DNA from: Magnetospirillum sp.
GTDB lineage: Bacteria; Pseudomonadota; Alphaproteobacteria; CACIAM-22H2
Direction of reading: 5' to 3'
Assembly: GCA_027532905.1 (NCBI GenBank)
Contig: JAPZUA010000002.1
Location: 310,001 to 374,000, forward strand
DNA length: 64,000 nt
Part shown: positions 1 through 64,000 of the stretch, one piece after another
Layout: the number at the start of each line of letters is the position of its first letter
How positions within the stretch are numbered: the stretch's first letter is position 1
Program-made: the position numbers and the translations under genes
Notes under the pieces: model-generated
Told to the model about the DNA's origin: nothing
Databases searched by the model: none
Seen by the model: the letters and a program-made list of their open reading frames with translations, nothing else

Positions 1-190
1 GCGCGCCCCGCCGCAACCGGCACCCGAATTGCCCCATCCGCGCATGGCGGCACGCGCCTTCGTGCTGTTGCCGCTCGCTGAAATCGCGCCCGATTGGCGC
101 CATCCCGGCAGCGGTGCAAGCATCGCGGATTTGATTGCGGGCTTGCCCGCCGATACGATCTGCCGCCCGCTGCCGGCACCAAGCCCTTGA
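1..190 (+). CDS. folK: FolK C-terminus (5'-truncated): 6-hydroxymethyl-dihydropterin pyrophosphokinase
   Basis: The frame is open from base 2 to the TGA at 188-190 and encodes the last 62 residues of a protein. It contains the segment PHPRMAARAFVLLPLAEIAP, the typical C-terminal end of FolK, where the PHPR and FVLxPLxEIAP stretches belong to the pterin and ATP site. FolK transfers pyrophosphate from ATP to hydroxymethyl-dihydropterin in cytoplasmic folate synthesis. The start lies outside the window. Its position just before rpoZ is common in alphaproteobacteria. Confidence 0.85.
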   Translation, partial: RAPPQPAPELPHPRMAARAFVLLPLAEIAPDWRHPGSGASIADLIAGLPADTICRPLPAPSP

Positions 191-220
191 GGGTGCTGCG
201 GTTTTCGGCGCGAAAAGGGG

Positions 221-249
221 TTGTGTTGCGCTGCAACGGCTTGTATATT
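221..249 (+). promoter_or_regulatory. Candidate sigma-70 promoter of rpoZ
   Basis: TTGTGT (221-226), a 17-bp spacer and TATATT (244-249) lie about 50 bp before the rpoZ start, in the only AT-richer patch between folK and rpoZ. The -35 match is weak, so this is a guess from spacing and composition. Confidence 0.35.
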
Positions 250-300
250 CTTTGCCCCTGTTTGGCGCATAAGCGCTTTTGATTTGTGGAGTTTGCTCGC

Positions 301-699
301 ATGGCTCGCGTAACCGTCGAAGATTGCGTTGTCCGCATCCCCAACCGATTCGAACTGGTGATGCTTGCGGCCCAGCGCGCGCGCGAAATCCAGGCGGGCT
401 CGCCGCTGACGGTCGAGAAGGACAACGACAAGAACCCGGTCATCGCATTGCGCGAAATCGCCGAGAACTCGCTCGACCTCGACATTCTGCGCCAGTCGGT
501 CGTGCAGGGTCTGCAGCGCCAGGTCGAAAGCGAAGAGCCGGAAGACGACGCGATGGAACTGCTCGCTGCCGACCGCGACATTGCGGGCGTGCCGGAAGAC
601 GCGACGCGCGACGGTATTGAAGACGAAATGGAAATCGAAGACGCCGAGGAGAAGCTGGCAGGCGGCGCCGAAGAAGCCGATGCCGGTGCCGACGTCTAA
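301..699 (+). CDS. rpoZ: RNA polymerase omega subunit
   Basis: The 132-residue protein begins [20 protein letters not shown] and contains the omega-fold core with AAQRAREI and [11 protein letters not shown]. The tail is very acidic, rich in Glu, Asp and Ala, as is usual in alphaproteobacteria. Omega binds the beta-prime C-terminus, helps assemble the polymerase and in many bacteria forms part of a ppGpp site. I use the ATG at 301; an upstream in-frame start at 286 would add five residues not found in the family. It lies 21 bp before the ppGpp synthetase/hydrolase gene, a conserved pairing. Confidence 0.95.
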
Positions 700-720
700 G
701 CGCCTGCACACGAGGCACGC

Positions 721-3000
721 TTGAGCGCCGACGGCGGCGACGCAAGCCCGGCGGCCGAGGCGCCGTCGGCTGCGGCTGCCGAGGTTCTTTCCAAAGAAGC
801 CGGGGCGAAAGAAGCAGCGCCCAAGCGCGTGCGGCCCGCGATGATGCGGGTCTTCGAACTCGTCGAGCGCGTCAAAGCCTACGATCCCGAAGCCGACGAA
901 GACCTCATCAACCGCGCCTACGTTTATTCGATGAAGGTGCATGGGGCCCAGACGCGCGCGTCGGGCGATCCGTATTTTTCGCACCCGCTCGAAGTGGCGG
1001 GCATCCTCACGGGCTATCGGCTCGATACCGCGACGATCGTGACGGCGTTGCTGCACGACACGGTCGAAGACACGCTTGCGAGCATCGACGATATCGAGCG
1101 CGTGTTCGGGCCCGAGATCGCAAGGTTGGTCGATGGCGTTACCAAGCTCTCGCGCCTCGAGCTGCAGGCGCAGTCCGACAAGGCGAAGCAAGCCGAGAAT
1201 TTCCGCAAGCTCCTGCTCGCAATGTCGGAAGACATCCGCGTGCTGCTCGTGAAGCTCGCCGACCGGCTCCACAATATGCGCACGCTGGGATTCATCCCGA
1301 AGCCCGAGAAGCGCCAGCGCATCGCGCGCGAGACGATGGAGATCTACGCACCCCTCGCCGAGCGCATCGGCATGCGGCGCATCCAGGAAGAACTCGAAGA
1401 TTTGGCCTTCGCGCAGCTCAACACCGACGCGCGCGAGTCGATCGTGCTGCGCTTGCAAGCGCTACGCGCGCGCGGCCAGGACGTCGTCGCGCGCATCGCC
1501 GACCAGATCGTCGCGACCTTGGCCGAAGAGGGCGTCACGGCGCAGGTCTCGGGCCGCGAGAAGACGCCCTATTCGATCTGGCGCAAGACGCAGACCAAAA
1601 ACGTCGCGTTCGAACAGCTCTCCGACATCATGGCGTTTCGCGTGATCGTCGCCGACACGGCCGGATGCTACCGCGCACTCGGCGTGATCCATTCGCGCTG
1701 GCCCGTGGTGCCGGGGCGCTTCAAGGACTACATCTCGGTCCAGAAGCCCAACGGCTACCGCTCGCTGCATACCGGCATCTTCGGGCCCGAGCGCCAGCGC
1801 ATCGAAATCCAGATCCGCACGCGCGACATGCACGACGTGGCGGAATCGGGCGTGGCCGCACACTGGTCCTACAAGGACGGCCGACCCGCCGCCGCCGACG
1901 CGAAGGGGACCTATCGCTGGCTGCGCGAACTGCTCGACATTCTCGAGCACGCGTCCAACCCCGAAGAATTCCTCGAGCACACCAAGCTCGAAATGTACCA
2001 GGACCAGTGTTTCTGCTTCACGCCCAAGGGCGATCTGATCGCCTTGCCGCGCGGGGCAACGCCGGTCGATTTCGCCTATGCCGTGCATAGCCAAGTCGGC
2101 GACCATTGCGTGGGTGCAAAGATCAACGGTCGCATGATGCCGCTGCGCACCGCACTCGCGAACGGCGACCAAGTCGAGATCGTGACGTCGAAGGCGCAAG
2201 TGCCTTCGCCGACGTGGGAGCGCTTCGTCGTGACCGGCAAGGCGCGCGCGCGCATCCGCCGTTTCATCCGCGCCCAGCAGCGCCAGCAATTCATCGATCT
2301 CGGCCGCTCGATCCTGCAGAAGGCCTTCAAGAGCGAAGGCTACGAATATGCCGACAAGTCGCTCGAAGGGGCGGTCAAGCCGCTGAAGGCCGAAGACGTC
2401 GAGGATCTGATCGAGCGCGTGGGGGCAGGGCAGACGGGCGAGCGCGAAGTGCTCGGCATTCTGTTCCCCGAAAGCCGTGTGCCGCCCAAGGCTCCCAACG
2501 TCGTCTCGCTGCGCAAGGGCAAAGCCAAGGACAGCAGCTCGAGCCATGCGCAAGTGCCGATCAAGGGCCTCATCCCCGGCATGGCGATCCATTATGCGGG
2601 CTGCTGCCATCCGCTGCCCGGCGACCGCATCGTCGGCATCGTCACGACGGGGCGCGGCGTCACCGTGCACACGATCGATTGCGACACGCTCGAGCAGTTC
2701 GCCGACCAGCCCGCACGCTGGCTCGACGTGGGCTGGGACGTCGAAGACGCATCGGGCGAGGCGTTTGTGGGCCGCGTGGCGATGGTTGTGCGCAACGAGT
2801 CCGGGTCGCTTGGCGCGCTGTCGACCGTGATCGCCAAAAATGCCGGCAACATCACCAATCTCAAGATCGTGAACCGCACCGCCGAATTCTGGGAAATGAT
2901 CATCGACGTCGAAGTGCGCGACGTGAAACACCTCACCAACGTGATTGCGGCCTTGCGCGCCACGCCCGTGATCAACTCGGCCGAGCGGGCGCGCGGATGA
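721..3000 (+). CDS. rsh: Bifunctional (p)ppGpp synthetase/hydrolase (RelA/SpoT homologue)
   Basis: This 759-residue Rsh makes and degrades the stringent-response alarmone (p)ppGpp in the cytoplasm. In order it has an HD hydrolase domain ([31 protein letters not shown]), a synthetase domain ([30 protein letters not shown]), a TGS domain ([20 protein letters not shown]), a Cys/His-rich segment ([12 protein letters not shown]) and a C-terminal ACT domain. The intact HD motif and the RFKD synthetase motif suggest that both activities remain. The TTG at 721 adds an Ala/Glu-rich 40-residue leader; the ATG at 841 ([16 protein letters not shown]) matches the usual family start and is a real alternative. 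The stop overlaps acpS. Confidence 0.95.
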
Positions 3001-3410
3001 TCCTCGGTCTCGGGTCCGACCTCGTCGATATCCGCCGCATCGAGAGCACGCTCGAGCGCTTCGGCCAGCGCTTCACGCACCGCATTTTCACGGCGGCCGA
3101 GCGCGACAAGTCCGAGCGGCGGGCCGCACGGGCGGCCAGCTACGCGCGGCGCTTTGCCGCCAAAGAAGCCTGCGCCAAAGCACTCGGCACAGGTTTTCGC
3201 AAGGCCGTCTATTGGCGCGACATGGAAGTGGTCAATCTGCCGGGCGGCAAACCGTCGATGCGGCTCACAGGCGGCGCACTCGCACGCCTTGCGAGCCTGG
3301 TGCCCAAAGGCATGCGCGCCCAGATCGATGTGAGCCTAACCGACGACCCGCCGATCGCCCAGGCGATCGTGATTATTACAGCCTTGCCGGATCAAGCCGC
3401 CCCGGCTTGA
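2997..3410 (+). CDS. acpS: Holo-[acyl-carrier-protein] synthase
   Basis: The 137-residue protein moves the 4'-phosphopantetheine group from CoA to a Ser of acyl carrier protein, activating it for fatty-acid synthesis. The N-terminal [13 protein letters not shown] holds the metal-binding Asp, and [14 protein letters not shown] holds the second acidic ligand and Lys, both diagnostic of the AcpS family. Its ATG overlaps the rsh stop (ATGA), so translation is probably coupled. The pyrE and pdxJ genes that often sit between rsh and acpS in relatives are absent. Confidence 0.95.
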
Positions 3411-3482
3411 CACGGGCGGCCCTTGCTGGGCCATATCCCGCCCGTCCGGAGTCCGATTTCCAGAAAGTTCCAGGCCCTTTCC

Positions 3483-4238
3483 ATGTCGCTGCCGCCGATC
3501 GCAAAAACGCAAAAGCCCGACACGCTGGTCGAACTCGTGAAGACCGTCGTCTATGCGGTGCTGATTGCGCTGGGCATTCGCACGTTCTTCTTCGAGCCGT
3601 TCAATATTCCCTCGGCCTCGATGGTGCCCACGCTGCTCGTGGGCGACTACCTGTTCGTGTCGAAATTCTCGTTCGGCTATTCTTTCGCTTCGATGCCCTA
3701 TTCGGTGAAGCTGTTCGACGGGCGCGTGGGCGCATCCGAGCCCGAACGCGGCGACGTCGTCGTCTTCAAGCTGCCGCGCGACGGCAAGACCGACTACATC
3801 AAGCGCATCGTGGGCCTCCCCGGCGACCGCATCCAGGTCACGCGCGGCGTGCTGCTGATCAACGGCGAGGCGGCCAAGCTCGAGCGCATCGAGGATTTCG
3901 TCGAGAGCGACGGCGGCTTCGTGCGCCGCGTGCCGCAGTTCGTGGAGACGCTGCCGGGCGGGCGCCAGCATCGCGTGCTCAAGATCCACAACGACGGCTT
4001 CTACAACAACACGCCCGAATTCACCGTGCCGGCCGGCCATTATTTCGCCATGGGCGACCATCGCGACAATTCGCAAGACAGCCGCGACGCGAGTGCGGTG
4101 GGCTTCGTGCCGTTCGAAAATCTCGTCGGGCGCGCGCAGATCCTGTTCTTCTCGACCGACGGCACGGCCAATCTGTTCTTGCCGTGGACGTGGGTGACGG
4201 CCGCGCGCTACGGTCGCCTGCTCGACCGGGTGCGCTAG
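3483..4238 (+). CDS. lepB: Signal peptidase I
   Basis: The 251-residue inner-membrane serine protease cuts signal peptides from exported proteins. One N-terminal membrane segment (about residues 15-37) leads to PSASMVPTL with catalytic Ser46. YIKRIVGLPGD follows with the general-base Lys107, and the C-terminal GDHRDNSQDSR box is intact. The start at 3483 gives the usual short cytoplasmic tail; an upstream in-frame start at 3423 would add 20 untypical residues. It sits in the conserved lepB-rnc-era order. Confidence 0.95.
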   Translation: MSLPPIAKTQKPDTLVELVKTVVYAVLIALGIRTFFFEPFNIPSASMVPTLLVGDYLFVSKFSFGYSFASMPYSVKLFDGRVGASEPERGDVVVFKLPRDGKTDYIKRIVGLPGDRIQVTRGVLLINGEAAKLERIEDFVESDGGFVRRVPQFVETLPGGRQHRVLKIHNDGFYNNTPEFTVPAGHYFAMGDHRDNSQDSRDASAVGFVPFENLVGRAQILFFSTDGTANLFLPWTWVTAARYGRLLDRVR

Positions 4239-4248
4239 GCAAGACGCC

Positions 4249-4947
4249 GTGCAGGGTGCTCGCGCCAAGCTCGAGGCCGCGATCGGCTATCGCTTCGTCG
4301 ATGCCGACCGTTTGATCGCAGCACTCTCGCATTCCTCGCTCGGAAGGCGCGGCAATGCGCGCAGCTCCGGGGCCGATTTCGAACGGCTCGAATTTCTGGG
4401 CGACCGCGTGGTGTCGCTCGCGGTCGCCGAAATGCTCGCGCAATCGTACCCTGCCGAAAACGAGGGCGACCTTGCCAAGCGCCATGCGTCCCTGGTGCGA
4501 CGCGAGCAGCTTGCTGCCCATGCGCGCACGATCGGGCTTGGCGAAGCGTTGACCTTGTCGAACAGCGAATTGCAGGGCGGCGGGCGCGACAATCCGGCAG
4601 TCCTCGCCGACGCGTTCGAAGCGCTGGTCGCCGCCATCCATCTCGACGGCGGCTACGCGCCTGCCCAAGCGCTCGTGCGCCGCCTGTTCGAGCCGCTCAT
4701 TCAGCCGCAATCGGAATTGCCGCGCGAGCCCAAGACCGCGCTGCAGGAATGGGCGCAAGGGCGCGGCCTTGGCCTGCCGGTCTATCGCGTGACGACGCAA
4801 GACGGCCTGGCGCATGCGCCGCGTTTCGTCGTCGAAGTTTCGGTTGCCGACTATCCGCCCGCCACGGCCGAGGGAAGTTCGAAACGTTTGGCCGAGCGCG
4901 CGGCGGCGTTGGCCCTGCTGCAACGGCTGGAGGCCGCAAAACCATGA
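4249..4947 (+). CDS. rnc: Ribonuclease III
   Basis: The 232-residue double-strand-specific endoribonuclease processes rRNA precursors and structured mRNAs. The signature ERLEFLGDRVVSLAVAE (about residues 44-60) and the second acidic motif ADAFEALVAAIHLDGG give the four metal-binding acidic residues. A double-stranded-RNA-binding domain follows from about residue 160 (KTALQEWAQGRGLGLPVY). The start is a GTG 10 bp after lepB, and the stop overlaps the era ATG. Confidence 0.95.
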   Translation: MQGARAKLEAAIGYRFVDADRLIAALSHSSLGRRGNARSSGADFERLEFLGDRVVSLAVAEMLAQSYPAENEGDLAKRHASLVRREQLAAHARTIGLGEALTLSNSELQGGGRDNPAVLADAFEALVAAIHLDGGYAPAQALVRRLFEPLIQPQSELPREPKTALQEWAQGRGLGLPVYRVTTQDGLAHAPRFVVEVSVADYPPATAEGSSKRLAERAAALALLQRLEAAKP

Positions 4948-5852
4948 CCGAGCCCATCACGAACACGCGCTGCGGCTTTGTGGCCCTGCTGGGTGCCCCC
5001 AACGCCGGAAAATCGACGCTGGTGAACCGCATGGTGGGGGCCAAAGTCGCGATCGTGTCGCCCAAAGTGCAGACGACGCGCAGCCGCGTGACCGGCATTC
5101 TCGTCGAGGGCACAGCACAAGCCGTGTTCCTCGACCTGCCGGGCGTGTTTGCACCCAAGCGCCGCCTCGACCGCGCGATGGTCGCGGCCGCATGGCGCGG
5201 TGTGGAAGAGGCCGAGCAGCGCTGGCTCGTCGTCGATGCCGCGCGCAGCGACGCCGACGAAACGGCGCTGATTCTCGACGGCCTCAAGTCGCGAAATCTC
5301 AAAGCCGACATCGTGCTGAACAAGACGGACCTCATCGATCCGCCGAAATTGCTCACGTTGGCGCAGTTCTACGCAAGTTCGGGGCTCGCAGGCGAAGTGT
5401 TCATGGTGTCGGCCGAAACCGGCGACGGCTGCATGCGTCTCAAGGACCATCTGCTGCAGAATCTGCCGTCGGGCCCGTTCCTCTATCCCGAGGACGATAT
5501 CTCCGACTTGCCCGCACGCCTGCTGGCGGCCGAGGTCACGCGCGAGCAGATCTATCGCCAGCTCCACCAGGAATTGCCCTACGCGTCGGCGGTCGAGACG
5601 GAAAAATTCGAAGACCGGCCGGACGGCTCGGCGCGCATCGAGCAGACGATCTACGTGGCGCGCGAAGGCCAGCGCAAAATCGTGATCGGCTCGGGCGGCG
5701 AGCGCATCAAAAAGATCGGCGAGTCCGCGCGCATCGAACTCACAAAACTCCTCGACCGCAAAGTGCATCTTTTCTTGCACGTCAAAGTGCAGGAAAAATG
5801 GGACGAGAAGCGCGATTTCTACAAAGCCTGGGGGCTAGAATACGAGGTGTGA
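4944..5852 (+). CDS. era: GTPase Era, 30S ribosome assembly factor
   Basis: The 302-residue GTPase binds the 16S rRNA 3' end and helps mature the small subunit. G1 is GAPNAGKST, G4 is NKTD, and a C-terminal KH domain is centred on IVIGSGGERIKKIGESAR. The G3 motif reads DLPG rather than the usual DTPG; the invariant Asp and Gly remain. The ATG overlaps the rnc stop. In many relatives recO follows era directly; here recO is 11.5 kb away. Confidence 0.95.
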   Translation: MTEPITNTRCGFVALLGAPNAGKSTLVNRMVGAKVAIVSPKVQTTRSRVTGILVEGTAQAVFLDLPGVFAPKRRLDRAMVAAAWRGVEEAEQRWLVVDAARSDADETALILDGLKSRNLKADIVLNKTDLIDPPKLLTLAQFYASSGLAGEVFMVSAETGDGCMRLKDHLLQNLPSGPFLYPEDDISDLPARLLAAEVTREQIYRQLHQELPYASAVETEKFEDRPDGSARIEQTIYVAREGQRKIVIGSGGERIKKIGESARIELTKLLDRKVHLFLHVKVQEKWDEKRDFYKAWGLEYEV

Positions 5853-6025
5853 GGGGCGGGGACTAACGCCGCTTCGCTAGCCTTTCGCCGGACATTCTTC
5901 GGCGAACAGCCTGTCTGCGCTGCATAAGCGCGAGATAAGTTTTTTGTTCCCAAAACTCGAATGTCGGCCTCGTTCAGCTCGCGAGTCAGTCGATTGATCT
6001 CGACCGGGCTATCGACGAGCCGCAT
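5819..6025 (-). CDS. Hypothetical 68-residue protein, translationally coupled to an antitoxin gene
   Basis: The ATG overlaps the stop of the upstream Phd-like gene as TGATG, a classic coupling arrangement. The product begins MRLVDSPVEINRLTRELNEA and is polar and Arg-rich in its middle. I recognise no family. Its 3' end overlaps the last 34 bp of convergent era. It could be an unrecognised toxin-like partner, the remnant of a longer antitoxin C-terminus reached by frameshift, or a chance frame. Confidence 0.3.
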   Translation of the reverse strand: MRLVDSPVEINRLTRELNEADIRVLGTKNLSRAYAAQTGCSPKNVRRKASEAALVPAPHTSYSSPQAL

Positions 6026-6300
6026 CAAGAACGGCCGGCGCGATCGCGGCGATTTTTTGTTTGGGCTTTTTGCGCGATGCCTGCATGCGCGTCGCGTTCC
6101 GGCGTTGGGTCGGCCGACGATCCGCCGGTCGGCGCGGCGGCGGCCGGTACCTGCCTCGCCACCAACTGCCGATAGGCGGTGGCGGAAATCAGCACCGAAT
6201 TGTCCCGCCCGTGCGATGTGACGGTCACGGGGCCTTCGGCAGCGTGGCGCAAGAAGGTGCCGATATTGCGGATCAAGTCGGTGGCTGCGATGCGTTTCAT
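6025..6300 (-). CDS. Phd/YefM-family antitoxin
   Basis: The 91-residue protein opens MKRIAATDLIRNIGTFLRHA and continues PVTVTSHGRDNSVLISATAYRQL. This is the Phd/YefM fold, in which a small DNA-binding N-terminus represses its own promoter and the C-terminus neutralises a toxin. The C-terminal part here is Ala/Pro/Arg-rich and looks degenerate. No RelE, ParE, Doc or PIN toxin lies on either side; the only coupled frame is the 68-residue ORF that follows. It may be a solitary antitoxin or half of an unusual module. Confidence 0.7.
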   Translation of the reverse strand: MKRIAATDLIRNIGTFLRHAAEGPVTVTSHGRDNSVLISATAYRQLVARQVPAAAAPTGGSSADPTPERDAHAGIAQKAQTKNRRDRAGRS

Positions 6301-6358
6301 TGTGCAGTCCTAGTCGATCCCTTCGAATCATTCAAACGATTGTCGAACGATGCGCGCG

Positions 6359-7777
6359 TCATTTCTTGAACGCATAGGCACTCGCACCCTTCACGTTCAC
6401 GTCGATATCGAGGCGGTGCTGGAGCGGCGGGTAGGCACGTTGGCGGCAATTTTCGCGTTCGCACACGCGGCAGCCCACGCCGATATCCACGACATGGCCG
6501 AGTTTCTCGAGATCGATGCCGTCGGCATAGACGAGCTCGTGTGCGTTGGCGATTTCGCAGCCGATCCCGACCGCGAGCAGGCTTTGCGGCTCGAGGAAGC
6601 CGCCGCCGGTTTTGGCGACGGTGCGCGCCACGCAGAAGAACGTCGCACCGTCGGGCAGGCGGGCGGCTTGCGTGAGGATGCGGCCCGGGCTCGTGAAAGC
6701 CTCGTGCACGATCCAGCGCGGGCACGAGCCGCCGAATCGCGAAAAATGGAAACCGGCGGCCGAGAAACGTTTAGAGACATTGCCCGCGATGTCCACGCGC
6801 ACGAGCCACAAGGGCACGCCTTTGTCGCCGGGGCGTTGAAGTGTGGAGAGGCGATGGCAGGCTTGTTCGAAGCTCACGCCGAAATGGTTGGCGAGCAGTT
6901 CGATGTCGTAGCGCCGTTCGCGGGCCGCCGCGAGATACGGCGTATACGGCATCAGCACGGCACCGGCGAAGTAGTTGTAGAGGCCGACGCGCACCAGCGT
7001 TTCGGTTTCCTTCGAGGCGAGCTTTGCCGTCGCCACGATGAGATCGACTTGTTTGCGCGCGGCAAACAGGCCGATCTGGTAGGCGAGATGGAAGCGGCGC
7101 GAGGCGCGCGGCAAGGTCTCGCTGAGTTGCAGCGTTTTGGTCTTGGTGTCGTAGCGGCGCACGCCACCCGCCAACGCGGCAGGCTCGACGATTTCGACCG
7201 CGATCGAAAACCGCGTCTTGGCGTAATCGACGAGACCGCGCCAGGCTTCGCCGATGGGGACACCGGCTTGTGCGACGACCGCTTCGGCGGCCTCTTCGAT
7301 ATCGGAAAAATAGTTCGTGCGGTCGTGGAAGAAATCGCGTGCTTCTTCGGCGGGCAACACCATCTTGCGCGTGTTGCCGCTCGGCAGGCCCAAGGTCATC
7401 GATTGCGCATCGTCGCGCGCGAGGCGATAGGCGCGATAGAGCTCAAGGATCGCCTTGGCCGCATTGGGGGCGGCTTCGGCAAGCGCTTTGATCTCTTCGG
7501 GCGCGATCCCCTGGGCCGCAAGCGTGCCGTCGGCGAACACTTCGCGCAGGCCCGTGGCGAGCTTGCGGTCGTCGTCGTCCGAGAGGTCGGTCAATTCGAT
7601 GTCGAACTGCTTGCCGAGTTTCAGCAGCAGGGCGACCGTCACCGGCCGCTGGTCGTGTTCGATGAGGTTGAGGTAGCTCGCCGAGATGCCGAGCTGCTCG
7701 GCCATGCGCGCTTGCGTGAGGTTTGCCTGCTCGCGCAAGCGGCGGATTTTGTTGCCCAGCAGCGTTTTGCGCGCCAT
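6359..7777 (-). CDS. scfR: ScfR/RamB-type short-chain acyl-responsive transcriptional regulator (XRE + IrrE-like)
   Basis: The roughly 472-residue protein has an N-terminal XRE helix-turn-helix ([20 protein letters not shown], with [13 protein letters not shown]). A middle IrrE-like region follows ([28 protein letters not shown]). The Cys-containing C-terminal domain typical of this family contains [24 protein letters not shown] and [17 protein letters not shown]. Relatives such as RamB and ScfR control acetate, propionate and glyoxylate-cycle genes. It is divergent from isocitrate lyase, and the shared region holds two RamB-like sites, so aceA is the obvious target. I start at [10 protein letters not shown]; four more residues are possible. 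Confidence 0.85.
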
Positions 7778-7799
7778 CGCCTGCCTCACCTCAACGTTA

Positions 7800-7837
7800 T
7801 TTACAAACTTTACACCGCACTGCCGAAACTTGCAAAT
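7800..7837. promoter_or_regulatory. Two RamB/ScfR-like operator half-sites between scfR and aceA
   Basis: TTTACAAACTTTAC (7800-7813) reads AAAGTTTGTAAA on the other strand, one base away from the RamB motif I recall as roughly AAAGTTTGCAAA. AAACTTGCAAAT (7826-7837) is a second partial match. Both lie in the 159-bp divergent region, closer to scfR. The sequence is seen; regulator identity and function are inferred. Confidence 0.5.
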
Positions 7838-7936
7838 CCAGCGACCAGTTTACGGTTTTGGGCCGTTTTTGGGCTGTCTTGCACGCACCCGCACTGTGAA
7901 GATGTTTACATCGAATCTCGGCTCATGGAGGGCGAC

Positions 7937-9241
7937 ATGCAAAACGACTGGACCACCAACCCGCGTTGGGAAGGCATCAAGCGCGACTACACGGCCGCCG
8001 ACGTTGCCAAGCTCGCCGGCTCCATGCGCGTCGAGCACACGCTGGCGCGCCGCGGGGCCGAGCGTCTGTGGAACCTTTTGAAGACCGAGCCTTACGTGAA
8101 CACGCTGGGCGCACTCACCGGCAACCAGGCCATGCAGCAGGTCAAGGCGGGCTTGAAGGCGATCTATCTGTCGGGTTGGCAGGTTGCGGCCGATGCCAAC
8201 AATGCGGGCCAGATGTATCCCGACCAGTCGCTCTATCCGGTCTCCTCGGTGCCGGACGTGGTCAAGCGCATCAACAACGCGCTGCGCCGCGCCGACCAGA
8301 TCCAGACCATGGAAGGCAAGGGCGACACATATTGGTTCGCCCCGATCATCGCGGATGCCGAAGCAGGCTTCGGCGGTGCGCTCAACGCCTACGAACTCAT
8401 GAAGTCGATGATCGAGGCGGGTGCTTCGGGCGTGCATTTCGAAGACCAGCTCGCGTCGGAAAAGAAGTGCGGCCATCTCGGCGGCAAGGTGCTCGTGCCC
8501 ATCAGCCAGCATTGCCGCACGCTGAACGCCGCGCGCCTCGCCGCCGACGTCGAGGGTGTGCCGACCGTGCTGCTCGCGCGCACGGATGCGCACTCGGCCC
8601 AGCTCATCACCTCGGACGTCGACGAGCGCGACCGGCCGTTCCTCACGGGCGAGCGCACGCCGGAAGGCTTCTTCCGCATCAAGGAAGGCAAGGGCGTCGA
8701 ATACGCGATCGCGCGCGGCCTCGCGTATGCGCCCTATTCGGATCTGCTGTGGTGGGAGACGTCCGAGCCGGATCTCGGCGAAGCACGCGAATTTGCGACC
8801 GAGCTGCGCCGCCAGTTCCCGGGCAAGATGCTCGCCTATAATTGCTCGCCCTCGTTCAACTGGCGCAAGAAGCTCGACCCGAAGACGATCGAGACCTTCC
8901 AGCAGCAAATCGGCGAGATGGGCTACAAGTTCCAGTTCGTGACCCTCGCGGGCTTCCACGCGCTGAACTACTCGATGTACGAGCTGGCGCGCGGCTACGC
9001 CAAGCGCGGCATGGGGGCCTATTCGGAACTGCAGCAGGCCGAGTTCGACGCCGAGAAGCACGGCTACACCGCCACGCGCCATCAGCGCGAAGTGGGTACG
9101 AGCTATTTCGACGCGGTCGCGGTCGCGATTTCGGCCGGCAAAGCTTCGACGACGGCGATGGCCGGTTCGACCGAAACCGACCAGTTCCACGACGCGCCAA
9201 AAGGTGCCGGGCCCAAAGCCGTACCGCACGCGGCGGAATAA
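7937..9241 (+). CDS. aceA: Isocitrate lyase
   Basis: The 434-residue enzyme splits isocitrate into glyoxylate and succinate, the first step of the glyoxylate shunt used for growth on acetate and fatty acids. [17 protein letters not shown], the catalytic loop [11 protein letters not shown] and [10 protein letters not shown] with its metal ligand are all present, as is YNCSPSFNW near the C-terminus. GGAGGG at 7927-7932 favours the ATG at 7937 over 7925. A strong hairpin terminator follows. No malate synthase gene is nearby. Confidence 0.97.
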
Positions 9242-9271
9242 CAGAAAAACGAGGAAACGCCCCCCGGCGAA

Positions 9272-9301
9272 GGGCTGGTACCGAAAGGTGCCGGCCCTTT
9301 T
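9272..9301 (+). terminator. Rho-independent terminator of aceA
   Basis: An 11-bp stem (GGGCTGGTACC paired with GGTGCCGGCCC, two G-T pairs) closes on a GAAA tetraloop and is followed by TTTT. It lies 30 bp after the aceA stop. Confidence 0.85.
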
Positions 9302-9305
9302 GCTT

Positions 9306-10223
9306 TCAAGGGCTGCGAAGAAACGTCAGCTTGCCGCCGGTGGCGAGATAGACGCCCACGCTGATCGTCGCCACGCCGAGCCAGTCGAGCGGCTGCGGCC
9401 ATTCGCCGAGCAGCGGGATCGCGAAGACGGTCGCAAGGACCGGCACCAGCGAGGCGAGGGCGGCACCGCGCGACGCCCCCAGCAGCTGCAAAGCGCGGTT
9501 GTAGGCGATCAGCGACACGACGCTCGACAGAACGCCCTGGATCAGGATCTGGAAGCCGATTTCGCCCCAGCCGGCCCTCGCGAGATTGGCGCCGTGGAAC
9601 AGCGCGTAATAGGGCAGGTACAGAACCGCCGACCACACGCTCACGAGGGCCGCCGCCGCGATCGGCGACAGGCCGCTTTTGCGCATCGCGACCGTGTAGC
9701 TCGCCCACAGCATGGCGCCGCAAACGAACAGCAGCTGGCCGCGCCATTCGCCGCCCGCCCCGTGCGCAAGCCCGGCCCCGGCAAGGGTGCCCACGCCGAG
9801 AGGGATCAATAGGAAGCCGAGCCGCCTTGTGCCCGCGATTTTCTCGCCGAGGATCAGCACCGACAAGAGTGCGACGAACAGCGACATGGTGCCCGGCATC
9901 AAGACCGCGCCGTGGGCGATGGGCGCGAACATAAAGGCCGACGCGGCGACGAGTTGGTAGACGAAGCCTGCCCCCAGCAACATCGCCGCCCAGATCGCTA
10001 TCCCGGTGCCGCCGCCGGGGCCGACGCGGCGCGGATCAAGGCCGCTGCGCCAGGCGACGGGCAGCAGAATCAGGCCCGCCGTGCCGAAGCGCAGGGCCGT
10101 GAGGTCCCAAAAATCGAGCGTGCTTTTCACGCCCCAGCGCGTTGCGAGCATCCAGGCGACCCAGATCGAAATCGCAAACAAGCCCCACGCGAAGCCGCGA
10201 AACGTCGCCGAAGCGCTGTACAT
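9306..10223 (-). CDS. EamA-family (DMT superfamily) transporter
   Basis: The 305-residue integral membrane protein has about ten hydrophobic segments in two EamA repeats, for example around GLFAISIWVAWMLATRWGVK and LLFVCGAMLWASYTVAMRKSGLS. Such proteins usually export amino acids or other small metabolites; the substrate cannot be read from sequence. It is divergent from a LysR regulator, a common arrangement in which the regulator controls the exporter. Confidence 0.85.
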   Translation of the reverse strand: MYSASATFRGFAWGLFAISIWVAWMLATRWGVKSTLDFWDLTALRFGTAGLILLPVAWRSGLDPRRVGPGGGTGIAIWAAMLLGAGFVYQLVAASAFMFAPIAHGAVLMPGTMSLFVALLSVLILGEKIAGTRRLGFLLIPLGVGTLAGAGLAHGAGGEWRGQLLFVCGAMLWASYTVAMRKSGLSPIAAAALVSVWSAVLYLPYYALFHGANLARAGWGEIGFQILIQGVLSSVVSLIAYNRALQLLGASRGAALASLVPVLATVFAIPLLGEWPQPLDWLGVATISVGVYLATGGKLTFLRSP

Positions 10224-10241
10224 TATTTGGTTCGCCGCAGT

Positions 10242-10256
10242 TTAATCATTTGTTAA
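10242..10256. promoter_or_regulatory. TTAA-N7-TTAA motif in a divergent promoter region
   Basis: TTAATCATTTGTTAA matches the CtrA cell-cycle regulator box (TTAA-N7-TTAA). It lies 19 bp before the EamA transporter start and 81 bp before the lysR start. Its AT-rich dyad could equally be part of a LysR operator. Confidence 0.35.
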
Positions 10257-10336
10257 ATTCAATGGACTCTGGCGCTCCGTGCTATAAGCTTACCGAATGG
10301 ATGCGCGAATCTGTAATTAGAGAGAATCATAGTCGG

Positions 10337-11230
10337 ATGAGCACTTCAAGCATCAATGTCGGGCAGTTGCGCGCTTTCCTTGCGGTTTTGGACGAGGGCG
10401 GATTTACGGCTGCCGCGCATAAACTCGGTCTGACCCAGTCGGGCGTGAGCCAGGCGGTGGCGGCCCTCGAGGAGTCGCTGGGCGTGGTGCTGCTGCTGCG
10501 CACGCGCGGCCGCGTGGCGGCGACGGCGCCTGGGGCGGCGATCCAGGCCGATGCGCGTGCGGCTCTCGATGCGATCGAGCGGGTGCGCACGCGCGCCCAG
10601 GCTTTGACGGGCCTCCAGAGCGGGCGCGTGCGCGTGGGCAGCGTTTCGAGTGCGGCCACGCGCCTGCTGCCGCCGATCATCAAGAATTTCAGCACGCGCT
10701 ATCCCGGCATCGAAGTGGTGCTGATCGAGGGGACCGACCACGAGGTACGTGATTGGGTCGTCGGCAGCACCGTCGATATCGGGCTTACGGCTGAATTGCC
10801 GCGCGATTTCGACACGATTCCGGTCGCCGAAGACGATCTGCTCGCGATCATGCCCAAGCGCCATCGGCTCGCCAATTCCGAGAAAGTGTCGCCGGCCGAT
10901 CTCGCCGACGAAAGTTTCGTGATGCCCAACGGCGGTTCGGAAGCCGACATCCGCGCGCTGTTCGCGCGCGAAGCAATCGTGCCGCGCGTTGCCTTCTCGG
11001 TGCGCGACCAGACCGCTTTGATGGCGATGGTGCGCGAAGGGGTGGGCGTGTCGATCGTGCCCGAATTGAGCGTGCCGTCGGGCGAACGGCGCCTGGCAGT
11101 GGTCCCGCTCGATCCGCCCGCCAAACGGCGCCTGTGCGCGGTCACCCCGCGCGAAGGCCTGTCGCCGGCCGCCGGCGCTTTCCTGGACTCGCTCGCCGCC
11201 GCCGGCCGCCAGTTCCAGGGCCGCGCCTAA
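10337..11230 (+). CDS. LysR-family transcriptional regulator
   Basis: The 297-residue protein has a canonical N-terminal winged HTH (QLRAFLAVLDEGGFTAAAHK, then LGLTQSGVSQAVAALEESLG). A substrate-binding domain follows from about residue 90 (GRVRVGSVSSAATRLLPPI), with VREGVGVSIVPEL near the end. The ATG at 10337 sets the usual spacing to the HTH. It is divergent from the EamA transporter, the likely target. The stop is 10 bp from that of the convergent protease gene. Confidence 0.9.
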   Translation: MSTSSINVGQLRAFLAVLDEGGFTAAAHKLGLTQSGVSQAVAALEESLGVVLLLRTRGRVAATAPGAAIQADARAALDAIERVRTRAQALTGLQSGRVRVGSVSSAATRLLPPIIKNFSTRYPGIEVVLIEGTDHEVRDWVVGSTVDIGLTAELPRDFDTIPVAEDDLLAIMPKRHRLANSEKVSPADLADESFVMPNGGSEADIRALFAREAIVPRVAFSVRDQTALMAMVREGVGVSIVPELSVPSGERRLAVVPLDPPAKRRLCAVTPREGLSPAAGAFLDSLAAAGRQFQGRA

Positions 11231-11240
11231 AAGACGCGCC

Positions 11241-12869
11241 CTATCTGCATTCGATCTGGAAGGTGAAGCTGCGCGACAGGTCGGCGACGTCGGCTGCTTT
11301 CATGTCGCGTTGCGAGGGCGCTTCGGCATAGCGCTGGCCGCCGGCGTCCAGGAACAGGCGCGCGACCGCCCCCTGCACGGCGAAGTTCACGTTCTGCGGA
11401 ATGTCGCCCGTCGCTTGCGCCACGCGCTGCGCATTAAGTTTGCTAACCACCACGCCCACGAGATTGCCCGAAAGATCGAGCAGCGGCCCGCCCGAATTGC
11501 CGGGCTGCACGGGCGCCGTGATCTGCATGAGCGCGATATTGCCGCCAAGGCCCGACATGGCGCTCACATTGCCGGTCGTGATGTTGAGCCCGTTCTGCAG
11601 CAACGTGGGCAGCGGAAAGCCCGAAACCACGATGTCGTCGCCCGCCCGGATCGAGGGCTGGGCGCGGAAGCGCACGAACGGCACGGTGCCGCGCACGTCC
11701 ACCTTGATCAAGGCAAGATCGTTGCGCTCGTCCTTGCGCACGAGCTGGGCCGCGACGCGGCCGGTTTCCAACATCACGCCGATGCGCTGGCAATCGCCGG
11801 CAACATGCGCGTTCGTGAGCATGTGGCCTTGCGCCGATATGAAAAAGCCGGTGCCGAAAGATTGTTCGGTGCCGCGCGCTTGCCCCCCGCTGTCGGGCGC
11901 AGATGCGTTCGGCGGGCCCGATGCGCGCGCACTCGACGCGTCGAACGCGACTTCGGCGACCGCGCACAGATCCTGGCTGCGCCGTTCTTCGCGCCGGTCG
12001 TCGTCGTAGACGACCGCGATGTCCCACTGGCAGGGGCCTTGCGGCAGGGGTACGTCGAAGCGCCGGCCGGCGGCGAGCACATTGTCGCCGAGACGGTCGC
12101 GGCCCCAATCGGTTTCGGTCGCGCGCGACACGTAGAGCTGTGCGATTGTGCGCGGCGAGCGGTTGACCAGCGCAAAACTCGGATCGCCCGTGGCCGCCTG
12201 GGCATTGCCGCGCGCGGCCGGCGGGGCGGCACCGCGCACGCGTGCGGTCGAAGCGTCGAACGCAAGCTCGGTCACGTTGCACAAATTGAGGGACTGTTTT
12301 TCCTCGCGCCGGTCGTCGGCATAGACGACCGCGATGTCCCACACGCAATCGCCGTTGGGCAGCGTCACCTGGAAGCGGCGGCCCGCGCCCAACACGTCGG
12401 TGCCCAGCCGGTCCTGGCCCCAATTGCGTTCGCGCGAAAGGGAAGCGTAGATCTGCGTGATCGTCGATCGAGAGGCGTTGACGAGTTCGAAGCTCGGATC
12501 GCCGCGTTCGGATGTCTGCGGTGCCGCGGCGGCAGGCGCACCGCCGTCGAACGCCATTTCTGACAATTGGCAGAGATTCTGGCGCCGCCGCTCTTCGGCT
12601 TGGCCGCCGCGATAGACGATGCGCACGTCGAAGACGCAGTCGGTGGCCGCCGGCCGCACTGTCTTGCGCGCACCGGGCAGGATCACGTCGTTGCGCAGCA
12701 CGTCCTGCCCCCAATCGTCGAGCGACGATGGCGAGACATAGACCTCGAAGATTGGCACACGCGCGCGGTTCACGATTTCGAACGTCGTGTCGTTCTGTGC
12801 TTGCGCGCTGCCGGCAAACGCGGCGACCGCGAACAACAGCAATGCCAAAAAGCGACCGGTACGCCCCAT
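11241..12869 (-). CDS. Secreted trypsin-like serine protease with three N-terminal repeats
   Basis: The 542-residue protein has a signal peptide (1-24, ending SAQAQ). Three repeats follow at about 29-108, 126-205 and 230-310, each with a WGxDxL block, a central basic-acidic patch and two Cys exactly 22 residues apart (78/100, 175/197, 280/302). A chymotrypsin-fold protease comes next with His355 (TNAHVAG), Asp384 (RNDLALIKV) and Ser459 (QPGNSGGPLL), like DegP/HtrA. No PDZ domain follows; the last 80 residues are short and end in IECR. The repeats probably form disulfide-stabilised periplasmic modules, perhaps for substrate or wall binding (inference). I recognise no named family for the repeat. 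Confidence 0.8.
   Translation of the reverse strand: MGRTGRFLALLLFAVAAFAGSAQAQNDTTFEIVNRARVPIFEVYVSPSSLDDWGQDVLRNDVILPGARKTVRPAATDCVFDVRIVYRGGQAEERRRQNLCQLSEMAFDGGAPAAAAPQTSERGDPSFELVNASRSTITQIYASLSRERNWGQDRLGTDVLGAGRRFQVTLPNGDCVWDIAVVYADDRREEKQSLNLCNVTELAFDASTARVRGAAPPAARGNAQAATGDPSFALVNRSPRTIAQLYVSRATETDWGRDRLGDNVLAAGRRFDVPLPQGPCQWDIAVVYDDDRREERRSQDLCAVAEVAFDASSARASGPPNASAPDSGGQARGTEQSFGTGFFISAQGHMLTNAHVAGDCQRIGVMLETGRVAAQLVRKDERNDLALIKVDVRGTVPFVRFRAQPSIRAGDDIVVSGFPLPTLLQNGLNITTGNVSAMSGLGGNIALMQITAPVQPGNSGGPLLDLSGNLVGVVVSKLNAQRVAQATGDIPQNVNFAVQGAVARLFLDAGGQRYAEAPSQRDMKAADVADLSRSFTFQIECR
11940..12785 (-). repeat. Three tandem ~80-residue coding repeats in the protease
   Basis: Each unit runs FxLVNxSxxTIxQxYxS, WGxDRLGxxVL, GRRFxVxLPxG, CxWDIAVVYxDDRREE, LCxVxExAFD. 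Units 2 and 3 are closest; unit 1 is more diverged. Units are joined by Ala/Pro-rich linkers, which points to internal duplication. Confidence 0.8.
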
Positions 12870-12949
12870 CGAATCCCCGCAGTCTCGCGACGAATTCGAC
12901 GCGATAGAGAAGTCGTAGCGCGCGAGGCGCGTTCTGGCAATCCGGTGCG

Positions 12950-14125
12950 TCAGCCGCGCTTCCAGCGCGCGAGGGCGTAGATCGCGCCGCCTGCGATCAA
13001 GCCCCAGAAAGCGCCGCTCACCCCGCCGAACGAAACGCCCGAGGCGGTCACAAGGAACGTGACGATCGCGGCTTCGCGATCTTCGGGCGCTTGCATGGCC
13101 CCCAGCAAGGCACTGGCAAGTGCGCCCAGCAATGCCAAGCCCGCCACGGCCTGGATCAGCACCGGCGGGGCGGCCGCGATGAAGGCGGTTGCAGCCCCGG
13201 CCAGCAAGCCGAAGGCGAGATAGCCGATACCGCAGAAGCCCGCCGCCCAATAGCGGCGCGCAGGATCGGGGTGCGCGTCGGGCCCGGTGCACATCGCCGC
13301 CGTAAGCGCCGAGAGATTGACCGCATGGCCGCCGAAAAACGATGCCCCCATCGTGAAGAGGCCTGTGAGGCGGAACAAGGGGGCAGGGGCGGGCGTATAA
13401 CCGTTCACCTTCAGCACGGCAAAGCCCGGAATGTTCTGCGATGCCATCGTGACGATGAAAAGCGGGATCGCAATGCCGATCGTGGCGTCGAGCGTGAAGA
13501 CGGGCATGCCGAATTCGATCTGCGGTACGAGGCTGATCGCCGCGAAATTGCCGGCAGGTGTTTGCGCCCAAATGATCGCGACCGTCACGGCAACGGCGGC
13601 CGGTACGGCATAAAGGCGGCTCAGCTTGGCGACGAGCGCCCACGTCACGACGATCGCCAAACCTTGCCACGGCAATTGCGCCACGGCCTTGACCGGTGCC
13701 AGGCACAGGCCCAACAGAATGCCCGCCAGCATCGCATTGGCAAGCGAGGCCGGGATCGCCGACACCCAGGTTCCGAGGCGTTGCCAATAGGCGCAGGCCA
13801 AGATCAGCAAGCCGCAAACAAGAAATGCGCCGGTCGCCGCGGCAAAGCCGCCAGACAAAACGCCGGACGTAGCGAGCAACGCAGCACCAGGCGTGGACCA
13901 CGCGATGGCAACCGGCGTGCGGCTCGAGAAACTCGTCCATACGGTGGCAAGCCCCATCGCGAGCGAGACGGCGAGCAGGCCGGATGCGGCTTGTGCGGGC
14001 GAAGCGCCCACGGCCGTGAGGCCCTGCACGATGACGGCAAAGGAACTTGCACAACCGACAAACGCGGCGAGCAGCCCCATGGTCATGGCTTGCGTCGAGA
14101 AATCCTTGAACATGGCGCGTTGCAT
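12950..14125 (-). CDS. benE: BenE-family benzoate/H+ symporter-like membrane protein
   Basis: The protein of about 391 residues has 11-12 hydrophobic segments. FVGCASSFAVIVQGL near the start, STPGAALLATSGV, and the conserved segments FIVTMASQNIPGFAVLKVNG and FGGHAVNLSALTAAMCTGPDAHPDP identify the BenE (YdcO) family within the APC superfamily. The substrate is uncertain, since most BenE-like proteins are uncharacterised and no aromatic catabolism genes lie nearby. The start is unclear: 14125 and 14113 are ATG candidates and 14149 a TTG; none has a convincing RBS. Confidence 0.8.
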   Translation of the reverse strand: MQRAMFKDFSTQAMTMGLLAAFVGCASSFAVIVQGLTAVGASPAQAASGLLAVSLAMGLATVWTSFSSRTPVAIAWSTPGAALLATSGVLSGGFAAATGAFLVCGLLILACAYWQRLGTWVSAIPASLANAMLAGILLGLCLAPVKAVAQLPWQGLAIVVTWALVAKLSRLYAVPAAVAVTVAIIWAQTPAGNFAAISLVPQIEFGMPVFTLDATIGIAIPLFIVTMASQNIPGFAVLKVNGYTPAPAPLFRLTGLFTMGASFFGGHAVNLSALTAAMCTGPDAHPDPARRYWAAGFCGIGYLAFGLLAGAATAFIAAAPPVLIQAVAGLALLGALASALLGAMQAPEDREAAIVTFLVTASGVSFGGVSGAFWGLIAGGAIYALARWKRG

Positions 14126-14140
14126 AGCCAAACGCCGGCT

Positions 14141-14166
14141 GTTTTGCAAAGCCCAACGTTTTGCAA
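14141..14166. promoter_or_regulatory. Direct repeats GTTTTGCAA upstream of benE
   Basis: GTTTTGCAA occurs at 14141-14149 and 14158-14166, 17 bp apart, just before the benE start on the opposite strand. The first includes the palindrome TTTGCAAA, the core I associate with RamB/ScfR sites, so control by the nearby scfR product is possible. Confidence 0.4.
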
Positions 14167-14194
14167 TTCAGGGCGAATCGGCTGGTGTCGAGCG

Positions 14195-14902
14195 CTATGC
14201 CTCGGCTTCGAGCCGATACCCAAGCCCGCGCTGGGTCTTGATAAGGCGGATCGCGTGTCCTTCGTCGATTTTGCTGCGCAGGCGGCCAATATAGACGTCG
14301 ACGACGTTTGTCAGAGGATCCTCGTTCAAACCCCATATGTTCGACAGGATGCGTTCTCTGCTGAAAAGCTTGCCCGGCGAATTCATCAAGAGTTCGAGAA
14401 GCGCCAATTCCTTTGCGGTCAGGGAAATCGGCCGGCCTGCGCGGCTCGCCTTCATAGTCGTGCGGTCGAGTTGGAGGTCGGCGACGCGAAGTATCGTCTC
14501 TGCAGGCTTCTTGATTTCGCGGCCGCGCCGACCGAGCGCCTGGAGCCTTGCGAGCAGTTCGTCGAAATCGAACGGTTTGCACAGATAGTCGTCTGCGCCC
14601 AGCCGCAAGCCGGAAATCCGATCTTCGACCGTCGACATGGCGGTCAGCATGAGGATCGGAAGCTGGATGTTCTGCGCGCGCAGCGTTTGGCAAACGTCGA
14701 GGCCGCTCAGATCGGGAAGCATCAGATCGAGGACAAGTATTGTGCTTTCCCCGTCGGACATGAAGCTCTGCCAGGCTTGCTGCGCCAACTCGATTCCGTC
14801 GCGACCGGTGCATGCGACGCGAACCGACATGCTCTCTGCGCTCAGTCCCCGCTGAAGAAAGTCGGCAATCCTGCGGTCGTCTTCGATCAGAAGGATTTTC
14901 AT
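14195..14902 (-). CDS. OmpR/PhoB-family response regulator
   Basis: The 235-residue protein has a receiver domain with the acidic pair in LLIEDDRRIA, phospho-acceptor Asp59 (LVLDLMLPDLSG), switch Thr (LMLTAMS) and Lys (LCKPFDFDEL). A winged-helix output domain follows (SLTAKELALLELLMNSPGKL, VVDVYIGRLRSKID, RGLGYRLE). Its ATG overlaps the stop region of nothing upstream in the operon but its start codon (14900-14902) overlaps the histidine kinase stop, so the kinase gene is first and translation is coupled. Confidence 0.93.
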   Translation of the reverse strand: MKILLIEDDRRIADFLQRGLSAESMSVRVACTGRDGIELAQQAWQSFMSDGESTILVLDLMLPDLSGLDVCQTLRAQNIQLPILMLTAMSTVEDRISGLRLGADDYLCKPFDFDELLARLQALGRRGREIKKPAETILRVADLQLDRTTMKASRAGRPISLTAKELALLELLMNSPGKLFSRERILSNIWGLNEDPLTNVVDVYIGRLRSKIDEGHAIRLIKTQRGLGYRLEAEA

Positions 14903-16539
14903 GCGGGACGTCCGCCTTGCGCGATTGCGAGCGGCAGCGACACGATCGCGGAAGTGCCGCAGTTAAGAGCGCTCTTCAGCACGATGTCGCCGCCGTGGCC
15001 GCGCGCAAGGACCCGAGCGATAGGCAAACCCAGACCGCTTCCATCGGCGCAGTGCGTCTTGGCATTGAGCGCGCGATGGCCGCGATCGAAGACTTTGGCC
15101 AACTCGCTTTCGTCGATGCCGATTCCGTCGTCGCTGACGGTCAATTCGGCCCAGGGAACCCCGCGCTCCGTGCGGCATGCCGAAAGAGTGACGGTTCCGC
15201 CGGGCCGCGAGTATCGGACGGCATTGTCGATAAGGACGAGAAGCAGCTGTTTCAGCCGTTCCGCGTCGCCGAGCATCGTCATCCTGGTCGGCCACGGTTC
15301 CCGCGCAAGGTCGATTCCGCGCGCGAACGCCAGTGCCCGCCCGAGCCAAAAAACCTCTTCCAGAACGTCGTCGATGTCTACGGGAACTCTGCGCAACGAA
15401 AGCGAATCGATGTCGCTGCGCGCCATCGTCAGCAGGTCGTCGATGCTAGCGGCGAGCTGCCGCGAATAGTCCTCGACGCGCTGCAGAGACTCTCGGTACT
15501 CGCTCGTCGGCTTCGCGCCGCCGCGCAGCGCGATCTGCGCCTCGCCGCGAATCGCAGTCGTCGGCGTTCGCAGCTCGTGGCTGATGTCCGCAAACAGCTG
15601 GCGACGCCGCGACTCGGCTTCGCTTTGCGCGGCGAGCGCGACCGTGAGTTCGGCCGTGCGGCGCGCGACGCGATCTTCAAGAGCCTCGCGCGCTTCGTTC
15701 TCGCGCGCGCGATGGGCCGAAAGCTCCGCCGCCATGGCATTCATGCTCTGCGCGACCCTGCCGAATTCGTCGGAGACGTCGAGCGATATCCGGTGCGAGA
15801 GTCGGCCGCTGCGCAAGGCTTCGGCGCCCTCGGCCAGTGCGGCGAGGGGCTTGCGCAAGGCGCGCGCGAAAACGGCCGCAAGGACAAATGCAGCGAAGAT
15901 GAGGGCGGCGGTCGTCCCGATCCAAAGCCGTCGCAGCCATGCCAGCGCGCGGTCCGTGTCTGCTCGCTTTTCGTCGAGGGAGAGCTGTTCGCGCGCGAGG
16001 CTTTCCTGCAGCAGCGACCGCAAGTCGCGTCCGTCGGCGGTGTCGAAGAGATCGTCGGCGATGCGCCATGCGGATGTCGCGTCGAGCGCTGCCGCGGGCG
16101 GGTTTGGCCCCGCGAGGCCGCGCGCCAGCTGTTCTACGCTCGCGGACAGGATCGCCAGCGCATTGCGGCGTTCCGCCTGCCTTTGGCGGGCCGGGATCCC
16201 GTCGTCGAGCAAGCTGGCCTGTGCATCGAGCGCTTTCAGATGCGCCAGCGTCTTCTGCATGCTTGCGATGATCTCGTCGCGCCGGTCGGGCAGCGCGCCG
16301 CTGCCGAACTGTTTCTGCGCTGCCCAGCTTCGCAGCTTTTGTTTGTCCAGCCACAGATCGGTGAAGCTCTGCTTGATGTCCGCTGCAACCCGCCCGCGCA
16401 GGACATGATGCTCCGCCAGCCCAACCGCCCAGACGGCGAATGCCCCTTGCAGGAACGCGATAGCGGCAAGGGTCGCCAATGCGACCGTGATTCGCCGTCG
16501 GAACGTGCTCGAATGGCTGGGGCCGGGAAGCTCGTTCAT
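14899..16539 (-). CDS. Sensor histidine kinase
   Basis: The 546-residue inner-membrane kinase has a first membrane segment at about 18-42, a roughly 150-residue mostly helical periplasmic sensor and a second segment around 192-212 (TTAALIFAAFVLAAVFA). HAMP follows, then HisKA with FADISHELRTPTTAIRGEAQ. The ATPase domain has N-box LIDNAVRYSRPGG, G1 DDGIGI and G2 GSGLGLPIARV. It pairs with the overlapping response regulator. The stimulus is unknown. The pair is divergent from a secreted NTF2-like protein gene 140 bp away, a plausible target. Confidence 0.92.
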   Translation of the reverse strand: MNELPGPSHSSTFRRRITVALATLAAIAFLQGAFAVWAVGLAEHHVLRGRVAADIKQSFTDLWLDKQKLRSWAAQKQFGSGALPDRRDEIIASMQKTLAHLKALDAQASLLDDGIPARQRQAERRNALAILSASVEQLARGLAGPNPPAAALDATSAWRIADDLFDTADGRDLRSLLQESLAREQLSLDEKRADTDRALAWLRRLWIGTTAALIFAAFVLAAVFARALRKPLAALAEGAEALRSGRLSHRISLDVSDEFGRVAQSMNAMAAELSAHRARENEAREALEDRVARRTAELTVALAAQSEAESRRRQLFADISHELRTPTTAIRGEAQIALRGGAKPTSEYRESLQRVEDYSRQLAASIDDLLTMARSDIDSLSLRRVPVDIDDVLEEVFWLGRALAFARGIDLAREPWPTRMTMLGDAERLKQLLLVLIDNAVRYSRPGGTVTLSACRTERGVPWAELTVSDDGIGIDESELAKVFDRGHRALNAKTHCADGSGLGLPIARVLARGHGGDIVLKSALNCGTSAIVSLPLAIAQGGRPA

Positions 16540-16679
16540 CGCGCGTTCATCTTGCTGTGAGGCTTCCGTAATTTGCCGTTCAGAGCGGCGTCAGCCGGAC
16601 CCATTAGATAAGGGCTGTCCGGCGAACGCAAGTTCGACACGGAGCAAACGACGAACTCAAACCCCAATCTGGAGATGCT

Positions 16680-17246
16680 ATGTCCATCCGCCATTCTCTT
16701 CTCGCCGCTGCCATGCTCGCTGCCGTCTCTTCCGCCGGCGAAGCGAACGCCCAAACGGCGACCGTCAACCGGGGCATTGCCGAAGCCGAAGTGCTCGCAG
16801 CACAGAGAGCCTGGTGCGGCGCGCTCGTCGACATCAGCAAGACCGGGGAGACCCAGGGCCGGGCTGCAGCCAAAGCGCTCGCCGAGCGCGTGATCGACGC
16901 TGCGTATGGCTACCAGATGGGCACGGTCCTCTTCAAGCCGACGCTGACGGTATCGCCGCAGACGTTCCGCACGACGCGCGCCGGCGCGCTCGCGTACTTT
17001 GTCGGCGGCGACTCCGCTTTCCCGGCGGATACCGGTTTCGCGCTGAAGGGCTGGACCAGGTGCGACGTCGCCAACAGCGCGATCTTCATCGCCGGGGACT
17101 CCGCAGCGACCATGGGCAACGTGAACATTACCGGCAAGGACGGCAAGGTCACGACCGTCGACAAGACCTGGATGTTCGTTAAGGACGATTCGGGCAAGCT
17201 CCGTATCGTGGTCCACCATTCGTCGCTGCCCTATACGGGCAACTGA
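16680..17246 (+). CDS. Secreted NTF2/SnoaL-like protein
   Basis: The 188-residue product has a signal peptide (1-24, ending ANAQ). A compact domain follows with EAEVLAAQRAWCGALVDISK, DAAYGYQMGTVLFKPTL, LAYFVGGDSAFPADTGFALK and a C-terminal LRIVVHHSSLPY. I recognise this as a periplasmic family that databases sometimes label phosphoribosyl-AMP cyclohydrolase; the cytoplasmic HisI motifs are absent, so that name looks wrong. The pattern resembles cone-shaped NTF2-like folds that bind small ligands. No enzymatic role is evident. A strong hairpin follows the stop. Confidence 0.7.
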   Translation: MSIRHSLLAAAMLAAVSSAGEANAQTATVNRGIAEAEVLAAQRAWCGALVDISKTGETQGRAAAKALAERVIDAAYGYQMGTVLFKPTLTVSPQTFRTTRAGALAYFVGGDSAFPADTGFALKGWTRCDVANSAIFIAGDSAATMGNVNITGKDGKVTTVDKTWMFVKDDSGKLRIVVHHSSLPYTGN

Positions 17247-17252
17247 CCGAAG

Positions 17253-17290
17253 CTTCGGGGCGGGGTTGCGAAAGCAATCCCGTCCCGAAG
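17253..17290 (+). terminator. 17-bp GAAA-capped hairpin after the NTF2-like gene
   Basis: An uninterrupted 17-bp stem (two G-T pairs) runs from CTTCGGGGCGGG to CCCGTCCCGAAG with a GAAA tetraloop at 17270-17273. It starts 7 bp after the stop. No U-tract follows, so it may be a transcript-stabilising or weak terminator hairpin. Confidence 0.55.
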
Positions 17291-17400
17291 GCGGGGCGTG
17301 CGCGCGAATGGCTGTTTTCTTTGCGCGCGTCCTGCCGGCACTTGTTTTCGCTAAACCGGACGCTTTTGCAATGCCGCCCGAATCGGCCCATGTCTAGAAA

Positions 17401-18150
17401 ATGGAATGGACAGACGACGGTATCGTGCTGGGGCGGCGCGTGCATGGCGAGCATGCGGCGGTGGTGACGTTGTTCACGCCGACTTACGGGCGTCATTTGG
17501 GCCTTGCGCGCGGCGGCGGGCATGGGCGCGGGGCAGCCCTCTACGAGATCGGCAATGTCGTGCGCGCGACGTGGCGCGCCCGTTTGCCCGAGCATCTCGG
17601 CAATTACAGCGCCGAGCTTGCGCGCACCGTGGGTGCCTTGCTGCTCGACGATGCAGAGCGGCTCGATGCGCTGTCGGCGGCGACGTCGCTGCTCGAACTG
17701 GTGCTGCCCGAGCGCGAGGCGCATGCCGATCTCTATGCGGCCACACTCGGCTTTGTTTGCGCGCTCGAAACGCCCCACTGGGCGGCGGCCTATGTGCGCT
17801 GGGAGTGCCGGTGCCTGGCCGAGCTTGGATTCGGCCTCGATCTGTCGCGCTGTGCAGTCACCGGCGCGGTTGCCGATCTGCGCTATGTAAGCCCGCGTAC
17901 GGGCCGCGCCGTCTCGGGTGCTGCAGGGGCGGAACTCGCCGCCAAGCTCTTCCGATTGCCCGCTTTTTTGCTTGGCGAAGCCTCCGCCACGACCGCCGAT
18001 TTGGTGGCCGGACTCGAGATTTCCGGCCATTTTCTGCTGCGCTATGCACTGGCACCGAACGGGCAGGGCTTGCCCCCGCCCCGAGTCCGGCTCTATGAGC
18101 GCTGGCGCAAGTCTTTGCCGCCTGAAACCACGAGAACCGATCCGACATGA
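17401..18150 (+). CDS. recO: DNA repair protein RecO
   Basis: The 249-residue protein works with RecF and RecR to load RecA on SSB-coated single-stranded DNA. The N-terminal OB fold starts [20 protein letters not shown] with the typical [15 protein letters not shown] helical domain follows with [18 protein letters not shown], and the C-terminal region lies around [18 protein letters not shown]. The stop overlaps the parC ATG. Confidence 0.92.
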
Positions 18151-20363
18151 CCGCCAGTTTTGCCGCCGACATCCGCCCCGTCGATCTCAAGGACGCGTTG
18201 GGCGAACGCTATTTGGCCTATGCGCTGTCCACGATCATGGCGCGCTCGCTGCCCGACGTGCGCGACGGCCTCAAGCCCGTGCATCGCCGCCTCTTGTGGG
18301 CGATGCAGCAGTTGAAACTCGATCCCGCTTCGGGATTCAAGAAGTGCGCGCGCGTCGTCGGCGACGTGATCGGCAAATACCATCCGCACGGCGACCAATC
18401 GGTTTACGACGCGCTCGTGCGTCTGGCGCAGGATTTTGCGCAGCGCTATCCGCTCGTGGATGGACAAGGCAATTTCGGCAATATCGACGGCGACAACGCA
18501 GCGGCCATGCGCTACACCGAGGCGCGACTTACGGAAGTCGCGGCCGAATTGCTGCGCGGGCTCGACGAAAACGCCGTCGATTTCCGCGCGACCTACGACG
18601 GCGAAGGCGAAGAGCCGCTTGTTCTTCCTGCCGCTTTCCCCAATCTGCTGGCGAACGGGGCTGCCGGCATTGCGGTCGGCATGGCGACGAACGTGCCGCC
18701 GCACAATATCGTCGAAATCTGCAACGCGCTTTTGCATCTGATCAAGACGCCCAATGCGCGCGTTGCGACCCTCGTGGATCTGATGCCGGGCCCGGATTTC
18801 CCGACCGGCGGCATTCTCGTGGAAAACCGCGAAACGCTCGTGGCGGCGTACGAAACCGGACGCGGCAGCCTGCGCTTGCGCGCCAAATGGGCGGTCGAAG
18901 AACTGCCGCGCGGCATGTGGCAGATCGTGGTCACGGAAATTCCGTACCAGGTGCAGAAATCGAAGCTGATCGAAAAGATCGCCGAATTGCTGCATGCCAA
19001 GCGCCTGATGCTGCTTGCCGACGTGCGCGACGAGTCGGACGAAAACGTGCGCGTGGTGCTCGAGCCCAAGACCAAGCTCGTGGACGCCAAGCTCCTGATG
19101 GAATCGCTTTTCCGCAACACCGAGCTCGAGACGCGCTTCGCGCTGAACATGAACGTGCTCGACGCGACGGGCACGCCGCGCGTGATGAATCTGAAGGAAG
19201 TGCTGCAAGCCTTCCTCGACCATCGCCAGGTCGTGCTGCAGCGCCGCGCCTTGCACCGGCTCGACCAGATCGCGCGCCGGCTCGAGATCCTCGGCGGCCT
19301 GCTTGTGGCCTATCTCAATATCGATGCGGTGATCAAAATCATCCGCAACGAGGACGAGCCCAAGCCGATCATGATCAAGAAGTGGGATCTGACCGAGGTG
19401 CAGGCCGAGGCGATCTTGAACATGCGGCTGCGCTCGCTGCGCAAGCTTGAGGAATTCGAGATCCGCAAGGAAAACGACTCCCTCACGAAAGAGAAAAAAG
19501 AACTCGAAAGCCTGCTGAAAAGCGAAGACAAGCGCTGGGCGGCGATCGCCGAAGAAGTGCAGGGCATCAAGACCAAGTTCGGCCCGCGCACGCCGCTCGG
19601 CAAACGGCGCACGGAAGTGGCCGACGCGCCCGCCGATCTCATCGTGCCCGTCGATGCGCTCATCGAACGCGAGGACCTGACGGTCGTGTGCTCGGACAAG
19701 GGCTGGGTGCGCGCCTTCAAGGGCCATCTCGACGAAACGGCCGCGCGCGAAATCCGCTACAAGGACGGCGACAAGGAAGGCTACGTGATCCGCACGCAGT
19801 CGACCGAGAAGCTTATGGTGTTCGCGACCAACGGGCGTTTCTACACGCTGGGCTGCGACAAGCTGCCGCGCGGGCGCGGCGACGGCGAGCCGCTCAAAGT
19901 GACGCTCGAGCTTGCCAACGACGTCGACGTCATCAATGTCTTCATCCACAAGCCCGACCGCAAGCTTGTGGTCGCGTCGTCAGACGGGCGCGGCTTCGTG
20001 GTGCCCGAGGCCGCGTGCGTGGCGCAGACGCGCCAGGGCAAGCAGGTGCTCAATCTGGGCGAGGGCTCGGAAGCCAAGGCGATGTGCACGGTCGACGGCG
20101 ACACGCTCGCGGTGCAGGGCAGCAACAAGAAGCTGTTGCTGTTCCCGCTTTCGGAACTGCCCGAGATGGAGCGCGGCCGCGGCGTGATCCTGCAGCAATA
20201 CGCCAAGGGCGGCTCGCTCTACCATATCCGCACCTTCACGATGGCCAAGGGCTGGCCGATGGGCTTCGCGCGCTCGGACGAGCGCGAGAACGCGCCGAAG
20301 AATTGGCTCGGCAAGCGGGCCCAAGCGGGCCTGCTGCCGCCCAAGGGGTTCAGGTTCGGCTAG
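18147..20363 (+). CDS. parC: DNA topoisomerase IV subunit A
   Basis: The 738-residue subunit cuts and rejoins DNA with ParE to unlink sister chromosomes. The N-terminal winged-helix domain has [17 protein letters not shown] and the region [20 protein letters not shown]; the active-site Tyr is in [10 protein letters not shown]. The C-terminal beta-pinwheel lacks the GyrA box, supporting ParC over GyrA. At the quinolone-pocket position that is Ser80 in E. coli this protein has Gln, which I believe is common in alphaproteobacterial ParC. Coupled to recO by an ATGA overlap. Confidence 0.95.
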
Positions 20364-20366
20364 GCG

Positions 20367-20744
20367 CTACTGCGGCGTGCCGCAATAGGCTTCGATCCGG
20401 TAACCGTCCGGATCGAAGATGTAGGCCGCGTAGTAGTTCGCGTCGTAGTCGGCCCTGAGGCCGGGTTTGCCGTTGTCCGCACCGCCAGCGGCGAGTGCCG
20501 CTTTGTGGAACGCATCCACATTTTTGCGCGTGGCGGCCGCGAAGCAGAAATGCAGACCCGATTCCATGTCGGCCGGGACGGGGCGGGCCGCAAGGCCGAT
20601 CCACAAAGCGACCGTTTCTTTGCCGTAGCCGAGCGAGGTTTCGCCCGTGCTCAAGCGCGCGTAGCCGAGCGGCTTCAGGCACGCATCGTAGAATTTTTTG
20701 GCTTTCGCGATGTCGCGAACGCCGATCGAGATATGGTCGAACAT
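20367..20744 (-). CDS. VOC-family (glyoxalase/dioxygenase-fold) protein
   Basis: The 125-residue protein begins MFDHISIGVRDIAKAKKFYD, the first betaalphabetabetabeta module, and ends with YIFDPDGYRIEAYCGTPQ. His4 and the Glu of YRIEAYC are in the usual metal-ligand positions. Such stand-alone VOC proteins are often lyases or dioxygenase-like enzymes of unknown substrate. The stop is 3 bp from the convergent parC stop. It is divergent from an AraC regulator 85 bp away. Confidence 0.85.
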   Translation of the reverse strand: MFDHISIGVRDIAKAKKFYDACLKPLGYARLSTGETSLGYGKETVALWIGLAARPVPADMESGLHFCFAAATRKNVDAFHKAALAAGGADNGKPGLRADYDANYYAAYIFDPDGYRIEAYCGTPQ

Positions 20745-20829
20745 TGGTCTTCTCCTGTGCGGTGTCGAGGTGCGGATATGGCGCCTGCGCGCGTTTGCGC
20801 GCTTGGGGAAAATTGCTAAAATCGGCACC

Positions 20830-21720
20830 ATGGCGACTGTCGATCCGAGTTCCGCCCCGAATCTCGCAGCGCGTCCGTTCGGCAGCCGGGTTCTGGCTTC
20901 CGGCTGCTGCTGGCGTTTGAGCGAGTTCGTGTGCACGGCGGGGCCCGGCGACCGCGCCTTCGAAGAACGCCACGGCGACATGTCCATCTCCGCCGTGGTC
21001 GAAGGCACGTTCAACTACCGAAGTGCCGTCGGTCGCGCGACGCTGCATCCGGGCGCGTTGCTGCTCGGCAATGCCGGAGCCGGCTTCGAATGCGGCCACG
21101 ACCACAGTGCGGGCGACCGCTGCATCTCATTCCAGATCGCACAAGATGCGTTCGAAGAGGTGGCGGCGAGCGTTGCGCGCCGAGGGCGCTTCCGCTTTCC
21201 GGTTGCGATGCTGCCCGCTTTCAGCGGCCGTCTGCCGCTTTTGGCGCGCATCGAAAATTTTGCCGCAAAGGCGGATCCGCTGGCGCTCGATGGGTTTGCC
21301 TATGGCCTCGCCGAAGACGCGATTGCTGCCGCATCGGGGATGGCGCTCAACGCGCTGCATCCGTCGGCGCGCGACGAGCGCCGCATCGGTGCGGCCTTGC
21401 GCCATATCGAAGCGCATCTCGAGGAAGCGTTGAGCCTCGATGCGCTCGCAAGTACTGCGGCGACAAGCAAGTACCATTTCCTGCGCATGTTCCGGCAGAT
21501 CGTGGGGACGACACCGCACCAGTATGTGCTGGCCCAGCGGCTGCGGCGTGCGGCAAGGCGTCTGGCGCAGTCGGCCGAGAGCGTTTCGGCGATCGCGTTC
21601 GAAGCGGGCTTCGGCGACCTGTCGACCTTCAATGCCCGCTTCCGCGCCGTGTTCGGCGCCAGCCCTACGAACTACCGACGCACCTGCTTGCAAGTGCCGG
21701 GGCTGCGCGCTAAGCCTTGA
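20830..21720 (+). CDS. AraC-family transcriptional regulator
   Basis: The 296-residue protein has a cupin-like N-terminal sensor and a C-terminal double HTH: RHIEAHLEEALSLDALASTA, SKYHFLRMFRQIVGTTPHQY and SAIAFEAGFGDLSTFNARFR. It is divergent from the VOC gene, and the bioY gene starts 24 bp after its stop, so both are candidate targets. The start at ATG 20830 gives a complete N-terminus. Confidence 0.88.
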   Translation: MATVDPSSAPNLAARPFGSRVLASGCCWRLSEFVCTAGPGDRAFEERHGDMSISAVVEGTFNYRSAVGRATLHPGALLLGNAGAGFECGHDHSAGDRCISFQIAQDAFEEVAASVARRGRFRFPVAMLPAFSGRLPLLARIENFAAKADPLALDGFAYGLAEDAIAAASGMALNALHPSARDERRIGAALRHIEAHLEEALSLDALASTAATSKYHFLRMFRQIVGTTPHQYVLAQRLRRAARRLAQSAESVSAIAFEAGFGDLSTFNARFRAVFGASPTNYRRTCLQVPGLRAKP

Positions 21721-21744
21721 ATCCCGACATTGGAGATCCGCACA

Positions 21745-22332
21745 ATGAACACCCATCCGACCTTGATCGAAACCTTGTGGCCTGCGGGTCAGCGCAGCAC
21801 AGCGCGCGCCGTGTTGCTGGCCGTTCTCGGCTCTGGCTTGCTGTGGGCGTCGGCCAAAGCGCAGGTGCCGATGTGGCCTGTTCCCATGACGATGCAGTCG
21901 ATGGTCGTGATGCTGATCGGCTTTGCCTACGGTTCGCGCCTCGGCGCGGCGACCGTGGCGCTCTATCTGTTCCAGGGGGCTGTCGGCCTTCCAGTCTTTG
22001 CGGGCACGCCCGAAAAGGGCATCGGCCTTGCCTATATGGTCGGCACGACGGGCGGCTTCCTGTTCGGCTTCGTGCTCGTCGCCGGCGTGATGGGTTGGCT
22101 CGCCGAGCGCGGCTGGGGCCGAACCCTGGTGGGCACGGCGGCGGCGATGGTCGTGGGCTCGGTCCTGCTGTTTGTGCCCGGCGTTGCGTGGCTCGCGACG
22201 TTCGTTGGCTTCGAGAAGGCGCTCGCGTTCGGCCTGATGCCGTTTGTTGCAGGGGCGGTAGTCAAAGCCGCACTTGCGGTTGCGATCGTCGCTGCTGCTT
22301 CGCGAGTTGTCTCACAAAAGTCTGTGAAATAA
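21745..22332 (+). CDS. bioY: Biotin transporter BioY (ECF S-component)
   Basis: The 195-residue protein has about six membrane segments with the BioY hallmarks AQVPMWPVPMTMQSMVVML near the N-terminus, followed by GLPVFAGTPEKGIGLAYMVG and TGGFLFGFVLVAG. It binds and imports biotin, alone or with EcfAT. No ECF ATPase or T-component gene is in the window. GGAG at 21731-21734 supports the ATG at 21745. Confidence 0.92.
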   Translation: MNTHPTLIETLWPAGQRSTARAVLLAVLGSGLLWASAKAQVPMWPVPMTMQSMVVMLIGFAYGSRLGAATVALYLFQGAVGLPVFAGTPEKGIGLAYMVGTTGGFLFGFVLVAGVMGWLAERGWGRTLVGTAAAMVVGSVLLFVPGVAWLATFVGFEKALAFGLMPFVAGAVVKAALAVAIVAAASRVVSQKSVK

Positions 22333-22374
22333 CAAAAGCTTTAGGGCTTGATCGGTGCTGTAGCGCCGCCCTAT

Positions 22375-22408
22375 AAGGCGTTTCGGTCTCGGCCGGAGCG
22401 CCTTTTTT
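22375..22408 (+). terminator. Rho-independent terminator after bioY
   Basis: AAGGCG pairs with CGCCTT and, inside a one-base bulge on each side, TTCGG with CCGGA. A T-run follows directly. It lies 43 bp after the bioY stop. Confidence 0.75.
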
Positions 22409-22440
22409 GTTGGCCGCTTCGACCGTCTCGAACGGATCCA

Positions 22441-22463
22441 AAAAAGCCCGCCTTTGCGGGCCT
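22441..22463 (-). terminator. Leftward-acting GC hairpin with T-run
   Basis: GCCCGC (22447-22452) pairs with GCGGGC (22457-22462). Read leftward, six T follow the stem, so it would stop antisense transcription entering bioY. It lies just before dctQ. Confidence 0.5.
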
Positions 22464-22486
22464 GACAGGGTGGAGCTAGCACGTCG

Positions 22487-23023
22487 ATGGGCTTTCTCGA
22501 ATCCTATATCCGCATTGTCGACGCGACGAACTCGGCGATCGGGAAGGTCGTGGCGTGGCTGACTTTCGGCACGGTCGTCACCTGCTTTGCGACCGTGTAT
22601 TTCCGCTACGCGCTCGACAGCGGCTTCATCTGGATGCAGGAAGCCTATGTCTGGCAGCACGCGATCGTGTTCCTGGTCGGGGCGGGCTACACGCTGCTGC
22701 ATGGCGGCCATGTGCGCGTCGATATTTTCTATGCGCGCATGACGGCCCGCAACCAAGCGCGCGTCGAAATCTTCGGCACGCTTGCGTTCATGATGCCGTT
22801 CCTGTGGGTCATGTTCGACAAAGCCTGGCCGTTTTTCGTGACGTCGTTCGTGGGCCGCGAAGGCTCGCAGCAGCCCGACGGCATCCAGAATGTGTGGCTT
22901 CTCAAATCGACGCTCGTGCTGTTCTGCGTGCTGGTGGGGGCGCAAGGCCTCGCAGGAGTCGCGCGCGCGTTGCTGTTCTTGAATGGGCGCAGCGAATTCG
23001 CGCCGAGTAAGACCAGCCACTGA
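22487..23023 (+). CDS. dctQ: TRAP transporter small permease (DctQ-like)
   Basis: The 178-residue protein has four membrane segments, with the family pattern WLTFGTVVTCFATVYFRYAL, WMQEAYVWQHAIVFLVGAGY and HVRVDIFYARM. It pairs with the large permease to form the membrane part of a sodium-driven tripartite ATP-independent periplasmic carrier. The large-subunit gene follows 42 bp later; the binding-protein gene is convergent, 1.8 kb away. Confidence 0.9.
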   Translation: MGFLESYIRIVDATNSAIGKVVAWLTFGTVVTCFATVYFRYALDSGFIWMQEAYVWQHAIVFLVGAGYTLLHGGHVRVDIFYARMTARNQARVEIFGTLAFMMPFLWVMFDKAWPFFVTSFVGREGSQQPDGIQNVWLLKSTLVLFCVLVGAQGLAGVARALLFLNGRSEFAPSKTSH

Positions 23024-23065
23024 GTCCGTTCATCCCCCCAAACATAGCCGAACCGGATCGACAAA

Positions 23066-24757
23066 ATGGGCGCTGAAAGCCATCTGCTGGGAGAGTTGCT
23101 GTCCGTCGCGATGTTCGTGACGATCGTGGCACTGCTGATGCTGGGCTATCCGGTGGCGTTTTCGCTGGGCGGCATTGCGCTTGCCTTCGGCGGCATCGGC
23201 TGGCTGTTGGGCACGTTCGATCCCAACTTCCTGACCGCGATCCCGACGCGCATCTGGGGCGTCATGAACAACGAGATTCTCGTTGCCGTCCCCTTGTTCG
23301 TGTTCATGGGCGTGATGCTCGAACGCAGCCGCATCGCCGAAGTGCTGCTGACGACGATGGGCCAGCTCTTCGGCGGCGTGCGCGGCGGCCTTGGCTATTC
23401 GGTCATCATCGTGGGCACGCTGCTTGCGGCTTCGACCGGCATCGTGGGTGCGACCGTCGTGACCATGGGCCTGCTGTCGCTGCCCGCCATGATGCGCGCA
23501 GGGTACGATCCCAAGCTTGCGACCGGCATCATCTGCGCGTCCGGCACGCTCGGGCAGATCATTCCGCCGTCGACCGTGCTGATCTTCCTCGGCGACATTT
23601 TGCAGGGTGCGAACCAGCAGGCGCAGCTGTCGCTCGGCAATTTCTCGCCCGATTCGGTGTCGGTCGGCGACCTGTTCGCGGGCGCCTTCATCCCCGGCCT
23701 GATGCTGTCGTTCCTCTATGCGTGCTGGGTGTTCTATCGCTCGGTGTCGGACCCGGAATCGTGCCCGCCCTTGAAGATGACCGACGAAGAGCGTGCCGGC
23801 CTCGGGCGGCGCGTCGTAATCGCGCTGGTGCCGCCGATCTTCCTGATCGTGGCGGTGCTGGGCTCGATCCTCGCAGGCGTTGCGACACCGACGGAATCGG
23901 CCTCGGTCGGCTCGCTGGGGGCGGTGTTCCTCACCGTCGTCAAAATGGTCGCCGACCGTCTGGCGACGTCGGAAGACCGCGTGGCGCTCGAAAAGCAGCT
24001 CGCCGTGTTCTGGGTCGCTTTCATCCTGTTCTTGGGTGCGGTCGGCTATGCCTACGGGGCCACGGGCTTGCTCACGGCCCTCGTCGTGGTGCTGGTGATC
24101 GGCAGCCTCTATCTGCTCGCGATCGGGGCGGCTCGCCGCGAATATGTCGGCGTGCTGACCGAGGTGTCGCGCTCGACCATGACGATCTCGTCGATGGTTT
24201 TCGTGATCCTGATCGGGGCATCGATCTTCAGCCTCGTGTTCCGCGGGCTTGGCGGCGAATATCTCGTGCACGACACGCTGTCGAACATGCCGGGCGGCAA
24301 GGATGCGGCGCTGCTCGTGGTTATGGCGCTGATGTTCGCGCTCGGCTTCTTCCTCGACACGTTCGAGATCATCTTCATCACCGTGCCGATCGCGGGCCCG
24401 ATCCTGTTGAAGATGGGTTTCGATCCGGTGTGGCTCGGCGTGCTGATGGGGGTCAATCTGCAGACCTCGTTCCTGACGCCGCCCTTCGGCTTCGCGCTGT
24501 TCTATCTGCGCGGCGTGGCCCCGCCCTCGATCACGACGCAAATCATCTACAAGGGCATTATCCCGTTCGTCGCGATCCAGATCTTTGTCATGGCGCTGCT
24601 GTGGGAGTTTCCCGAACTCGCGACGTGGCTGCCCGATCTCATCTATGGGCAGGATGCGCCCACGCTCGAGAACCAACCTTCGATGCCAACCGACTTCCTT
24701 GAGGATCCGGACGCGGATTCGCCGGGCGATCCGCCGATCGAAGAAGAAGCGGGCTGA
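23066..24757 (+). CDS. dctM: TRAP transporter large permease (DctM-like)
   Basis: The 563-residue protein has a dozen or more membrane segments. YPVAFSLGGIALAFGGIGWL, GILGQIIPPSTVLIFLG-like CASGTLGQIIPPSTVLIFLG and LGFFLDTFEIIFITVPIAGP are typical. It is longer than the usual 430 or so residues because of a central insertion with extra hydrophobic segments (about 300-370) and an acidic C-terminal tail, features of the mannitol/chloroaromatic-type or keto-acid TRAP group. It is the ion-coupled transport subunit. Confidence 0.9.
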   Translation: MGAESHLLGELLSVAMFVTIVALLMLGYPVAFSLGGIALAFGGIGWLLGTFDPNFLTAIPTRIWGVMNNEILVAVPLFVFMGVMLERSRIAEVLLTTMGQLFGGVRGGLGYSVIIVGTLLAASTGIVGATVVTMGLLSLPAMMRAGYDPKLATGIICASGTLGQIIPPSTVLIFLGDILQGANQQAQLSLGNFSPDSVSVGDLFAGAFIPGLMLSFLYACWVFYRSVSDPESCPPLKMTDEERAGLGRRVVIALVPPIFLIVAVLGSILAGVATPTESASVGSLGAVFLTVVKMVADRLATSEDRVALEKQLAVFWVAFILFLGAVGYAYGATGLLTALVVVLVIGSLYLLAIGAARREYVGVLTEVSRSTMTISSMVFVILIGASIFSLVFRGLGGEYLVHDTLSNMPGGKDAALLVVMALMFALGFFLDTFEIIFITVPIAGPILLKMGFDPVWLGVLMGVNLQTSFLTPPFGFALFYLRGVAPPSITTQIIYKGIIPFVAIQIFVMALLWEFPELATWLPDLIYGQDAPTLENQPSMPTDFLEDPDADSPGDPPIEEEAG

Positions 24758-24782
24758 GGCCCGTCGCGATAAAGCACCCAAC

Positions 24783-24817
24783 AAAAAACCCCGCGAGCTT
24801 GCTGCTCGCGGGGTTTT
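24783..24817. terminator. Bidirectional terminator between dctM and dctP
   Basis: CCCCGCGAGC (24789-24798) and GCTCGCGGGG (24804-24813) form a perfect 10-bp stem with a 5-base loop, flanked by six A on the left and four T on the right. It serves both convergent genes. Confidence 0.9.
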
Positions 24818-24847
24818 CCGTTTGCCCGAAGGGGCTGGGCTTGCGGA

Positions 24848-25939
24848 TTACGTGAGATACTTGAACGCGCGGACGCGGGCATTGAGCAGCGCGCCGTCGT
24901 TCCAGCGGGTGTAGGGCATCACCTGCGTGCGGAACTTGAGGTACGAGTCGAACAGCTTCTTCGTCATCGCGTCGCCGCGATCGCGCACTTCGGTGAGGAA
25001 CTCGCCGGCCGCCGTACCGCAACCGTCGATGATCGCGCCGGGCAGGTTCAGGAAGCGCACGCCGTGGCGTGTGCGCAGCGTTTCCATGGCTTCGCCCGAG
25101 CGCGCCATGTATTCGGTCGTCATGTCCATGTCCATCGACTGGGCGGCGAACGTGACGATCGCCTTCAAGTCGGCGGGCAGGGCGTCGAAGCGCGACTTCG
25201 AAACCATGAGCTGCAGGTTCGAACCCGGCTCGTGCCAGCCCGGGCCGTAGCACAGCTTGGCAACCTGGTGCAGACCCATGGCGAGGTCGTTGTAGGGGCC
25301 GATCCATTCGGCCGCATCGACCGAGCCGGACTGCAGGGCCGCGAAGATTTCGCCGCCGGGCAGGGCCACCTGCTGGGCGCCGAGGCGCGTCATGATCTGG
25401 CCGCCCCAGCCGGGCATGCGGATCTTGAGGCCGCGGAAGCTTTCCAAGCCCGTCAGTTCCTTGCGGTACCAGCCGAAGGCCTGGGTGTTCGTGTTGCCGG
25501 CCGGGAAGGCTTTGACGTTGTAGTTGGCCGCGTGCTCGTCCCACAGCTGCTGGCCGCCGCCGTAGTTGAGCCACGCCGACTGCTCGGTCGCCATGAAGCC
25601 GAACGGCACGCAAGTGAAGAACTGGAACGCCGGGTGCACGCCGATATGGTAGTACGACGCGTCGTGGCCCATTTCGGCCGTGCCGTCGCGCACCGCCTGC
25701 AAGCACTGCAGCGCGGGGACAAGTTCGCCCGCCGCAAACACGCGAACCGTCAGGCGGCCGCCCGACATTTCGCCGATGCGCGCAGCCAGGCGCTCGACGC
25801 CCGTGCCCACGCCGGGCAGGTTCTTCGGCCACGAGGTGACCATGCGCCATTCCATGCGGCCTTGGCTGATGGCCGGTGCGGCAAGACCGGCGGTGGCGAC
25901 GCCGGCGGCACCGACGGCAAGAAATTTGCGGCGAATCAT
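24848..25939 (-). CDS. dctP: TRAP transporter substrate-binding protein (TakP-like)
   Basis: The 363-residue periplasmic protein has a Tat-like signal (MIRRKFLAVGAAG, cut near PAISQG). The body resembles the alpha-keto-acid binder TakP: FAAGELVPALQCLQAV, FPAGNTNTQAFGWYRKEL and DAAEWIGPYNDLAMGLHQVA. It should capture a carboxylate and hand it to DctQM; a 2-oxoacid or similar acid is an inference from the similarity. The start is set by the RR motif and a good AGGAG upstream. Convergent orientation to dctQM is unusual. Confidence 0.88.
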   Translation of the reverse strand: MIRRKFLAVGAAGVATAGLAAPAISQGRMEWRMVTSWPKNLPGVGTGVERLAARIGEMSGGRLTVRVFAAGELVPALQCLQAVRDGTAEMGHDASYYHIGVHPAFQFFTCVPFGFMATEQSAWLNYGGGQQLWDEHAANYNVKAFPAGNTNTQAFGWYRKELTGLESFRGLKIRMPGWGGQIMTRLGAQQVALPGGEIFAALQSGSVDAAEWIGPYNDLAMGLHQVAKLCYGPGWHEPGSNLQLMVSKSRFDALPADLKAIVTFAAQSMDMDMTTEYMARSGEAMETLRTRHGVRFLNLPGAIIDGCGTAAGEFLTEVRDRGDAMTKKLFDSYLKFRTQVMPYTRWNDGALLNARVRAFKYLT

Positions 25940-26262
25940 GAGGGGGGCTCTCCTGGGTTTCCCTGTTGCGGTCGTCCGCTTGACGACCTTTGCTCTCTTT
26001 GCGCGGATGGCTCTTCGGCGACGTTTTGCATCGCCGGTCAATCCGGAAGTTTGTATCGCGGAACTTTGCGGCAAATTCAAGTCAAGATGGGATATGAATG
26101 CAAGAAAGCCCATATTTTACTGAGCTTAACCGCAAAATACATGTTTAACATGAACAGACAGTACAACCATCGACAGCGCTACGGCAGGACGGAGGGGGCG
26201 TTCTCGCCCGTATGCCGGCGGTTCTCGGACCGGCGCTCGCTATATTCAAATGGCGGCGAGGA
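25940..26262. other. Intergenic region upstream of dctP, AT-rich with a palindrome
   Basis: No gene is seen in these 323 bp. The stretch 26090-26165 is clearly AT-richer than its neighbours and contains the perfect 13-bp palindrome CATGTTTAACATG at 26140-26152. As the leftward promoter of dctP should lie here, the palindrome may be an operator. Confidence 0.5.
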
Positions 26263-26748
26263 TCAGCAGCGTTCGTCGTACGCGACGGGCGCATACGAGA
26301 AGCCGGGTTTTTTGGTGTTGGCCTGCGGCTTCATGCCTTTGCGCGTGTAGCCGGCGGCGGCCGAGCGGTCGGCGTTCCACACTTCGGCGATCGCCTTCAT
26401 CACGCCCTCGTTGACCTTGCGCGCCGACTGGATGGCGCGTTGGTTGCGCATGGCCACTTCGTGCACGCGCATGAGGGCGGCTTCGATTTCGCTCTGCACG
26501 ACCGGGAGCGCGCTTTTGAGGGCCGCCGGATTCTCGCGCAGCTGGCGCACGCTCAACGCATAGAGGCGGCACAGCTCGCTCTTCTGCGTCTGCAGCTCGC
26601 CCACTTCCTGGGTCTTCATGTCGAGCAGCAGAGCGGTTTCGCGCTCCAACAGATGCACGAGATTGGCCGAGATCTTGACCAGCGTGTCGATCTGGACGCG
26701 GACATTGGCCGCACTCGTTGGCGTGGAATCACTGTTGTGCGGCTGCAT
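26263..26748 (-). CDS. FlgN-like flagellar export chaperone (tentative)
   Basis: The 161-residue, mostly helical protein contains LLERETALLLDMKTQEVGEL, QTQKSELCRLY and a long amphipathic helix ending before a basic tail. This pattern resembles FlgN, the chaperone of hook-filament junction proteins. It is the last gene of the leftward flgI-flgJ unit and overlaps flgJ by 20 bp. The assignment rests on pattern and context. Confidence 0.6.
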   Translation of the reverse strand: MQPHNSDSTPTSAANVRVQIDTLVKISANLVHLLERETALLLDMKTQEVGELQTQKSELCRLYALSVRQLRENPAALKSALPVVQSEIEAALMRVHEVAMRNQRAIQSARKVNEGVMKAIAEVWNADRSAAAGYTRKGMKPQANTKKPGFSYAPVAYDERC

Positions 26749-27100
26749 TGGCTTGCTCCTGGATTTTGAGAATGTCGCGCGCGATCGACGAGCTCAGGCC
26801 CACGCCGCCCGCTTTGACGACGTTCTTGGCGTAGGCGTTGACCAGCAGCGAGCGGACGGTCTCTTCGCCCTGGCCGCCGCCGGTGGTCTTGTCGACCCCG
26901 ACCGTGCTGAACATGTGGTTGAACATCTGTTCGAGAAACAGGGTTTCGAAATCGTCGGCAGTGCGCTTGATGTCTTTGGGGTCGAGCGTCTTGCCGGCGG
27001 CGGGTGCCTTGAGGGGCTTGAAGGCCGCACTCTTCGCGAGGTCGAGGGCACCGGCTGCGTTGCCTTGCGACAGGCCGGGGCTGGAGATCGAGCCCGCCAT
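26729..27100 (-). CDS. flgJ: Flagellar rod-binding protein FlgJ (rod domain only)
   Basis: The 123-residue protein has IKRTADDFETLFLEQMFNHM and EETVRSLLVNAYAKNVVKAG, the rod-capping domain. The C-terminal muramidase domain of enterobacterial FlgJ is absent, as in most alphaproteobacteria, so another enzyme must open the cell wall for the rod. The ATG at 27100 overlaps the flgI stop as TGATG. Confidence 0.88.
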   Translation of the reverse strand: MAGSISSPGLSQGNAAGALDLAKSAAFKPLKAPAAGKTLDPKDIKRTADDFETLFLEQMFNHMFSTVGVDKTTGGGQGEETVRSLLVNAYAKNVVKAGGVGLSSSIARDILKIQEQANAAAQQ

Positions 27101-28245
27101 CACAGCACCGAGATTTCGGCTTGGAGGGCGCCTGCGGCTTTGATCGCCTGCAGGATCGTGATCATGTCGCGCGGCGTAATGCCCAGCGCATTGAGGCCGT
27201 TCACGAGCTCCTGCAAGGTCACGCTGCCGGGCAGGACGGCAAGATTGCGGCCGGTCCCTTCGTCGACCTGGATGTCGGTGCGGTTCACGGTCGTGGTGGT
27301 GCCGGTGCTCGAGAAGGGATTGGGCTGGCTCACCTGCGGCGTCTCGGTGATGCGGATTGTCAAGTTGCCCTGGGCGATCGCCACGGTCGAGATGCGCACA
27401 TTCTCGCCCATCACGATGGTGCCGGACTTTTCGTCGATCACGACGCGGGCCATCTGGTCGGGCTGGATCTGCAGCTGTTCGATGTCGGTGAGGAAGCCGA
27501 TCATGTCGTTGCGCCGGTTGGGCGGCGCCATCACGAGCACCGTGCCCGGATCGCGCGCGCGTGCCACCGGCACGCCCGCAAAGGCGCTGATCGCCTGGGC
27601 GATGCGCCGGGCGGTCGTGAAATCGGGATTGCGCAAGGTCACGTTCACGACCTCGAGCGAGGAAAGTTCGAACGTGACTTCGCGCTCGATGATCGCACCG
27701 TTGGCCACACGGCCGCCGGTGGGTGTGCCGCGCGTGACCGACTGGCCGGCACCGGAAGCGGCAAAGCCCGAAATCGCGACGGGGCCTTGGGCAACGGCAT
27801 AGACTTCGCCATCGGCGCCCAGCATCGGGGTGACGAGCAGCGTGCCGCCCATCAGGTTGGTGGCATCGCCAAGGGCCCCGATACTCACGTCCATGCGGGT
27901 CCCGGTGCGGCCGAAAGCGGGCAGGGTGCCCGTGACCATCACGGCCGCGACGTTTTTGGTGCGCAAGGTGCTCGAAATGTCGCGGGTGTTGACACCCATG
28001 CGCTCGAGCATGCCGATGATCGACTGTTGGGTGAAGGGCGCGTTGGCGATGGTGTCGCCCGTGCCGTTAAGGCCGACCACAAGGCCGTAACCGACGAGCA
28101 TGTTTTGGCGCACGCCCTCGAAATCCGCGATGTCCTTGATGCGCACGCGGCCCTGGGCTGCGGCGTCGGCGGGCAGCAGAACCGGGCTTGCGCACAAAAC
28201 AGCGCCGAGGAACGCAAAAATCAGCTTGGTGGGTCGGTTGGCCAT
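27100..28245 (-). CDS. flgI: Flagellar P-ring protein FlgI
   Basis: The 381-residue periplasmic protein forms the P-ring around the rod in the peptidoglycan layer. A signal peptide ends near ADAAAQG, then RVRIKDIADFEGVRQNMLVG YGLVVGL leads to the conserved LNGTGDT. VMVTGTLPAFGRTGTRMDVS and DEKSGTIVMGENVRISTVAI are also typical. I start at MANRPTKL; an upstream start at 28281 would overlap the sigma-54 promoter. It is the first gene of flgI-flgJ-flgN-like. Confidence 0.95.
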   Translation of the reverse strand: MANRPTKLIFAFLGAVLCASPVLLPADAAAQGRVRIKDIADFEGVRQNMLVGYGLVVGLNGTGDTIANAPFTQQSIIGMLERMGVNTRDISSTLRTKNVAAVMVTGTLPAFGRTGTRMDVSIGALGDATNLMGGTLLVTPMLGADGEVYAVAQGPVAISGFAASGAGQSVTRGTPTGGRVANGAIIEREVTFELSSLEVVNVTLRNPDFTTARRIAQAISAFAGVPVARARDPGTVLVMAPPNRRNDMIGFLTDIEQLQIQPDQMARVVIDEKSGTIVMGENVRISTVAIAQGNLTIRITETPQVSQPNPFSSTGTTTTVNRTDIQVDEGTGRNLAVLPGSVTLQELVNGLNALGITPRDMITILQAIKAAGALQAEISVL

Positions 28246-28285
28246 GGTCGTTTTTCCCGCAACTGGAGAGGTCCGCGTCAAGCTT

Positions 28286-28301
28286 TGCGAGACACGTGCC
28301 A
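28286..28301 (-). promoter_or_regulatory. Sigma-54 promoter of flgI
   Basis: Read leftward the sequence is TGGCACGTGTCTCGCA, with the invariant GG and GC exactly ten bases apart. It lies about 40 bp before the flgI start. Caulobacter class III flagellar genes use the same promoter type. Confidence 0.75.
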
Positions 28302-28450
28302 GTCTCTAAATCGTTTATTTTCAATAGCTTGTTGTTAGCGGCTGGCAGCTTGGCTCGGCAAAACAACGTTTTGGCCCGGCAGAAATTGCCGATTGCGGAA
28401 AAATCGCTTCGCCCGCATCTTCTCCCCTGAAAGCCCAAGGAGATGGCGCC

Positions 28451-28879
28451 ATGAAGGTCGGCGATACCGGCGGTCCTCGCAATGTTGGCGGCCCCAAATC
28501 GGCCGTCAAGCCAAGTGCGGGCAAAGGCAGCGACTTTTCCAAATTGCTGGAAGCGGCCGAGCGTGGGGCCGAATCCGTCGGCGGGCCGACGGCTGCCTAC
28601 GGCGTGGGCGCTGTTTTCGGGGCGCAAGAGGTCGAGGACTCGGCCAACAAACCCGCCAACAAGCGCGCCCTCCAGCGCGCCGACGACATGCTCGACAAGC
28701 TCGATGCGCTGCGCCAGGGCCTGCTGACCGGCTCGATGTCGCGCGCCGATCTCATGGATCTGGCCAAACTGGTACGCGCGCGCCAGGAAGTGGGCGCGGA
28801 CCCCGAATTGCGCGCCATTTTGGGCGATATCGAGCTGCGCGCGGCGGTCGAACTCGCCAAGCTCGAAAGCCTTCGCTGA
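28451..28879 (+). CDS. fliX: Flagellar assembly protein FliX
   Basis: The 142-residue cytoplasmic protein has a flexible Gly/Lys-rich start and a conserved helical C-terminal part: ALQRADDMLDKLDALRQGLL, LMDLAKLVRARQ and LRAILGDIELRAAVELAKLE. In Caulobacter FliX links flagellar assembly to the activator FlbD and sigma-54 transcription. Its divergent orientation to flgI matches Caulobacter. AAGGAG at 28438-28443 is a good RBS. Confidence 0.9.
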   Translation: MKVGDTGGPRNVGGPKSAVKPSAGKGSDFSKLLEAAERGAESVGGPTAAYGVGAVFGAQEVEDSANKPANKRALQRADDMLDKLDALRQGLLTGSMSRADLMDLAKLVRARQEVGADPELRAILGDIELRAAVELAKLESLR

Positions 28880-29047
28880 AATTTCACATGGCTTTTCGCT
28901 TTCGGCACGGTATGTGCTTGCCCGCAAGACCAAGGCGACTGCGATTCGCGCGTCGCGCTTGATTTCGACTAGGGTACTCGGATACAAGCCGTGTCGATAA
29001 ACAAAGCCAGTTCTTCCAAGACATCAGGGAGTTCGAACGGGGGCGCC

Positions 29048-29467
29048 ATGACCTATCCTTTGTTGCCACCAGACTACCGCCCTTCGGACAACGAAGAGTT
29101 CATGAACCCGCTGATGCGGGAGTATTTCCGCCAGAAGCTGCTGAGCTGGCGGGCCGATCTGCTCAAGGACTCGACCGAGACGCTGCAGCATCTGCAGGAA
29201 GAAACGGTGCCCGAGGCCGACGTGACCGACCGGGCCTCGACCGAAACCGACCGTTTCACGGAACTGCGCACGCGCGACCGCGAACGCAAGCTGATCGGCA
29301 AGATCGACGCGGCCCTGCGCCGGCTCGACGACGGCAGCTACGGCTATTGCGAAGAGACGGGCGAGCCCATCGGCATCAAGCGGCTCGACGCGCGCCCGAT
29401 CGCTACCCTGTCGATCGAAGCGCAGGAACGCCACGAGCGTATGGAGCGCATGCAGCGCGAAGACTGA
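29048..29467 (+). CDS. dksA: DksA-family RNA polymerase-binding regulator
   Basis: The 139-residue protein has the coiled-coil region (MREYFRQKLLSWRADLLKDS, DRASTETDRFTELRTRDRER) and the C-terminal DGSYGYCEETGEPIGIKRLD segment. Of the four zinc-binding Cys of E. coli DksA only the first remains; the others are Thr, Ser and Ala. Single-Cys DksA is known in alphaproteobacteria. It modulates polymerase together with ppGpp, so it acts in the same pathway as the rsh product. An upstream GTG at 28991 would add 19 low-complexity residues; GGGGG before 29048 favours the shorter form. Confidence 0.9.
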   Translation: MTYPLLPPDYRPSDNEEFMNPLMREYFRQKLLSWRADLLKDSTETLQHLQEETVPEADVTDRASTETDRFTELRTRDRERKLIGKIDAALRRLDDGSYGYCEETGEPIGIKRLDARPIATLSIEAQERHERMERMQRED

Positions 29468-29487
29468 CGCCGATTTAGGGGGCCGGG

Positions 29488-29973
29488 CTAGCCGACCGTA
29501 CGCAGGTCGGCGGCCGCCTCGGCGGGCAGGCAGGGGATGTATTCGCCGTCTTTGGCGATCGTGCGCACGCGCTCGAGCCGCACGGCAGAAACGCCCGGAA
29601 TGCGACGCAGGAAATCGTCGGCGAGCGCTTCGATCTCGGCCTTGTCGCGCGCGCGCAGCTTCAGCATATAGCGCCGGTCGGACGCCAGCGGGTAGCATTC
29701 CTGCACTTCGGGCCGCACCATGACGGCAGCCAGAAACAATGTCTCGTCGAGCGCGCTCTCGAGCGTGATCTCGGCAAAAGCCAGAATCGGATAGCCCAAA
29801 CGGGCGGCATCGACGCGCACGGTCCAGCTGCGAATCATGCGCGTGGCTACAAGCTTGCGGATCCGCTCGTTGGTGGCCGAAATCGACAGGCCGATGCGCC
29901 GCCCCAGTTCGGCGAGCGAAGCGCGCGCATCGGCTTGCAGCGCTTCGAGCAATGCCAAGTCCCGTTTGTCCAT
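29488..29973 (-). CDS. Lrp/AsnC-family transcriptional regulator
   Basis: The 161-residue protein starts MDKRDLALLEALQADARASL with the N-terminal HTH (LAELGRRIGLSISATNERIRKL). The ligand-binding RAM domain follows (YPILAFAEITLES, VQECYPLASDRRYMLKLRAR). The ligand is unknown, usually an amino acid. It is convergent with dksA, 20 bp between stops. I start at MDKRDL rather than 15 residues upstream. Confidence 0.9.
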   Translation of the reverse strand: MDKRDLALLEALQADARASLAELGRRIGLSISATNERIRKLVATRMIRSWTVRVDAARLGYPILAFAEITLESALDETLFLAAVMVRPEVQECYPLASDRRYMLKLRARDKAEIEALADDFLRRIPGVSAVRLERVRTIAKDGEYIPCLPAEAAADLRTVG

Positions 29974-30029
29974 GGTTTCAATTTCGCGAAGCAAATTGCG
30001 AAAGTCAATCGCGCACAACCGACAAAACC

Positions 30030-30061
30030 AAAAAACCCCCGCCTTTCTGGCGGGGGTTTTT
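30030..30061 (-). terminator. Terminator of the flgFGAH operon
   Basis: A 7-bp CCCCCGC/GCGGGGG stem with a 7-base loop has A-runs on its left and T-runs on its right. It lies 24 bp past the flgH stop and, read leftward, ends in a T-run. Confidence 0.85.
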
Positions 30062-30084
30062 CGTCTGCAGGAGGGAGCAAGTCT

Positions 30085-30867
30085 TTAGAACGGCGAGACG
30101 ATATCGAATAGTTGCTGCCCCCAACGCGGCTGCTGGAAGTCGGTGATCTGGCCCTTGCCGCCGTAGGCGATGCGGGCTTCGGCCAACTGGTCTTGGCGGA
30201 TCGTATTGACCGAGGTGATGTCCTGCGGCCGGATGACGCCCGCGAGCTGCAGCACGCGGGCCTCGAAATTGACCCGCACTTCTTGCGAGCCGTTGACGAC
30301 GAAATTGCCGTTGGGCAGCACTTGGGTCACGACGGCCGCAACCCGCAAGTTCAATGTTTCCGAGCGCTGGATGCGGCCCGTACCGTTGTTCGATGTGGTC
30401 GAGCTCAAGCCGCCCAGCGAAACCGTATTGCCGGTCGCGTTGTTGCTCGAGGTGTTGTTGTTGGCGCCGGGCAGGCGCGACAGCAGATCGGTCGTGCTGT
30501 AGCCCAGGAACTGCGAGGACACGTCGGCGCCTTCCGTGTTGGTGCGGCCGCGCGTCGTCGTATTGCTGAAGTCGGCCGTGTCCGCGATGCTGACGATTAC
30601 GGTCACGATATCGCCAACCTGGTTGGCGCGGTTGTCCTTGAAGAACTGGCGGGCACCTGTGCGCCACAGCGAGGCGTTGTTCTGGCCCTCGCCTTCGGCG
30701 CGCGGCGGGGACGGCATCGTGATGCGCGGGTTGGTATCGGCCGGGTTCTTGATGGGGGTAAGGGCAGGGCCCTGGCCCATTTCCGAGAGGCGCGAGAGCG
30801 TGTTGCCGCAGGCCGCAAGGCTCGCGGCAGCACACACGACGAAGGCAAGGCGGAAGAAGGGTTTCAT
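30085..30867 (-). CDS. flgH: Flagellar L-ring lipoprotein FlgH
   Basis: The 260-residue outer-membrane lipoprotein forms the L-ring. The lipobox is LAAC (Cys20). The core has SLWRTGARQFFKDNRANQVG DIVTVIVSIAD, the long Asn/Ser/Thr-rich loop and the conserved VVTQVLPNGNFVVNGSQEVR. RPQDITSVNTIRQDQLAEAR follows near the end. It is the last gene of flgF-flgG-flgA-flgH. Confidence 0.95.
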   Translation of the reverse strand: MKPFFRLAFVVCAAASLAACGNTLSRLSEMGQGPALTPIKNPADTNPRITMPSPPRAEGEGQNNASLWRTGARQFFKDNRANQVGDIVTVIVSIADTADFSNTTTRGRTNTEGADVSSQFLGYSTTDLLSRLPGANNNTSSNNATGNTVSLGGLSSTTSNNGTGRIQRSETLNLRVAAVVTQVLPNGNFVVNGSQEVRVNFEARVLQLAGVIRPQDITSVNTIRQDQLAEARIAYGGKGQITDFQQPRWGQQLFDIVSPF

Positions 30868-30906
30868 GGCGGGTCTCCGGTCAAACGAGCAAGAGGCGAA
30901 AAGGGG

Positions 30907-31866
30907 TTAGGGCTTGAGGGCGGCCAGGCGCGGCGACATCGGCACGGCGACTGTGTCGGGGCCGACGACGACGCCTTCGATCTGGCGGTTAGAGGTGGTG
31001 TTGAGAACGCGGATCGTGTCGCCGCGCGCACCTTCTTCGACCGCACGGCCCTGAACGCTGAGGCTCAGACTGCCCATTTGCAGCAGCACGGTGACGTTGG
31101 CATTGCGGGCCACGAGAGTTGCAGCGCGCACGTCGGTTTCGCGCACCGGCTCACGTTCGCGCAGGCGCTGGCGGGCGACCTGGCCGATCAGCTTGTCGGC
31201 ACTTGCGATCACGTCGCGCCGTGTTGCGTCTTCGCGCACCTGCACCATTTCGACGTCGGCCGAACGGATCGTTTCGCCCGCCCCGATCGCACGGCGCAAG
31301 ACCGGCAGGCGGGCCGTGGTCATCACGCGGCCCTGCAGCGTGAGGCGCTGGGCGCCGACATGGCTGCCGCCGGCGATCAGCGTTGCCGTGAAGCGGCCGT
31401 TGGCGCGGTCGAACTGGAGTTGGCGAACTTCGAGGTCGGCGGGCGCTTCGATCGGCAGCGAAACGCTGGGGGCGCGGCCGCCGAAATCGATTTCGTCGCT
31501 GGCACGCATGCCTTCGGCGAGCAGCGCTTGGCGCAGCACCGGCACGATGTCGGCCGACTCAAGCGTGCGGCCCATGCGTTCGACAAGCACGCGGTCGAAG
31601 CGCGTCTGCGGGCGCCAGGCAAGATTGTTGACGCGCGCGATTTCCATGAGCTGGGCGATTTCGACCGCGACGCGGCGGCCGGGCGCGGGCGCGCGCAGCA
31701 CGGCGCGGTCGCTGTTCACGCCGTCGAACAGGTCCGAGAGGCGCACGAGATCGCCTTCGACGACGACAAGGTCGCTGCGCAGCGTTTGCGCGTGGGCGGC
31801 CGGGGCGAATGCTGCCGGCGCTAGGGTCGCGACGGCGGCGGCAAGGAGAAGGGCGAAGCGGGTCAT
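30907..31866 (-). CDS. flgA: Flagellar P-ring assembly chaperone FlgA
   Basis: The 319-residue periplasmic chaperone helps P-ring formation. The signal peptide ends near AHAQ. The C-terminal SAF-type domain has RAIGAGETIRSADVEMVQVR and LIGQVARQRLREREPVRETD, and the end holds LLQMGSLSLSVQGRAVEEGA. It is longer than E. coli FlgA (about 219) because of an N-terminal extension, as usual in alphaproteobacteria. Confidence 0.9.
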   Translation of the reverse strand: MTRFALLLAAAVATLAPAAFAPAAHAQTLRSDLVVVEGDLVRLSDLFDGVNSDRAVLRAPAPGRRVAVEIAQLMEIARVNNLAWRPQTRFDRVLVERMGRTLESADIVPVLRQALLAEGMRASDEIDFGGRAPSVSLPIEAPADLEVRQLQFDRANGRFTATLIAGGSHVGAQRLTLQGRVMTTARLPVLRRAIGAGETIRSADVEMVQVREDATRRDVIASADKLIGQVARQRLREREPVRETDVRAATLVARNANVTVLLQMGSLSLSVQGRAVEEGARGDTIRVLNTTSNRQIEGVVVGPDTVAVPMSPRLAALKP

Positions 31867-31888
31867 GGTCGGTATCCTTCAGACTGGA

Positions 31889-32674
31889 TCAGCGCATCTG
31901 GTTGACGGTGTTCAGCATCTGGTCGGAGGCCTGGATGATCTTCGAGTTCATCTCGTACGCGCGCTGCGCCGTGATGAGCGAGGTGATCTCGTTGACCGAG
32001 TTGACGTTCGAGCCTTCGACGAAACCCTGCTGCAGCGTGCCGAAACCGGCCGTGCCGGCCGTGCCGCCGATCGCGTCGCCCGAGGCCGCACTCGTCAGGA
32101 AGTTCGTGTTGCCGATCGGGATCAGGCCCGCTTCGTTGATGAAGGCGGCCATCGTGAACTGGCCGACCTGCTGCAAGGCCGTCTGGCCCGGGATCTGGAC
32201 GAACACCTGGCCCGACTGGTTGACCGAAATGCTCGTGGCGTTGTTCGGCACCTGGCCGGGGCCGACCACCGCGAAACCGTCGGCCGTCACGATCGAGCCC
32301 TGGTTGTTGAGCTGGAAGGAGCCGGCGCGCGTGTAGGCGGTTTCGCCGGTCGGCAGCGTCACCTGGAAGAAGCCGCGGCCCTGGATCGCAAGATCGAGCG
32401 AGTTGTCGGTCTTGAGCAGCGAGCCTTGCTCGTGGATGCGGTAGACGGCCGTGGGCTTGACGCCGAGGCCGATCTGGATGCCCGCAGGCACCGTGCCGCC
32501 GGCGTCGGACGCCGCCGTGCCGGCGCGGCGTTGGGCCTGGTAGAGCAGGTCCTGGAACTCCGCGCGCTGGCGTTTGAAGCCGGTCGTGTTGAGGTTGGCG
32601 ATGTTGTTCGAGATGACTTCGACGTTCAGCTGCTGGGCCAGCATGCCGGTCGCGGCGGTGTTGAGGGAGCGCAT
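31889..32674 (-). CDS. flgG: Flagellar distal rod protein FlgG
   Basis: The 261-residue axial protein starts MRSLNTAATGMLAQQLNVEV, then ISNNIANLNTTGFKRQRAEF QDLLYQ, the N-terminal rod motif. It ends VNSVNEITSLITAQRAYEMN SKIIQASDQML, the C-terminal one. Both termini form the coiled core of the distal rod. The length matches the family exactly. Confidence 0.96.
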   Translation of the reverse strand: MRSLNTAATGMLAQQLNVEVISNNIANLNTTGFKRQRAEFQDLLYQAQRRAGTAASDAGGTVPAGIQIGLGVKPTAVYRIHEQGSLLKTDNSLDLAIQGRGFFQVTLPTGETAYTRAGSFQLNNQGSIVTADGFAVVGPGQVPNNATSISVNQSGQVFVQIPGQTALQQVGQFTMAAFINEAGLIPIGNTNFLTSAASGDAIGGTAGTAGFGTLQQGFVEGSNVNSVNEITSLITAQRAYEMNSKIIQASDQMLNTVNQMR

Positions 32675-32698
32675 GGGTCTATCTCCTGGTCAAAAGTT

Positions 32699-33445
32699 TC
32701 AAGCGACGCGGGCGAGGCGGTCGATCGCCCGGCGGGCGCGGTCGTGTTCGCTGTCGATGATTCGTTGGGCGCTTTCGTAGCGGCGGGTGATGTCGAGCAT
32801 CTGGGTGAGCTCGGTCACTGATACGACGTTCGAGCCTTCGAGAATGCCCTGGTGGATTTCGGCGCGTGCATCGGCCGGGACGGGGTCTTGCGTGCTGGCA
32901 TAGAGCCCGCCGCCGAGGCGCGTGAGCGCCTGGTCGTCGACGAACGACACCAGATTCACGCGGCCGACATTGTTGGCGCCGTTGATGACGTCGCCCTGCT
33001 TCGTGATTTCGATGCTGGGCTCGTTGGGATTGACCGCGATCGGGCGGTTGTTGCGGTCGAGCAGCGCAAAGCCTTCCGTGTTGACGATGCGCCCGGTGCT
33101 GTCGAGGCGGAAATTGCCGTCGCGCGTGTAGCGCGGGCCGACCGGCGTCTCGACGACGAAATAGGCGTTGCCGTTGATCATCATGTCGAGCGGGGCGTCG
33201 GTCTTGATCGCCTGGCCCGGCCGCGTGTCGCGGTAGGTGCCGATACCCTCGACGAAAGCGAGTTTCTGCGCGCCGTCGCCGCCGATGCCGGGATTGCCGG
33301 CCTTGGGCGTCAGATACTGTGCGAACAGCAGCCGCTCGCCGCGAAAGCCCGTGGTGTTGGTGTTCGCCAGATTGTTGGCAACCGTCTCCATCTGGCGACG
33401 CAAGGCGCTTTGATGCGACAGGGCGAGATAAGAAGGGTTTTCCAT
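32699..33445 (-). CDS. flgF: Flagellar proximal rod protein FlgF
   Basis: The 248-residue axial protein starts MENPSYLALSHQSALRRQME with VANNLANTNTTGFRGERLLF. It ends SNVVSVTELTQMLDITRRYE SAQRIIDSEHDRARRAIDRL. It is the first gene of the flgF-flgG-flgA-flgH unit and is preceded by a sigma-54 promoter. Confidence 0.95.
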   Translation of the reverse strand: MENPSYLALSHQSALRRQMETVANNLANTNTTGFRGERLLFAQYLTPKAGNPGIGGDGAQKLAFVEGIGTYRDTRPGQAIKTDAPLDMMINGNAYFVVETPVGPRYTRDGNFRLDSTGRIVNTEGFALLDRNNRPIAVNPNEPSIEITKQGDVINGANNVGRVNLVSFVDDQALTRLGGGLYASTQDPVPADARAEIHQGILEGSNVVSVTELTQMLDITRRYESAQRIIDSEHDRARRAIDRLARVA

Positions 33446-33510
33446 CGTTCGGGTCCGTTGGGCAGAGGGGCGGTTGGCACAGGTCCCATTGCGGGGACAA
33501 CGAAGAGGAT

Positions 33511-33526
33511 TGCAGCCGCCGTGCCA
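33511..33526 (-). promoter_or_regulatory. Sigma-54 promoter of flgF
   Basis: Read leftward the sequence is TGGCACGGCGGCTGCA with GG and GC ten bases apart, 66 bp before the flgF start. Just upstream, AATTAA-N5-TTAATT (33530-33546) is a dyad that may bind an activator or bending protein. The rest of the 33446-33754 gap holds a CCCGGCA/TGCCGGG hairpin (33587-33605) and the tRNA promoter. Confidence 0.75.
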
Positions 33527-33652
33527 GCTAATTAATCAAGTTAATTCATATGGTTAGGAAAAATCCGGAAGCTTTCGAACATGCCTCCCGGCAATTCCTG
33601 CCGGGTTGAAGCTGCCGCTTTGGCGCTTTGGCCTCGATCAGCAAAGCGAGCG

Positions 33653-33681
33653 TTGAAACTGGCGGGCGGGTGCGGCATAGT
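33653..33681 (+). promoter_or_regulatory. Candidate promoter of tRNA-Pro
   Basis: TTGAAA (33653-33658), 17 bp, CATAGT (33676-33681). It would start transcription about 65 bp before the mature tRNA. Confidence 0.5.
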
Positions 33682-33754
33682 CCGCGCCCGTTCGTGCCTG
33701 TCTTCGCCCCAAAGACGATCTTGCGCGCAGGAACGGTTGAGGCCGGATCAATGA

Positions 33755-33831
33755 CGGAGCGTAGCGCAGCCCGGTAGCGCATCAGTCTGGGGGACTGGGG
33801 GTCGTGGGTTCGAATCCCGCCGCTCCGACCA
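33755..33831 (+). tRNA. tRNA-Pro (GGG anticodon)
   Basis: The 77-base gene folds into a full cloverleaf. The acceptor CGGAGCG pairs with CGCTCCG, the D stem is GCGC/GCGC, and the anticodon stem TCAGT/ACTGG encloses the loop CTGGGGG (anticodon GGG). The T arm has GTTCGAATC, and encoded ACCA ends the gene. An integrase gene follows 117 bp later, so the 3' end is the probable attachment site of the element. Confidence 0.95.
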
Positions 33832-33840
33832 ACAAAGAAG

Positions 33841-33868
33841 CCCGCTAGATCAATGGTCTAGCGGGTTT
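33841..33868 (+). terminator. Terminator after tRNA-Pro
   Basis: CCCGCTAGA (33841-33849) pairs with TCTAGCGGG (33857-33865) around a 7-base loop; only three T follow. Confidence 0.65.
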
Positions 33869-33947
33869 CGACGTTTTCGGGCTTGCGTCTGGTTTCCACG
33901 TAGTTTCCACTCAGTTTCCAACGGACTTGCCGTTGGAGGTTGGCTGG

Positions 33948-35111
33948 ATGCCCAAAAGCGCGATGTTGCCCGTATTGCCTGGAATCAAGATTGTCTCGAA
34001 GACGCTCGCCGACGGGACGGTGAAGACCTTCTATTACCATCGAGCTACGAAGCTTGCCCTTGGCTCGGATCGGGCCCGCGCGGTCGCTCGCGCGGCCGAG
34101 ATCGAAATGCTCGCTGGACCCGAACCGCGGCGCCGGCAGGCCGGGGCGCTGAGCGACGTCATCGCCAAATTCAAGGTCTCGCCAGAGTATGTCGGGCTTG
34201 CCGAGGGGACAAAGACGCTCTGGCTCCCTTTCTTGACGGACCTTGAGGAGCGGGTCGGTGACTGGGCACCAAAGATGTTCTCCCGTGCGATGGCCAGCAA
34301 GTTCAAAGCGACCCTGATTGCCAAGCACGGGTCGGGATCGGCCCGGAACCGCTTCAAATGCTATTCGCGCCTATGGAACTGGGCGGTCCAGAACGGCCAT
34401 ATCGAAGTCGTGAACCCGTTTACGGCACCCGGCTCGTTTGCGAAGGGGTGGCATAGCAAAAAGGCAAAGCCAATCTGGCGGCGCAATCACGTTGAAGCCT
34501 TTCTGACCGCCACGCGCGAAGTCAATGTCGGCGGAAACCCGGCCTTGGTCACGCATAAGGCTACTCGGACGGAAGGCGTTCCGGACGATATGCGTCTCGC
34601 ATTTTTGCTGGCGCTTTTCACGCTGCAGCGGCGGGGTGACATTTTAAGGATTACCGGCGATAAAATTCGTGTCGATAATCACGGACGTTGGTGGATGAAG
34701 CTCAAGCAAGAAAAGACCTGGGCCGACGTCGAGTTCCCTGTCCATAAGCTCCTCCGGGCCGAAATCGAGCGCCAGAAGATCAATCCGGGAGAGAAGCGCC
34801 CGCTTGTGAAAACGAAGAGCGAGGGGATGTTCGACGATCGGAACTTCAGTCGGAAATTCCGGACTTGGCTGGAGGCGGCAAACATCCGCAGCCTCAACTT
34901 CCATGCCCTGCGGCGCAGCGGCATGGTTTGGTTAGCCGAGGCCGGTGTCAGTGCCCCGCGAATTGCTGGCCTCTCCGGGCACTCGATTGCCGTGACCCAG
35001 AAAATTCTCGACGAATACATCGTTCGGACGAAGGAGCTCGCCGAGGCGGCGATCGACGCGTTCGAACGGATCACTCAAGACGCTTTTCCAGTGCGCGTCG
35101 GACGAAGGTGA
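33948..35111 (+). CDS. int: Tyrosine-type site-specific integrase
   Basis: The 387-residue recombinase has an N-terminal arm-type region and a SAM-like core domain around residues 60-180. The catalytic domain has Arg in FTLQRRGDILRI, HxxR in NFHALRRSGMVWLAEAG, His in GLSGHSIAVTQ and the nucleophile Tyr in ILDEYIVRTKE. It is adjacent to a tRNA 3' end, the classic target of this class, so it should integrate and excise this element. The start is at MPKSAM; seven more residues are possible. It overlaps the next, convergent gene by 41 bp. Confidence 0.92.
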   Translation: MPKSAMLPVLPGIKIVSKTLADGTVKTFYYHRATKLALGSDRARAVARAAEIEMLAGPEPRRRQAGALSDVIAKFKVSPEYVGLAEGTKTLWLPFLTDLEERVGDWAPKMFSRAMASKFKATLIAKHGSGSARNRFKCYSRLWNWAVQNGHIEVVNPFTAPGSFAKGWHSKKAKPIWRRNHVEAFLTATREVNVGGNPALVTHKATRTEGVPDDMRLAFLLALFTLQRRGDILRITGDKIRVDNHGRWWMKLKQEKTWADVEFPVHKLLRAEIERQKINPGEKRPLVKTKSEGMFDDRNFSRKFRTWLEAANIRSLNFHALRRSGMVWLAEAGVSAPRIAGLSGHSIAVTQKILDEYIVRTKELAEAAIDAFERITQDAFPVRVGRR

Positions 35112-35673
35112 GGTCATCGTTGGGTGCCCCTGACTCGAACTCAGAGGCGACCTGTCCTCGCGCCAATCGTTCGATTTCAAATCGTGACCAGCGAAGATGG
35201 CGGCGCCGGCTGCTGCGATTTGCTGATGGTATGGGATGCAGCATAGGGGCGTAGCGCTGCAAAAAGGTTTTTGAGCTGACTTTGAAAATTTGAGCCGCTT
35301 CCGTGGTTGTCAGAATAGGCGCTTGATCGGTTGGGGGAGTTTGCTTGGTGGTGTGTAACTGTGATCGACGGATCGCCGGACGCGCGTGCTTTGAAGCGAG
35401 AAGAATTTTGTAGAGATGAAAAAGATCGACCTCCTCGACGACACGATTTAGAGGGGCGTCCGGTCGAAGATTTTTCGACTGAAGAGTTACCGGACCTGAG
35501 CTTGTCGCAGTTCGAGCGACGGAGGTGTCTAGATAGCTTTGTTTCTTTGGATTGGGTAAGGTCTTAGCTGCCTGCGCTTTGGCACAAGTCGATGCCTTCC
35601 AAAGTCCTTCGACAGGGCTTAGGTGGTTGTGTGAGATATCAATCTCACTTGGCTTGGTGCGTACGAGCTTCAC
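35071..35673 (-). CDS. Excisionase-like HTH DNA-binding protein
   Basis: The 200-residue protein has a MerR/excisionase-type HTH near the C-terminus: ILTTTEAAQIFKVSSKTFLQ (about 120-140), then RRRHLRWSRFEIERLARGQ. The N-terminal 110 residues are low-complexity, rich in Ser, Thr, Lys and Pro, and unlike any domain I know; the true start may be further in. Placement beside the integrase suggests a recombination directionality factor. A copy of the 23-bp repeat lies 23 bp before its start. Confidence 0.55.
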   Translation of the reverse strand: MKLVRTKPSEIDISHNHLSPVEGLWKASTCAKAQAAKTLPNPKKQSYLDTSVARTATSSGPVTLQSKNLRPDAPLNRVVEEVDLFHLYKILLASKHARPAIRRSQLHTTKQTPPTDQAPILTTTEAAQIFKVSSKTFLQRYAPMLHPIPSANRSSRRRHLRWSRFEIERLARGQVASEFESGAPNDDLTFVRRALEKRLE

Positions 35674-35695
35674 AAGCCGAGAATGGGGCCGGCGT

Positions 35696-35718
35696 CTTAA
35701 AATCCGGCGCGGCGGAAG
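35696..35718 (+). repeat. 23-bp repeat copy A
   Basis: CTTAAAATCCGGC...GGCGGAAG, upstream of the excisionase-like gene. It differs by one base from copy B at 38855. An AT-rich patch (35720-35775) follows that probably carries the leftward promoter of the HTH gene. Confidence 0.8.
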
Positions 35719-35859
35719 AAAAAACCGGAATACACTAAATTTATAGGATATTTTATATAAGTGCTATGCTTTCCCATAGGACGAAGTTTTGTAGCCTTCT
35801 GTTGCAGAGCTTTGCTCACCCCTCCCCACTGCTCTTCGTTTAGGCTGCGGTAACTCCGG

Positions 35860-38667
35860 CTACCTCTCCAAACCGAGCTCCTTCCGGCGCCGCATTTGTA
35901 GTGTTTCCGCGATGTCGCCTTTGCAGCTTGGTGTTGTTGTCCGCGGGGGAGGAATGTTACCGCCCGTCTCGATCTTTGGCGCCGCCGGGCCTGCCGATTT
36001 CGATGCGATTTTTGGCTGGGATTTAGACTCGCTCTTTTGATGACTCCCGTGTTTGGCAGGCTGCTGCACAAATGTGCGAGTTGGCTGATTGCTCGTGCGT
36101 GTTGCGGGAGTGTCGCCCCCGGTGTCGTGCTGACGAGTAGCCGACGTTGACGTAGTCGAGGAAAGAGAATTTGGCGACGAGATACCGGAAATCCTATTCC
36201 AAAGGCTTCGAATGACGCTCGCAGCACCGTCAAAGATCCCATTCTTGGCTGTATGTGTCTCTGGCGAAGTCGCGTTGCTTGGTGTTCCCTCGGAATGCTT
36301 CGGATTATTCGATGAGCTATTGTCCGATGTTTCCGCCGACGCCAAGTTCGGAGGCGGGTGGAAAGCGGCGATTGCATCTTCATGCTTCTTTTGGAGGGAG
36401 GGCGATAGTGCGACGAACTTCCTTTCGATCGGAGTTTCATTTCTTGACGTGTCGATGAAACGGAGAAGTGTCGAGAGGCTAACAGGACGATCCACGCGCG
36501 TAGGGTCGCCCTCGGGATGAGGACGAGATCGAGAGGCCAAAAGTTGCAGTACGGTGGAATTCGAGTGTAGCCTGCTGCGGGCACGCCGAATTTCCTCGAA
36601 AACTCTTCCGAGAGTGTTGTCGTTTCCATAGAGGCTACCGTGGCGACCGTCGGCAGCAAGCCGTAACAGCCCGCCCGGCTTTTGAAATTCCATGGTATTT
36701 TGCCGACCGGTCAACTTGACGGGTGAGAGGCCGTGGCGAGTGAGTATCTCGGCCACACGTGTCGCGCCCAAGCTAAGCGTCGTAGTTTCAATGAGCCCTT
36801 CTACAAGTTTTCTCCAGAACCGAACCTCATAGGTCGTTTCGTCCAAGTTTTTTTCGGATTTGGATGTTGAATTGACGATGTGCCAACCAGACGCGCGACC
36901 AAAGTGTAGCTGAATATCGACATAATCGCCGATCGCGATGGCGACACTGTCAGAGCATCGGCGAACGACGGGAATTTTCTTGTCATTCTCCAACTTCGGT
37001 GGAATCCATTTTGGCTTCAGACGCTGCTTCAGTTCCTGGAACACCCACTCGGGATCGACCTCTTCGAGTGTCGCAGGCCCTTTGGCAAACTCGCCCATGA
37101 AGTTATCTTGAACTTCTTCGCGCGCCATCTCTTCTTTGTACTTTTCCAAGGATGCGAGCGCCGACGCAACGGCCGCACCGGCACGCGAGAAACGCCAAAC
37201 AACATCGATCAATTCCAACTGAGCGTCTTTCCCTTCGGAGTCGTGCAGAACGGTTACTTTTCTATTTTGGGCGCTGAAGATGGATTTGAGGAATTCCGCG
37301 CACGCCGCAACTGCATTGCGTGCTGCATCGACGTTTTTGACGCATTCAAATCTTCCCGAAAATGTATGTTCTTGTGGTTCGAAAGTTTCGAGCAGAATGT
37401 CCAATTCCTCTGTCGTGCGTGCAATTACTTCAAGGTCTTGGGTATGGGCTCGAATGCAGCTTGTGAGGATATCTGCAACACGCGGCGGCACGGAACGCTG
37501 TGGCGCGCCTGCGTCGCGGCGCAACAGCGCCGAGCGAGCCGGTCCAAGATGCTCGCCGGGTGGGCTGAGAATACCAATCTCGGTCGCGCGGCCGGGATAG
37601 AACAGTCGCTCGATCGGTTTGTCACCACGGCGTGCTACTTGTTCGGCGACTTCGTTGACGATCTCTGCATATCGGCGCCGAAGATAGGTCACCCAGTCGG
37701 GGCCTTGGAGGTTTCGGTTCTTTGTTGGCGCAAAAACCCAATCTGGAGCGCTGCTGCGTTCGAGATTCGCATGAGAAGGCATTGTTAGTATCGGCCGCGT
37801 ACCGATCACAAAATGCGCGTGAAAATTTCTGCTGTCGCCCTGTTCGTCCGGTTTGTGTGTAGCCGCGAACCAGCCCAGTCTCTGGCGTGTGAATTCCTGA
37901 CCAAACCGCTCGATTATCGCACGACGATCGGCCGACGAGACCCAATGTGGAAGCTCAATGATGATCCTGTCCTGGACGCGGGAGTCGCGTCTGTTTTCTG
38001 CGATATTCGCGGCGAGCCAGAACGCCTCGCGTTGCTTCGGCGAGTCGCCGATATTTCCGGTGCAAATAGGTCCCCGTTCGTCGCGTTCGATGTCATTGGC
38101 AGTTTTGGAATAGCCGCCCGAGCGCTCGATGTATCGTTGATGCTGCCGACAGCGATCAAGCGCACGCTTTGTTGCATTGAATTCGCGACCGACATGTGAC
38201 GACGTCTTCGCGATATTCGAAGCCATCAGTTGACCGGCTGGCGTCTTCAGAAATGCGTGCCCGGACGGGAGAGACCACATCCGGGCGCCGCTATGGCGTT
38301 TTGCCTCCGACAGGGTTTTGAGGTGGAAAATCTCGGTGCGGGTTGGCCATAGTCCGACGCGATGGCCGCGGCGGACCTCGCGGGGGATCTGAGGGGCTGG
38401 TTTCCGCGACGTCGATGCCATCCGGAGATGAAAAGTCGATGCACCGACGCTCGTTGGTGCTGTTCCGAGCGACAGGGCGCGATAGCCGGGGCCTGATGTG
38501 GGCGAGGTGGTGCGTTTTGATGGTTGCTTTAGAGCGGCTGTCCGCAGTCGAATTCCGGGGCCGCGCGGGCCTCGTAGCATCTTGTTGATGGCTTCCCACT
38601 CGGCGGACTCGTCGAGGCGGCCTGCGCGTGGGATCTCCAGTTCATCGTTCGAATGCTTACGCGCCAT
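35860..38667 (-). CDS. MobA/MobL-family relaxase
   Basis: The 935-residue protein should nick the element's transfer origin and pilot the strand. The relaxase core lies at about 170-300, with NRRDSRVQDRIIIELPHWVS and His271 in FAATHKPDEQGDSRN. The paired metal-binding His283 and His285 are in FHAHFVIGTRP. A catalytic Tyr is not certain; Tyr179 (QRYIERSGG) is a candidate. An unusual Arg/Pro/Ser-rich extension of about 160 residues precedes the core. The C-terminal 600 residues include helical parts and a low-complexity Ser/Thr/Pro tail and no primase or helicase motif I can see. No type IV secretion genes are in the window, so it would need a helper. Confidence 0.82.
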   Translation of the reverse strand: MARKHSNDELEIPRAGRLDESAEWEAINKMLRGPRGPGIRLRTAALKQPSKRTTSPTSGPGYRALSLGTAPTSVGASTFHLRMASTSRKPAPQIPREVRRGHRVGLWPTRTEIFHLKTLSEAKRHSGARMWSLPSGHAFLKTPAGQLMASNIAKTSSHVGREFNATKRALDRCRQHQRYIERSGGYSKTANDIERDERGPICTGNIGDSPKQREAFWLAANIAENRRDSRVQDRIIIELPHWVSSADRRAIIERFGQEFTRQRLGWFAATHKPDEQGDSRNFHAHFVIGTRPILTMPSHANLERSSAPDWVFAPTKNRNLQGPDWVTYLRRRYAEIVNEVAEQVARRGDKPIERLFYPGRATEIGILSPPGEHLGPARSALLRRDAGAPQRSVPPRVADILTSCIRAHTQDLEVIARTTEELDILLETFEPQEHTFSGRFECVKNVDAARNAVAACAEFLKSIFSAQNRKVTVLHDSEGKDAQLELIDVVWRFSRAGAAVASALASLEKYKEEMAREEVQDNFMGEFAKGPATLEEVDPEWVFQELKQRLKPKWIPPKLENDKKIPVVRRCSDSVAIAIGDYVDIQLHFGRASGWHIVNSTSKSEKNLDETTYEVRFWRKLVEGLIETTTLSLGATRVAEILTRHGLSPVKLTGRQNTMEFQKPGGLLRLAADGRHGSLYGNDNTLGRVFEEIRRARSRLHSNSTVLQLLASRSRPHPEGDPTRVDRPVSLSTLLRFIDTSRNETPIERKFVALSPSLQKKHEDAIAAFHPPPNLASAETSDNSSSNNPKHSEGTPSNATSPETHTAKNGIFDGAASVIRSLWNRISGISSPNSLSSTTSTSATRQHDTGGDTPATRTSNQPTRTFVQQPAKHGSHQKSESKSQPKIASKSAGPAAPKIETGGNIPPPRTTTPSCKGDIAETLQMRRRKELGLER

Positions 38668-38725
38668 TTTCTCCTCAATTCTCTGGCATCAGCGTTGCCG
38701 CCAACTGCGGCAACGCGTAATTGCG

Positions 38726-38758
38726 CCCGCTTTCGGGCCAGAATGGCCCGAAAGCGGG
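38726..38758. repeat. 33-bp perfect palindrome, candidate oriT
   Basis: CCCGCTTTCGGGCCA (38726-38740), GAA, then its exact complement (38744-38758). It begins 58 bp before the relaxase start codon in the 352-bp divergent gap (38668-39019), which also has a second, imperfect hairpin at 38766-38784 (CCGC-TAAC-GCGG core). Relaxases of this family usually act at an inverted repeat next to their own gene. Confidence 0.7.
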
Positions 38759-38854
38759 AAATCGGTGTCCGCTAACGCGGCCACACGTTGCTTGTGCGGG
38801 TGCTTCGCGGCTGCGCCGGTATTTGCCCGTTGCGCCTTACATAACCCCAATGTT

Positions 38855-38878
38855 CTTAAAATCCGGGGCGGCGGAAGC
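38855..38878 (+). repeat. 23-bp repeat copy B
   Basis: CTTAAAATCC, three G, then GCGGCGGAAG plus C. Same orientation as copy A, 3.16 kb away across the relaxase gene. Confidence 0.8.
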
Positions 38879-38929
38879 AAATCCAAACAATCGGGCCCGT
38901 GCCGGGCTCGAAGCCGGTTCTCAAAACGC

Positions 38930-38953
38930 GCTCCCGCCGCTCTGGATTTTAAG
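38930..38953 (-). repeat. 23-bp repeat copy C (inverted)
   Basis: Read leftward CTTAAAATCCAGA...GGCGGGAG, 20 of 23 bases like copy B. B and C face each other with 51 bp between them, 66 bp before the start of the 151-residue ORF. Confidence 0.75.
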
Positions 38954-39019
38954 AGAGTCGAGGCAATACTTGCATTGCGCCGCGCCAATTCATGGCGCGG
39001 GTGGACTTAGGAGATAGCG

Positions 39020-39475
39020 ATGTCGAAGAAAGTCGATATGCCCCGGCAGCCTGCGGAAACTACCGATCTGGCTATTCCAGTATCACAATCAACCACCGCC
39101 CTCGAACCGGCGCCGGCCTCGGGGGGATTTGACGGGTTGGACAGGGTCGAAATGGCGCCGATGACAGCGGCGGAGGAGCGGGCCGAGCGTCGTGCACGAA
39201 GAGCCGAAGCGGACTTCGTCAGAACGGAGGCGCGCAAAAACAAGTATCAACGCAAGCTGTATGAAATTGAGCGAGATGCCCGAGCGAGAGGGCGTGCGAC
39301 GGAAACGCAGAAGAATCTCGCCGCGACTATATCTCTCCAGGAGATGCTCGCGGGAGATCTGCGCGCACGCGGATTCACGATGGTACGAATCAAAAAGCTG
39401 TTTGCGCTTTTGTCGCGCACGCCATTGACTGCCGAGCAGGTCGCGCAACTGATTGCGTCACATCAAATAAAGTAG
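39020..39475 (+). CDS. Hypothetical 151-residue protein, divergent from the relaxase
   Basis: I recognise no family. Residues 1-50 are Pro/Thr/Ala-rich; about 50-105 form a strongly charged, probably coiled helix (ERAERRARRAEADFVRTEAR); the end is a small mixed domain (RARGFTMVRIKKLFALLSRT, EQVAQLIASHQIK). AGGAG at 39008-39012 is a good RBS. Position beside the candidate oriT suggests an accessory mobilization protein that binds the palindrome or the 23-bp repeats. Confidence 0.65.
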   Translation: MSKKVDMPRQPAETTDLAIPVSQSTTALEPAPASGGFDGLDRVEMAPMTAAEERAERRARRAEADFVRTEARKNKYQRKLYEIERDARARGRATETQKNLAATISLQEMLAGDLRARGFTMVRIKKLFALLSRTPLTAEQVAQLIASHQIK

Positions 39476-39700
39476 GTGGGAGCACTGTCTATCGTCGTGG
39501 TGTCGCCAGTTGACGCTCGAAATCCTGGGCGCAGGGCGGTCAGCATTTCTGACGCTGCGGCTTGGCGATTTGAGCAGGCAATTGCAAGACCATGGAGCTG
39601 GCCTGATGCGGGCGACCCACCAAGTCTGGGCGCTAAGCCGTCCGCCCCGTCAGGCCAGAGACCAATCGTATTCCGAGAAGAAGCCGCTGGACGAAAACAC

Positions 39701-40186
39701 TCAGACATTAACCCCGGAATTATCGGAAATCGTTCTCGTCCAGCGACGGTGTCGAGATAGCGGAACCAATCGGAACCGAAAATCGGCGTCAATCTCTCCG
39801 GATTCCTCGCCGTCTGAACGTGCCCATTCGAATAGATCTTGGATTTCAATAAGCCAAGCGCAGTTTAACCCGGGGAAAGTCTTCTCGTAGGCGTCCGCCC
39901 AAACAGCAATAATGTCGGCCCGAGAACAACGGTGCCGTTCGAGTGACATCGGCATCGATCCTTGCGAGAGCGATAGGGCTTCGGTCTCGGTGACGCGATG
40001 CAAATACCTATTGAAACGATTCTGAAGCGCGCCGATCGTCTGGATTCGTACGGTGCGGCGGGTGGCGATTGGAAGCGATTCCGTCTCACAAAACATCTCG
40101 TACAGTTCGCGCGCCGCATCGTTTCTATTCAGCATGCTGCCTCCACAAATGACGGAATTAACTCCGAAGTCCCGTCGAATTGTCAT
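39701..40186 (-). CDS. Hypothetical protein of the island
   Basis: The 161-residue product begins MTIRRDFGVNSVICGGSMLN; a start 17 residues later (MLNRNDAARELYEMF, at 40135) is about as likely. It is soluble and has no family I know. Its last 45 residues may be out of frame: the neighbouring frame (stop at 39463) reads GSDWFRYLDTVAG and looks more protein-like, so a frameshift near 39830 is possible. The 225-bp stretch 39476-39700 holds nothing else I can support. Confidence 0.4.
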   Translation of the reverse strand: MTIRRDFGVNSVICGGSMLNRNDAARELYEMFCETESLPIATRRTVRIQTIGALQNRFNRYLHRVTETEALSLSQGSMPMSLERHRCSRADIIAVWADAYEKTFPGLNCAWLIEIQDLFEWARSDGEESGEIDADFRFRLVPLSRHRRWTRTISDNSGVNV

Positions 40187-40374
40187 AAACAGTGTTTCTG
40201 ATGAATGCGAAGTGTAAGTGATCTGGTCGAGCTTTCGAACCAATCCGAAATACAGACTACAGTGTAACAGCGCCCGCGTTGGGTGATCGGCCCCCATCGA
40301 GTGGTCCGAGTGGAATGTTAGTGCATTCGGACCTGGTCCTGCCCCGAACTTGGGTCCATTCGCTAAGCGAGCTT

Positions 40375-41205
40375 TCAGGCACGGTCTATTTGGTCTGCGA
40401 AGGCCTTCGGCGTCAAGCCGCCGAGTGCCATGTGGGGTCGTTCGGTGTTGTAGTCCGTCCTCCATTCTTCGATGCGCTGCCGGGCATCGGTCATCGAGAT
40501 GAACCATGAGGCATTCAGGCACTTGGCACGAAGACGACCGTTGAACGCCTCGATGAACCCGTTGTCTGTTGGCTTTCCTGGCCTTGAGAAGTCGAGCTCA
40601 ATCTTGTTCAGATACGCCCACTGGTCGAGCATCTGACCGGCGAACTCTGGGCCGTTGTCGACCCGAATGCTTCTTGGCTTGCCGCGGACCCGCGCCAGTC
40701 GATCCAGTTCTTCGATCACCTGGTATGCCCTGAAGTTTGTCCTCGCGCAGGTCGCGAGAGCCTCTCTCGTATGGCAGTCGACGATCGTCAGGATTCGGAA
40801 CGGCCGTCCGTCGAACAGCCGCTCGGAGACGAAGTCCATCGCCCAGGTGTCGTTGACGCCACCTATTGCCGGTCGCCCTACCCGATACCGGCAAGATCGG
40901 CGCCGGCGTGGCGTTTTCGTCCGGATCGACAGGCCTTCTTCACAGTACAGCCGATAGATCCGCTTGTGGTTCGTCGACCAGCCTTCCCGGCGCAGCAGCA
41001 CGTACAAGCGCCGGTAGCCGTACCGTATACGCGCGGCTGCAAGCTCCTTCAGCCGCATCCGCAGCGCCGTTTGCGGATCCCGGATGGATCGGTACCGGTA
41101 GGTCGACCTTGCTGAGCCGCTGACACGAACGGCCCTCCGCTCACTGACGCCGTAAGCCGCCTTGAAATGGTCAACGACCTGGCGCTTCGCGGAGGGCCTT
41201 ACCAT
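40375..41205 (-). CDS. IS3 transposase OrfB (DDE catalytic part)
   Basis: The integrase-core protein has HTH_21-like RIRYGYRRLYVLLRREGW and the DDE triad: Asp in TWAMDFVSERL, Asp in SIRVDNGPEF and Glu 35 residues later in NGFIEAFNGRLR. It starts at MVRPSAKRQ by itself but is normally made as an OrfAB fusion by -1 frameshifting; the OrfB frame is open upstream to 41346. The ends appear intact. Confidence 0.88.
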   Translation of the reverse strand: MVRPSAKRQVVDHFKAAYGVSERRAVRVSGSARSTYRYRSIRDPQTALRMRLKELAAARIRYGYRRLYVLLRREGWSTNHKRIYRLYCEEGLSIRTKTPRRRRSCRYRVGRPAIGGVNDTWAMDFVSERLFDGRPFRILTIVDCHTREALATCARTNFRAYQVIEELDRLARVRGKPRSIRVDNGPEFAGQMLDQWAYLNKIELDFSRPGKPTDNGFIEAFNGRLRAKCLNASWFISMTDARQRIEEWRTDYNTERPHMALGGLTPKAFADQIDRA

Positions 41206-41474
41206 TTTTTTCGCAGAACATCCTGCAGCATGGTTTTGTCGAGCGTCAGATCCGCGACCAGCCGCTTCAGCTTCGTGTTCTCGTCCTCGAGCTGCTTCAG
41301 GCGGCGGATCTCCGAGATACCCATCCCGGCAAACCGCTTCTTCCACCGGTAGAAACTTTGTTCGCTCATCCCGAGTTTTCGGCAGACCTCGCCCACCGGC
41401 GTGCCGCTCTCCGCCTGGCGAAGTGCAAACGCGATCTGCTCCTCGCTGAATCCTTTTTTAGGCATTCCGCACAC
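41199..41474 (-). CDS. IS3 OrfA (HTH protein)
   Basis: The 91-residue protein has the Pfam HTH_8-type pattern: FSEEQIAFALRQAESGTPVG, EVCRKLGMSEQSFYRWKKRF, then a leucine-zipper-like KQLEDENTKLKRLVADLTLD. It recognises the IS ends. It ends in seven A (41205-41211 leftward), read A_AAA_AAA in its frame, a canonical -1 slippery heptamer leading into OrfB. Confidence 0.88.
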   Translation of the reverse strand: MCGMPKKGFSEEQIAFALRQAESGTPVGEVCRKLGMSEQSFYRWKKRFAGMGISEIRRLKQLEDENTKLKRLVADLTLDKTMLQDVLRKKW

Positions 41475-41554
41475 TCCTCTTTTCGAGAAAATGTGCCCAA
41501 TTCTCGCTTAACCTTTGGACCCGAATAAAGGGTCAGGATCAGCTTCGGCATTGC

Positions 41555-42316
41555 TCACGGCTCGCTATCCGCGATCGGTGGCGTGCAGCAGGGCTGCGAT
41601 GCCATATCGTCCAGACCCATGGCTGAAAAAGCTTCGAATGCATGGCGGCGCCGCGCGCTCAACGGTTCGGAACTCGCGGTCGCGCGTTGGTCGATCGCAG
41701 GTGCCGCGTCCCGCGCTTGGATCGACGACAGGGTCGCGCCCAGATCGCGCAGCAATCCGTCGTGCATGCCGTAGATCCAGCCGTGCAAATGCAGTTCCAT
41801 GCCGCGCCCCCATGCCGCCTCGACGATAGGCGTCGCGGCAACGCGCCGAACCTGCATTTCGACGTTGATTTCGCAAAGTCGGTCAAGCCGATGTTCGTCC
41901 GTCACGAGTGCGTCGAACGCGCTTCTATGTGTGCGGAAAAATATTGAAAGCGGCTGTAGCCAATGGTCAACCAAGGTCCCGCGCGCATCTGCCATCGCGC
42001 GCTGCACGCCACCGCAGCCATAATGGCCTGCGACGATCACATGCCGAACCTTCAGTACTTCGATCGCGAATTCCAGCACGGCAAGAACGTTCATGTCGCT
42101 GCTGTGCACGATATTGGCGATGTTCCGATGCACGAATACCTCGCCCGGATCCAAACCGAGCACGTCGTTGGCGGTGACTCGGCTGTCCGAACAGCCGATC
42201 CACAAATAATTCGGCGTTTGTTGCTCGGCCATGCGCCGGAAAAAGTCAGGATCGCGCTCGGTCTTGCGATTGGCCCACTCGAGATTGCGGTCGAAGAGAT
42301 GGTCGAGTCTGCTCAT
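41555..42316 (-). CDS. Beta-class carbonic anhydrase
   Basis: The 253-residue enzyme interconverts CO2 and bicarbonate. Zinc ligands and the Asp-Arg dyad are in WIGCSDSRV; the other ligands are in AGHYGCGGVQ. HRNIANIVHSSDMNVLAVLE is typical. The C-terminus is about 30 residues longer than E. coli Can and ends in a Cys pair. The ATG overlaps the hemerythrin gene stop, so it is the last gene of the nar operon; bicarbonate supply or pH control under nitrate respiration is a guess. Confidence 0.9.
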   Translation of the reverse strand: MSRLDHLFDRNLEWANRKTERDPDFFRRMAEQQTPNYLWIGCSDSRVTANDVLGLDPGEVFVHRNIANIVHSSDMNVLAVLEFAIEVLKVRHVIVAGHYGCGGVQRAMADARGTLVDHWLQPLSIFFRTHRSAFDALVTDEHRLDRLCEINVEMQVRRVAATPIVEAAWGRGMELHLHGWIYGMHDGLLRDLGATLSSIQARDAAPAIDQRATASSEPLSARRRHAFEAFSAMGLDDMASQPCCTPPIADSEP

Positions 42317-42843
42317 GCGACGACGACTCCGCGTCGTAGCTTCATGCTACGGCCGATCATCGTCAAATCGGCTCGCGTCAGGCGAATACGCGCGAGCGCC
42401 AGCACAACGCCGTTTTCGAGAGCAAGATGCTTGAGTTCGCATGCAGCATAGGCCTGTATCGTCGCGTCGAGAGCCGCCCCGATCTGAATCTCCTCGTCCG
42501 CCGGCTTTGCCGCTAGCGCCGCAACAATCTGGTCGGCTATTGCCGTACCTTGGCGATGTTCCTCGCCGAGACGAGCCAGAATGATGCCAAGACCGTCCGC
42601 GGGCAACGCGCGCCGCCGCAGCACGGGATAGAGGTCGATATCCTCGTCTTCGTGGTGCAGGCGCAGATCTCCGACAAGATAGGCGATCATCCTGTCGGCC
42701 TCGACGCGGCCGACAACACGCGCCGTCGCGAAGCGGCGCAGCACGGCGCAGATCGCGCGCTGCCGAAAATGCGCCGCAAGCACATAGGCCAGCGGATCGT
42801 CGAGCAGCGCCAAAGGCGTCGGCGCCGTATCATTCCGCAGCAT
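42313..42843 (-). CDS. Hemerythrin-like (HHE) domain protein
   Basis: The 176-residue four-helix protein has metal-ligand His in AAHFRQR, LHHEDEDIDLYPVL, EEHRQGT and ELKHLALENGVVL. It should bind a non-haem di-iron centre. Related proteins such as YtfE/ScdA repair iron-sulfur clusters or handle NO. In a nitrate-reductase operon a role against NO or oxygen damage of NarH clusters is likely (inference). It overlaps both neighbours. Confidence 0.8.
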   Translation of the reverse strand: MLRNDTAPTPLALLDDPLAYVLAAHFRQRAICAVLRRFATARVVGRVEADRMIAYLVGDLRLHHEDEDIDLYPVLRRRALPADGLGIILARLGEEHRQGTAIADQIVAALAAKPADEEIQIGAALDATIQAYAACELKHLALENGVVLALARIRLTRADLTMIGRSMKLRRGVVVA

Positions 42844-43171
42844 CGCCCGGCCTGCTCGCTGCACACCCACAGCCGGTCGCAGTCGGCCCCGTCGCGTCGC
42901 GCGCCAGCGACCAGCGCAGCATATTGTCCAAAGTCGCACGAGCCGGATCGTCGCTGCGTTCGATGGCCGTCATCAGCGCCAGCCAATCTTCGCTTGATGC
43001 GTCGGCAGCAAAGCGCCGTGTCGCGCCGCAAACGTACTCCGCCGGGCTCTCCGCATGCCGATCTGCCATGGCTTCGACCTCGGCGAGGCGAACGATGTCG
43101 TTCATGGCATCGAGGGCTTGAGCCGCATCGGCAGCATGCCCCAGACGCTTCAGAATGGTGCCGAGCAACAT
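42830..43171 (-). CDS. Hypothetical protein of the nar operon
   Basis: The 113-residue protein begins MLLGTILKRLGHAADAAQAL. It is mostly helical and has three Cys, two of them close together (GCGCAA) near the C-terminus. No family is recognised. It overlaps the hemerythrin gene by 14 bp and lies 9 bp after the PPIase, so it is clearly in the operon. A partner or maturation factor of the hemerythrin is possible. Confidence 0.6.
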   Translation of the reverse strand: MLLGTILKRLGHAADAAQALDAMNDIVRLAEVEAMADRHAESPAEYVCGATRRFAADASSEDWLALMTAIERSDDPARATLDNMLRWSLARDATGPTATGCGCAASRPGDAAE

Positions 43172-43180
43172 GCCATGCCC

Positions 43181-44005
43181 TCACTGGACCAGCGGCGAAG
43201 AAGCAGCCGTCAGTTCGATGCCCTGGATATCGGCCTTGCCGACAAGGATGGCGACATACTGGCGAATGGCGCCGCGGCGGACTTTTTCGTGCATCCAAGC
43301 CGCAATTTTTTCATGCACAAGTTCGAAAGGCAGGAAGCGCCCGTCGATGCGCCGATCGAGCGCAACGATATGCAACCCGTAGCGCGTTTTGATCGGCTCG
43401 GGGTGAATCGTGCCGACCGCGATGCGCGCCAAGGCGCTCTCGAACTCCGGCACGGTCTGCCCGGGGCCGATTTGGCCAAGATTGCCGTCCGTCTTTCCGG
43501 ACGGACAGGCCGAATGGGCCGCAGCCAGAACTGCAAATTCGTGCGGATCGACGACAAGGCGCGCCAAAATCGTTTGCGCGACTTCCGGGCTGTCGGTGCG
43601 GTTTGCGGGCAGCAGAATGTGCCGCACCTCGTGGAGGTCGGGCGTGCGAAAGCGGCGGCGATTCTGCTCGTAGTACCGCAAACACGCAGCCCTGTCGGCT
43701 TCGGGCGTGCGCACTTCGCGGTCGATCAGGCCGCGCACCAGCGCTTCTTCGTCGGTTTCGCGACGCCCCTCGCCGTCGCTCGCTGGGTCGATCGGCACGG
43801 CAAGACGGCGGGCCTCCTGCAACAGCAACTCGCGCACCACCAAAGCTGCAGACGCGGATTTCATGGCGTCGAGCGGTCGGCGCGCCGGATGGTGCTGCGT
43901 TTCCTGTGCGATGGTGGCGCGGGGAATCTCCACGCCGTTTACGCGGATCGTTTTGCTGCCGACAGACGATGTCGTCGTTGCGGAGCGAGCGGTTGCAGTG
44001 TCCAT
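43181..44005 (-). CDS. Parvulin-type peptidyl-prolyl isomerase (NifM-like)
   Basis: The 274-residue protein has a helical N-terminus and a parvulin domain from about residue 130: DLHEVRHILLPA, AHSACPSGKTDGNLGQIGPG QTVPEFE and KTRYGLHIVALD. No signal peptide is present, so it is cytoplasmic. A PpiC-type gene directly after narI is known from Pseudomonas aeruginosa nar operons, where it may help fold the nitrate reductase. Confidence 0.88.
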   Translation of the reverse strand: MDTATARSATTTSSVGSKTIRVNGVEIPRATIAQETQHHPARRPLDAMKSASAALVVRELLLQEARRLAVPIDPASDGEGRRETDEEALVRGLIDREVRTPEADRAACLRYYEQNRRRFRTPDLHEVRHILLPANRTDSPEVAQTILARLVVDPHEFAVLAAAHSACPSGKTDGNLGQIGPGQTVPEFESALARIAVGTIHPEPIKTRYGLHIVALDRRIDGRFLPFELVHEKIAAWMHEKVRRGAIRQYVAILVGKADIQGIELTAASSPLVQ

Positions 44006-44010
44006 GGCGA

Positions 44011-44721
44011 TTACTCCGCCGCCGAACGCGGTGCGATCGGGCGCCGACTGCGCACGATCTGGTAGCCCCGCCGCCCGAGATACCAAACCGGCGCCGACCA
44101 CACATGCACAAGCCGCGAAAAGGGAAAGATCAGAAAGATCGTCATGCCCAGCACCAGATGCGCAAGGTACGGAAACTCCAGCCCCTGCAGCGTGCCCGCA
44201 TCCACCGGCTGAAGCGTCAGGATGCCTTGCGCCCAATGCGCGAGGACAAGCATGGTCGAGCCGTCGGAATGCGCGAGCGAAAACGGCAGCGTGACGAGTC
44301 CGAGCAACAACTGGATCCAGAGGATCGCCAGTACCGCCAGATCCATATACGTGGAGGTCATGCGGATGCGCGCATCGAAAAGGCGGCGATGCAGCAGCAG
44401 CGAAAGCCCGACGAAACAGATCAAACCGGCGATACCGCCAGCAATGACGGCTATTAGCTGCTTCTGTTCGACGGTGACGAACATTGTATAAACGAACGTC
44501 GGCGTCAGCAATCCCGCCGCATGGCCAACGAAAAGAAACAGGATGCCGCCATGGAACAGATTCGAGCCCCAAGCGAGCTGCCGCTTGCGCAGGAGCTGGC
44601 TGGAGCTGGCGCGCCAGGAATACTGCTCGCGGTCGAAGCGAATGAGGCTGCCCAATAGAAAAGCAGTCAGACAAACATACGGGTACCAGACGAAAAGAAT
44701 GTGGAAGATGGCGTCGCGCAT
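44011..44721 (-). CDS. narI: Respiratory nitrate reductase gamma subunit (cytochrome b)
   Basis: The 236-residue membrane protein has five hydrophobic segments, beginning MRDAIFHILFVWYPYVCLTA FLLG. The His ligands of the two b-type haems lie in segments with LFHGGILFLFVGHAAGLL and in LAHWAQGILTLQP and LAHLVLGMTIFLIFPF. It takes electrons from quinol and passes them to NarH. Confidence 0.93.
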   Translation of the reverse strand: MRDAIFHILFVWYPYVCLTAFLLGSLIRFDREQYSWRASSSQLLRKRQLAWGSNLFHGGILFLFVGHAAGLLTPTFVYTMFVTVEQKQLIAVIAGGIAGLICFVGLSLLLHRRLFDARIRMTSTYMDLAVLAILWIQLLLGLVTLPFSLAHSDGSTMLVLAHWAQGILTLQPVDAGTLQGLEFPYLAHLVLGMTIFLIFPFSRLVHVWSAPVWYLGRRGYQIVRSRRPIAPRSAAE

Positions 44722-44733
44722 GGTGGCTTTCCT

Positions 44734-45477
44734 TCAAGCTGAAGTGCGGTTCGCAGCGGCGGTGCCCTGGCGTTGGCGCGGCAGCGGCTCCAGACCCGGT
44801 GCGGGGCGCGCCGCCTGGCGCAGCTTGGCCGACAATGTGTCGGTGCCGCAGGCCGTGGCAGCACCTGGACCGAACGTCACTTCCTCCGCCTCCCACGCGG
44901 CATCCAGCGCTTCCAGGTCGTCGGGCTCGGGATCGGGTTCCGCGCGCAACTTGGCCAGTGCTGTCGCATCAAGCTTTGCACGGGACAGCGCCGCGAGCGC
45001 CGCAAAGACGCTTTCGTATGGCGAAGATCGCTTGGCCAGGCGCTCGCGCAAGGCGGCAAAGACATGCGCAGGCTGGCCGATCATCTCGATCGCTGCGGCA
45101 GGTGCGCGGGTTGCCGCGTATTCCAGAAACAGCGGCAGGAAATCCGGCAATTCAGCCGTGGTCGGCGTGAAGCCGCCATCTTCGTAGATCTTGATAAGAT
45201 CGACCATCGCCTGGCCGCGGTCGCGGCTTTCGCCATGAACATGCTCGAACAGATGCAGCGAGAGCGATCGCGTGCGATCGAACAGCAGAATGTACCGCTC
45301 CTGCGCATCGTAGAGGTCGAGGGCGGCAAGATCGGCGATGAGTGCCGCGACTGCCGCGCGCTCGCGCTTGGGCAGTGCGCCTTCGGTTTCGAGCACAGCC
45401 CGAAGCTCCGCTCCGGCCGCGACCAACTCTGCGGTCGGATATGTCAGCAGCACGGAAAGGACTTTGAGCGTGCGCAT
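44734..45477 (-). CDS. narJ: Nitrate reductase assembly chaperone NarJ
   Basis: The 247-residue cytoplasmic chaperone inserts the molybdenum cofactor and keeps NarGH soluble until membrane docking. RTLKVLSVLLTYPTAELVAA, then YILLFDRTRSLSLHLFEHVH GESRDRGQAMVDL and LPDFLPLFLEYAA are family hallmarks. The ATG overlaps the narH stop region. The C-terminal 30 residues are Pro/Arg-rich. Confidence 0.92.
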   Translation of the reverse strand: MRTLKVLSVLLTYPTAELVAAGAELRAVLETEGALPKRERAAVAALIADLAALDLYDAQERYILLFDRTRSLSLHLFEHVHGESRDRGQAMVDLIKIYEDGGFTPTTAELPDFLPLFLEYAATRAPAAAIEMIGQPAHVFAALRERLAKRSSPYESVFAALAALSRAKLDATALAKLRAEPDPEPDDLEALDAAWEAEEVTFGPGAATACGTDTLSAKLRQAARPAPGLEPLPRQRQGTAAANRTSA

Positions 45478-47003
45478 TACAGAACCCCCATCTTCGGCTT
45501 GTCGTTTTTCAGCTTCATGCCGCCGAACAAATTGCCCGATTGCTCGCTCGGCGCGCAGCCGTCGCCGAACGAGAAGCCGCAATTGCCGCGCATCTCGTAC
45601 GCGTCTTCGCTCGCCTCGCGATGCGCGGTCGGAATCACGAAGCGGTCCTCGTAATTAGCGATCGCCATGATGTGGTACATTTCTTCGATCTGCGCCCCGG
45701 TCAGGCCGACCTTGTTCGCGATCGTTTCGTCGATAACGCCATCCACAGTCTTGGCGCGCTTGTAGGCCCGCATAGCGAGCATGCGCTCCAAACCGCTCGC
45801 CACAGGCGCCTCGTCGCCGGCCGTCAGAAGATTGGCGAGATATCTGAGCGGGATGCGCAGCGAACGCACGTCCGGCATGCCGCCGTCGATGCCCATCTGG
45901 CCGGCCTCGGCCGCAGCTGTGATCGGCGAAAGCGGCGGCACGTACCATACCATCGGCAGCGTGCGGTATTCGGGATGCAGCGGAAAGGCGACCTTCCACT
46001 CCATCGCCATCTTCCACACCGGCGACTGGCGCGCTGCTTCCAGCCAGGACTCGGCGATGCCGTCGATGCGCGCTTGGGCGATCACCGCCGGATCGTTCGG
46101 ATCGCAGAAGATGCCCATTTGCGATCCGTAAAGATCCTTTTCGTCGGGAACGCTTGCCGCCGCTTCGATGCGATCGGCGTCGTAGAGCATGACGCCAAGA
46201 TATCGAATGCGCCCGACGCAAGTCTCCGAACATACCGTCGGCTGCCCCGCTTCGATGCGTGGGTAGCAGAAAATGCACTTCTCCGATTTTCCGGACGACC
46301 AATTGTAGTAGATTTTTTTGTAGGGACAGCCCGAGACGCACATGCGCCAGCCGCGGCACTTGTCCTGGTCGATCAGGACGATGCCGTCTTCTTCGCGCTT
46401 GTAGATCGCCCCCGAGGGACAGGCTGCGGCGCATGCCGGATTGAGGCAATGTTCGCACAGTCGAGGCAGATACATCATAAAGGTGTTCTCGAATTGGCCG
46501 TACATTTCCTTCTGGATGCCTTCGAAATTGACGTCTTTCGAGCGTTTGGAGAATTCGCCGCCCAGGATCTCTTCCCAGTTCGGACCCCACTCGATCTTCT
46601 CCATGCGCTCGCCCGTGATGAGCGAACGGGGCCGCGCGGTGGGAAACGCCTCGAGCTCGGGCGCCTTCTGTAGATGTTCGTAGTCGAAAGTGAAGGGTTC
46701 GTAATAGTCGTCGATTTCCGGCATGTCAGGGTTGGCGAAGATGTTCGCCAATATGCGCCACTTGCCGCCGATGCGCGGCGCGATCTTGCCGTTGCGCTTG
46801 CGGGTCCAACCGCCCTTCCATTTGTTCTGGTCTTCCCAGTTTTTCGGGTAGCCGATGCCAGGTTTGGTCTCGACATTGTTGAACCAGGCGTATTCGAGAC
46901 CCTCGCGATTGGTCCAGACGTTTTTGCAAGTGACCGAGCAAGTGTGACAACCGATGCACTTGTCCAGATTGAGAACCATGGCGATCTGGGCGCGGATTTT
47001 CAT
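45477..47003 (-). CDS. narH: Respiratory nitrate reductase beta subunit (Fe-S)
   Basis: The 508-residue electron-transfer subunit carries one 3Fe-4S and three 4Fe-4S clusters. Cys groups are in CIGCHTCSVTCKNVWTN, CEHCLNPACAAACPSGAIYK, CRGWRMCVSGCPYKKIYYNW (the Trp replaces a Cys as in the 3Fe cluster site) and CIFCYPRIEAGQPTVCSETC. It passes electrons from NarI to NarG. The start MKIRAQIAMVLNLDKCIGCH is conserved and overlaps the narG stop. Confidence 0.95.
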   Translation of the reverse strand: MKIRAQIAMVLNLDKCIGCHTCSVTCKNVWTNREGLEYAWFNNVETKPGIGYPKNWEDQNKWKGGWTRKRNGKIAPRIGGKWRILANIFANPDMPEIDDYYEPFTFDYEHLQKAPELEAFPTARPRSLITGERMEKIEWGPNWEEILGGEFSKRSKDVNFEGIQKEMYGQFENTFMMYLPRLCEHCLNPACAAACPSGAIYKREEDGIVLIDQDKCRGWRMCVSGCPYKKIYYNWSSGKSEKCIFCYPRIEAGQPTVCSETCVGRIRYLGVMLYDADRIEAAASVPDEKDLYGSQMGIFCDPNDPAVIAQARIDGIAESWLEAARQSPVWKMAMEWKVAFPLHPEYRTLPMVWYVPPLSPITAAAEAGQMGIDGGMPDVRSLRIPLRYLANLLTAGDEAPVASGLERMLAMRAYKRAKTVDGVIDETIANKVGLTGAQIEEMYHIMAIANYEDRFVIPTAHREASEDAYEMRGNCGFSFGDGCAPSEQSGNLFGGMKLKNDKPKMGVL

Positions 47004-50000
47004 GCCACTTCTCCCGTGACTGGCGTTGCATCGGCATGCGGGCGTTCCAGCCAGTCGATCTCGTTCATCTTGCGGACGACGACGAATTCGTCGCGGTTCG
47101 TGCCGATCGTGCCGTAGTAGTTGAAGTCGTAGGCTTGCTGCGCGTAGCCGCCGATCATGTGCGTCGGGTTGAGCACGATGCGCGTCACCGAGTTGTGGAT
47201 GCCGCCGCGATGGCCGGTCATCTGCGAACCGGGCACGTTCACGATCTTCTCCTGCGCATGGTACATCATCACCATGCCGTCCTTGACGCGCTGCGAGACC
47301 ACGGCGCGCGCGACCAACGCGCCGTTGCTGTTGAAGGCCTCGACCCAGTCGTTGTCGACGATCCCCGCGCGCTTTGCGTCCGGTTCGCTGATCCAGATGC
47401 ACGGCCCGCCGCGCGACAATGTGAGCATCAGCAGATTGTCGGTGTAGGTCGAGTGGATGCCCCATTTCTGGTGCGGCGTTATGAAGTTCAGCACGAGCTG
47501 CTTTTCGCCGTTCGGCTTCATGTCGATCACCGGTGCGATCGCGCGCAGATCGACCGGCGGGCGATAGACGCACAATGCGGTACCGAAGGCACGCATCCAC
47601 AGATGGTCCTGGTAAAGCTGTTGGCGCCCGGTCAATGTGCGCCACGGGATCAGCTCGTGCACATTTGTGTAACCGGCGTTGTAGCAGACCTTCTCGCTCT
47701 CCAGTCCCGACCAAGTGGGCGCCGATATGATCTTGCGCGGCTGCGCCACGACGTCGCGAAAGCGGATCTTTTCGTCCTCTTTCGGCCGTGCAAGATGCGT
47801 GTGCTCAAGCCCGGTCGCCTTGCCGAGCGCTTCCCAAGCGTGCACGGCCACTTCGCCGTTCGTTTCCGGTGCGAGCATCAGGATCACTTCCGTCGCATCG
47901 ATGTCGCTGACGATGCGCGCAAGGCCCTTGTTGGCACCCTCGGCATGGACGCCATTCAGCGCCTTGAGGTTTTCCACTTCATGGCCCGTTTTCCACGTCA
48001 TGCCTTTAATGCCGTTGCCGATGCTCTCCATCAGCGGCCCGAGTGCGGTGAAGCGTGCGTAAACGTTCGGATAGTCGCGCTCGACTTCGAAGATCATCGG
48101 CATTGTCTTGCCGGGAATGGGCTCGCACTCGCCGCGTTTCCAGTCGCGCGGGTCGAAAGGTTGCGCGATCTCGTTGGGGGAATCGTGCTTGATGGGATTG
48201 AGCACGACGTCTTTTTCGACGCCAAGCACCTCCGGTGCGACACGCGAAAAAGCTTTTGCGATGCCCTTGTAGATCTCCCAATCGCTGCGCGCTTCCCACG
48301 CCGGATCGACCGCACTGGTCAGCGGATGGATGAATGGGTGCATGTCCGACGTATTAAGGTCGTTCTTCTCGTACCAGGTGGCGGTCGGCAGGACGATGTC
48401 GGAATACACGCAGGTGGTGGACATCCGGAAGTCGAGCGTGACGAGCAAGTCCAACTTTCCTTCCGGGGCGTGCGCGTGCCAAACGGCCTCGGTCGCCTTG
48501 GCGCGACCCTCGGGACCGAGATCTTTGCCCAGCACGCCATGCGTCGTGCCGAGAAGGTGCTTCAGAAAATACTCGTGCCCTTTGCCCGACGAGCCAAGCA
48601 GGTTCGAGCGCCACACGAACATGTTGCGCGGCCAGTTCTTGGGATTGTCCGGATCTTCGCAGGAAAGCTTGAGCGAGCCGTCTTTCAAGCTCTTGACCAC
48701 ATAGTCTTTCGCCGCCATGCCGGCCGCAGCCGCATCCTTGGCGACTTGCAGCGGATTGGTTTGAAGCTGCGGTGCCGAGGGCAACCAGCCCATCCGTTCG
48801 GCGCGGATATTGTAGTCGATGATCGTACCGTCCCACGGGCCCTTGGGTGCCGTCGGCGATACGATGTCGCCGACATTCATGGTTTCGTAGCGCCACTGGT
48901 CGGTGTGCGCATAGAAGGCCGACGTCGAGTTCTGCTGGCGCGGCGGACGCGTCCAATCCAGCGCGAATGCCAGCGGCGCCCAGCCCGCCTGCGGACGCAG
49001 CTTTTCCTGGCCCACATAATGCGCCCAGCCGCCGCCCGACTGGCCGACGCAGCCGCACATCACGAGCATGTTGATGACGCCGCGGTAGTTCATGTCGGCA
49101 TGGAACCAATGGTTCATCGCCGCACCGATGATGATCATCGAGCGGCCTTTGGTTTTTTCCGCGTTGGTTGCAAATTCGCGCGCGACCTGGACGATCTTGT
49201 CGCGCGATACGCCGGTAATCGCCTCAGCCCAGGCAGGCGTGTAGGGTGCGGCCTCGTCGTAGTTCTTGGCGATGTTTTCGCCCCCGAAGCCGCGATCGAC
49301 GCCGTAATTGGCTAGGAAAAGATCGTGGACGCTGGCCACCAGCGTTTCGCCTTCGACCAGCTTCAGCAGCTTGGCCGGGACGCGACGAACCAGCACACTG
49401 GCATGCTTGGTGGACGCAAAATGTGCGTGTTCGATATTGCCGAAATAGGGGAATGAGACTTCCGCCATCGCGTCGTGGATGCCGTCGAGCGTCAGACGGA
49501 GCTTTACGATGGCGCCGTCTGCGGCTTTCTCCTCCAAATTCCACTTGCCGCTTTCGCCCCAACGAAAACCGATCGTGCCCCGAGGTGCGACGATCTTGCC
49601 GGAATTCTCGTCGAAAGAGACCGTCTTCCAGTCGGGGTTATTGGCTTCGCCAAGCGCGCTGGCGAAGTCGCTTGCCCGCAAGAAGCGCTCGGGCACCAGC
49701 TGGTCGCCCTGCTGCACCAGCTTAACGAGCATCGGCATGTCGGTGTATTGACGCAGATAGTCGCGAAAATACGGCACTTGGCGGGCGACGTGGTACTCCG
49801 TCAGGATGACGTGGCCCATAGCCATGGCAAGCGCCGAATCCGTGCCCTGCTTGACCGACAACCAAATGTCGCCGAATTTCGCGGCCTCGGAATAGTCCGG
49901 GCAAATCACGGCGCTCTTCATGCCGCGATAGCGCGCTTCCGTGTAGAAATGCGCGTCCGGCGTGCGCGTCTGCGGAACATTCGATCCCCAAAGGATGATG

Positions 50001-50743
50001 AAACCCGCATTGTACCAGTCGGCCGATTCCGGCACGTCGGTCTGCTCGCCCCAGGTCTGCGGCGAGGCGGGCGGCAAGTCGCAGTACCAGTCGTAAAACG
50101 ACATGCAGACGCCGCCGATCAACGAAAGATAGCGCGAACCGGCCGCGTACGAGACCATGGACATCGCGGGAATAGGCGAAAATCCAAAAATACGGTCCGG
50201 GCCATAGGTCTTTGCCGTATAGGCATTTGCAGCCGCGATGATCTCTTGTACGTCGTCCCAAGGTGCGCGTACAAAGCCGCCATGGCCGCGCTTGGTAACG
50301 TAGGCCGCGCGCTTTTCCGGGTTCTCGACGATCGAGGCCCAGGCGGCAACGGGTGTCATCGTCGCGCGTGCCGCACGCCATAGCCGCATGAGGCGCGAGC
50401 GGACCAGCGGGTATTTCACTCGGTTTCCGGAATAGAGATACCAACTGTAAGACGCACCGCGCGAACAGCCGCGCGGCTCGTGGTTGGGCAACTCGGGACG
50501 CGTGCGCGGATAGTCCGTCTGCTGGGTTTCCCAGGTGACGATGCCGCCTTTGACGTAAATCTTCCACGAGCACGAGCCCGTACAGTTTGCGCCATGCGTG
50601 GAGCGAACGATCTTGTCGTGCTGCCAACGCTTGCGATAGCCGTCTTCCCAACGGCGATCTTCGTTGGTCGCGATGCCATGGCCGTCGGAGAACGGTGCGT
50701 TGACCTTGGTGAAGTATGTCAGGCGGTCGAGAAAGTGGCTCAT
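47000..50743 (-). CDS. narG: Respiratory nitrate reductase alpha subunit (Mo-bisMGD)
   Basis: The 1247-residue catalytic subunit reduces nitrate to nitrite on the cytoplasmic face. The FS0 cluster ligands are His50, Cys54 and Cys58 (HGANCTGSCSW) with a fourth Cys in RGCSRGASYSW. The Mo ligand Asp lies in SFYDWYCDLPPASPQTWGEQ. YDWYCDLP, GSNVPQTRTPDAHF and the C-terminal MTGHRGGIHNSVTRI region match enterobacterial NarG. No Tat signal is present, consistent with a membrane-bound cytoplasm-facing Nar. Confidence 0.97.
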   Translation of the reverse strand: MSHFLDRLTYFTKVNAPFSDGHGIATNEDRRWEDGYRKRWQHDKIVRSTHGANCTGSCSWKIYVKGGIVTWETQQTDYPRTRPELPNHEPRGCSRGASYSWYLYSGNRVKYPLVRSRLMRLWRAARATMTPVAAWASIVENPEKRAAYVTKRGHGGFVRAPWDDVQEIIAAANAYTAKTYGPDRIFGFSPIPAMSMVSYAAGSRYLSLIGGVCMSFYDWYCDLPPASPQTWGEQTDVPESADWYNAGFIILWGSNVPQTRTPDAHFYTEARYRGMKSAVICPDYSEAAKFGDIWLSVKQGTDSALAMAMGHVILTEYHVARQVPYFRDYLRQYTDMPMLVKLVQQGDQLVPERFLRASDFASALGEANNPDWKTVSFDENSGKIVAPRGTIGFRWGESGKWNLEEKAADGAIVKLRLTLDGIHDAMAEVSFPYFGNIEHAHFASTKHASVLVRRVPAKLLKLVEGETLVASVHDLFLANYGVDRGFGGENIAKNYDEAAPYTPAWAEAITGVSRDKIVQVAREFATNAEKTKGRSMIIIGAAMNHWFHADMNYRGVINMLVMCGCVGQSGGGWAHYVGQEKLRPQAGWAPLAFALDWTRPPRQQNSTSAFYAHTDQWRYETMNVGDIVSPTAPKGPWDGTIIDYNIRAERMGWLPSAPQLQTNPLQVAKDAAAAGMAAKDYVVKSLKDGSLKLSCEDPDNPKNWPRNMFVWRSNLLGSSGKGHEYFLKHLLGTTHGVLGKDLGPEGRAKATEAVWHAHAPEGKLDLLVTLDFRMSTTCVYSDIVLPTATWYEKNDLNTSDMHPFIHPLTSAVDPAWEARSDWEIYKGIAKAFSRVAPEVLGVEKDVVLNPIKHDSPNEIAQPFDPRDWKRGECEPIPGKTMPMIFEVERDYPNVYARFTALGPLMESIGNGIKGMTWKTGHEVENLKALNGVHAEGANKGLARIVSDIDATEVILMLAPETNGEVAVHAWEALGKATGLEHTHLARPKEDEKIRFRDVVAQPRKIISAPTWSGLESEKVCYNAGYTNVHELIPWRTLTGRQQLYQDHLWMRAFGTALCVYRPPVDLRAIAPVIDMKPNGEKQLVLNFITPHQKWGIHSTYTDNLLMLTLSRGGPCIWISEPDAKRAGIVDNDWVEAFNSNGALVARAVVSQRVKDGMVMMYHAQEKIVNVPGSQMTGHRGGIHNSVTRIVLNPTHMIGGYAQQAYDFNYYGTIGTNRDEFVVVRKMNEIDWLERPHADATPVTGEVA

Positions 50744-50771
50744 GTTTGCATACCTCGATTGTCGGTCGGGA

Positions 50772-53540
50772 TCACTTCGCGGGCGCGGCGAGGGGAAGCG
50801 TGCGGCTGCCGCGTTCGATGTCGTGCAGCAGGCCGCCGCGACGCGTGTAGAACCACCAGGTGGCCAGCACGCACGTCACGTAAAAACCGAGGAACCCGTA
50901 AAGTGCTGTTTCGGCGCCGCCGGTCATGGCGATCGACGTGCCGAAGCTCTTCGGGATGAAGAAGGCGCCGTAGGCGGCGACGGCCGAGGTGAAGCCAATA
51001 ATGGCCGCCGCCTCTTTGTCGGACTGCTTCACGCGCTCCGCCGCATTCAAGCCGGGCTCCAGTCGCGCCGTTTCCTTGCGCACGATCGCCGGGATCATCT
51101 GGAAGGTGGAAGCGTTGCCGATTCCGGTTGCCGCGAACAAAAACAGGAAGCTTGCGAAGAAGATCGGGAAGGAAGACGGGTCGCCCTTCATGCCGATGGC
51201 CGCGAGGATGCCGACGACCCCAGCCGACATTGCGATGAAAACCCAGAAGGTAATCCGGCCGCCGCCGATCCGGTCGCACGCTTTGCCGGCCGCTGCGCGC
51301 GACAACGCCCCCACCAATGGCCCGAGAAAGGCGTATTGCAGCGCGTTCACGTCCGGGTACAGGATGCGCGACAGCAGCGGAAAAGCCGCCGAAAAGCCAA
51401 TGAAGGAACCGAACGTGCCGGTATAGAGCCAGCACATGATCCAGTTGTGCGTACGGCGGAAAATCACCGCCTGATCCGCAAACGAAGCCTTCATGGTCGC
51501 GATGTCGTTCATTCCGAACCACGCCGCGAAAGCGGAAGCGACGATGAAGGGCACGAACACGTAGCCCGCATTCTGCAGCCAGAGCGTAGCGGTTACGCCT
51601 GCTACCGTGGCGGTCTGCGGCGCGCCGCCGAGCCAGCCGAACATGCCTGCGGTGATCGCCAGCGGCACCACGAACTGCACGACGCTGACACCCAGATTGC
51701 CCAGCCCTGCATTGATCGCCAGCGCGTTGCCCTTTTCGTTCTTGGGGAAAAAGAACGAAATGTTGGCCATCGACGACGCGAAGTTGCCGCCGCCGAGTCC
51801 GCACAGGAGCGCCAGCGCAAGAAATATCCAGTAGGGCGTCGTCGGCTCCTGGACAGCGAATCCCATACCGAGTGCTGGAACCAGCAACGACCAGGTGGCC
51901 AGCGTCGTCCATAATCGACCGCCGAAAATGGCAGGCATAAAGCTGTAGGCGATGCGCAGCGTGGCACCCGACAGGCCGGGCAGTGCTGCGAGCCAAAACA
52001 ACTGATCATTGGCGAATGCGAAACCGACGCTTGGCAGCTTGGCCACCACGACGGACCACACCATCCACACGGAGAACGACAGTAACAAACAGGGCACGGA
52101 TATCCACAGATTGCGATTCGCGATCGCGCGGCCGCCAGCGTCCCAAAATTCCTTGTCCTCGGGCCGCCAATCCTGGATCGGACCGGTGGCGGCAAGCGCG
52201 CCCTGTTGCGACGTACCGTGGATCGGCTGCATCTCGGGCAGCTCCGGCAGGCTGCGCACGGCGATGCCCTGCTCGGCCGCCTGTCGTTCCATTTGGCGGA
52301 TCGAAACATGCATCCAAAAAAGCGAAACCGCGACGATCACGAACAGCAGCCAGAAGCAGCTTTGCCATACGCCCGTCAGATCGTTGAGCGCGCCGAACGC
52401 GATCGGCAGCACAAAACCACCAAGGCCGCCGACAAGCCCGACGATGCCGCCCACCGCGCCCACGCGATCGGGGTAGTACACCGGGATATGCTTGAAGACG
52501 GCCGCCTTGCCGAGGCTCATGAAAAATCCGAGCGTGAAGGTCGTGACCATGAAGCCGACGAGCCCCATCGACATACTGAACGTGACGGGTCCGCGGATTC
52601 CTTGCACCACATAGTCGGTCGGCGGATAGGAGAGGACGAACACGCAGACGACCGAAACCATGAAAGTCCAGTACATGACGCGGCGCGCACCGAACTTGTC
52701 GGAAAGGTGGCCGCCATACGCGCGGAAAATCGACGCCGGAATGGAATAAGCCGCACCCACCATGCCGGCCGCCACGATATCCAAGCCGTAAACGCCAATC
52801 AGATAGCGCGGCAGCCACAGCGCCAGCGCCACGAAGGCGCCGAACACGAAGAAGTAATAGAGCGAGAAGCGCCAGACCTGGATGCTTTTGAGCGGCTCCA
52901 ACATGGCCGACAGCGCCTCGGGCTTCGCACCAGTAGCACGGCGACGCGCCAAGTCTGGATCGTCTTTGGTGAACAGGAAAAACACGACAGCCATTGCCAG
53001 CAGGGCTGCCGCCCAGATCTGCGCCACTGTTTGCCAACCGTAAGCCACCATGATCATGGGTGCCGCAAACTTGGTGACCGCTGCCCCTACGTTGCCGGCA
53101 CCGAAGATGCCAAGGGCCGTACCCTGTTTTTCCTTTGGATACCACTTGGCGACATAAGCCACACCGACTGAAAACGAGCCGCCCGCAATGCCGACGCCCA
53201 GTGCGGCAAGCAAAAAGGTTGGATAGTCGTAGGCAAAGGTCAAAAGCGCCGTCATCACGGCGGCTGAGAGCATTGTGACGGTGAAGACCATCCGGCCGCC
53301 ATACTGGTCCGACCAGATGCCCAAGATCAGGCGGATCAACGAACCGGTAAGGATGGGCGTGCCGACCAGAAGGCCGAATTGGGTTTCGCTCAACCCCAAA
53401 TCGCGTTTTATCTGCACGCCGATGATCGCGAAAATCGTCCAAACGGCGAAGCAAACAGTGAAAGCAACGGTCGAAAGCCACAGCGCTCTGCTCTGGTCAG
53501 CGCCGCTTTGGACCGGTAACGATTTGCTGGCGCTGGACAT
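50772..53540 (-). CDS. narK: NarK1-NarK2 fused nitrate/nitrite transporter
   Basis: The 922-residue protein is two fused 12-segment major-facilitator transporters. The first half has SETQFGLLVGTPILTGSLIR, the nitrate signature around GIFGAGNVGAAVTKFAAP and AVGGIVGLVGGLGGFVLP. A soluble linker (about 415-480) joins the second half, which has CGLGGGNFASSMANISFFFP and NAGLGNLGVSVVQFVVP. In Paracoccus such a fusion combines nitrate/H+ symport with nitrate/nitrite exchange. I start at MSSASKSLPV. It is the first gene of the nar operon, downstream of an FNR-type box. Confidence 0.95.
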   Translation of the reverse strand: MSSASKSLPVQSGADQSRALWLSTVAFTVCFAVWTIFAIIGVQIKRDLGLSETQFGLLVGTPILTGSLIRLILGIWSDQYGGRMVFTVTMLSAAVMTALLTFAYDYPTFLLAALGVGIAGGSFSVGVAYVAKWYPKEKQGTALGIFGAGNVGAAVTKFAAPMIMVAYGWQTVAQIWAAALLAMAVVFFLFTKDDPDLARRRATGAKPEALSAMLEPLKSIQVWRFSLYYFFVFGAFVALALWLPRYLIGVYGLDIVAAGMVGAAYSIPASIFRAYGGHLSDKFGARRVMYWTFMVSVVCVFVLSYPPTDYVVQGIRGPVTFSMSMGLVGFMVTTFTLGFFMSLGKAAVFKHIPVYYPDRVGAVGGIVGLVGGLGGFVLPIAFGALNDLTGVWQSCFWLLFVIVAVSLFWMHVSIRQMERQAAEQGIAVRSLPELPEMQPIHGTSQQGALAATGPIQDWRPEDKEFWDAGGRAIANRNLWISVPCLLLSFSVWMVWSVVVAKLPSVGFAFANDQLFWLAALPGLSGATLRIAYSFMPAIFGGRLWTTLATWSLLVPALGMGFAVQEPTTPYWIFLALALLCGLGGGNFASSMANISFFFPKNEKGNALAINAGLGNLGVSVVQFVVPLAITAGMFGWLGGAPQTATVAGVTATLWLQNAGYVFVPFIVASAFAAWFGMNDIATMKASFADQAVIFRRTHNWIMCWLYTGTFGSFIGFSAAFPLLSRILYPDVNALQYAFLGPLVGALSRAAAGKACDRIGGGRITFWVFIAMSAGVVGILAAIGMKGDPSSFPIFFASFLFLFAATGIGNASTFQMIPAIVRKETARLEPGLNAAERVKQSDKEAAAIIGFTSAVAAYGAFFIPKSFGTSIAMTGGAETALYGFLGFYVTCVLATWWFYTRRGGLLHDIERGSRTLPLAAPAK

Positions 53541-53611
53541 TCGGTCCCTCTTGAAAAAATACGTAGCGTCCGGAAGAGCTGCAATCGAGCGCCGAATGCG
53601 CACGTGACGAA

Positions 53612-53625
53612 TTGATCGAAGTCAA
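53612..53625. promoter_or_regulatory. FNR/DNR-type box upstream of narK
   Basis: TTGAT-CGAA-GTCAA. Its centre lies 78 bp before the narK start, a reasonable distance for activation of the leftward nar operon. No other gene is seen in the 246-bp divergent region 53541-53786. Confidence 0.75.
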
Positions 53626-53726
53626 TCCGGCGTGCATTGCCCAACGATTCAAGATAGGCACGCACGGACGGCAATCCCGATTTCGTTGCATGTCAGGCGG
53701 TATCAGCAGCGAAACAGGCAATCGAC

Positions 53727-53740
53727 TTGACAAAGGTCAA
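53727..53740. promoter_or_regulatory. Perfect TTGAC-N4-GTCAA box upstream of the Crp/Fnr genes
   Basis: TTGAC-AAAG-GTCAA, centre 53 bp before the ATG of the first regulator. The form is that of DNR/NNR-type boxes and suggests autoregulation or cross-regulation. Confidence 0.75.
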
Positions 53741-53786
53741 GGCAGACGCCGGTAGATTTGCTAAGGTGCTGGTAGCGAGGTATGCC

Positions 53787-54485
53787 ATGCGAAGCCAAGA
53801 CATCGAGGAAATGCGGCGACTCCCGCTGTTGCAATCTGCGGATATCGGCCAGATCGACGCGTTGTTGCGCGGCGCCTTCCTGCAGCGCTTCCCGGCGCAT
53901 GTGGAGCTTGCACGCGACGGTGATCCGGCGGACTTCCTGCACATTGTCATAGAGGGATCGGTCCAGATGTTTTCCGGCCATCGCGGCCGCGAAACCACGC
54001 TTAGCATCTCCGGTCCAGGGCAGAATTTCGTGCTGGCCGCAGTCATGCTCGATCGTCCCTACTTACAGTCGGCGCGGGCGTTGACGGCTTCGCGTATTCT
54101 GTTGATACCAGCCGATGCCGTGCGCGAGGCATTTGCAGCGGATACCGGCCTTGCGCGGCTATTCGTCGAAGATCTTGCCGTTGCCTATCGCGGCGTCGTC
54201 AAAGAGTTGAAAAACCAAAAGCTGCGTACCGGAATGGAACGCTTGGCCAATTGGCTACTTGCCCACGATGCTGCGAACGGCGCGCATGGTCATTTTGAAT
54301 TCCCGTTCGACAAAAAAGTGCTGGCCGCGCGGCTCGGCATGGCGCCGGAAGTTCTCTCGCGTGCCTTTGCCGCACTCGGCGCCTACCACGTCGTCGTTGA
54401 CGGGCCGTCGGTAGCCATCAACGACATTGCCGCTTTGCGAAAGCTTGCGCATCCTTGCCTCGGCATCGATGGTGCAGAGAGCTAG
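53787..54485 (+). CDS. Crp/Fnr-family regulator 1 (nitrate/NO-type, no Fe-S)
   Basis: The 232-residue protein has an N-terminal cyclic-nucleotide-type beta-roll (ELARDGDPADFLHIVIEGSV, FVLAAVMLD) and a C-terminal HTH. The recognition helix LGMAPEVLSRAF keeps the Glu and Ser-Arg of FNR that read TTGAT. Only one Cys is present, near the end, so no oxygen-sensing cluster is possible; the DNR, NnrR and NarR type is likely. I use the ATG at 53787, because the upstream TTG at 53727 lies in the FNR box. The next regulator starts 1 bp after the stop. Confidence 0.88.
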   Translation: MRSQDIEEMRRLPLLQSADIGQIDALLRGAFLQRFPAHVELARDGDPADFLHIVIEGSVQMFSGHRGRETTLSISGPGQNFVLAAVMLDRPYLQSARALTASRILLIPADAVREAFAADTGLARLFVEDLAVAYRGVVKELKNQKLRTGMERLANWLLAHDAANGAHGHFEFPFDKKVLAARLGMAPEVLSRAFAALGAYHVVVDGPSVAINDIAALRKLAHPCLGIDGAES

Positions 54486-54486
54486 C

Positions 54487-55185
54487 ATGGGCATAGCGCT
54501 GACAACGAATGATTGGGCAACATTACGTACTTGTGCGATCTTACGCGACCTTTCGGCTGCCGATTTGATGGCACTGCTCGACGAGCGCAGCGTACGCGCG
54601 GTCGATCGCGGCCAAGTGCTATTCCGTCAAGGCGATCCGGCACAGGCGTTTTTCCTCGTGCTCGAGGGCCAGTTCAAACTCTGCCGAATTAACCCCGGCG
54701 GCGACGAGGCAATCGTGCACATTTACGGCGTTGGCGAAAGTTTTGCCGAAGCAGCGATGTTTCTGGGCGGGCGTTATCCTGTCGCTGCCGAAGCGGTGAC
54801 CGCATCGCGCATATTGCGGATTGAGAGCGCCGCGCTGCGTCGCAATGTCGCCGAGAGGCCGGAAGTTGCGTTTGCCATGATGGCTTCGATGTCGCGCCAT
54901 CTGAAGGTTTTGGTCGATCAGATTGAGCGGATGAAACTACTGTCGGCCGATCAACGCGTGGCCGAGTTTTTGCTCGATCTGTGCGGCGAGCGAACGGGCG
55001 CGGTGACGCTCGTATTGCCGCATGAGAAAAAGTTGATCGCCAGCCGCCTTGGCATGAAGCCAGCGACGTTCTCTCGCGCGATCGCTCGAATGAGAGAGCT
55101 TGGCGTCGAGGTGACGGGCAACGAGACGCAGATAAGAGATACGGCAAAGGTGTTGGCATTCGTCAATCGGGCGAACGAGGATTGA
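54487..55185 (+). CDS. Crp/Fnr-family regulator 2
   Basis: The 232-residue protein has the beta-roll (RGQVLFRQGDPAQAFFLVLE GQFKL, FAEAAMFLGGRYPVAAEAV) and the HTH RLGMKPATFSRAIARMRELG. The FNR Glu is replaced by Ala, so its target may differ from TTGAT. Cys are scattered and do not form an FNR-type cluster. It follows regulator 1 directly and is surely co-transcribed. DNR-like sensing of NO is an inference. Confidence 0.88.
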   Translation: MGIALTTNDWATLRTCAILRDLSAADLMALLDERSVRAVDRGQVLFRQGDPAQAFFLVLEGQFKLCRINPGGDEAIVHIYGVGESFAEAAMFLGGRYPVAAEAVTASRILRIESAALRRNVAERPEVAFAMMASMSRHLKVLVDQIERMKLLSADQRVAEFLLDLCGERTGAVTLVLPHEKKLIASRLGMKPATFSRAIARMRELGVEVTGNETQIRDTAKVLAFVNRANED

Positions 55186-55676
55186 ATCGTTTCATCCTCT
55201 GTCTCGGACGCCTCCTGCATCGGGCAGGCACCTGTCGATACCGGTAGGAGCGGGCATCGGCTCGATCCGGCTCTCTATTGTGTTGCAGCAAGCGAACACC
55301 AGCAGTCCAGTCTCCACTGGACTGGTTCAAAACCGTGCAGGCTACTCTGCAATATTGATCGAAAAGGCGGCGTCCGCGAACACGGCAGACAAGACTAAAG
55401 CGAGCTGGTCCCGAGCATGATCGAGAAACCTCGTATCCAATAGAGATGGGCTTGATTTTCTAGCGTTAGTGATTAGGCGGATCGCCAAAAAAAGCGATAC
55501 TCTCAATGTGCTAAGCGATCCCGATACAGGGGATGAGTTGCTTGATGCAGATCAATGCACGGTCATACGAATTTAAATAGCCTCTATCTGAGGCAGTTTC
55601 TTGCAGGCGCTCGTGTCGCTAGCCCGCCATTCTCAGAAACTGACGATACTCAAAGATCTTCCCAAGGTACCTGAAC
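55186..55676. other. Intergenic region with hairpin and promoter of the exporter operon
   Basis: No gene is seen in these 491 bp. CAGTCCAGT (55303-55311) and ACTGGACTG (55316-55324) form a 9-bp hairpin with a CTCC loop. The right part is AT-richer and includes the FNR box at 55542. Confidence 0.5.
55542..55555 (+). promoter_or_regulatory. Perfect FNR box upstream of the exporter operon
   Basis: TTGAT-GCAG-ATCAA is the exact FNR consensus. It lies 128 bp before the membrane-protein start; an AT-rich -10-like TTAAAT follows at 55573-55578. Confidence 0.75.
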
Positions 55677-56126
55677 ATGTCGATCCAATCATCCGACAGG
55701 ACGAGGTATTCATCAGCACGTCCGCGCTGGGTGCTATTTGTGGCCCCAGCTGCGGTTTTGTTTGGTGCTCTCACCGTGTTTTCTGGCGGTCGCGCACTTT
55801 TTGGTGACGATACTGCACGAGCAGCAGTCGGCAACGCAGTCGAGTTCGTTCTCTGGTCCAACTTTATCGCTGGCTTCGGTTACATAGTTGCGGGGATCGG
55901 CCTGTTTTTGTGGCGCCGGTGGGCGGCCCCGCTTGCAGCCTTCATCGCTATCACGACACTCGCGACCTTCGCCGCGTTCGGCGGACATGTCGTCTTCGGC
56001 GGCGCTTTCGAAATGCGGACCGTCGGCGCGATGGTGTTGAGGAGCGTTACCTGGATCGCCATAGCGTTTGCCGCGTATAGGTCGCTGGTATGCCAAGTCC
56101 TAGATCGATCGGGATTGGTCCGATGA
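55677..56126 (+). CDS. Small four-segment membrane protein
   Basis: The 149-residue protein has four hydrophobic segments (VLFVAPAAVLFGALTVF; FIAGFGYIVAGIGLFLW; LAAFIAITTLATFAAFGG; MVLRSVTWIAIAFAAYRSL). I know no family for it. Its TGA overlaps the ATG of the membrane-fusion gene. It may be an accessory part of the exporter. Confidence 0.65.
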   Translation: MSIQSSDRTRYSSARPRWVLFVAPAAVLFGALTVFSGGRALFGDDTARAAVGNAVEFVLWSNFIAGFGYIVAGIGLFLWRRWAAPLAAFIAITTLATFAAFGGHVVFGGAFEMRTVGAMVLRSVTWIAIAFAAYRSLVCQVLDRSGLVR

Positions 56127-57337
56127 CGCCGACCCAGGGCACCGAAACGCGGCCACGCCAGTTGTCTGGTTTCTTTCGTAGGCCATGGGTGAGAACATCT
56201 CTGTCGGCGATCGCGTTCCTCGCCGTGACCGCAGCAGCCGTAGCCGTATACTCGAACCGCCCAGTTTCCGTTGTGGTCGCGACGACAGAGCAGAATGTGC
56301 CGATTCGAGTTTTTGGCCTTGGTACGGTCGAAGCCCGCGTGCTCTCGAAGGTCGGGTTTGAGGTCGGTGCCACGCTTGTCGAGCTCAATGCCGACCATGG
56401 CGACCGCGTCTCCAAAGGCCATGTTCTAGCCCGTCTGGCCGTCGGCGAACAGGATGCGAAGGTCGCCAAGGCGCGCGCGGCCGTGGCTGCTGCCGCGACC
56501 GGCATCGTCAGAGGGGAAGCACTCCTCGAAAAGGCTCGGGCAGTCCAGTCGCAGAGACAGTCCGCCAACCGGCGCAAACAGGCCCTAGTCGGCCGCGACA
56601 TCGTCTCCCAGCAGGTCGCTGACGAAGCCACGACCGACGAAGCGGTCGCGAGGGCCGATGTTGCCGTCGCGCGCAGCGACCTTGAGACCGCCAGATCCCA
56701 GTTGGCCGACGTGCAGGCCCAGCTCCAGTTCGAGGAAGCGATGCTCCGTCATCGAACCCTTGTCGCGCCGTTCGACGCGCTTGTCATTGACCGCCACAAG
56801 GAGCTGGGCACCGTGATCAAACTTGGCGATCCGGTTTTCACGCTGATTGCTGCCGACAGCTATTGGGGGCTTGCCTATATCGACGAGGCCCGTGCGGGCT
56901 TCATCGAGGAAGGCCAGACGGTCGATGCTCATCTGCGTTCCCGCCCGCAGGATGCCTTCACGGGCCAGGTCGTGCGCATTGGTCTGGAGAGCGACCGCGC
57001 GAGCGAGGAACGGCGCGTCTATATCAAGGGAGACAATCCGCCGGCTCGCATCTTTCTCGGCGAGCAGGCCGAATTCTGGATCAGCGTTGCCCGGCTCGAA
57101 ACGGCGCTGCTTGTTCCGGAATCGGCTGTGCAGGGTTTCGACGGCCGGGCAGGCCGAGTTTGGACGGTCGAAGCCGGACGCCTTCACCGTCGCCCGGTAC
57201 GCTTCCGCCACCGTACCGAGGACGCACGACTGGAGATCGTCGATGGACTGCCGACCGACGCGCGCGTCGTCACGCGCCTGAAGAGCGACCTTCGCGAAGG
57301 CCGGCGGGCGACGATGGTCGAGGCCGGGCGCGAATGA
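56123..57337 (+). CDS. Membrane-fusion protein (HlyD/DevB-type) of an ABC exporter
   Basis: The 404-residue protein has one N-terminal membrane segment (about 28-45), then a lipoyl half-motif (GATLVELNADHGDRVSKGHV LARL), a long coiled-coil hairpin (about 110-215) and the returning half-motif (TLVAPFDALVIDRHKELGTV IKLGDPVFTL). It bridges the inner-membrane pump to the outer membrane. The order adaptor-permease-ATPase is that of DevBCA. Start at ATG 56123, overlapping the previous stop. Confidence 0.85.
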   Translation: MTPTQGTETRPRQLSGFFRRPWVRTSLSAIAFLAVTAAAVAVYSNRPVSVVVATTEQNVPIRVFGLGTVEARVLSKVGFEVGATLVELNADHGDRVSKGHVLARLAVGEQDAKVAKARAAVAAAATGIVRGEALLEKARAVQSQRQSANRRKQALVGRDIVSQQVADEATTDEAVARADVAVARSDLETARSQLADVQAQLQFEEAMLRHRTLVAPFDALVIDRHKELGTVIKLGDPVFTLIAADSYWGLAYIDEARAGFIEEGQTVDAHLRSRPQDAFTGQVVRIGLESDRASEERRVYIKGDNPPARIFLGEQAEFWISVARLETALLVPESAVQGFDGRAGRVWTVEAGRLHRRPVRFRHRTEDARLEIVDGLPTDARVVTRLKSDLREGRRATMVEAGRE

Positions 57338-58467
57338 ACCTCGCTTATCGCGACATTCGGCACAATCTAGGTCGGTTCCTGCTGACCTGTGTCGGGCTCG
57401 GGCTTCTGCTCGGAGTCGTCATGGCGATGATCGGGATCTATCGCGGACTGGTCGTCGAATCTCTGGCAATTGCTCGCGCGCCGGCGATCGATTTGTGGGT
57501 CGTCGAGGCGAATACGCGCGGTCCGTTCGCGGAAGCATCGCGTATTCCCGGCGACGTCCGTGAAGCAGTTGCCCGCATCTCCGGCGTCGCTGCAGTCGGC
57601 GGGATCACCTACCAGACGGTCGAAGCCGAGCATCGTGGCGACAAGTTGCGAGTCTACGTTATCGGATACGAGCCGACCCGGCCGGGCGGTCCGCCAGAGA
57701 TCGTCGAGGGCCGCGCCATCGCCCGCAATCGTCATGAAATGGTCGTCGACCGAAGCGCCAACGTCGAGGCGGGCGACCGAATCAAGCTTGGCAGGAACCT
57801 CTTCACGGTCGTCGGGACTACAAGCCAACAGGTCAATGCTGCCGGTGATCCGGCCGTCTACATCACGCTCGACGACGCCCAAAAACTGCAGTTCGAACTT
57901 TCTCCGTCCGCCCAGCGCGTGCAGTCGGCTCGCGGGGTCGGTGCCGCGAATCCGGATACCGTCAATGCCGTCGTCGCCCGGCTGAAGCCCGCCGCGTCAG
58001 CCGAAGCCGTCGCTGATGTGATCCGTCGATGGAAGCACCTGTCGGCGATAACGCAGGAAGCGCAGGAAGCCATCCTTTCGAGATCGCTGGTCGACCGTGC
58101 GCGGCGCCAGATTGGCCTCTTCACGTCGCTGCTGCTCGCCGTCTCCACCGTGATCATCGCGCTCATCATCTACACGATGACAATTGAGAAGCTGAAACCG
58201 ATCGCGACCCTCAAGCTGATCGGCGCGTCCGATCGGACCATCGTAGGCATGATCGTGCAGCAGGCCTTGGCACTAGGCTTTATCGGATTCGCGTCCGGTA
58301 CCGTCCTCATCGTCGCCATCAAGGATCAGTTCCCACGTCGCGTCGTCGTTGAACCTGATAACGTCCTCGCTCTGGGGCTGATGGTATTTGTGGTCTGCCT
58401 ATTGGCGAGTGGACTTGGCGTGCGCGTCGCTCTCAGGGTGGACCCGGCTACGGCGCTCGGAGGGTGA
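57334..58467 (+). CDS. ABC exporter permease (FtsX/DevC-type)
   Basis: The 377-residue protein has an N-terminal membrane segment (FLLTCVGLGLLLGVVMAMIG), a large periplasmic MacB-like domain (about 45-260) and three C-terminal segments of the FtsX domain (LLLAVSTVIIALIIYTMTIE; ALALGFIGFASGTVLIVAI; ALGLMVFVVCLLASGLGV). It overlaps the adaptor gene by 4 bp. The substrate is unknown. Confidence 0.85.
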   Translation: MNLAYRDIRHNLGRFLLTCVGLGLLLGVVMAMIGIYRGLVVESLAIARAPAIDLWVVEANTRGPFAEASRIPGDVREAVARISGVAAVGGITYQTVEAEHRGDKLRVYVIGYEPTRPGGPPEIVEGRAIARNRHEMVVDRSANVEAGDRIKLGRNLFTVVGTTSQQVNAAGDPAVYITLDDAQKLQFELSPSAQRVQSARGVGAANPDTVNAVVARLKPAASAEAVADVIRRWKHLSAITQEAQEAILSRSLVDRARRQIGLFTSLLLAVSTVIIALIIYTMTIEKLKPIATLKLIGASDRTIVGMIVQQALALGFIGFASGTVLIVAIKDQFPRRVVVEPDNVLALGLMVFVVCLLASGLGVRVALRVDPATALGG

Positions 58468-58468
58468 A

Positions 58469-59176
58469 TTGACGCTCGAGACAGGCGAAACGGCGCTCGT
58501 GCAGGTTCGCGGCATCTCCAAGCACTTTGGCGAGGGTACAAATCGCGTCGATGCGCTGAGGGACGTCTCCCTCGACGTCCACCCCCGGCAACTTGTCGCG
58601 CTGCTCGGCCCCTCGGGCTCGGGAAAATCGACGCTACTCAATGTGATCGGCTGCATTGTTACCCCGTCGTCCGGCGACATGGACATCGATGGCGAACCGA
58701 TCGTCCGGAACGGACGATGGCAGCGCGGCGATCTCCGCCGCCTTCGGCTCGACAAGATCGGCTTCATCTTCCAGTCCCACAATCTGTTGCCCTTCCTGAA
58801 CGCCACCGACAACGTCGCAATCGTTCTGCAACTGGCCGGATCTGGGCCGGTGGACGCGCGCCGACGGGCGGTCGATCTCCTCGACTATCTGGAGGTTGGT
58901 CACCGCAAGGACGCGATGCCGGCGAGCCTTTCAGGTGGCGAGGGGCAGCGAGTTGCCATCGCGCGCGCGCTTGCGAACCGGCCTCGCATAATCCTTGCCG
59001 ACGAACCGACAGCGGCTCTCGACTCGAATCGGGCGCAGATCGTGATGGACCTGCTGCGCAAGCTCGCGATCGAGCAGGATGCAGCAATCGTTGCCGTGAC
59101 GCATGACGAGAAGATATTCGATCGCTTTGACAAGATTCATCAATTGCGCGACGGTCGGCTGTCGCCTGACAACTGA
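58469..59176 (+). CDS. ABC exporter ATPase (DevA/MacB-type)
   Basis: The 235-residue ATPase has Walker A GPSGSGKSTLLN, Q-loop IGFIFQSHNLLP, signature LSGGEGQRVAIARAL, Walker B IILADEPTAALD and switch His VTHDEKIF. Alternative starts exist in the end of the permease gene; the TTG at 58469 is preceded by GGAGGG at 58459-58464. It energises the exporter. Confidence 0.9.
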   Translation: MTLETGETALVQVRGISKHFGEGTNRVDALRDVSLDVHPRQLVALLGPSGSGKSTLLNVIGCIVTPSSGDMDIDGEPIVRNGRWQRGDLRRLRLDKIGFIFQSHNLLPFLNATDNVAIVLQLAGSGPVDARRRAVDLLDYLEVGHRKDAMPASLSGGEGQRVAIARALANRPRIILADEPTAALDSNRAQIVMDLLRKLAIEQDAAIVAVTHDEKIFDRFDKIHQLRDGRLSPDN

Positions 59177-59889
59177 CCGAAGAGTTGACTCGGTTTGTTT
59201 GAATAGTTTTTCGGGTTCTATAAGTGGAGCGGCTGTCAGTTGAAGTACGCCCGATCCGGCGGCCGCAGGCCAAGGCTCGAGTGTCCCCACCGTGTGACGG
59301 GCGCTCGATGGCCCCGCTTAGCGACCGACAGGGACGAAACATCAGGTTCGCCTGAACCAGCGCTTCCTGGAATAACCCGTAGTTCGCTGGCGCCAAGCTA
59401 GAAGCGAGGCTTTTCAACGTCTTGCACCGATTCGGTCGCTGTCCAAAGGTTCTCACCTACATCCACTATGGCACGCCAACGGCGACGAAAGTGAGAACCT
59501 ATCCGGCCTACGCGCGTTGCAATCGGCCATTGATGGGCACAGAAGGCAGTCCCAATACTGCCCAGCTTCGCCCGCTACGGCACGCCATTTTGTGTGTAAC
59601 GACACAAAGCGCGCGACGGGGCACAATCTTCGCTAAAGCGACTGCATTCTATCCTGTATGTGCGCGGCAATATCTTGGCTTGAGGCGACGAATTTGAACC
59701 TCCGACGCCGGATCGATCTTCTTGGGCGCTTGGCTCCCAAGCGCCCATTCGCGCCGATTGTCCGGCGTCACTGAGGCAGGCTTCGTGCCTACAGGCGCTG
59801 AACGTCCTGTCTTCTTCGCGATTGATCGACCTGCCGAAGGCATGGCGTCGATCGATTTCTTCGCTCAGAAACGCCGTGCACCCAGTTCT
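59177..59889. other. Non-coding stretch with inverted repeats
   Basis: No credible gene is seen in 713 bp. AGGTTCTCAC (59447-59456) recurs inverted at 59491-59500; TTTGTGT (59589-59595) recurs inverted at 59602-59608. These may be remnants of a mobile element. Short open frames here lack RBS and protein-like composition. Confidence 0.5.
59723..59747. terminator. 11-bp hairpin between the two convergent operons
   Basis: TGGGCGCTTGG (59723-59733) and CCAAGCGCCCA (59737-59747) pair perfectly around CTC. It lies between the exporter operon and the convergent MmgE/PrpD operon and may end transcription from either side, though T-runs are short. Confidence 0.5.
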
Positions 59890-61236
59890 TCAGATTTTTT
59901 TAGCCGGAGCTTCCTGCCGCCAGCGTATCGATCCATCGCCTTGAAGCACGTAGAGCTGGAGCGCTTCTGCTCCCTCGGCGCCTAGGCTAGGCGTGACACA
60001 GTCGGCAAATTTCTTGGCTTGCTGTTCGTCTGTCATCGGGCGTCCAGGTGTGCCCGTCGCAATTGCAAGCCGCCGCCGCAAGCGTTCGCCGTTTGCCAGA
60101 ATAACGGTTACCTCTGCCCCTTCCGGTTCACTTACTTCGTCGAACAGGCCAGGTTGATGAGACATACGGATTTTGTTGAGCTGGACACCGGCGCGCGGCG
60201 CTTGCCATGCCTCTTCGGAGAGTTCCTTAACGCCGAAGCGGTCAGTATCGATTAGGCAGGCGAGGGCCGCTTGTATCGAAAACTGGGCTTGCGCTGTCGT
60301 TTCGGGCCTTTCGAAAATGAGGGATTCAACCACCAAGCGTGTAGTGGCGCACTCGATGGCGGTGATCGCTTCCGCCTCGATCGCATATTCGCGTTTGAGT
60401 TCGAGAAACGCCTCGCCGGCTGCCTGCACGGCAGAACAAGCGGGAAATATCTTTCGTGCCGCGCCGGGAGAAAGCATGCGCCACACCTTGTACGGCAGGG
60501 GTATGGGCGCCAGCGCACGGCCGCGTGTTGCGGCAAAGCCGAAACGGTGTTCGAAGATGTCGAGCCGCGCGTCGAGACCCGCCGCCGCAAGCGAGGCCGA
60601 TTCGACGCCGAGTCGGGCGGCATGCCCGCAGCCGAGGGGCTTAGCCGCCGTACCCAAGACCGCCCGCAATCCCGCTGCCGCAGTCGCTGCATGCGCGATA
60701 GCCATCGCGGAGGCATGCGCATCAAGTCCGAGAATGCGCGCAGCGCCTGCGGCCGCGCCGATGGAACCGAATAGGCCGGTCGTCCACCATCCGTCGAAAT
60801 AGACGGCGTTGCTGAGCGAGTCGCCGAGGGCGTAGATCGTTTCTACGCCCGCGACAAAGGCGGCGCGCAAGTCGCCGTATGTGGAATTGCGCGATTGCGC
60901 AAGTGCGGTGATTGCGGGCAACACGACCGCACTCGCGTGGACTATTCCGGCATAGCAGGTGTCGTCGAAGTCCCAGGCATGTGCGGCAGTCCCATTTACG
61001 AACGCTGCACCTGCCGGTGTAAGATCGCAACCGGCGACGACCGTGCGGCAAGCACCGGTGCCGTAAATTTCGCGCGCCGTCCTGCTTACGGCTTCAAGCA
61101 TTGGATGGCGCGCGCCGGCAATCGCCACTCCAAGAGTATCGAGTAAGCAACGTCGTGCTTCCCGATCGACGTCGGGTGGCAGGGCCGCAACTGCAAGGTT
61201 GGCGGCAAAGGCCCCGAGTTCGCGCGCGAAAGTCAT
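59890..61236 (-). CDS. MmgE/PrpD-family protein
   Basis: The 448-residue protein has the family's all-helical N-terminal domain (RRCLLDTLGVAIAGARHPML, AHAWDFDDTCYAGIVHASAV) and the central GFAATRGRAL and ACSAVQAAGEAF region. Members include 2-methylcitrate dehydratase PrpD and cis-aconitate decarboxylase. The gene overlaps the dehydrogenase ATG by 4 bp. The PrpBC partners are absent, so 2-methylcitrate is unlikely to be the substrate; a related di- or tricarboxylate is more probable. Confidence 0.85.
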   Translation of the reverse strand: MTFARELGAFAANLAVAALPPDVDREARRCLLDTLGVAIAGARHPMLEAVSRTAREIYGTGACRTVVAGCDLTPAGAAFVNGTAAHAWDFDDTCYAGIVHASAVVLPAITALAQSRNSTYGDLRAAFVAGVETIYALGDSLSNAVYFDGWWTTGLFGSIGAAAGAARILGLDAHASAMAIAHAATAAAGLRAVLGTAAKPLGCGHAARLGVESASLAAAGLDARLDIFEHRFGFAATRGRALAPIPLPYKVWRMLSPGAARKIFPACSAVQAAGEAFLELKREYAIEAEAITAIECATTRLVVESLIFERPETTAQAQFSIQAALACLIDTDRFGVKELSEEAWQAPRAGVQLNKIRMSHQPGLFDEVSEPEGAEVTVILANGERLRRRLAIATGTPGRPMTDEQQAKKFADCVTPSLGAEGAEALQLYVLQGDGSIRWRQEAPAKKI

Positions 61237-62237
61237 TCGCCGGCCCTTTGGCGCAAATCCGCCAGATTGGCAACGGTGAGGCGAATTCCGTGCGCTCGAC
61301 CCGTCGCTGCTGCGGCCGCACGCTTAGCACCTGGCACGCGAACCCCGGGCTGTTCGGTCATGCGCGCCATCAGCGCTGCCACGCGTTCACCAAAGCCCGG
61401 ACCGAACGCCGCCGGATCGACCGCGAAGAATGCCTGACCCGTTCGCGGCGGGCCGCCGTCCGGCGTGGCGAAGGAAGACGCCTCGAAGCCGAAATGCGCG
61501 CCTGTCAGGGCCGCGGCCAGGATCTCTACCATCAATGCTTGACCTGACCCTTTGTGTCCGCCCGCCGGCAGCAGGCTTCCTTTGAGCGCGGCCGCGGCGT
61601 CGCGGGTCGGATTGCCCTGTGCGTCAAGCGCCCAGCCCTCGGGGATCGGCTCGCCGGATTTCGCACGCAGCATGATCTCCCCGCGCGCCACGACGCTCGA
61701 TGATTGGTCGAGGACCAACGGATCGCCATCGGCGCGCGGCGCGGCAAAGGCCACTGGGTTCGTGCCGAACAGCGCTGTTCGGCCGCCCCAAGGCGCTATC
61801 GATGCGGGCGCGTTGACGAAGCCGAGCGCCACAAGCCCCTCGCGCGCTATGCGCGCGACATGATCGCCGACGATGCCGCAATTGTAGGAATTGACGACGC
61901 CCAGCATCGCTGTTCCGTTCGCGCGCGCCGCTTCGACGAGTGCCGGAACGCCGAGGTCAATCGCCGGATGCGCGAAGCCTGTTTTGGCATCGACCACGAC
62001 GAGACCGGGGCGCGGCTTAGACAGTTCTGGCTTCGCCCTGCCATCGACCTTTCCGCAGGCGGCGTGGTCGCAATAGGTGCCGAGGCGCAGAAGCCCGTGG
62101 CTCGAGATTCCCTGCAATTCGGCAAGCGCGACCGACGCCGCGACCGAGTGGGCGTTTTCGGGCGATGTTCCCGCCCGGACAAGCGCCAAGCAAGAAAGTC
62201 GCTCGATTTCTGCTGCCGTCACCGTCGCGTGGATCAT
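61233..62237 (-). CDS. Ldh-family (malate/L-lactate type) NAD(P)-dependent oxidoreductase
   Basis: The 334-residue enzyme is of the Ldh_2 family (malate, sulfolactate, ureidoglycolate and imine reductases). The catalytic His47 and Arg51 are in ISSHGLLRLGTY; NSYNCGIVGDHVARIAREGL and GGHKGSGQALMVEILAAALTG are conserved. It oxidises a 2-hydroxyacid or reduces a 2-oxo- or iminoacid. It lies between the enolase-superfamily gene (11 bp) and MmgE/PrpD. Start at MIHATVTAAEIERL. Confidence 0.88.
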   Translation of the reverse strand: MIHATVTAAEIERLSCLALVRAGTSPENAHSVAASVALAELQGISSHGLLRLGTYCDHAACGKVDGRAKPELSKPRPGLVVVDAKTGFAHPAIDLGVPALVEAARANGTAMLGVVNSYNCGIVGDHVARIAREGLVALGFVNAPASIAPWGGRTALFGTNPVAFAAPRADGDPLVLDQSSSVVARGEIMLRAKSGEPIPEGWALDAQGNPTRDAAAALKGSLLPAGGHKGSGQALMVEILAAALTGAHFGFEASSFATPDGGPPRTGQAFFAVDPAAFGPGFGERVAALMARMTEQPGVRVPGAKRAAAAATGRAHGIRLTVANLADLRQRAGE

Positions 62238-62248
62238 GCCGTTCTCCG

Positions 62249-63397
62249 TCAGGACGCGTCGAAGCGGGTGAAGGGGCCGTTTTTCCGGTAGCGCTCGGCG
62301 TAGCGCGCGAGCGAGTCTTGGTCGATTTCGATGCCCAGCCCGGGTTTCTCGGGCGGGCGGACGCCGCCGTCGCGGACATGCCAGACGGGCCCATCGATCA
62401 GATCGTCCTCGCACCAGTCGATGAGCGACTGGGCGGGGCGGTCCGCCTCGGGACAGGCAACCCCGAAATGAGACAAGGCCGCCCAGCCGATACCCGTCTC
62501 GCCGTTCGACCGTAGCCAGAACCGCTTGCCGATCGCAGCGGCAATCGCGGCCGCGCGCATGCAGCCGCCCAAGCCACCATCGACATTCAGGTCGCCGACG
62601 AGATTATCGATGCCCGGATAGTGTTTGATCTTCTCGAAATCGGTGCAATGGGTTGAAATTGGCACGCCGAAATCGGCGCGCAGGCGTTGCATGTCGTCGA
62701 GACGGGCGACGGGCTCCTCGATGTCCGCAAGCTCGCGCCCGGCGCCTGCCAAAAAACGACGCGCTTTGTCGATCCCCATCCCGAGATTGGCATCGACGGC
62801 AAGGTCGATCTTGGGGCCGAGAGCGGTGCGCACCGCGTGCACGGTCGCGATATCCGTTTCGACCGGGTGGCGCCCTATCTTGAATTCGAACGCGCAGGCG
62901 CCGGACGCGGCGATCGAGCGTCGGGCGATGTCGGCCATGATGCCGGGAACGTCGGCCAGCGCGTGCCCCTCTTCGAGTGCCACCGTGTAAGCGTAAGATA
63001 CGAAGGGTGCCTGGTCGCGGACGGGGCCGCCGAGAAGGCGGAAGATCGGTTGGCCGGTCGCTTTGCCCAGGATATCCCACAGCGCGATTTCGATACCAGC
63101 GAAGGCGAGCGCGCCCGCTGGATCGGCGAGATAGCCGAAATCCCTGTGTTCGCCGAGGCACAGGCGCAGCGCGGTCTCGCGTTCGAACGCGTTGGCGCCC
63201 GCAAGACGCGGCGCCAGACGCTGGGCGATGACGGCGGCCGACCCGTCGCCGGGCGCTTCGCCCCAGCCGGTGAGCCCGTCTTCGGTGAGGACCCTGACGA
63301 CGGTACGCGTGTGCCCGTAAGACCGACCGAACGCCCAGGTGCAGGTGCGTGTCGCGGGGATGCTGACGGGAATTGCTTCGATGCTTGCGATTTTCAT
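62249..63397 (-). CDS. Enolase-superfamily (mandelate racemase/muconate lactonizing type) protein
   Basis: The 382-residue protein has the capping domain (1-120) and a TIM barrel. Lys173 (FEFKIG), Asp202 with Asn204 (LAVDANLG), Glu227 (ADIEEPV), a likely third metal ligand at His250 (ISTHCTD) and Asp273 (NVDGG) are seen. The general layout resembles glucarate dehydratase, but by hand alignment its second Lys is Gly175 and the catalytic His is Arg296. It may dehydrate or epimerise a sugar acid or another hydroxyacid with changed chemistry. Overlaps the LysR stop by 4 bp. Confidence 0.8.
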   Translation of the reverse strand: MKIASIEAIPVSIPATRTCTWAFGRSYGHTRTVVRVLTEDGLTGWGEAPGDGSAAVIAQRLAPRLAGANAFERETALRLCLGEHRDFGYLADPAGALAFAGIEIALWDILGKATGQPIFRLLGGPVRDQAPFVSYAYTVALEEGHALADVPGIMADIARRSIAASGACAFEFKIGRHPVETDIATVHAVRTALGPKIDLAVDANLGMGIDKARRFLAGAGRELADIEEPVARLDDMQRLRADFGVPISTHCTDFEKIKHYPGIDNLVGDLNVDGGLGGCMRAAAIAAAIGKRFWLRSNGETGIGWAALSHFGVACPEADRPAQSLIDWCEDDLIDGPVWHVRDGGVRPPEKPGLGIEIDQDSLARYAERYRKNGPFTRFDAS

Positions 63398-64000
63398 GTC
63401 GTCCTCGGGTCGATTTCGATGGCGTTGCCGAGCCATGGAACGAGGGCCCGGATATCGGGCAGCAGACGGGTTTCCGCGACGCGACGCGCGCGTTCAGCCA
63501 GCGCGCGCGGCAGATCGCCAAGTTCGCCGCGATGGGCGATAAGCGTGATGCGCCTGGTAAAGCCGGGTGCGGCAAGCGGCAATGGCAGCACAAGTTCCGG
63601 ACGAACTCGCGCCTCTTGCAGGCATATCGGCGTCGTCAGCGCCCATCCGTGTCCCTCTGCCACTGCGGCAACAAGCGCGGAACTCAGGTCGAATTCCATG
63701 TAGCGAGGAATGTCGAGCCCGAGCCGCCGCAAATGACGCTCGATCAAAAGACCGGTCTGCGAGTGCCCCGAATAGCGCAAGAAGGACATTTCGCGCGCAA
63801 GTACCTGCAGGCCTGCGCGCCCGAGTTGCTCGCGCCCGCGCGGCACGATGATCAGAAAAGGTTCGACCAAAATTGAGTGGCGCTCGATGCCGTCGAGATC
63901 CTGCAAGTCCTCAGAAGACACGATGATATCGACATGGCGGCGGAGTAGGTTTTCACTGAGACCGGCGGCGAGGTCGGACAACAAAGTCGTATGCGCGGCG
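63394..64000 (-). CDS. LysR-family regulator (5'-truncated)
   Basis: The visible 201 residues are the substrate-binding domain, with HVDIIVSSEDLQD, FLIIVPRGREQLG and VAAVAEGHGWALTTPICL. The N-terminal HTH lies beyond the right edge. Its stop overlaps the ATG of the enolase-superfamily gene, so it is first in, and probably controls, the catabolic operon. Confidence 0.85.
   Translation of the reverse strand, partial: AAHTTLLSDLAAGLSENLLRRHVDIIVSSEDLQDLDGIERHSILVEPFLIIVPRGREQLGRAGLQVLAREMSFLRYSGHSQTGLLIERHLRRLGLDIPRYMEFDLSSALVAAVAEGHGWALTTPICLQEARVRPELVLPLPLAAPGFTRRITLIAHRGELGDLPRALAERARRVAETRLLPDIRALVPWLGNAIEIDPRTT

Follow-up and report, generated by a model that had tools for sequence, protein, structure and literature searches.

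Three copies of a short repeat lie around a relaxase gene in the 64-kb window, which here means the whole stretch of DNA that was analysed. Which genes do these copies serve, and what could act on them?

The repeat copies and the island around them

The copies A (35696–35715, +), B (38855–38874, +) and C (38934–38953, −) had 0 mismatches to CTTAAAATCCNNNGCGGCGG, and the pattern CTTAAAATCC-N3-GCGGCGG was exact in all three. Shuffled windows gave a mean of 0.34 matches at ≤3 mismatches, and three matches were reached in 0 of 100 shuffles. The copies are therefore real, being exact pattern matches far above the shuffle expectation. The similarity between A and B extended over 28 nt with 93% identity. 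B and C formed a 25-nt inverted repeat, 88% complementary and 51 nt apart.

The orientation relative to the copy's own gene was identical for A, B and C. Box A faces the HTH ORF (35673, −), B faces the relaxase gene (ATG 38667, −), and C faces the 151-aa ORF (39020, +). In the sense of the next gene, every copy in the window reads CCGCCGC-N3-GGATTTTAAG. A preliminary description had correctly placed A before the excisionase-like gene and C before the 151-residue ORF; it had set B, too, upstream of the 151-residue ORF, and the pairing of B with the relaxase gene had been missed. The features are listed below.

Table. Coordinates of the island features, boxes and predicted promoter elements in the window
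Feature	Position	Strand	Basis
tRNA-Pro(ggg), attL of E1	33755–33831	+	ARAGORN
E1 tyrosine integrase, no box upstream	33927–35111	+	PF00589, E = 2e-11
200-aa ORF, HTH_17, probable excisionase/regulator, convergent with int	35071–35673	−	HTH_17, E = 0.0027, below Pfam cutoff
−10 hexamer CATTCT, promoter A, predicted	35680–35685	−	offset 10 from box
Box A, promoter box of HTH/Xis-like gene	35693–35718	−	PWM score 37.8, highest of all
MobA/MobL (MOBQ-like) relaxase, 935 aa	35860–38667	−	PF03389, E = 1e-8
Predicted oriT: small hairpin, core GCGTAATTGCGCCC (38715–38728), large hairpin	38700–38764	.	conserved before the family's other relaxases
−10 hexamer TATGTA, promoter B, predicted, weak	38838–38843	−	offset analysis
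Box B, relaxase promoter box, oriT within leader	38852–38877	−	pattern match and PWM
Box C, promoter box of 151-aa accessory gene	38931–38956	+	pattern match and PWM
−10 hexamer AATACT, promoter C, predicted	38965–38970	+	offset analysis
151-aa probable relaxosome accessory protein	39020–39475	+	no Pfam family

These genes belong to an island that we call E1. The tRNA-Pro 3′ end (about 55 bp) recurs at C2:384432–384487, equivalent to window coordinates ~74432–74487, with 98% identity over 56 nt. This copy is 40.7 kb away, so E1 seems to continue past the end of the window. The E1 relaxase matched NF041496 (MobQ) with E = 3.5e-15 and 56.3 bits, under the curated cutoff of 200; it is related to MOBQ and is not an NF041496 equivalog. 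The 151-aa protein shared 35% identity over 112 aa with the accessory protein of the integrative mobilizable element (IME) G015a. No VirB4 (PF03135) was found in the whole genome (assembly 95.7% complete). E1 thus has a recombinase with att sites, a relaxase with a predicted oriT, and no mating-pair apparatus of its own, indicating that it is an IME. Because the genome has no VirB4 family gene, a helper is needed.

The tRNA-Pro island (window 33788–64000 plus C2:374001–384487) seems to be ~40.7 kb long and to enclose an IS3 element, a carbonic anhydrase and a nar respiratory cluster. More remnants of the tRNA-Pro 3′ end, at C2:400189, C2:441987 and C8:13609, suggest tandem insertions.

Boxes on other islands and in related genomes

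The whole genome (4.26 Mb) contained nine box sites at ≤1 mismatch, all on contig C2 and all within three IMEs: three in the window, three at 23.3–24.0 kb, one at 1055.6 kb, and two at 1072.7–1072.8 kb. The reversed pattern, used as a control, gave 0 matches at ≤1 mismatch. The preliminary description would have been refuted by many tens of copies spread over the genome with no connection to mobilization genes, and this outcome was not found. In all three IMEs, single boxes preceded the relaxase gene, the accessory gene and either xis or int. The third box preceded the integrase gene in E2. E3, 22.6 kb long, is inserted in tRNA-Glu and has a 48-bp att repeat without mismatches; its third box preceded a 63-aa HTH_17 gene adjoining the tRNA, 17 kb from the mob genes. 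In both E1 and E3, a box preceded the xis-like gene but int lacked one.

The genes common to the three islands were those for relaxase, accessory protein and integrase. The relaxases of E2 and E3 were 30–34% identical to that of E1, and the accessory proteins of the three islands were unrelated. Integrases of box-bearing islands fell into different groups, with a serine recombinase in G015b. The order, orientation and spacing of the boxes were not conserved between E1 and E2 or E3.

The HTH protein and the 151-aa protein had been proposed as regulators. Neither is likely to be the common box binder, since the accessory proteins of IMEs sharing the box are unrelated and the relaxase–accessory–int module of E2 showed no HTH gene. 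It had also been suggested that A and B are recombination sites through which the relaxase module is gained or lost, and their direct orientation and 28 nt of 93% identity agree with this. However, orientation and spacing were not kept in E2 and E3, and the islands have their own recombinase and tRNA att sites (48 bp and perfect in E3, about 55 bp in E1). As the integrases and tRNA att sites explain mobility, the suggestion is unsupported, and we give it almost no credence.

E3 (L014:11086–19563, L015:320–6213) carries Gabija (GajA/GajB), Lamassu (LmuA/LmuB) and a type III restriction-modification system. The right end of E2 (L013:11534–11583) is a 50-bp copy of the tRNA-Met 3′ end. The intact tRNA-Met that was found is on another contig (G000:C6:171632–171706), and a search for the left end of E2 did not find it.

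Relatives of the box occurred in the same genus. The sister species G019 had one copy, located before an AlpA gene. IMEs of G015 and G018 encode relaxases 34–49% identical to that of E1 and have diverged boxes at matching places. The G015a relaxase is 49% identical to that of E1, yet its boxes are diverged, whereas the E2 and E3 relaxases are only 30–34% identical and their boxes are nearly the same. This mismatch indicated that the box does not follow the relaxase. The G015 IMEs carry Gabija and a type I system.

A PWM was then used, with a building set that includes five diverged G015 and G018 sites. Outside this set, it found three sites at matching places in sister-species IMEs, all followed at offset 10 by a −10-like hexamer: L027:6159 before a serine integrase gene (score 20.3), L025:5020 before xis/int (weak, 12.0), and L027:9383 before an accessory gene (weak, 9.1). 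The last two scores are in the range of background hits, and the support for these sites is their position and the −10 hexamer. At L027:4246–5908, a large serine recombinase by tRNA-Glu replaces the tyrosine integrase in an IME of the same relaxase family, with the box upstream.

Among 385 genomes of the class, more than one box match was found only in the own genome, and the relaxase profile (E ≤ 1e-25) also matched the own genome only. The family is therefore narrow in this sample. A plasmid search with the box returned short chance matches only, and a viral contig search returned 10 single matches and no multi-copy contig. MobA/MobL loci of Azospirillum, Indioceanicola and Thalassospira had no TTTTAAG in the intergenic stretch scanned.

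Predicted promoter architecture and oriT

An xANNNT hexamer was present at offset 10 or 11 downstream of TTTTAAG in 13 of 18 copies. This offset was first seen in the very sequences on which it was then tested, and 3 added copies had been picked partly for such a hexamer. Non-overlapping offset pairs had the hexamer in at most 3 of 18 copies, and 0 of 20,000 shuffles reached 13. For the 15 earlier copies, which were picked by the box alone, the values were 10/15 at offset 10 or 11 and at most 2 elsewhere. A convincing −10 hexamer at the expected place was missing in three copies (G019 alpA, E3 xis and G018b accessory). TTGACA-like −35 hexamers at spacing 16–18 matched at 1–3 of 6 positions, no better than random.

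A −10 hexamer at fixed spacing with no −35 hexamer suggests a promoter box, with the repeat occupying roughly −45 to −23 in the placement of a class II activator site. The accessory, xis and int genes have a short leader before the start codon, mostly with a ribosome-binding site. The repeat very probably serves excision and mobilization genes as a common promoter box. The earlier proposal, in which gene starts are preceded by a common operator or accessory-protein site, was supported, and it can be sharpened to a promoter box that precedes three genes and recurs in two further IMEs.

The HTH ORF of E1 has GTG 35673 as its only usable start, and transcription from promoter A is predicted to begin at this very position. 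The ORF may therefore be leaderless, or it may be served by another promoter. An upstream ATCCTATAA is common to copy A of E1 and the G019 copy, which could point to a second promoter further upstream.

Boxes placed in this way would also suit a repressor. They could be operators of a host- or element-encoded repressor that silences the xis, int, relaxase and accessory promoters, with release triggering transfer. The box overlaps the core promoter, and the absent −35 hexamer fits a repressor or an unusual sigma factor too. However, because the −35 hexamer is absent, these promoters should be weak without help. Furthermore, no shared regulator gene was seen in the three islands, with E1 beyond the window and the left part of E2 only skimmed. 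We consider a repressor unlikely.

Less likely still is a reading of the box as the −35 element recognised by a dedicated alternative (ECF- or phage-like) sigma factor, whose own type of −10 element would follow after 10–11 nt. In its favour, the box is asymmetric, the −10 spacing is fixed and SGWTT lies at −35. Against it, the conserved CCGCCGC (−42 to −36) is located upstream of where region 4 normally makes contact, the −10 hexamers resemble those of sigma-70 (CATACT, TATTCT, CATAAT), and no further box at ≤1 mismatch occurs elsewhere in the genome.

The region between the relaxase and accessory genes also contains the predicted oriT. Box B is upstream of this oriT, which lies within the relaxase leader. 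The relaxase genes of the family are preceded by a hairpin, GCGCAATWACGC or a close variant, and a small hairpin; the stem sequences differ, and the first hairpin is not clear in G015b. The diverged relaxase loci have the hairpin-CGCAATTA-hairpin layout in common with the predicted oriT at 38700–38764. MOBQ/TraA regions of Rhizobium and Thalassobaculum plasmids likewise have a relaxase gene divergent from a small mobilization gene, and an oriT core GGGCGCA-NN-TACG (GGGCGCACTTACG or GGGCGCATATACG at the TraA loci) followed by a small hairpin. Unlike here, no box copies were seen in the intergenic regions scanned. The RSF1010 nick region, TAAGTGCGCCC, differs at one base from TAATTGCGCCC here. 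A literature search with the letters of the oriT core returned noise only.

As the predicted oriT core is separate and conserved, the box is not the nick site, and a reading of B and C as the oriT itself was rejected for this reason. The repeats might still be part of the oriT or relaxosome as sites bound by the relaxase or by the accessory protein, and B and C do occupy the usual MOBQ oriT location. This is highly improbable: the hairpin core conserved before the family relaxases is distinct from them, the third copy is not next to the mob genes, being 17 kb distant in E3, and the box does not track relaxase divergence.

A candidate activator acting in trans

We propose, with a probability of about 0.6, that the 20–26 bp repeat is a promoter-overlapping regulatory box of a genus-restricted IME family, through which one trans-acting activator would co-control excision and mobilization. 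The box, CTYCCGCCGC-N3-SGWTTTTAAGACG in the transcription sense, would replace the −35 element, with the −10-like hexamer 10–11 nt downstream. Since a box precedes the relaxase, accessory and xis or int genes in each element, one factor would control both processes. Although the box is common to the three IMEs, their accessory, HTH and integrase proteins are not alike, so the factor would be supplied in trans, by a conjugative helper or by the host. A factor acting in trans on all the islands would be the simplest reading of these sequences. The islands would stay quiescent until the factor appears, as in SGI1/AcaCD and MGI/SetCD. An activator is favoured over a repressor or a sigma factor with moderate confidence.

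That the factor comes from a conjugative helper is plausible but unproven. Neither regulator nor helper was found in this genome. In genomes of the genus, the one VirB4 locus that turned up (G015:C13) had no GC-rich box in the 60 kb read and one stray TTTTAAG (L090:6248), and two G022 loci with distant VirB4-family matches had no TTTTAAG. The helper remains hypothetical, as the T4SS locus from the same genus lacks the box. The box would be a handle for finding both the regulator and the helper.

How IMEs sense helpers has been worked out in detail for only a handful of systems, and most of these are gammaproteobacterial. In this genome, three islands that have diverged from one another, including at least one with anti-phage systems, appear to obey one signal, which suggests that this signal tells them when to move. 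If this is true, the boxed IME family under a helper activator includes carriers of anti-phage defence genes.

In the IMEs that have been studied, induction comes from helper regulators (PMC5704250, PMC4207636, PMC4605294), which a review of IMEs describes as needed for RDF expression (PMC5704250). There is a close likeness to the AcaCD boxes of SGI1 and MGIVmi1, IMEs that depend on an IncA/C helper: there too, a common motif lies near −35 before RDF (xis) and mobilization genes of unrelated islands (PMC4207636, PMC4605294). Such a motif before xis/RDF and mob genes of unrelated islands, as in AcaCD- and SetCD-type control, was found here. A bolder version, which we offer only tentatively, is that an undescribed activator from a conjugative helper uses a new non-palindromic box to co-activate the IME family, as an independent counterpart of AcaCD/SetCD hijacking.

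The int gene of SGI1 has no box, as in E1 and E3. The SGI1 motif is the inverted repeat GCCCTAAAAGGGC; the motif here differs, and so do the hosts. Compared with AcaCD boxes, the box here is nearer the start (−45 to −23), and the relaxase is of the MobA/MobL type. In contrast to SGI1, the relaxase gene here also has a box, and in E2 the integrase gene has one too. For SetCD-activated MGIs such as MGIVflInd1, the activator of a helper ICE turns on int and RDF of the IME (PMC5704250); these are gammaproteobacterial, unlike the islands described here.
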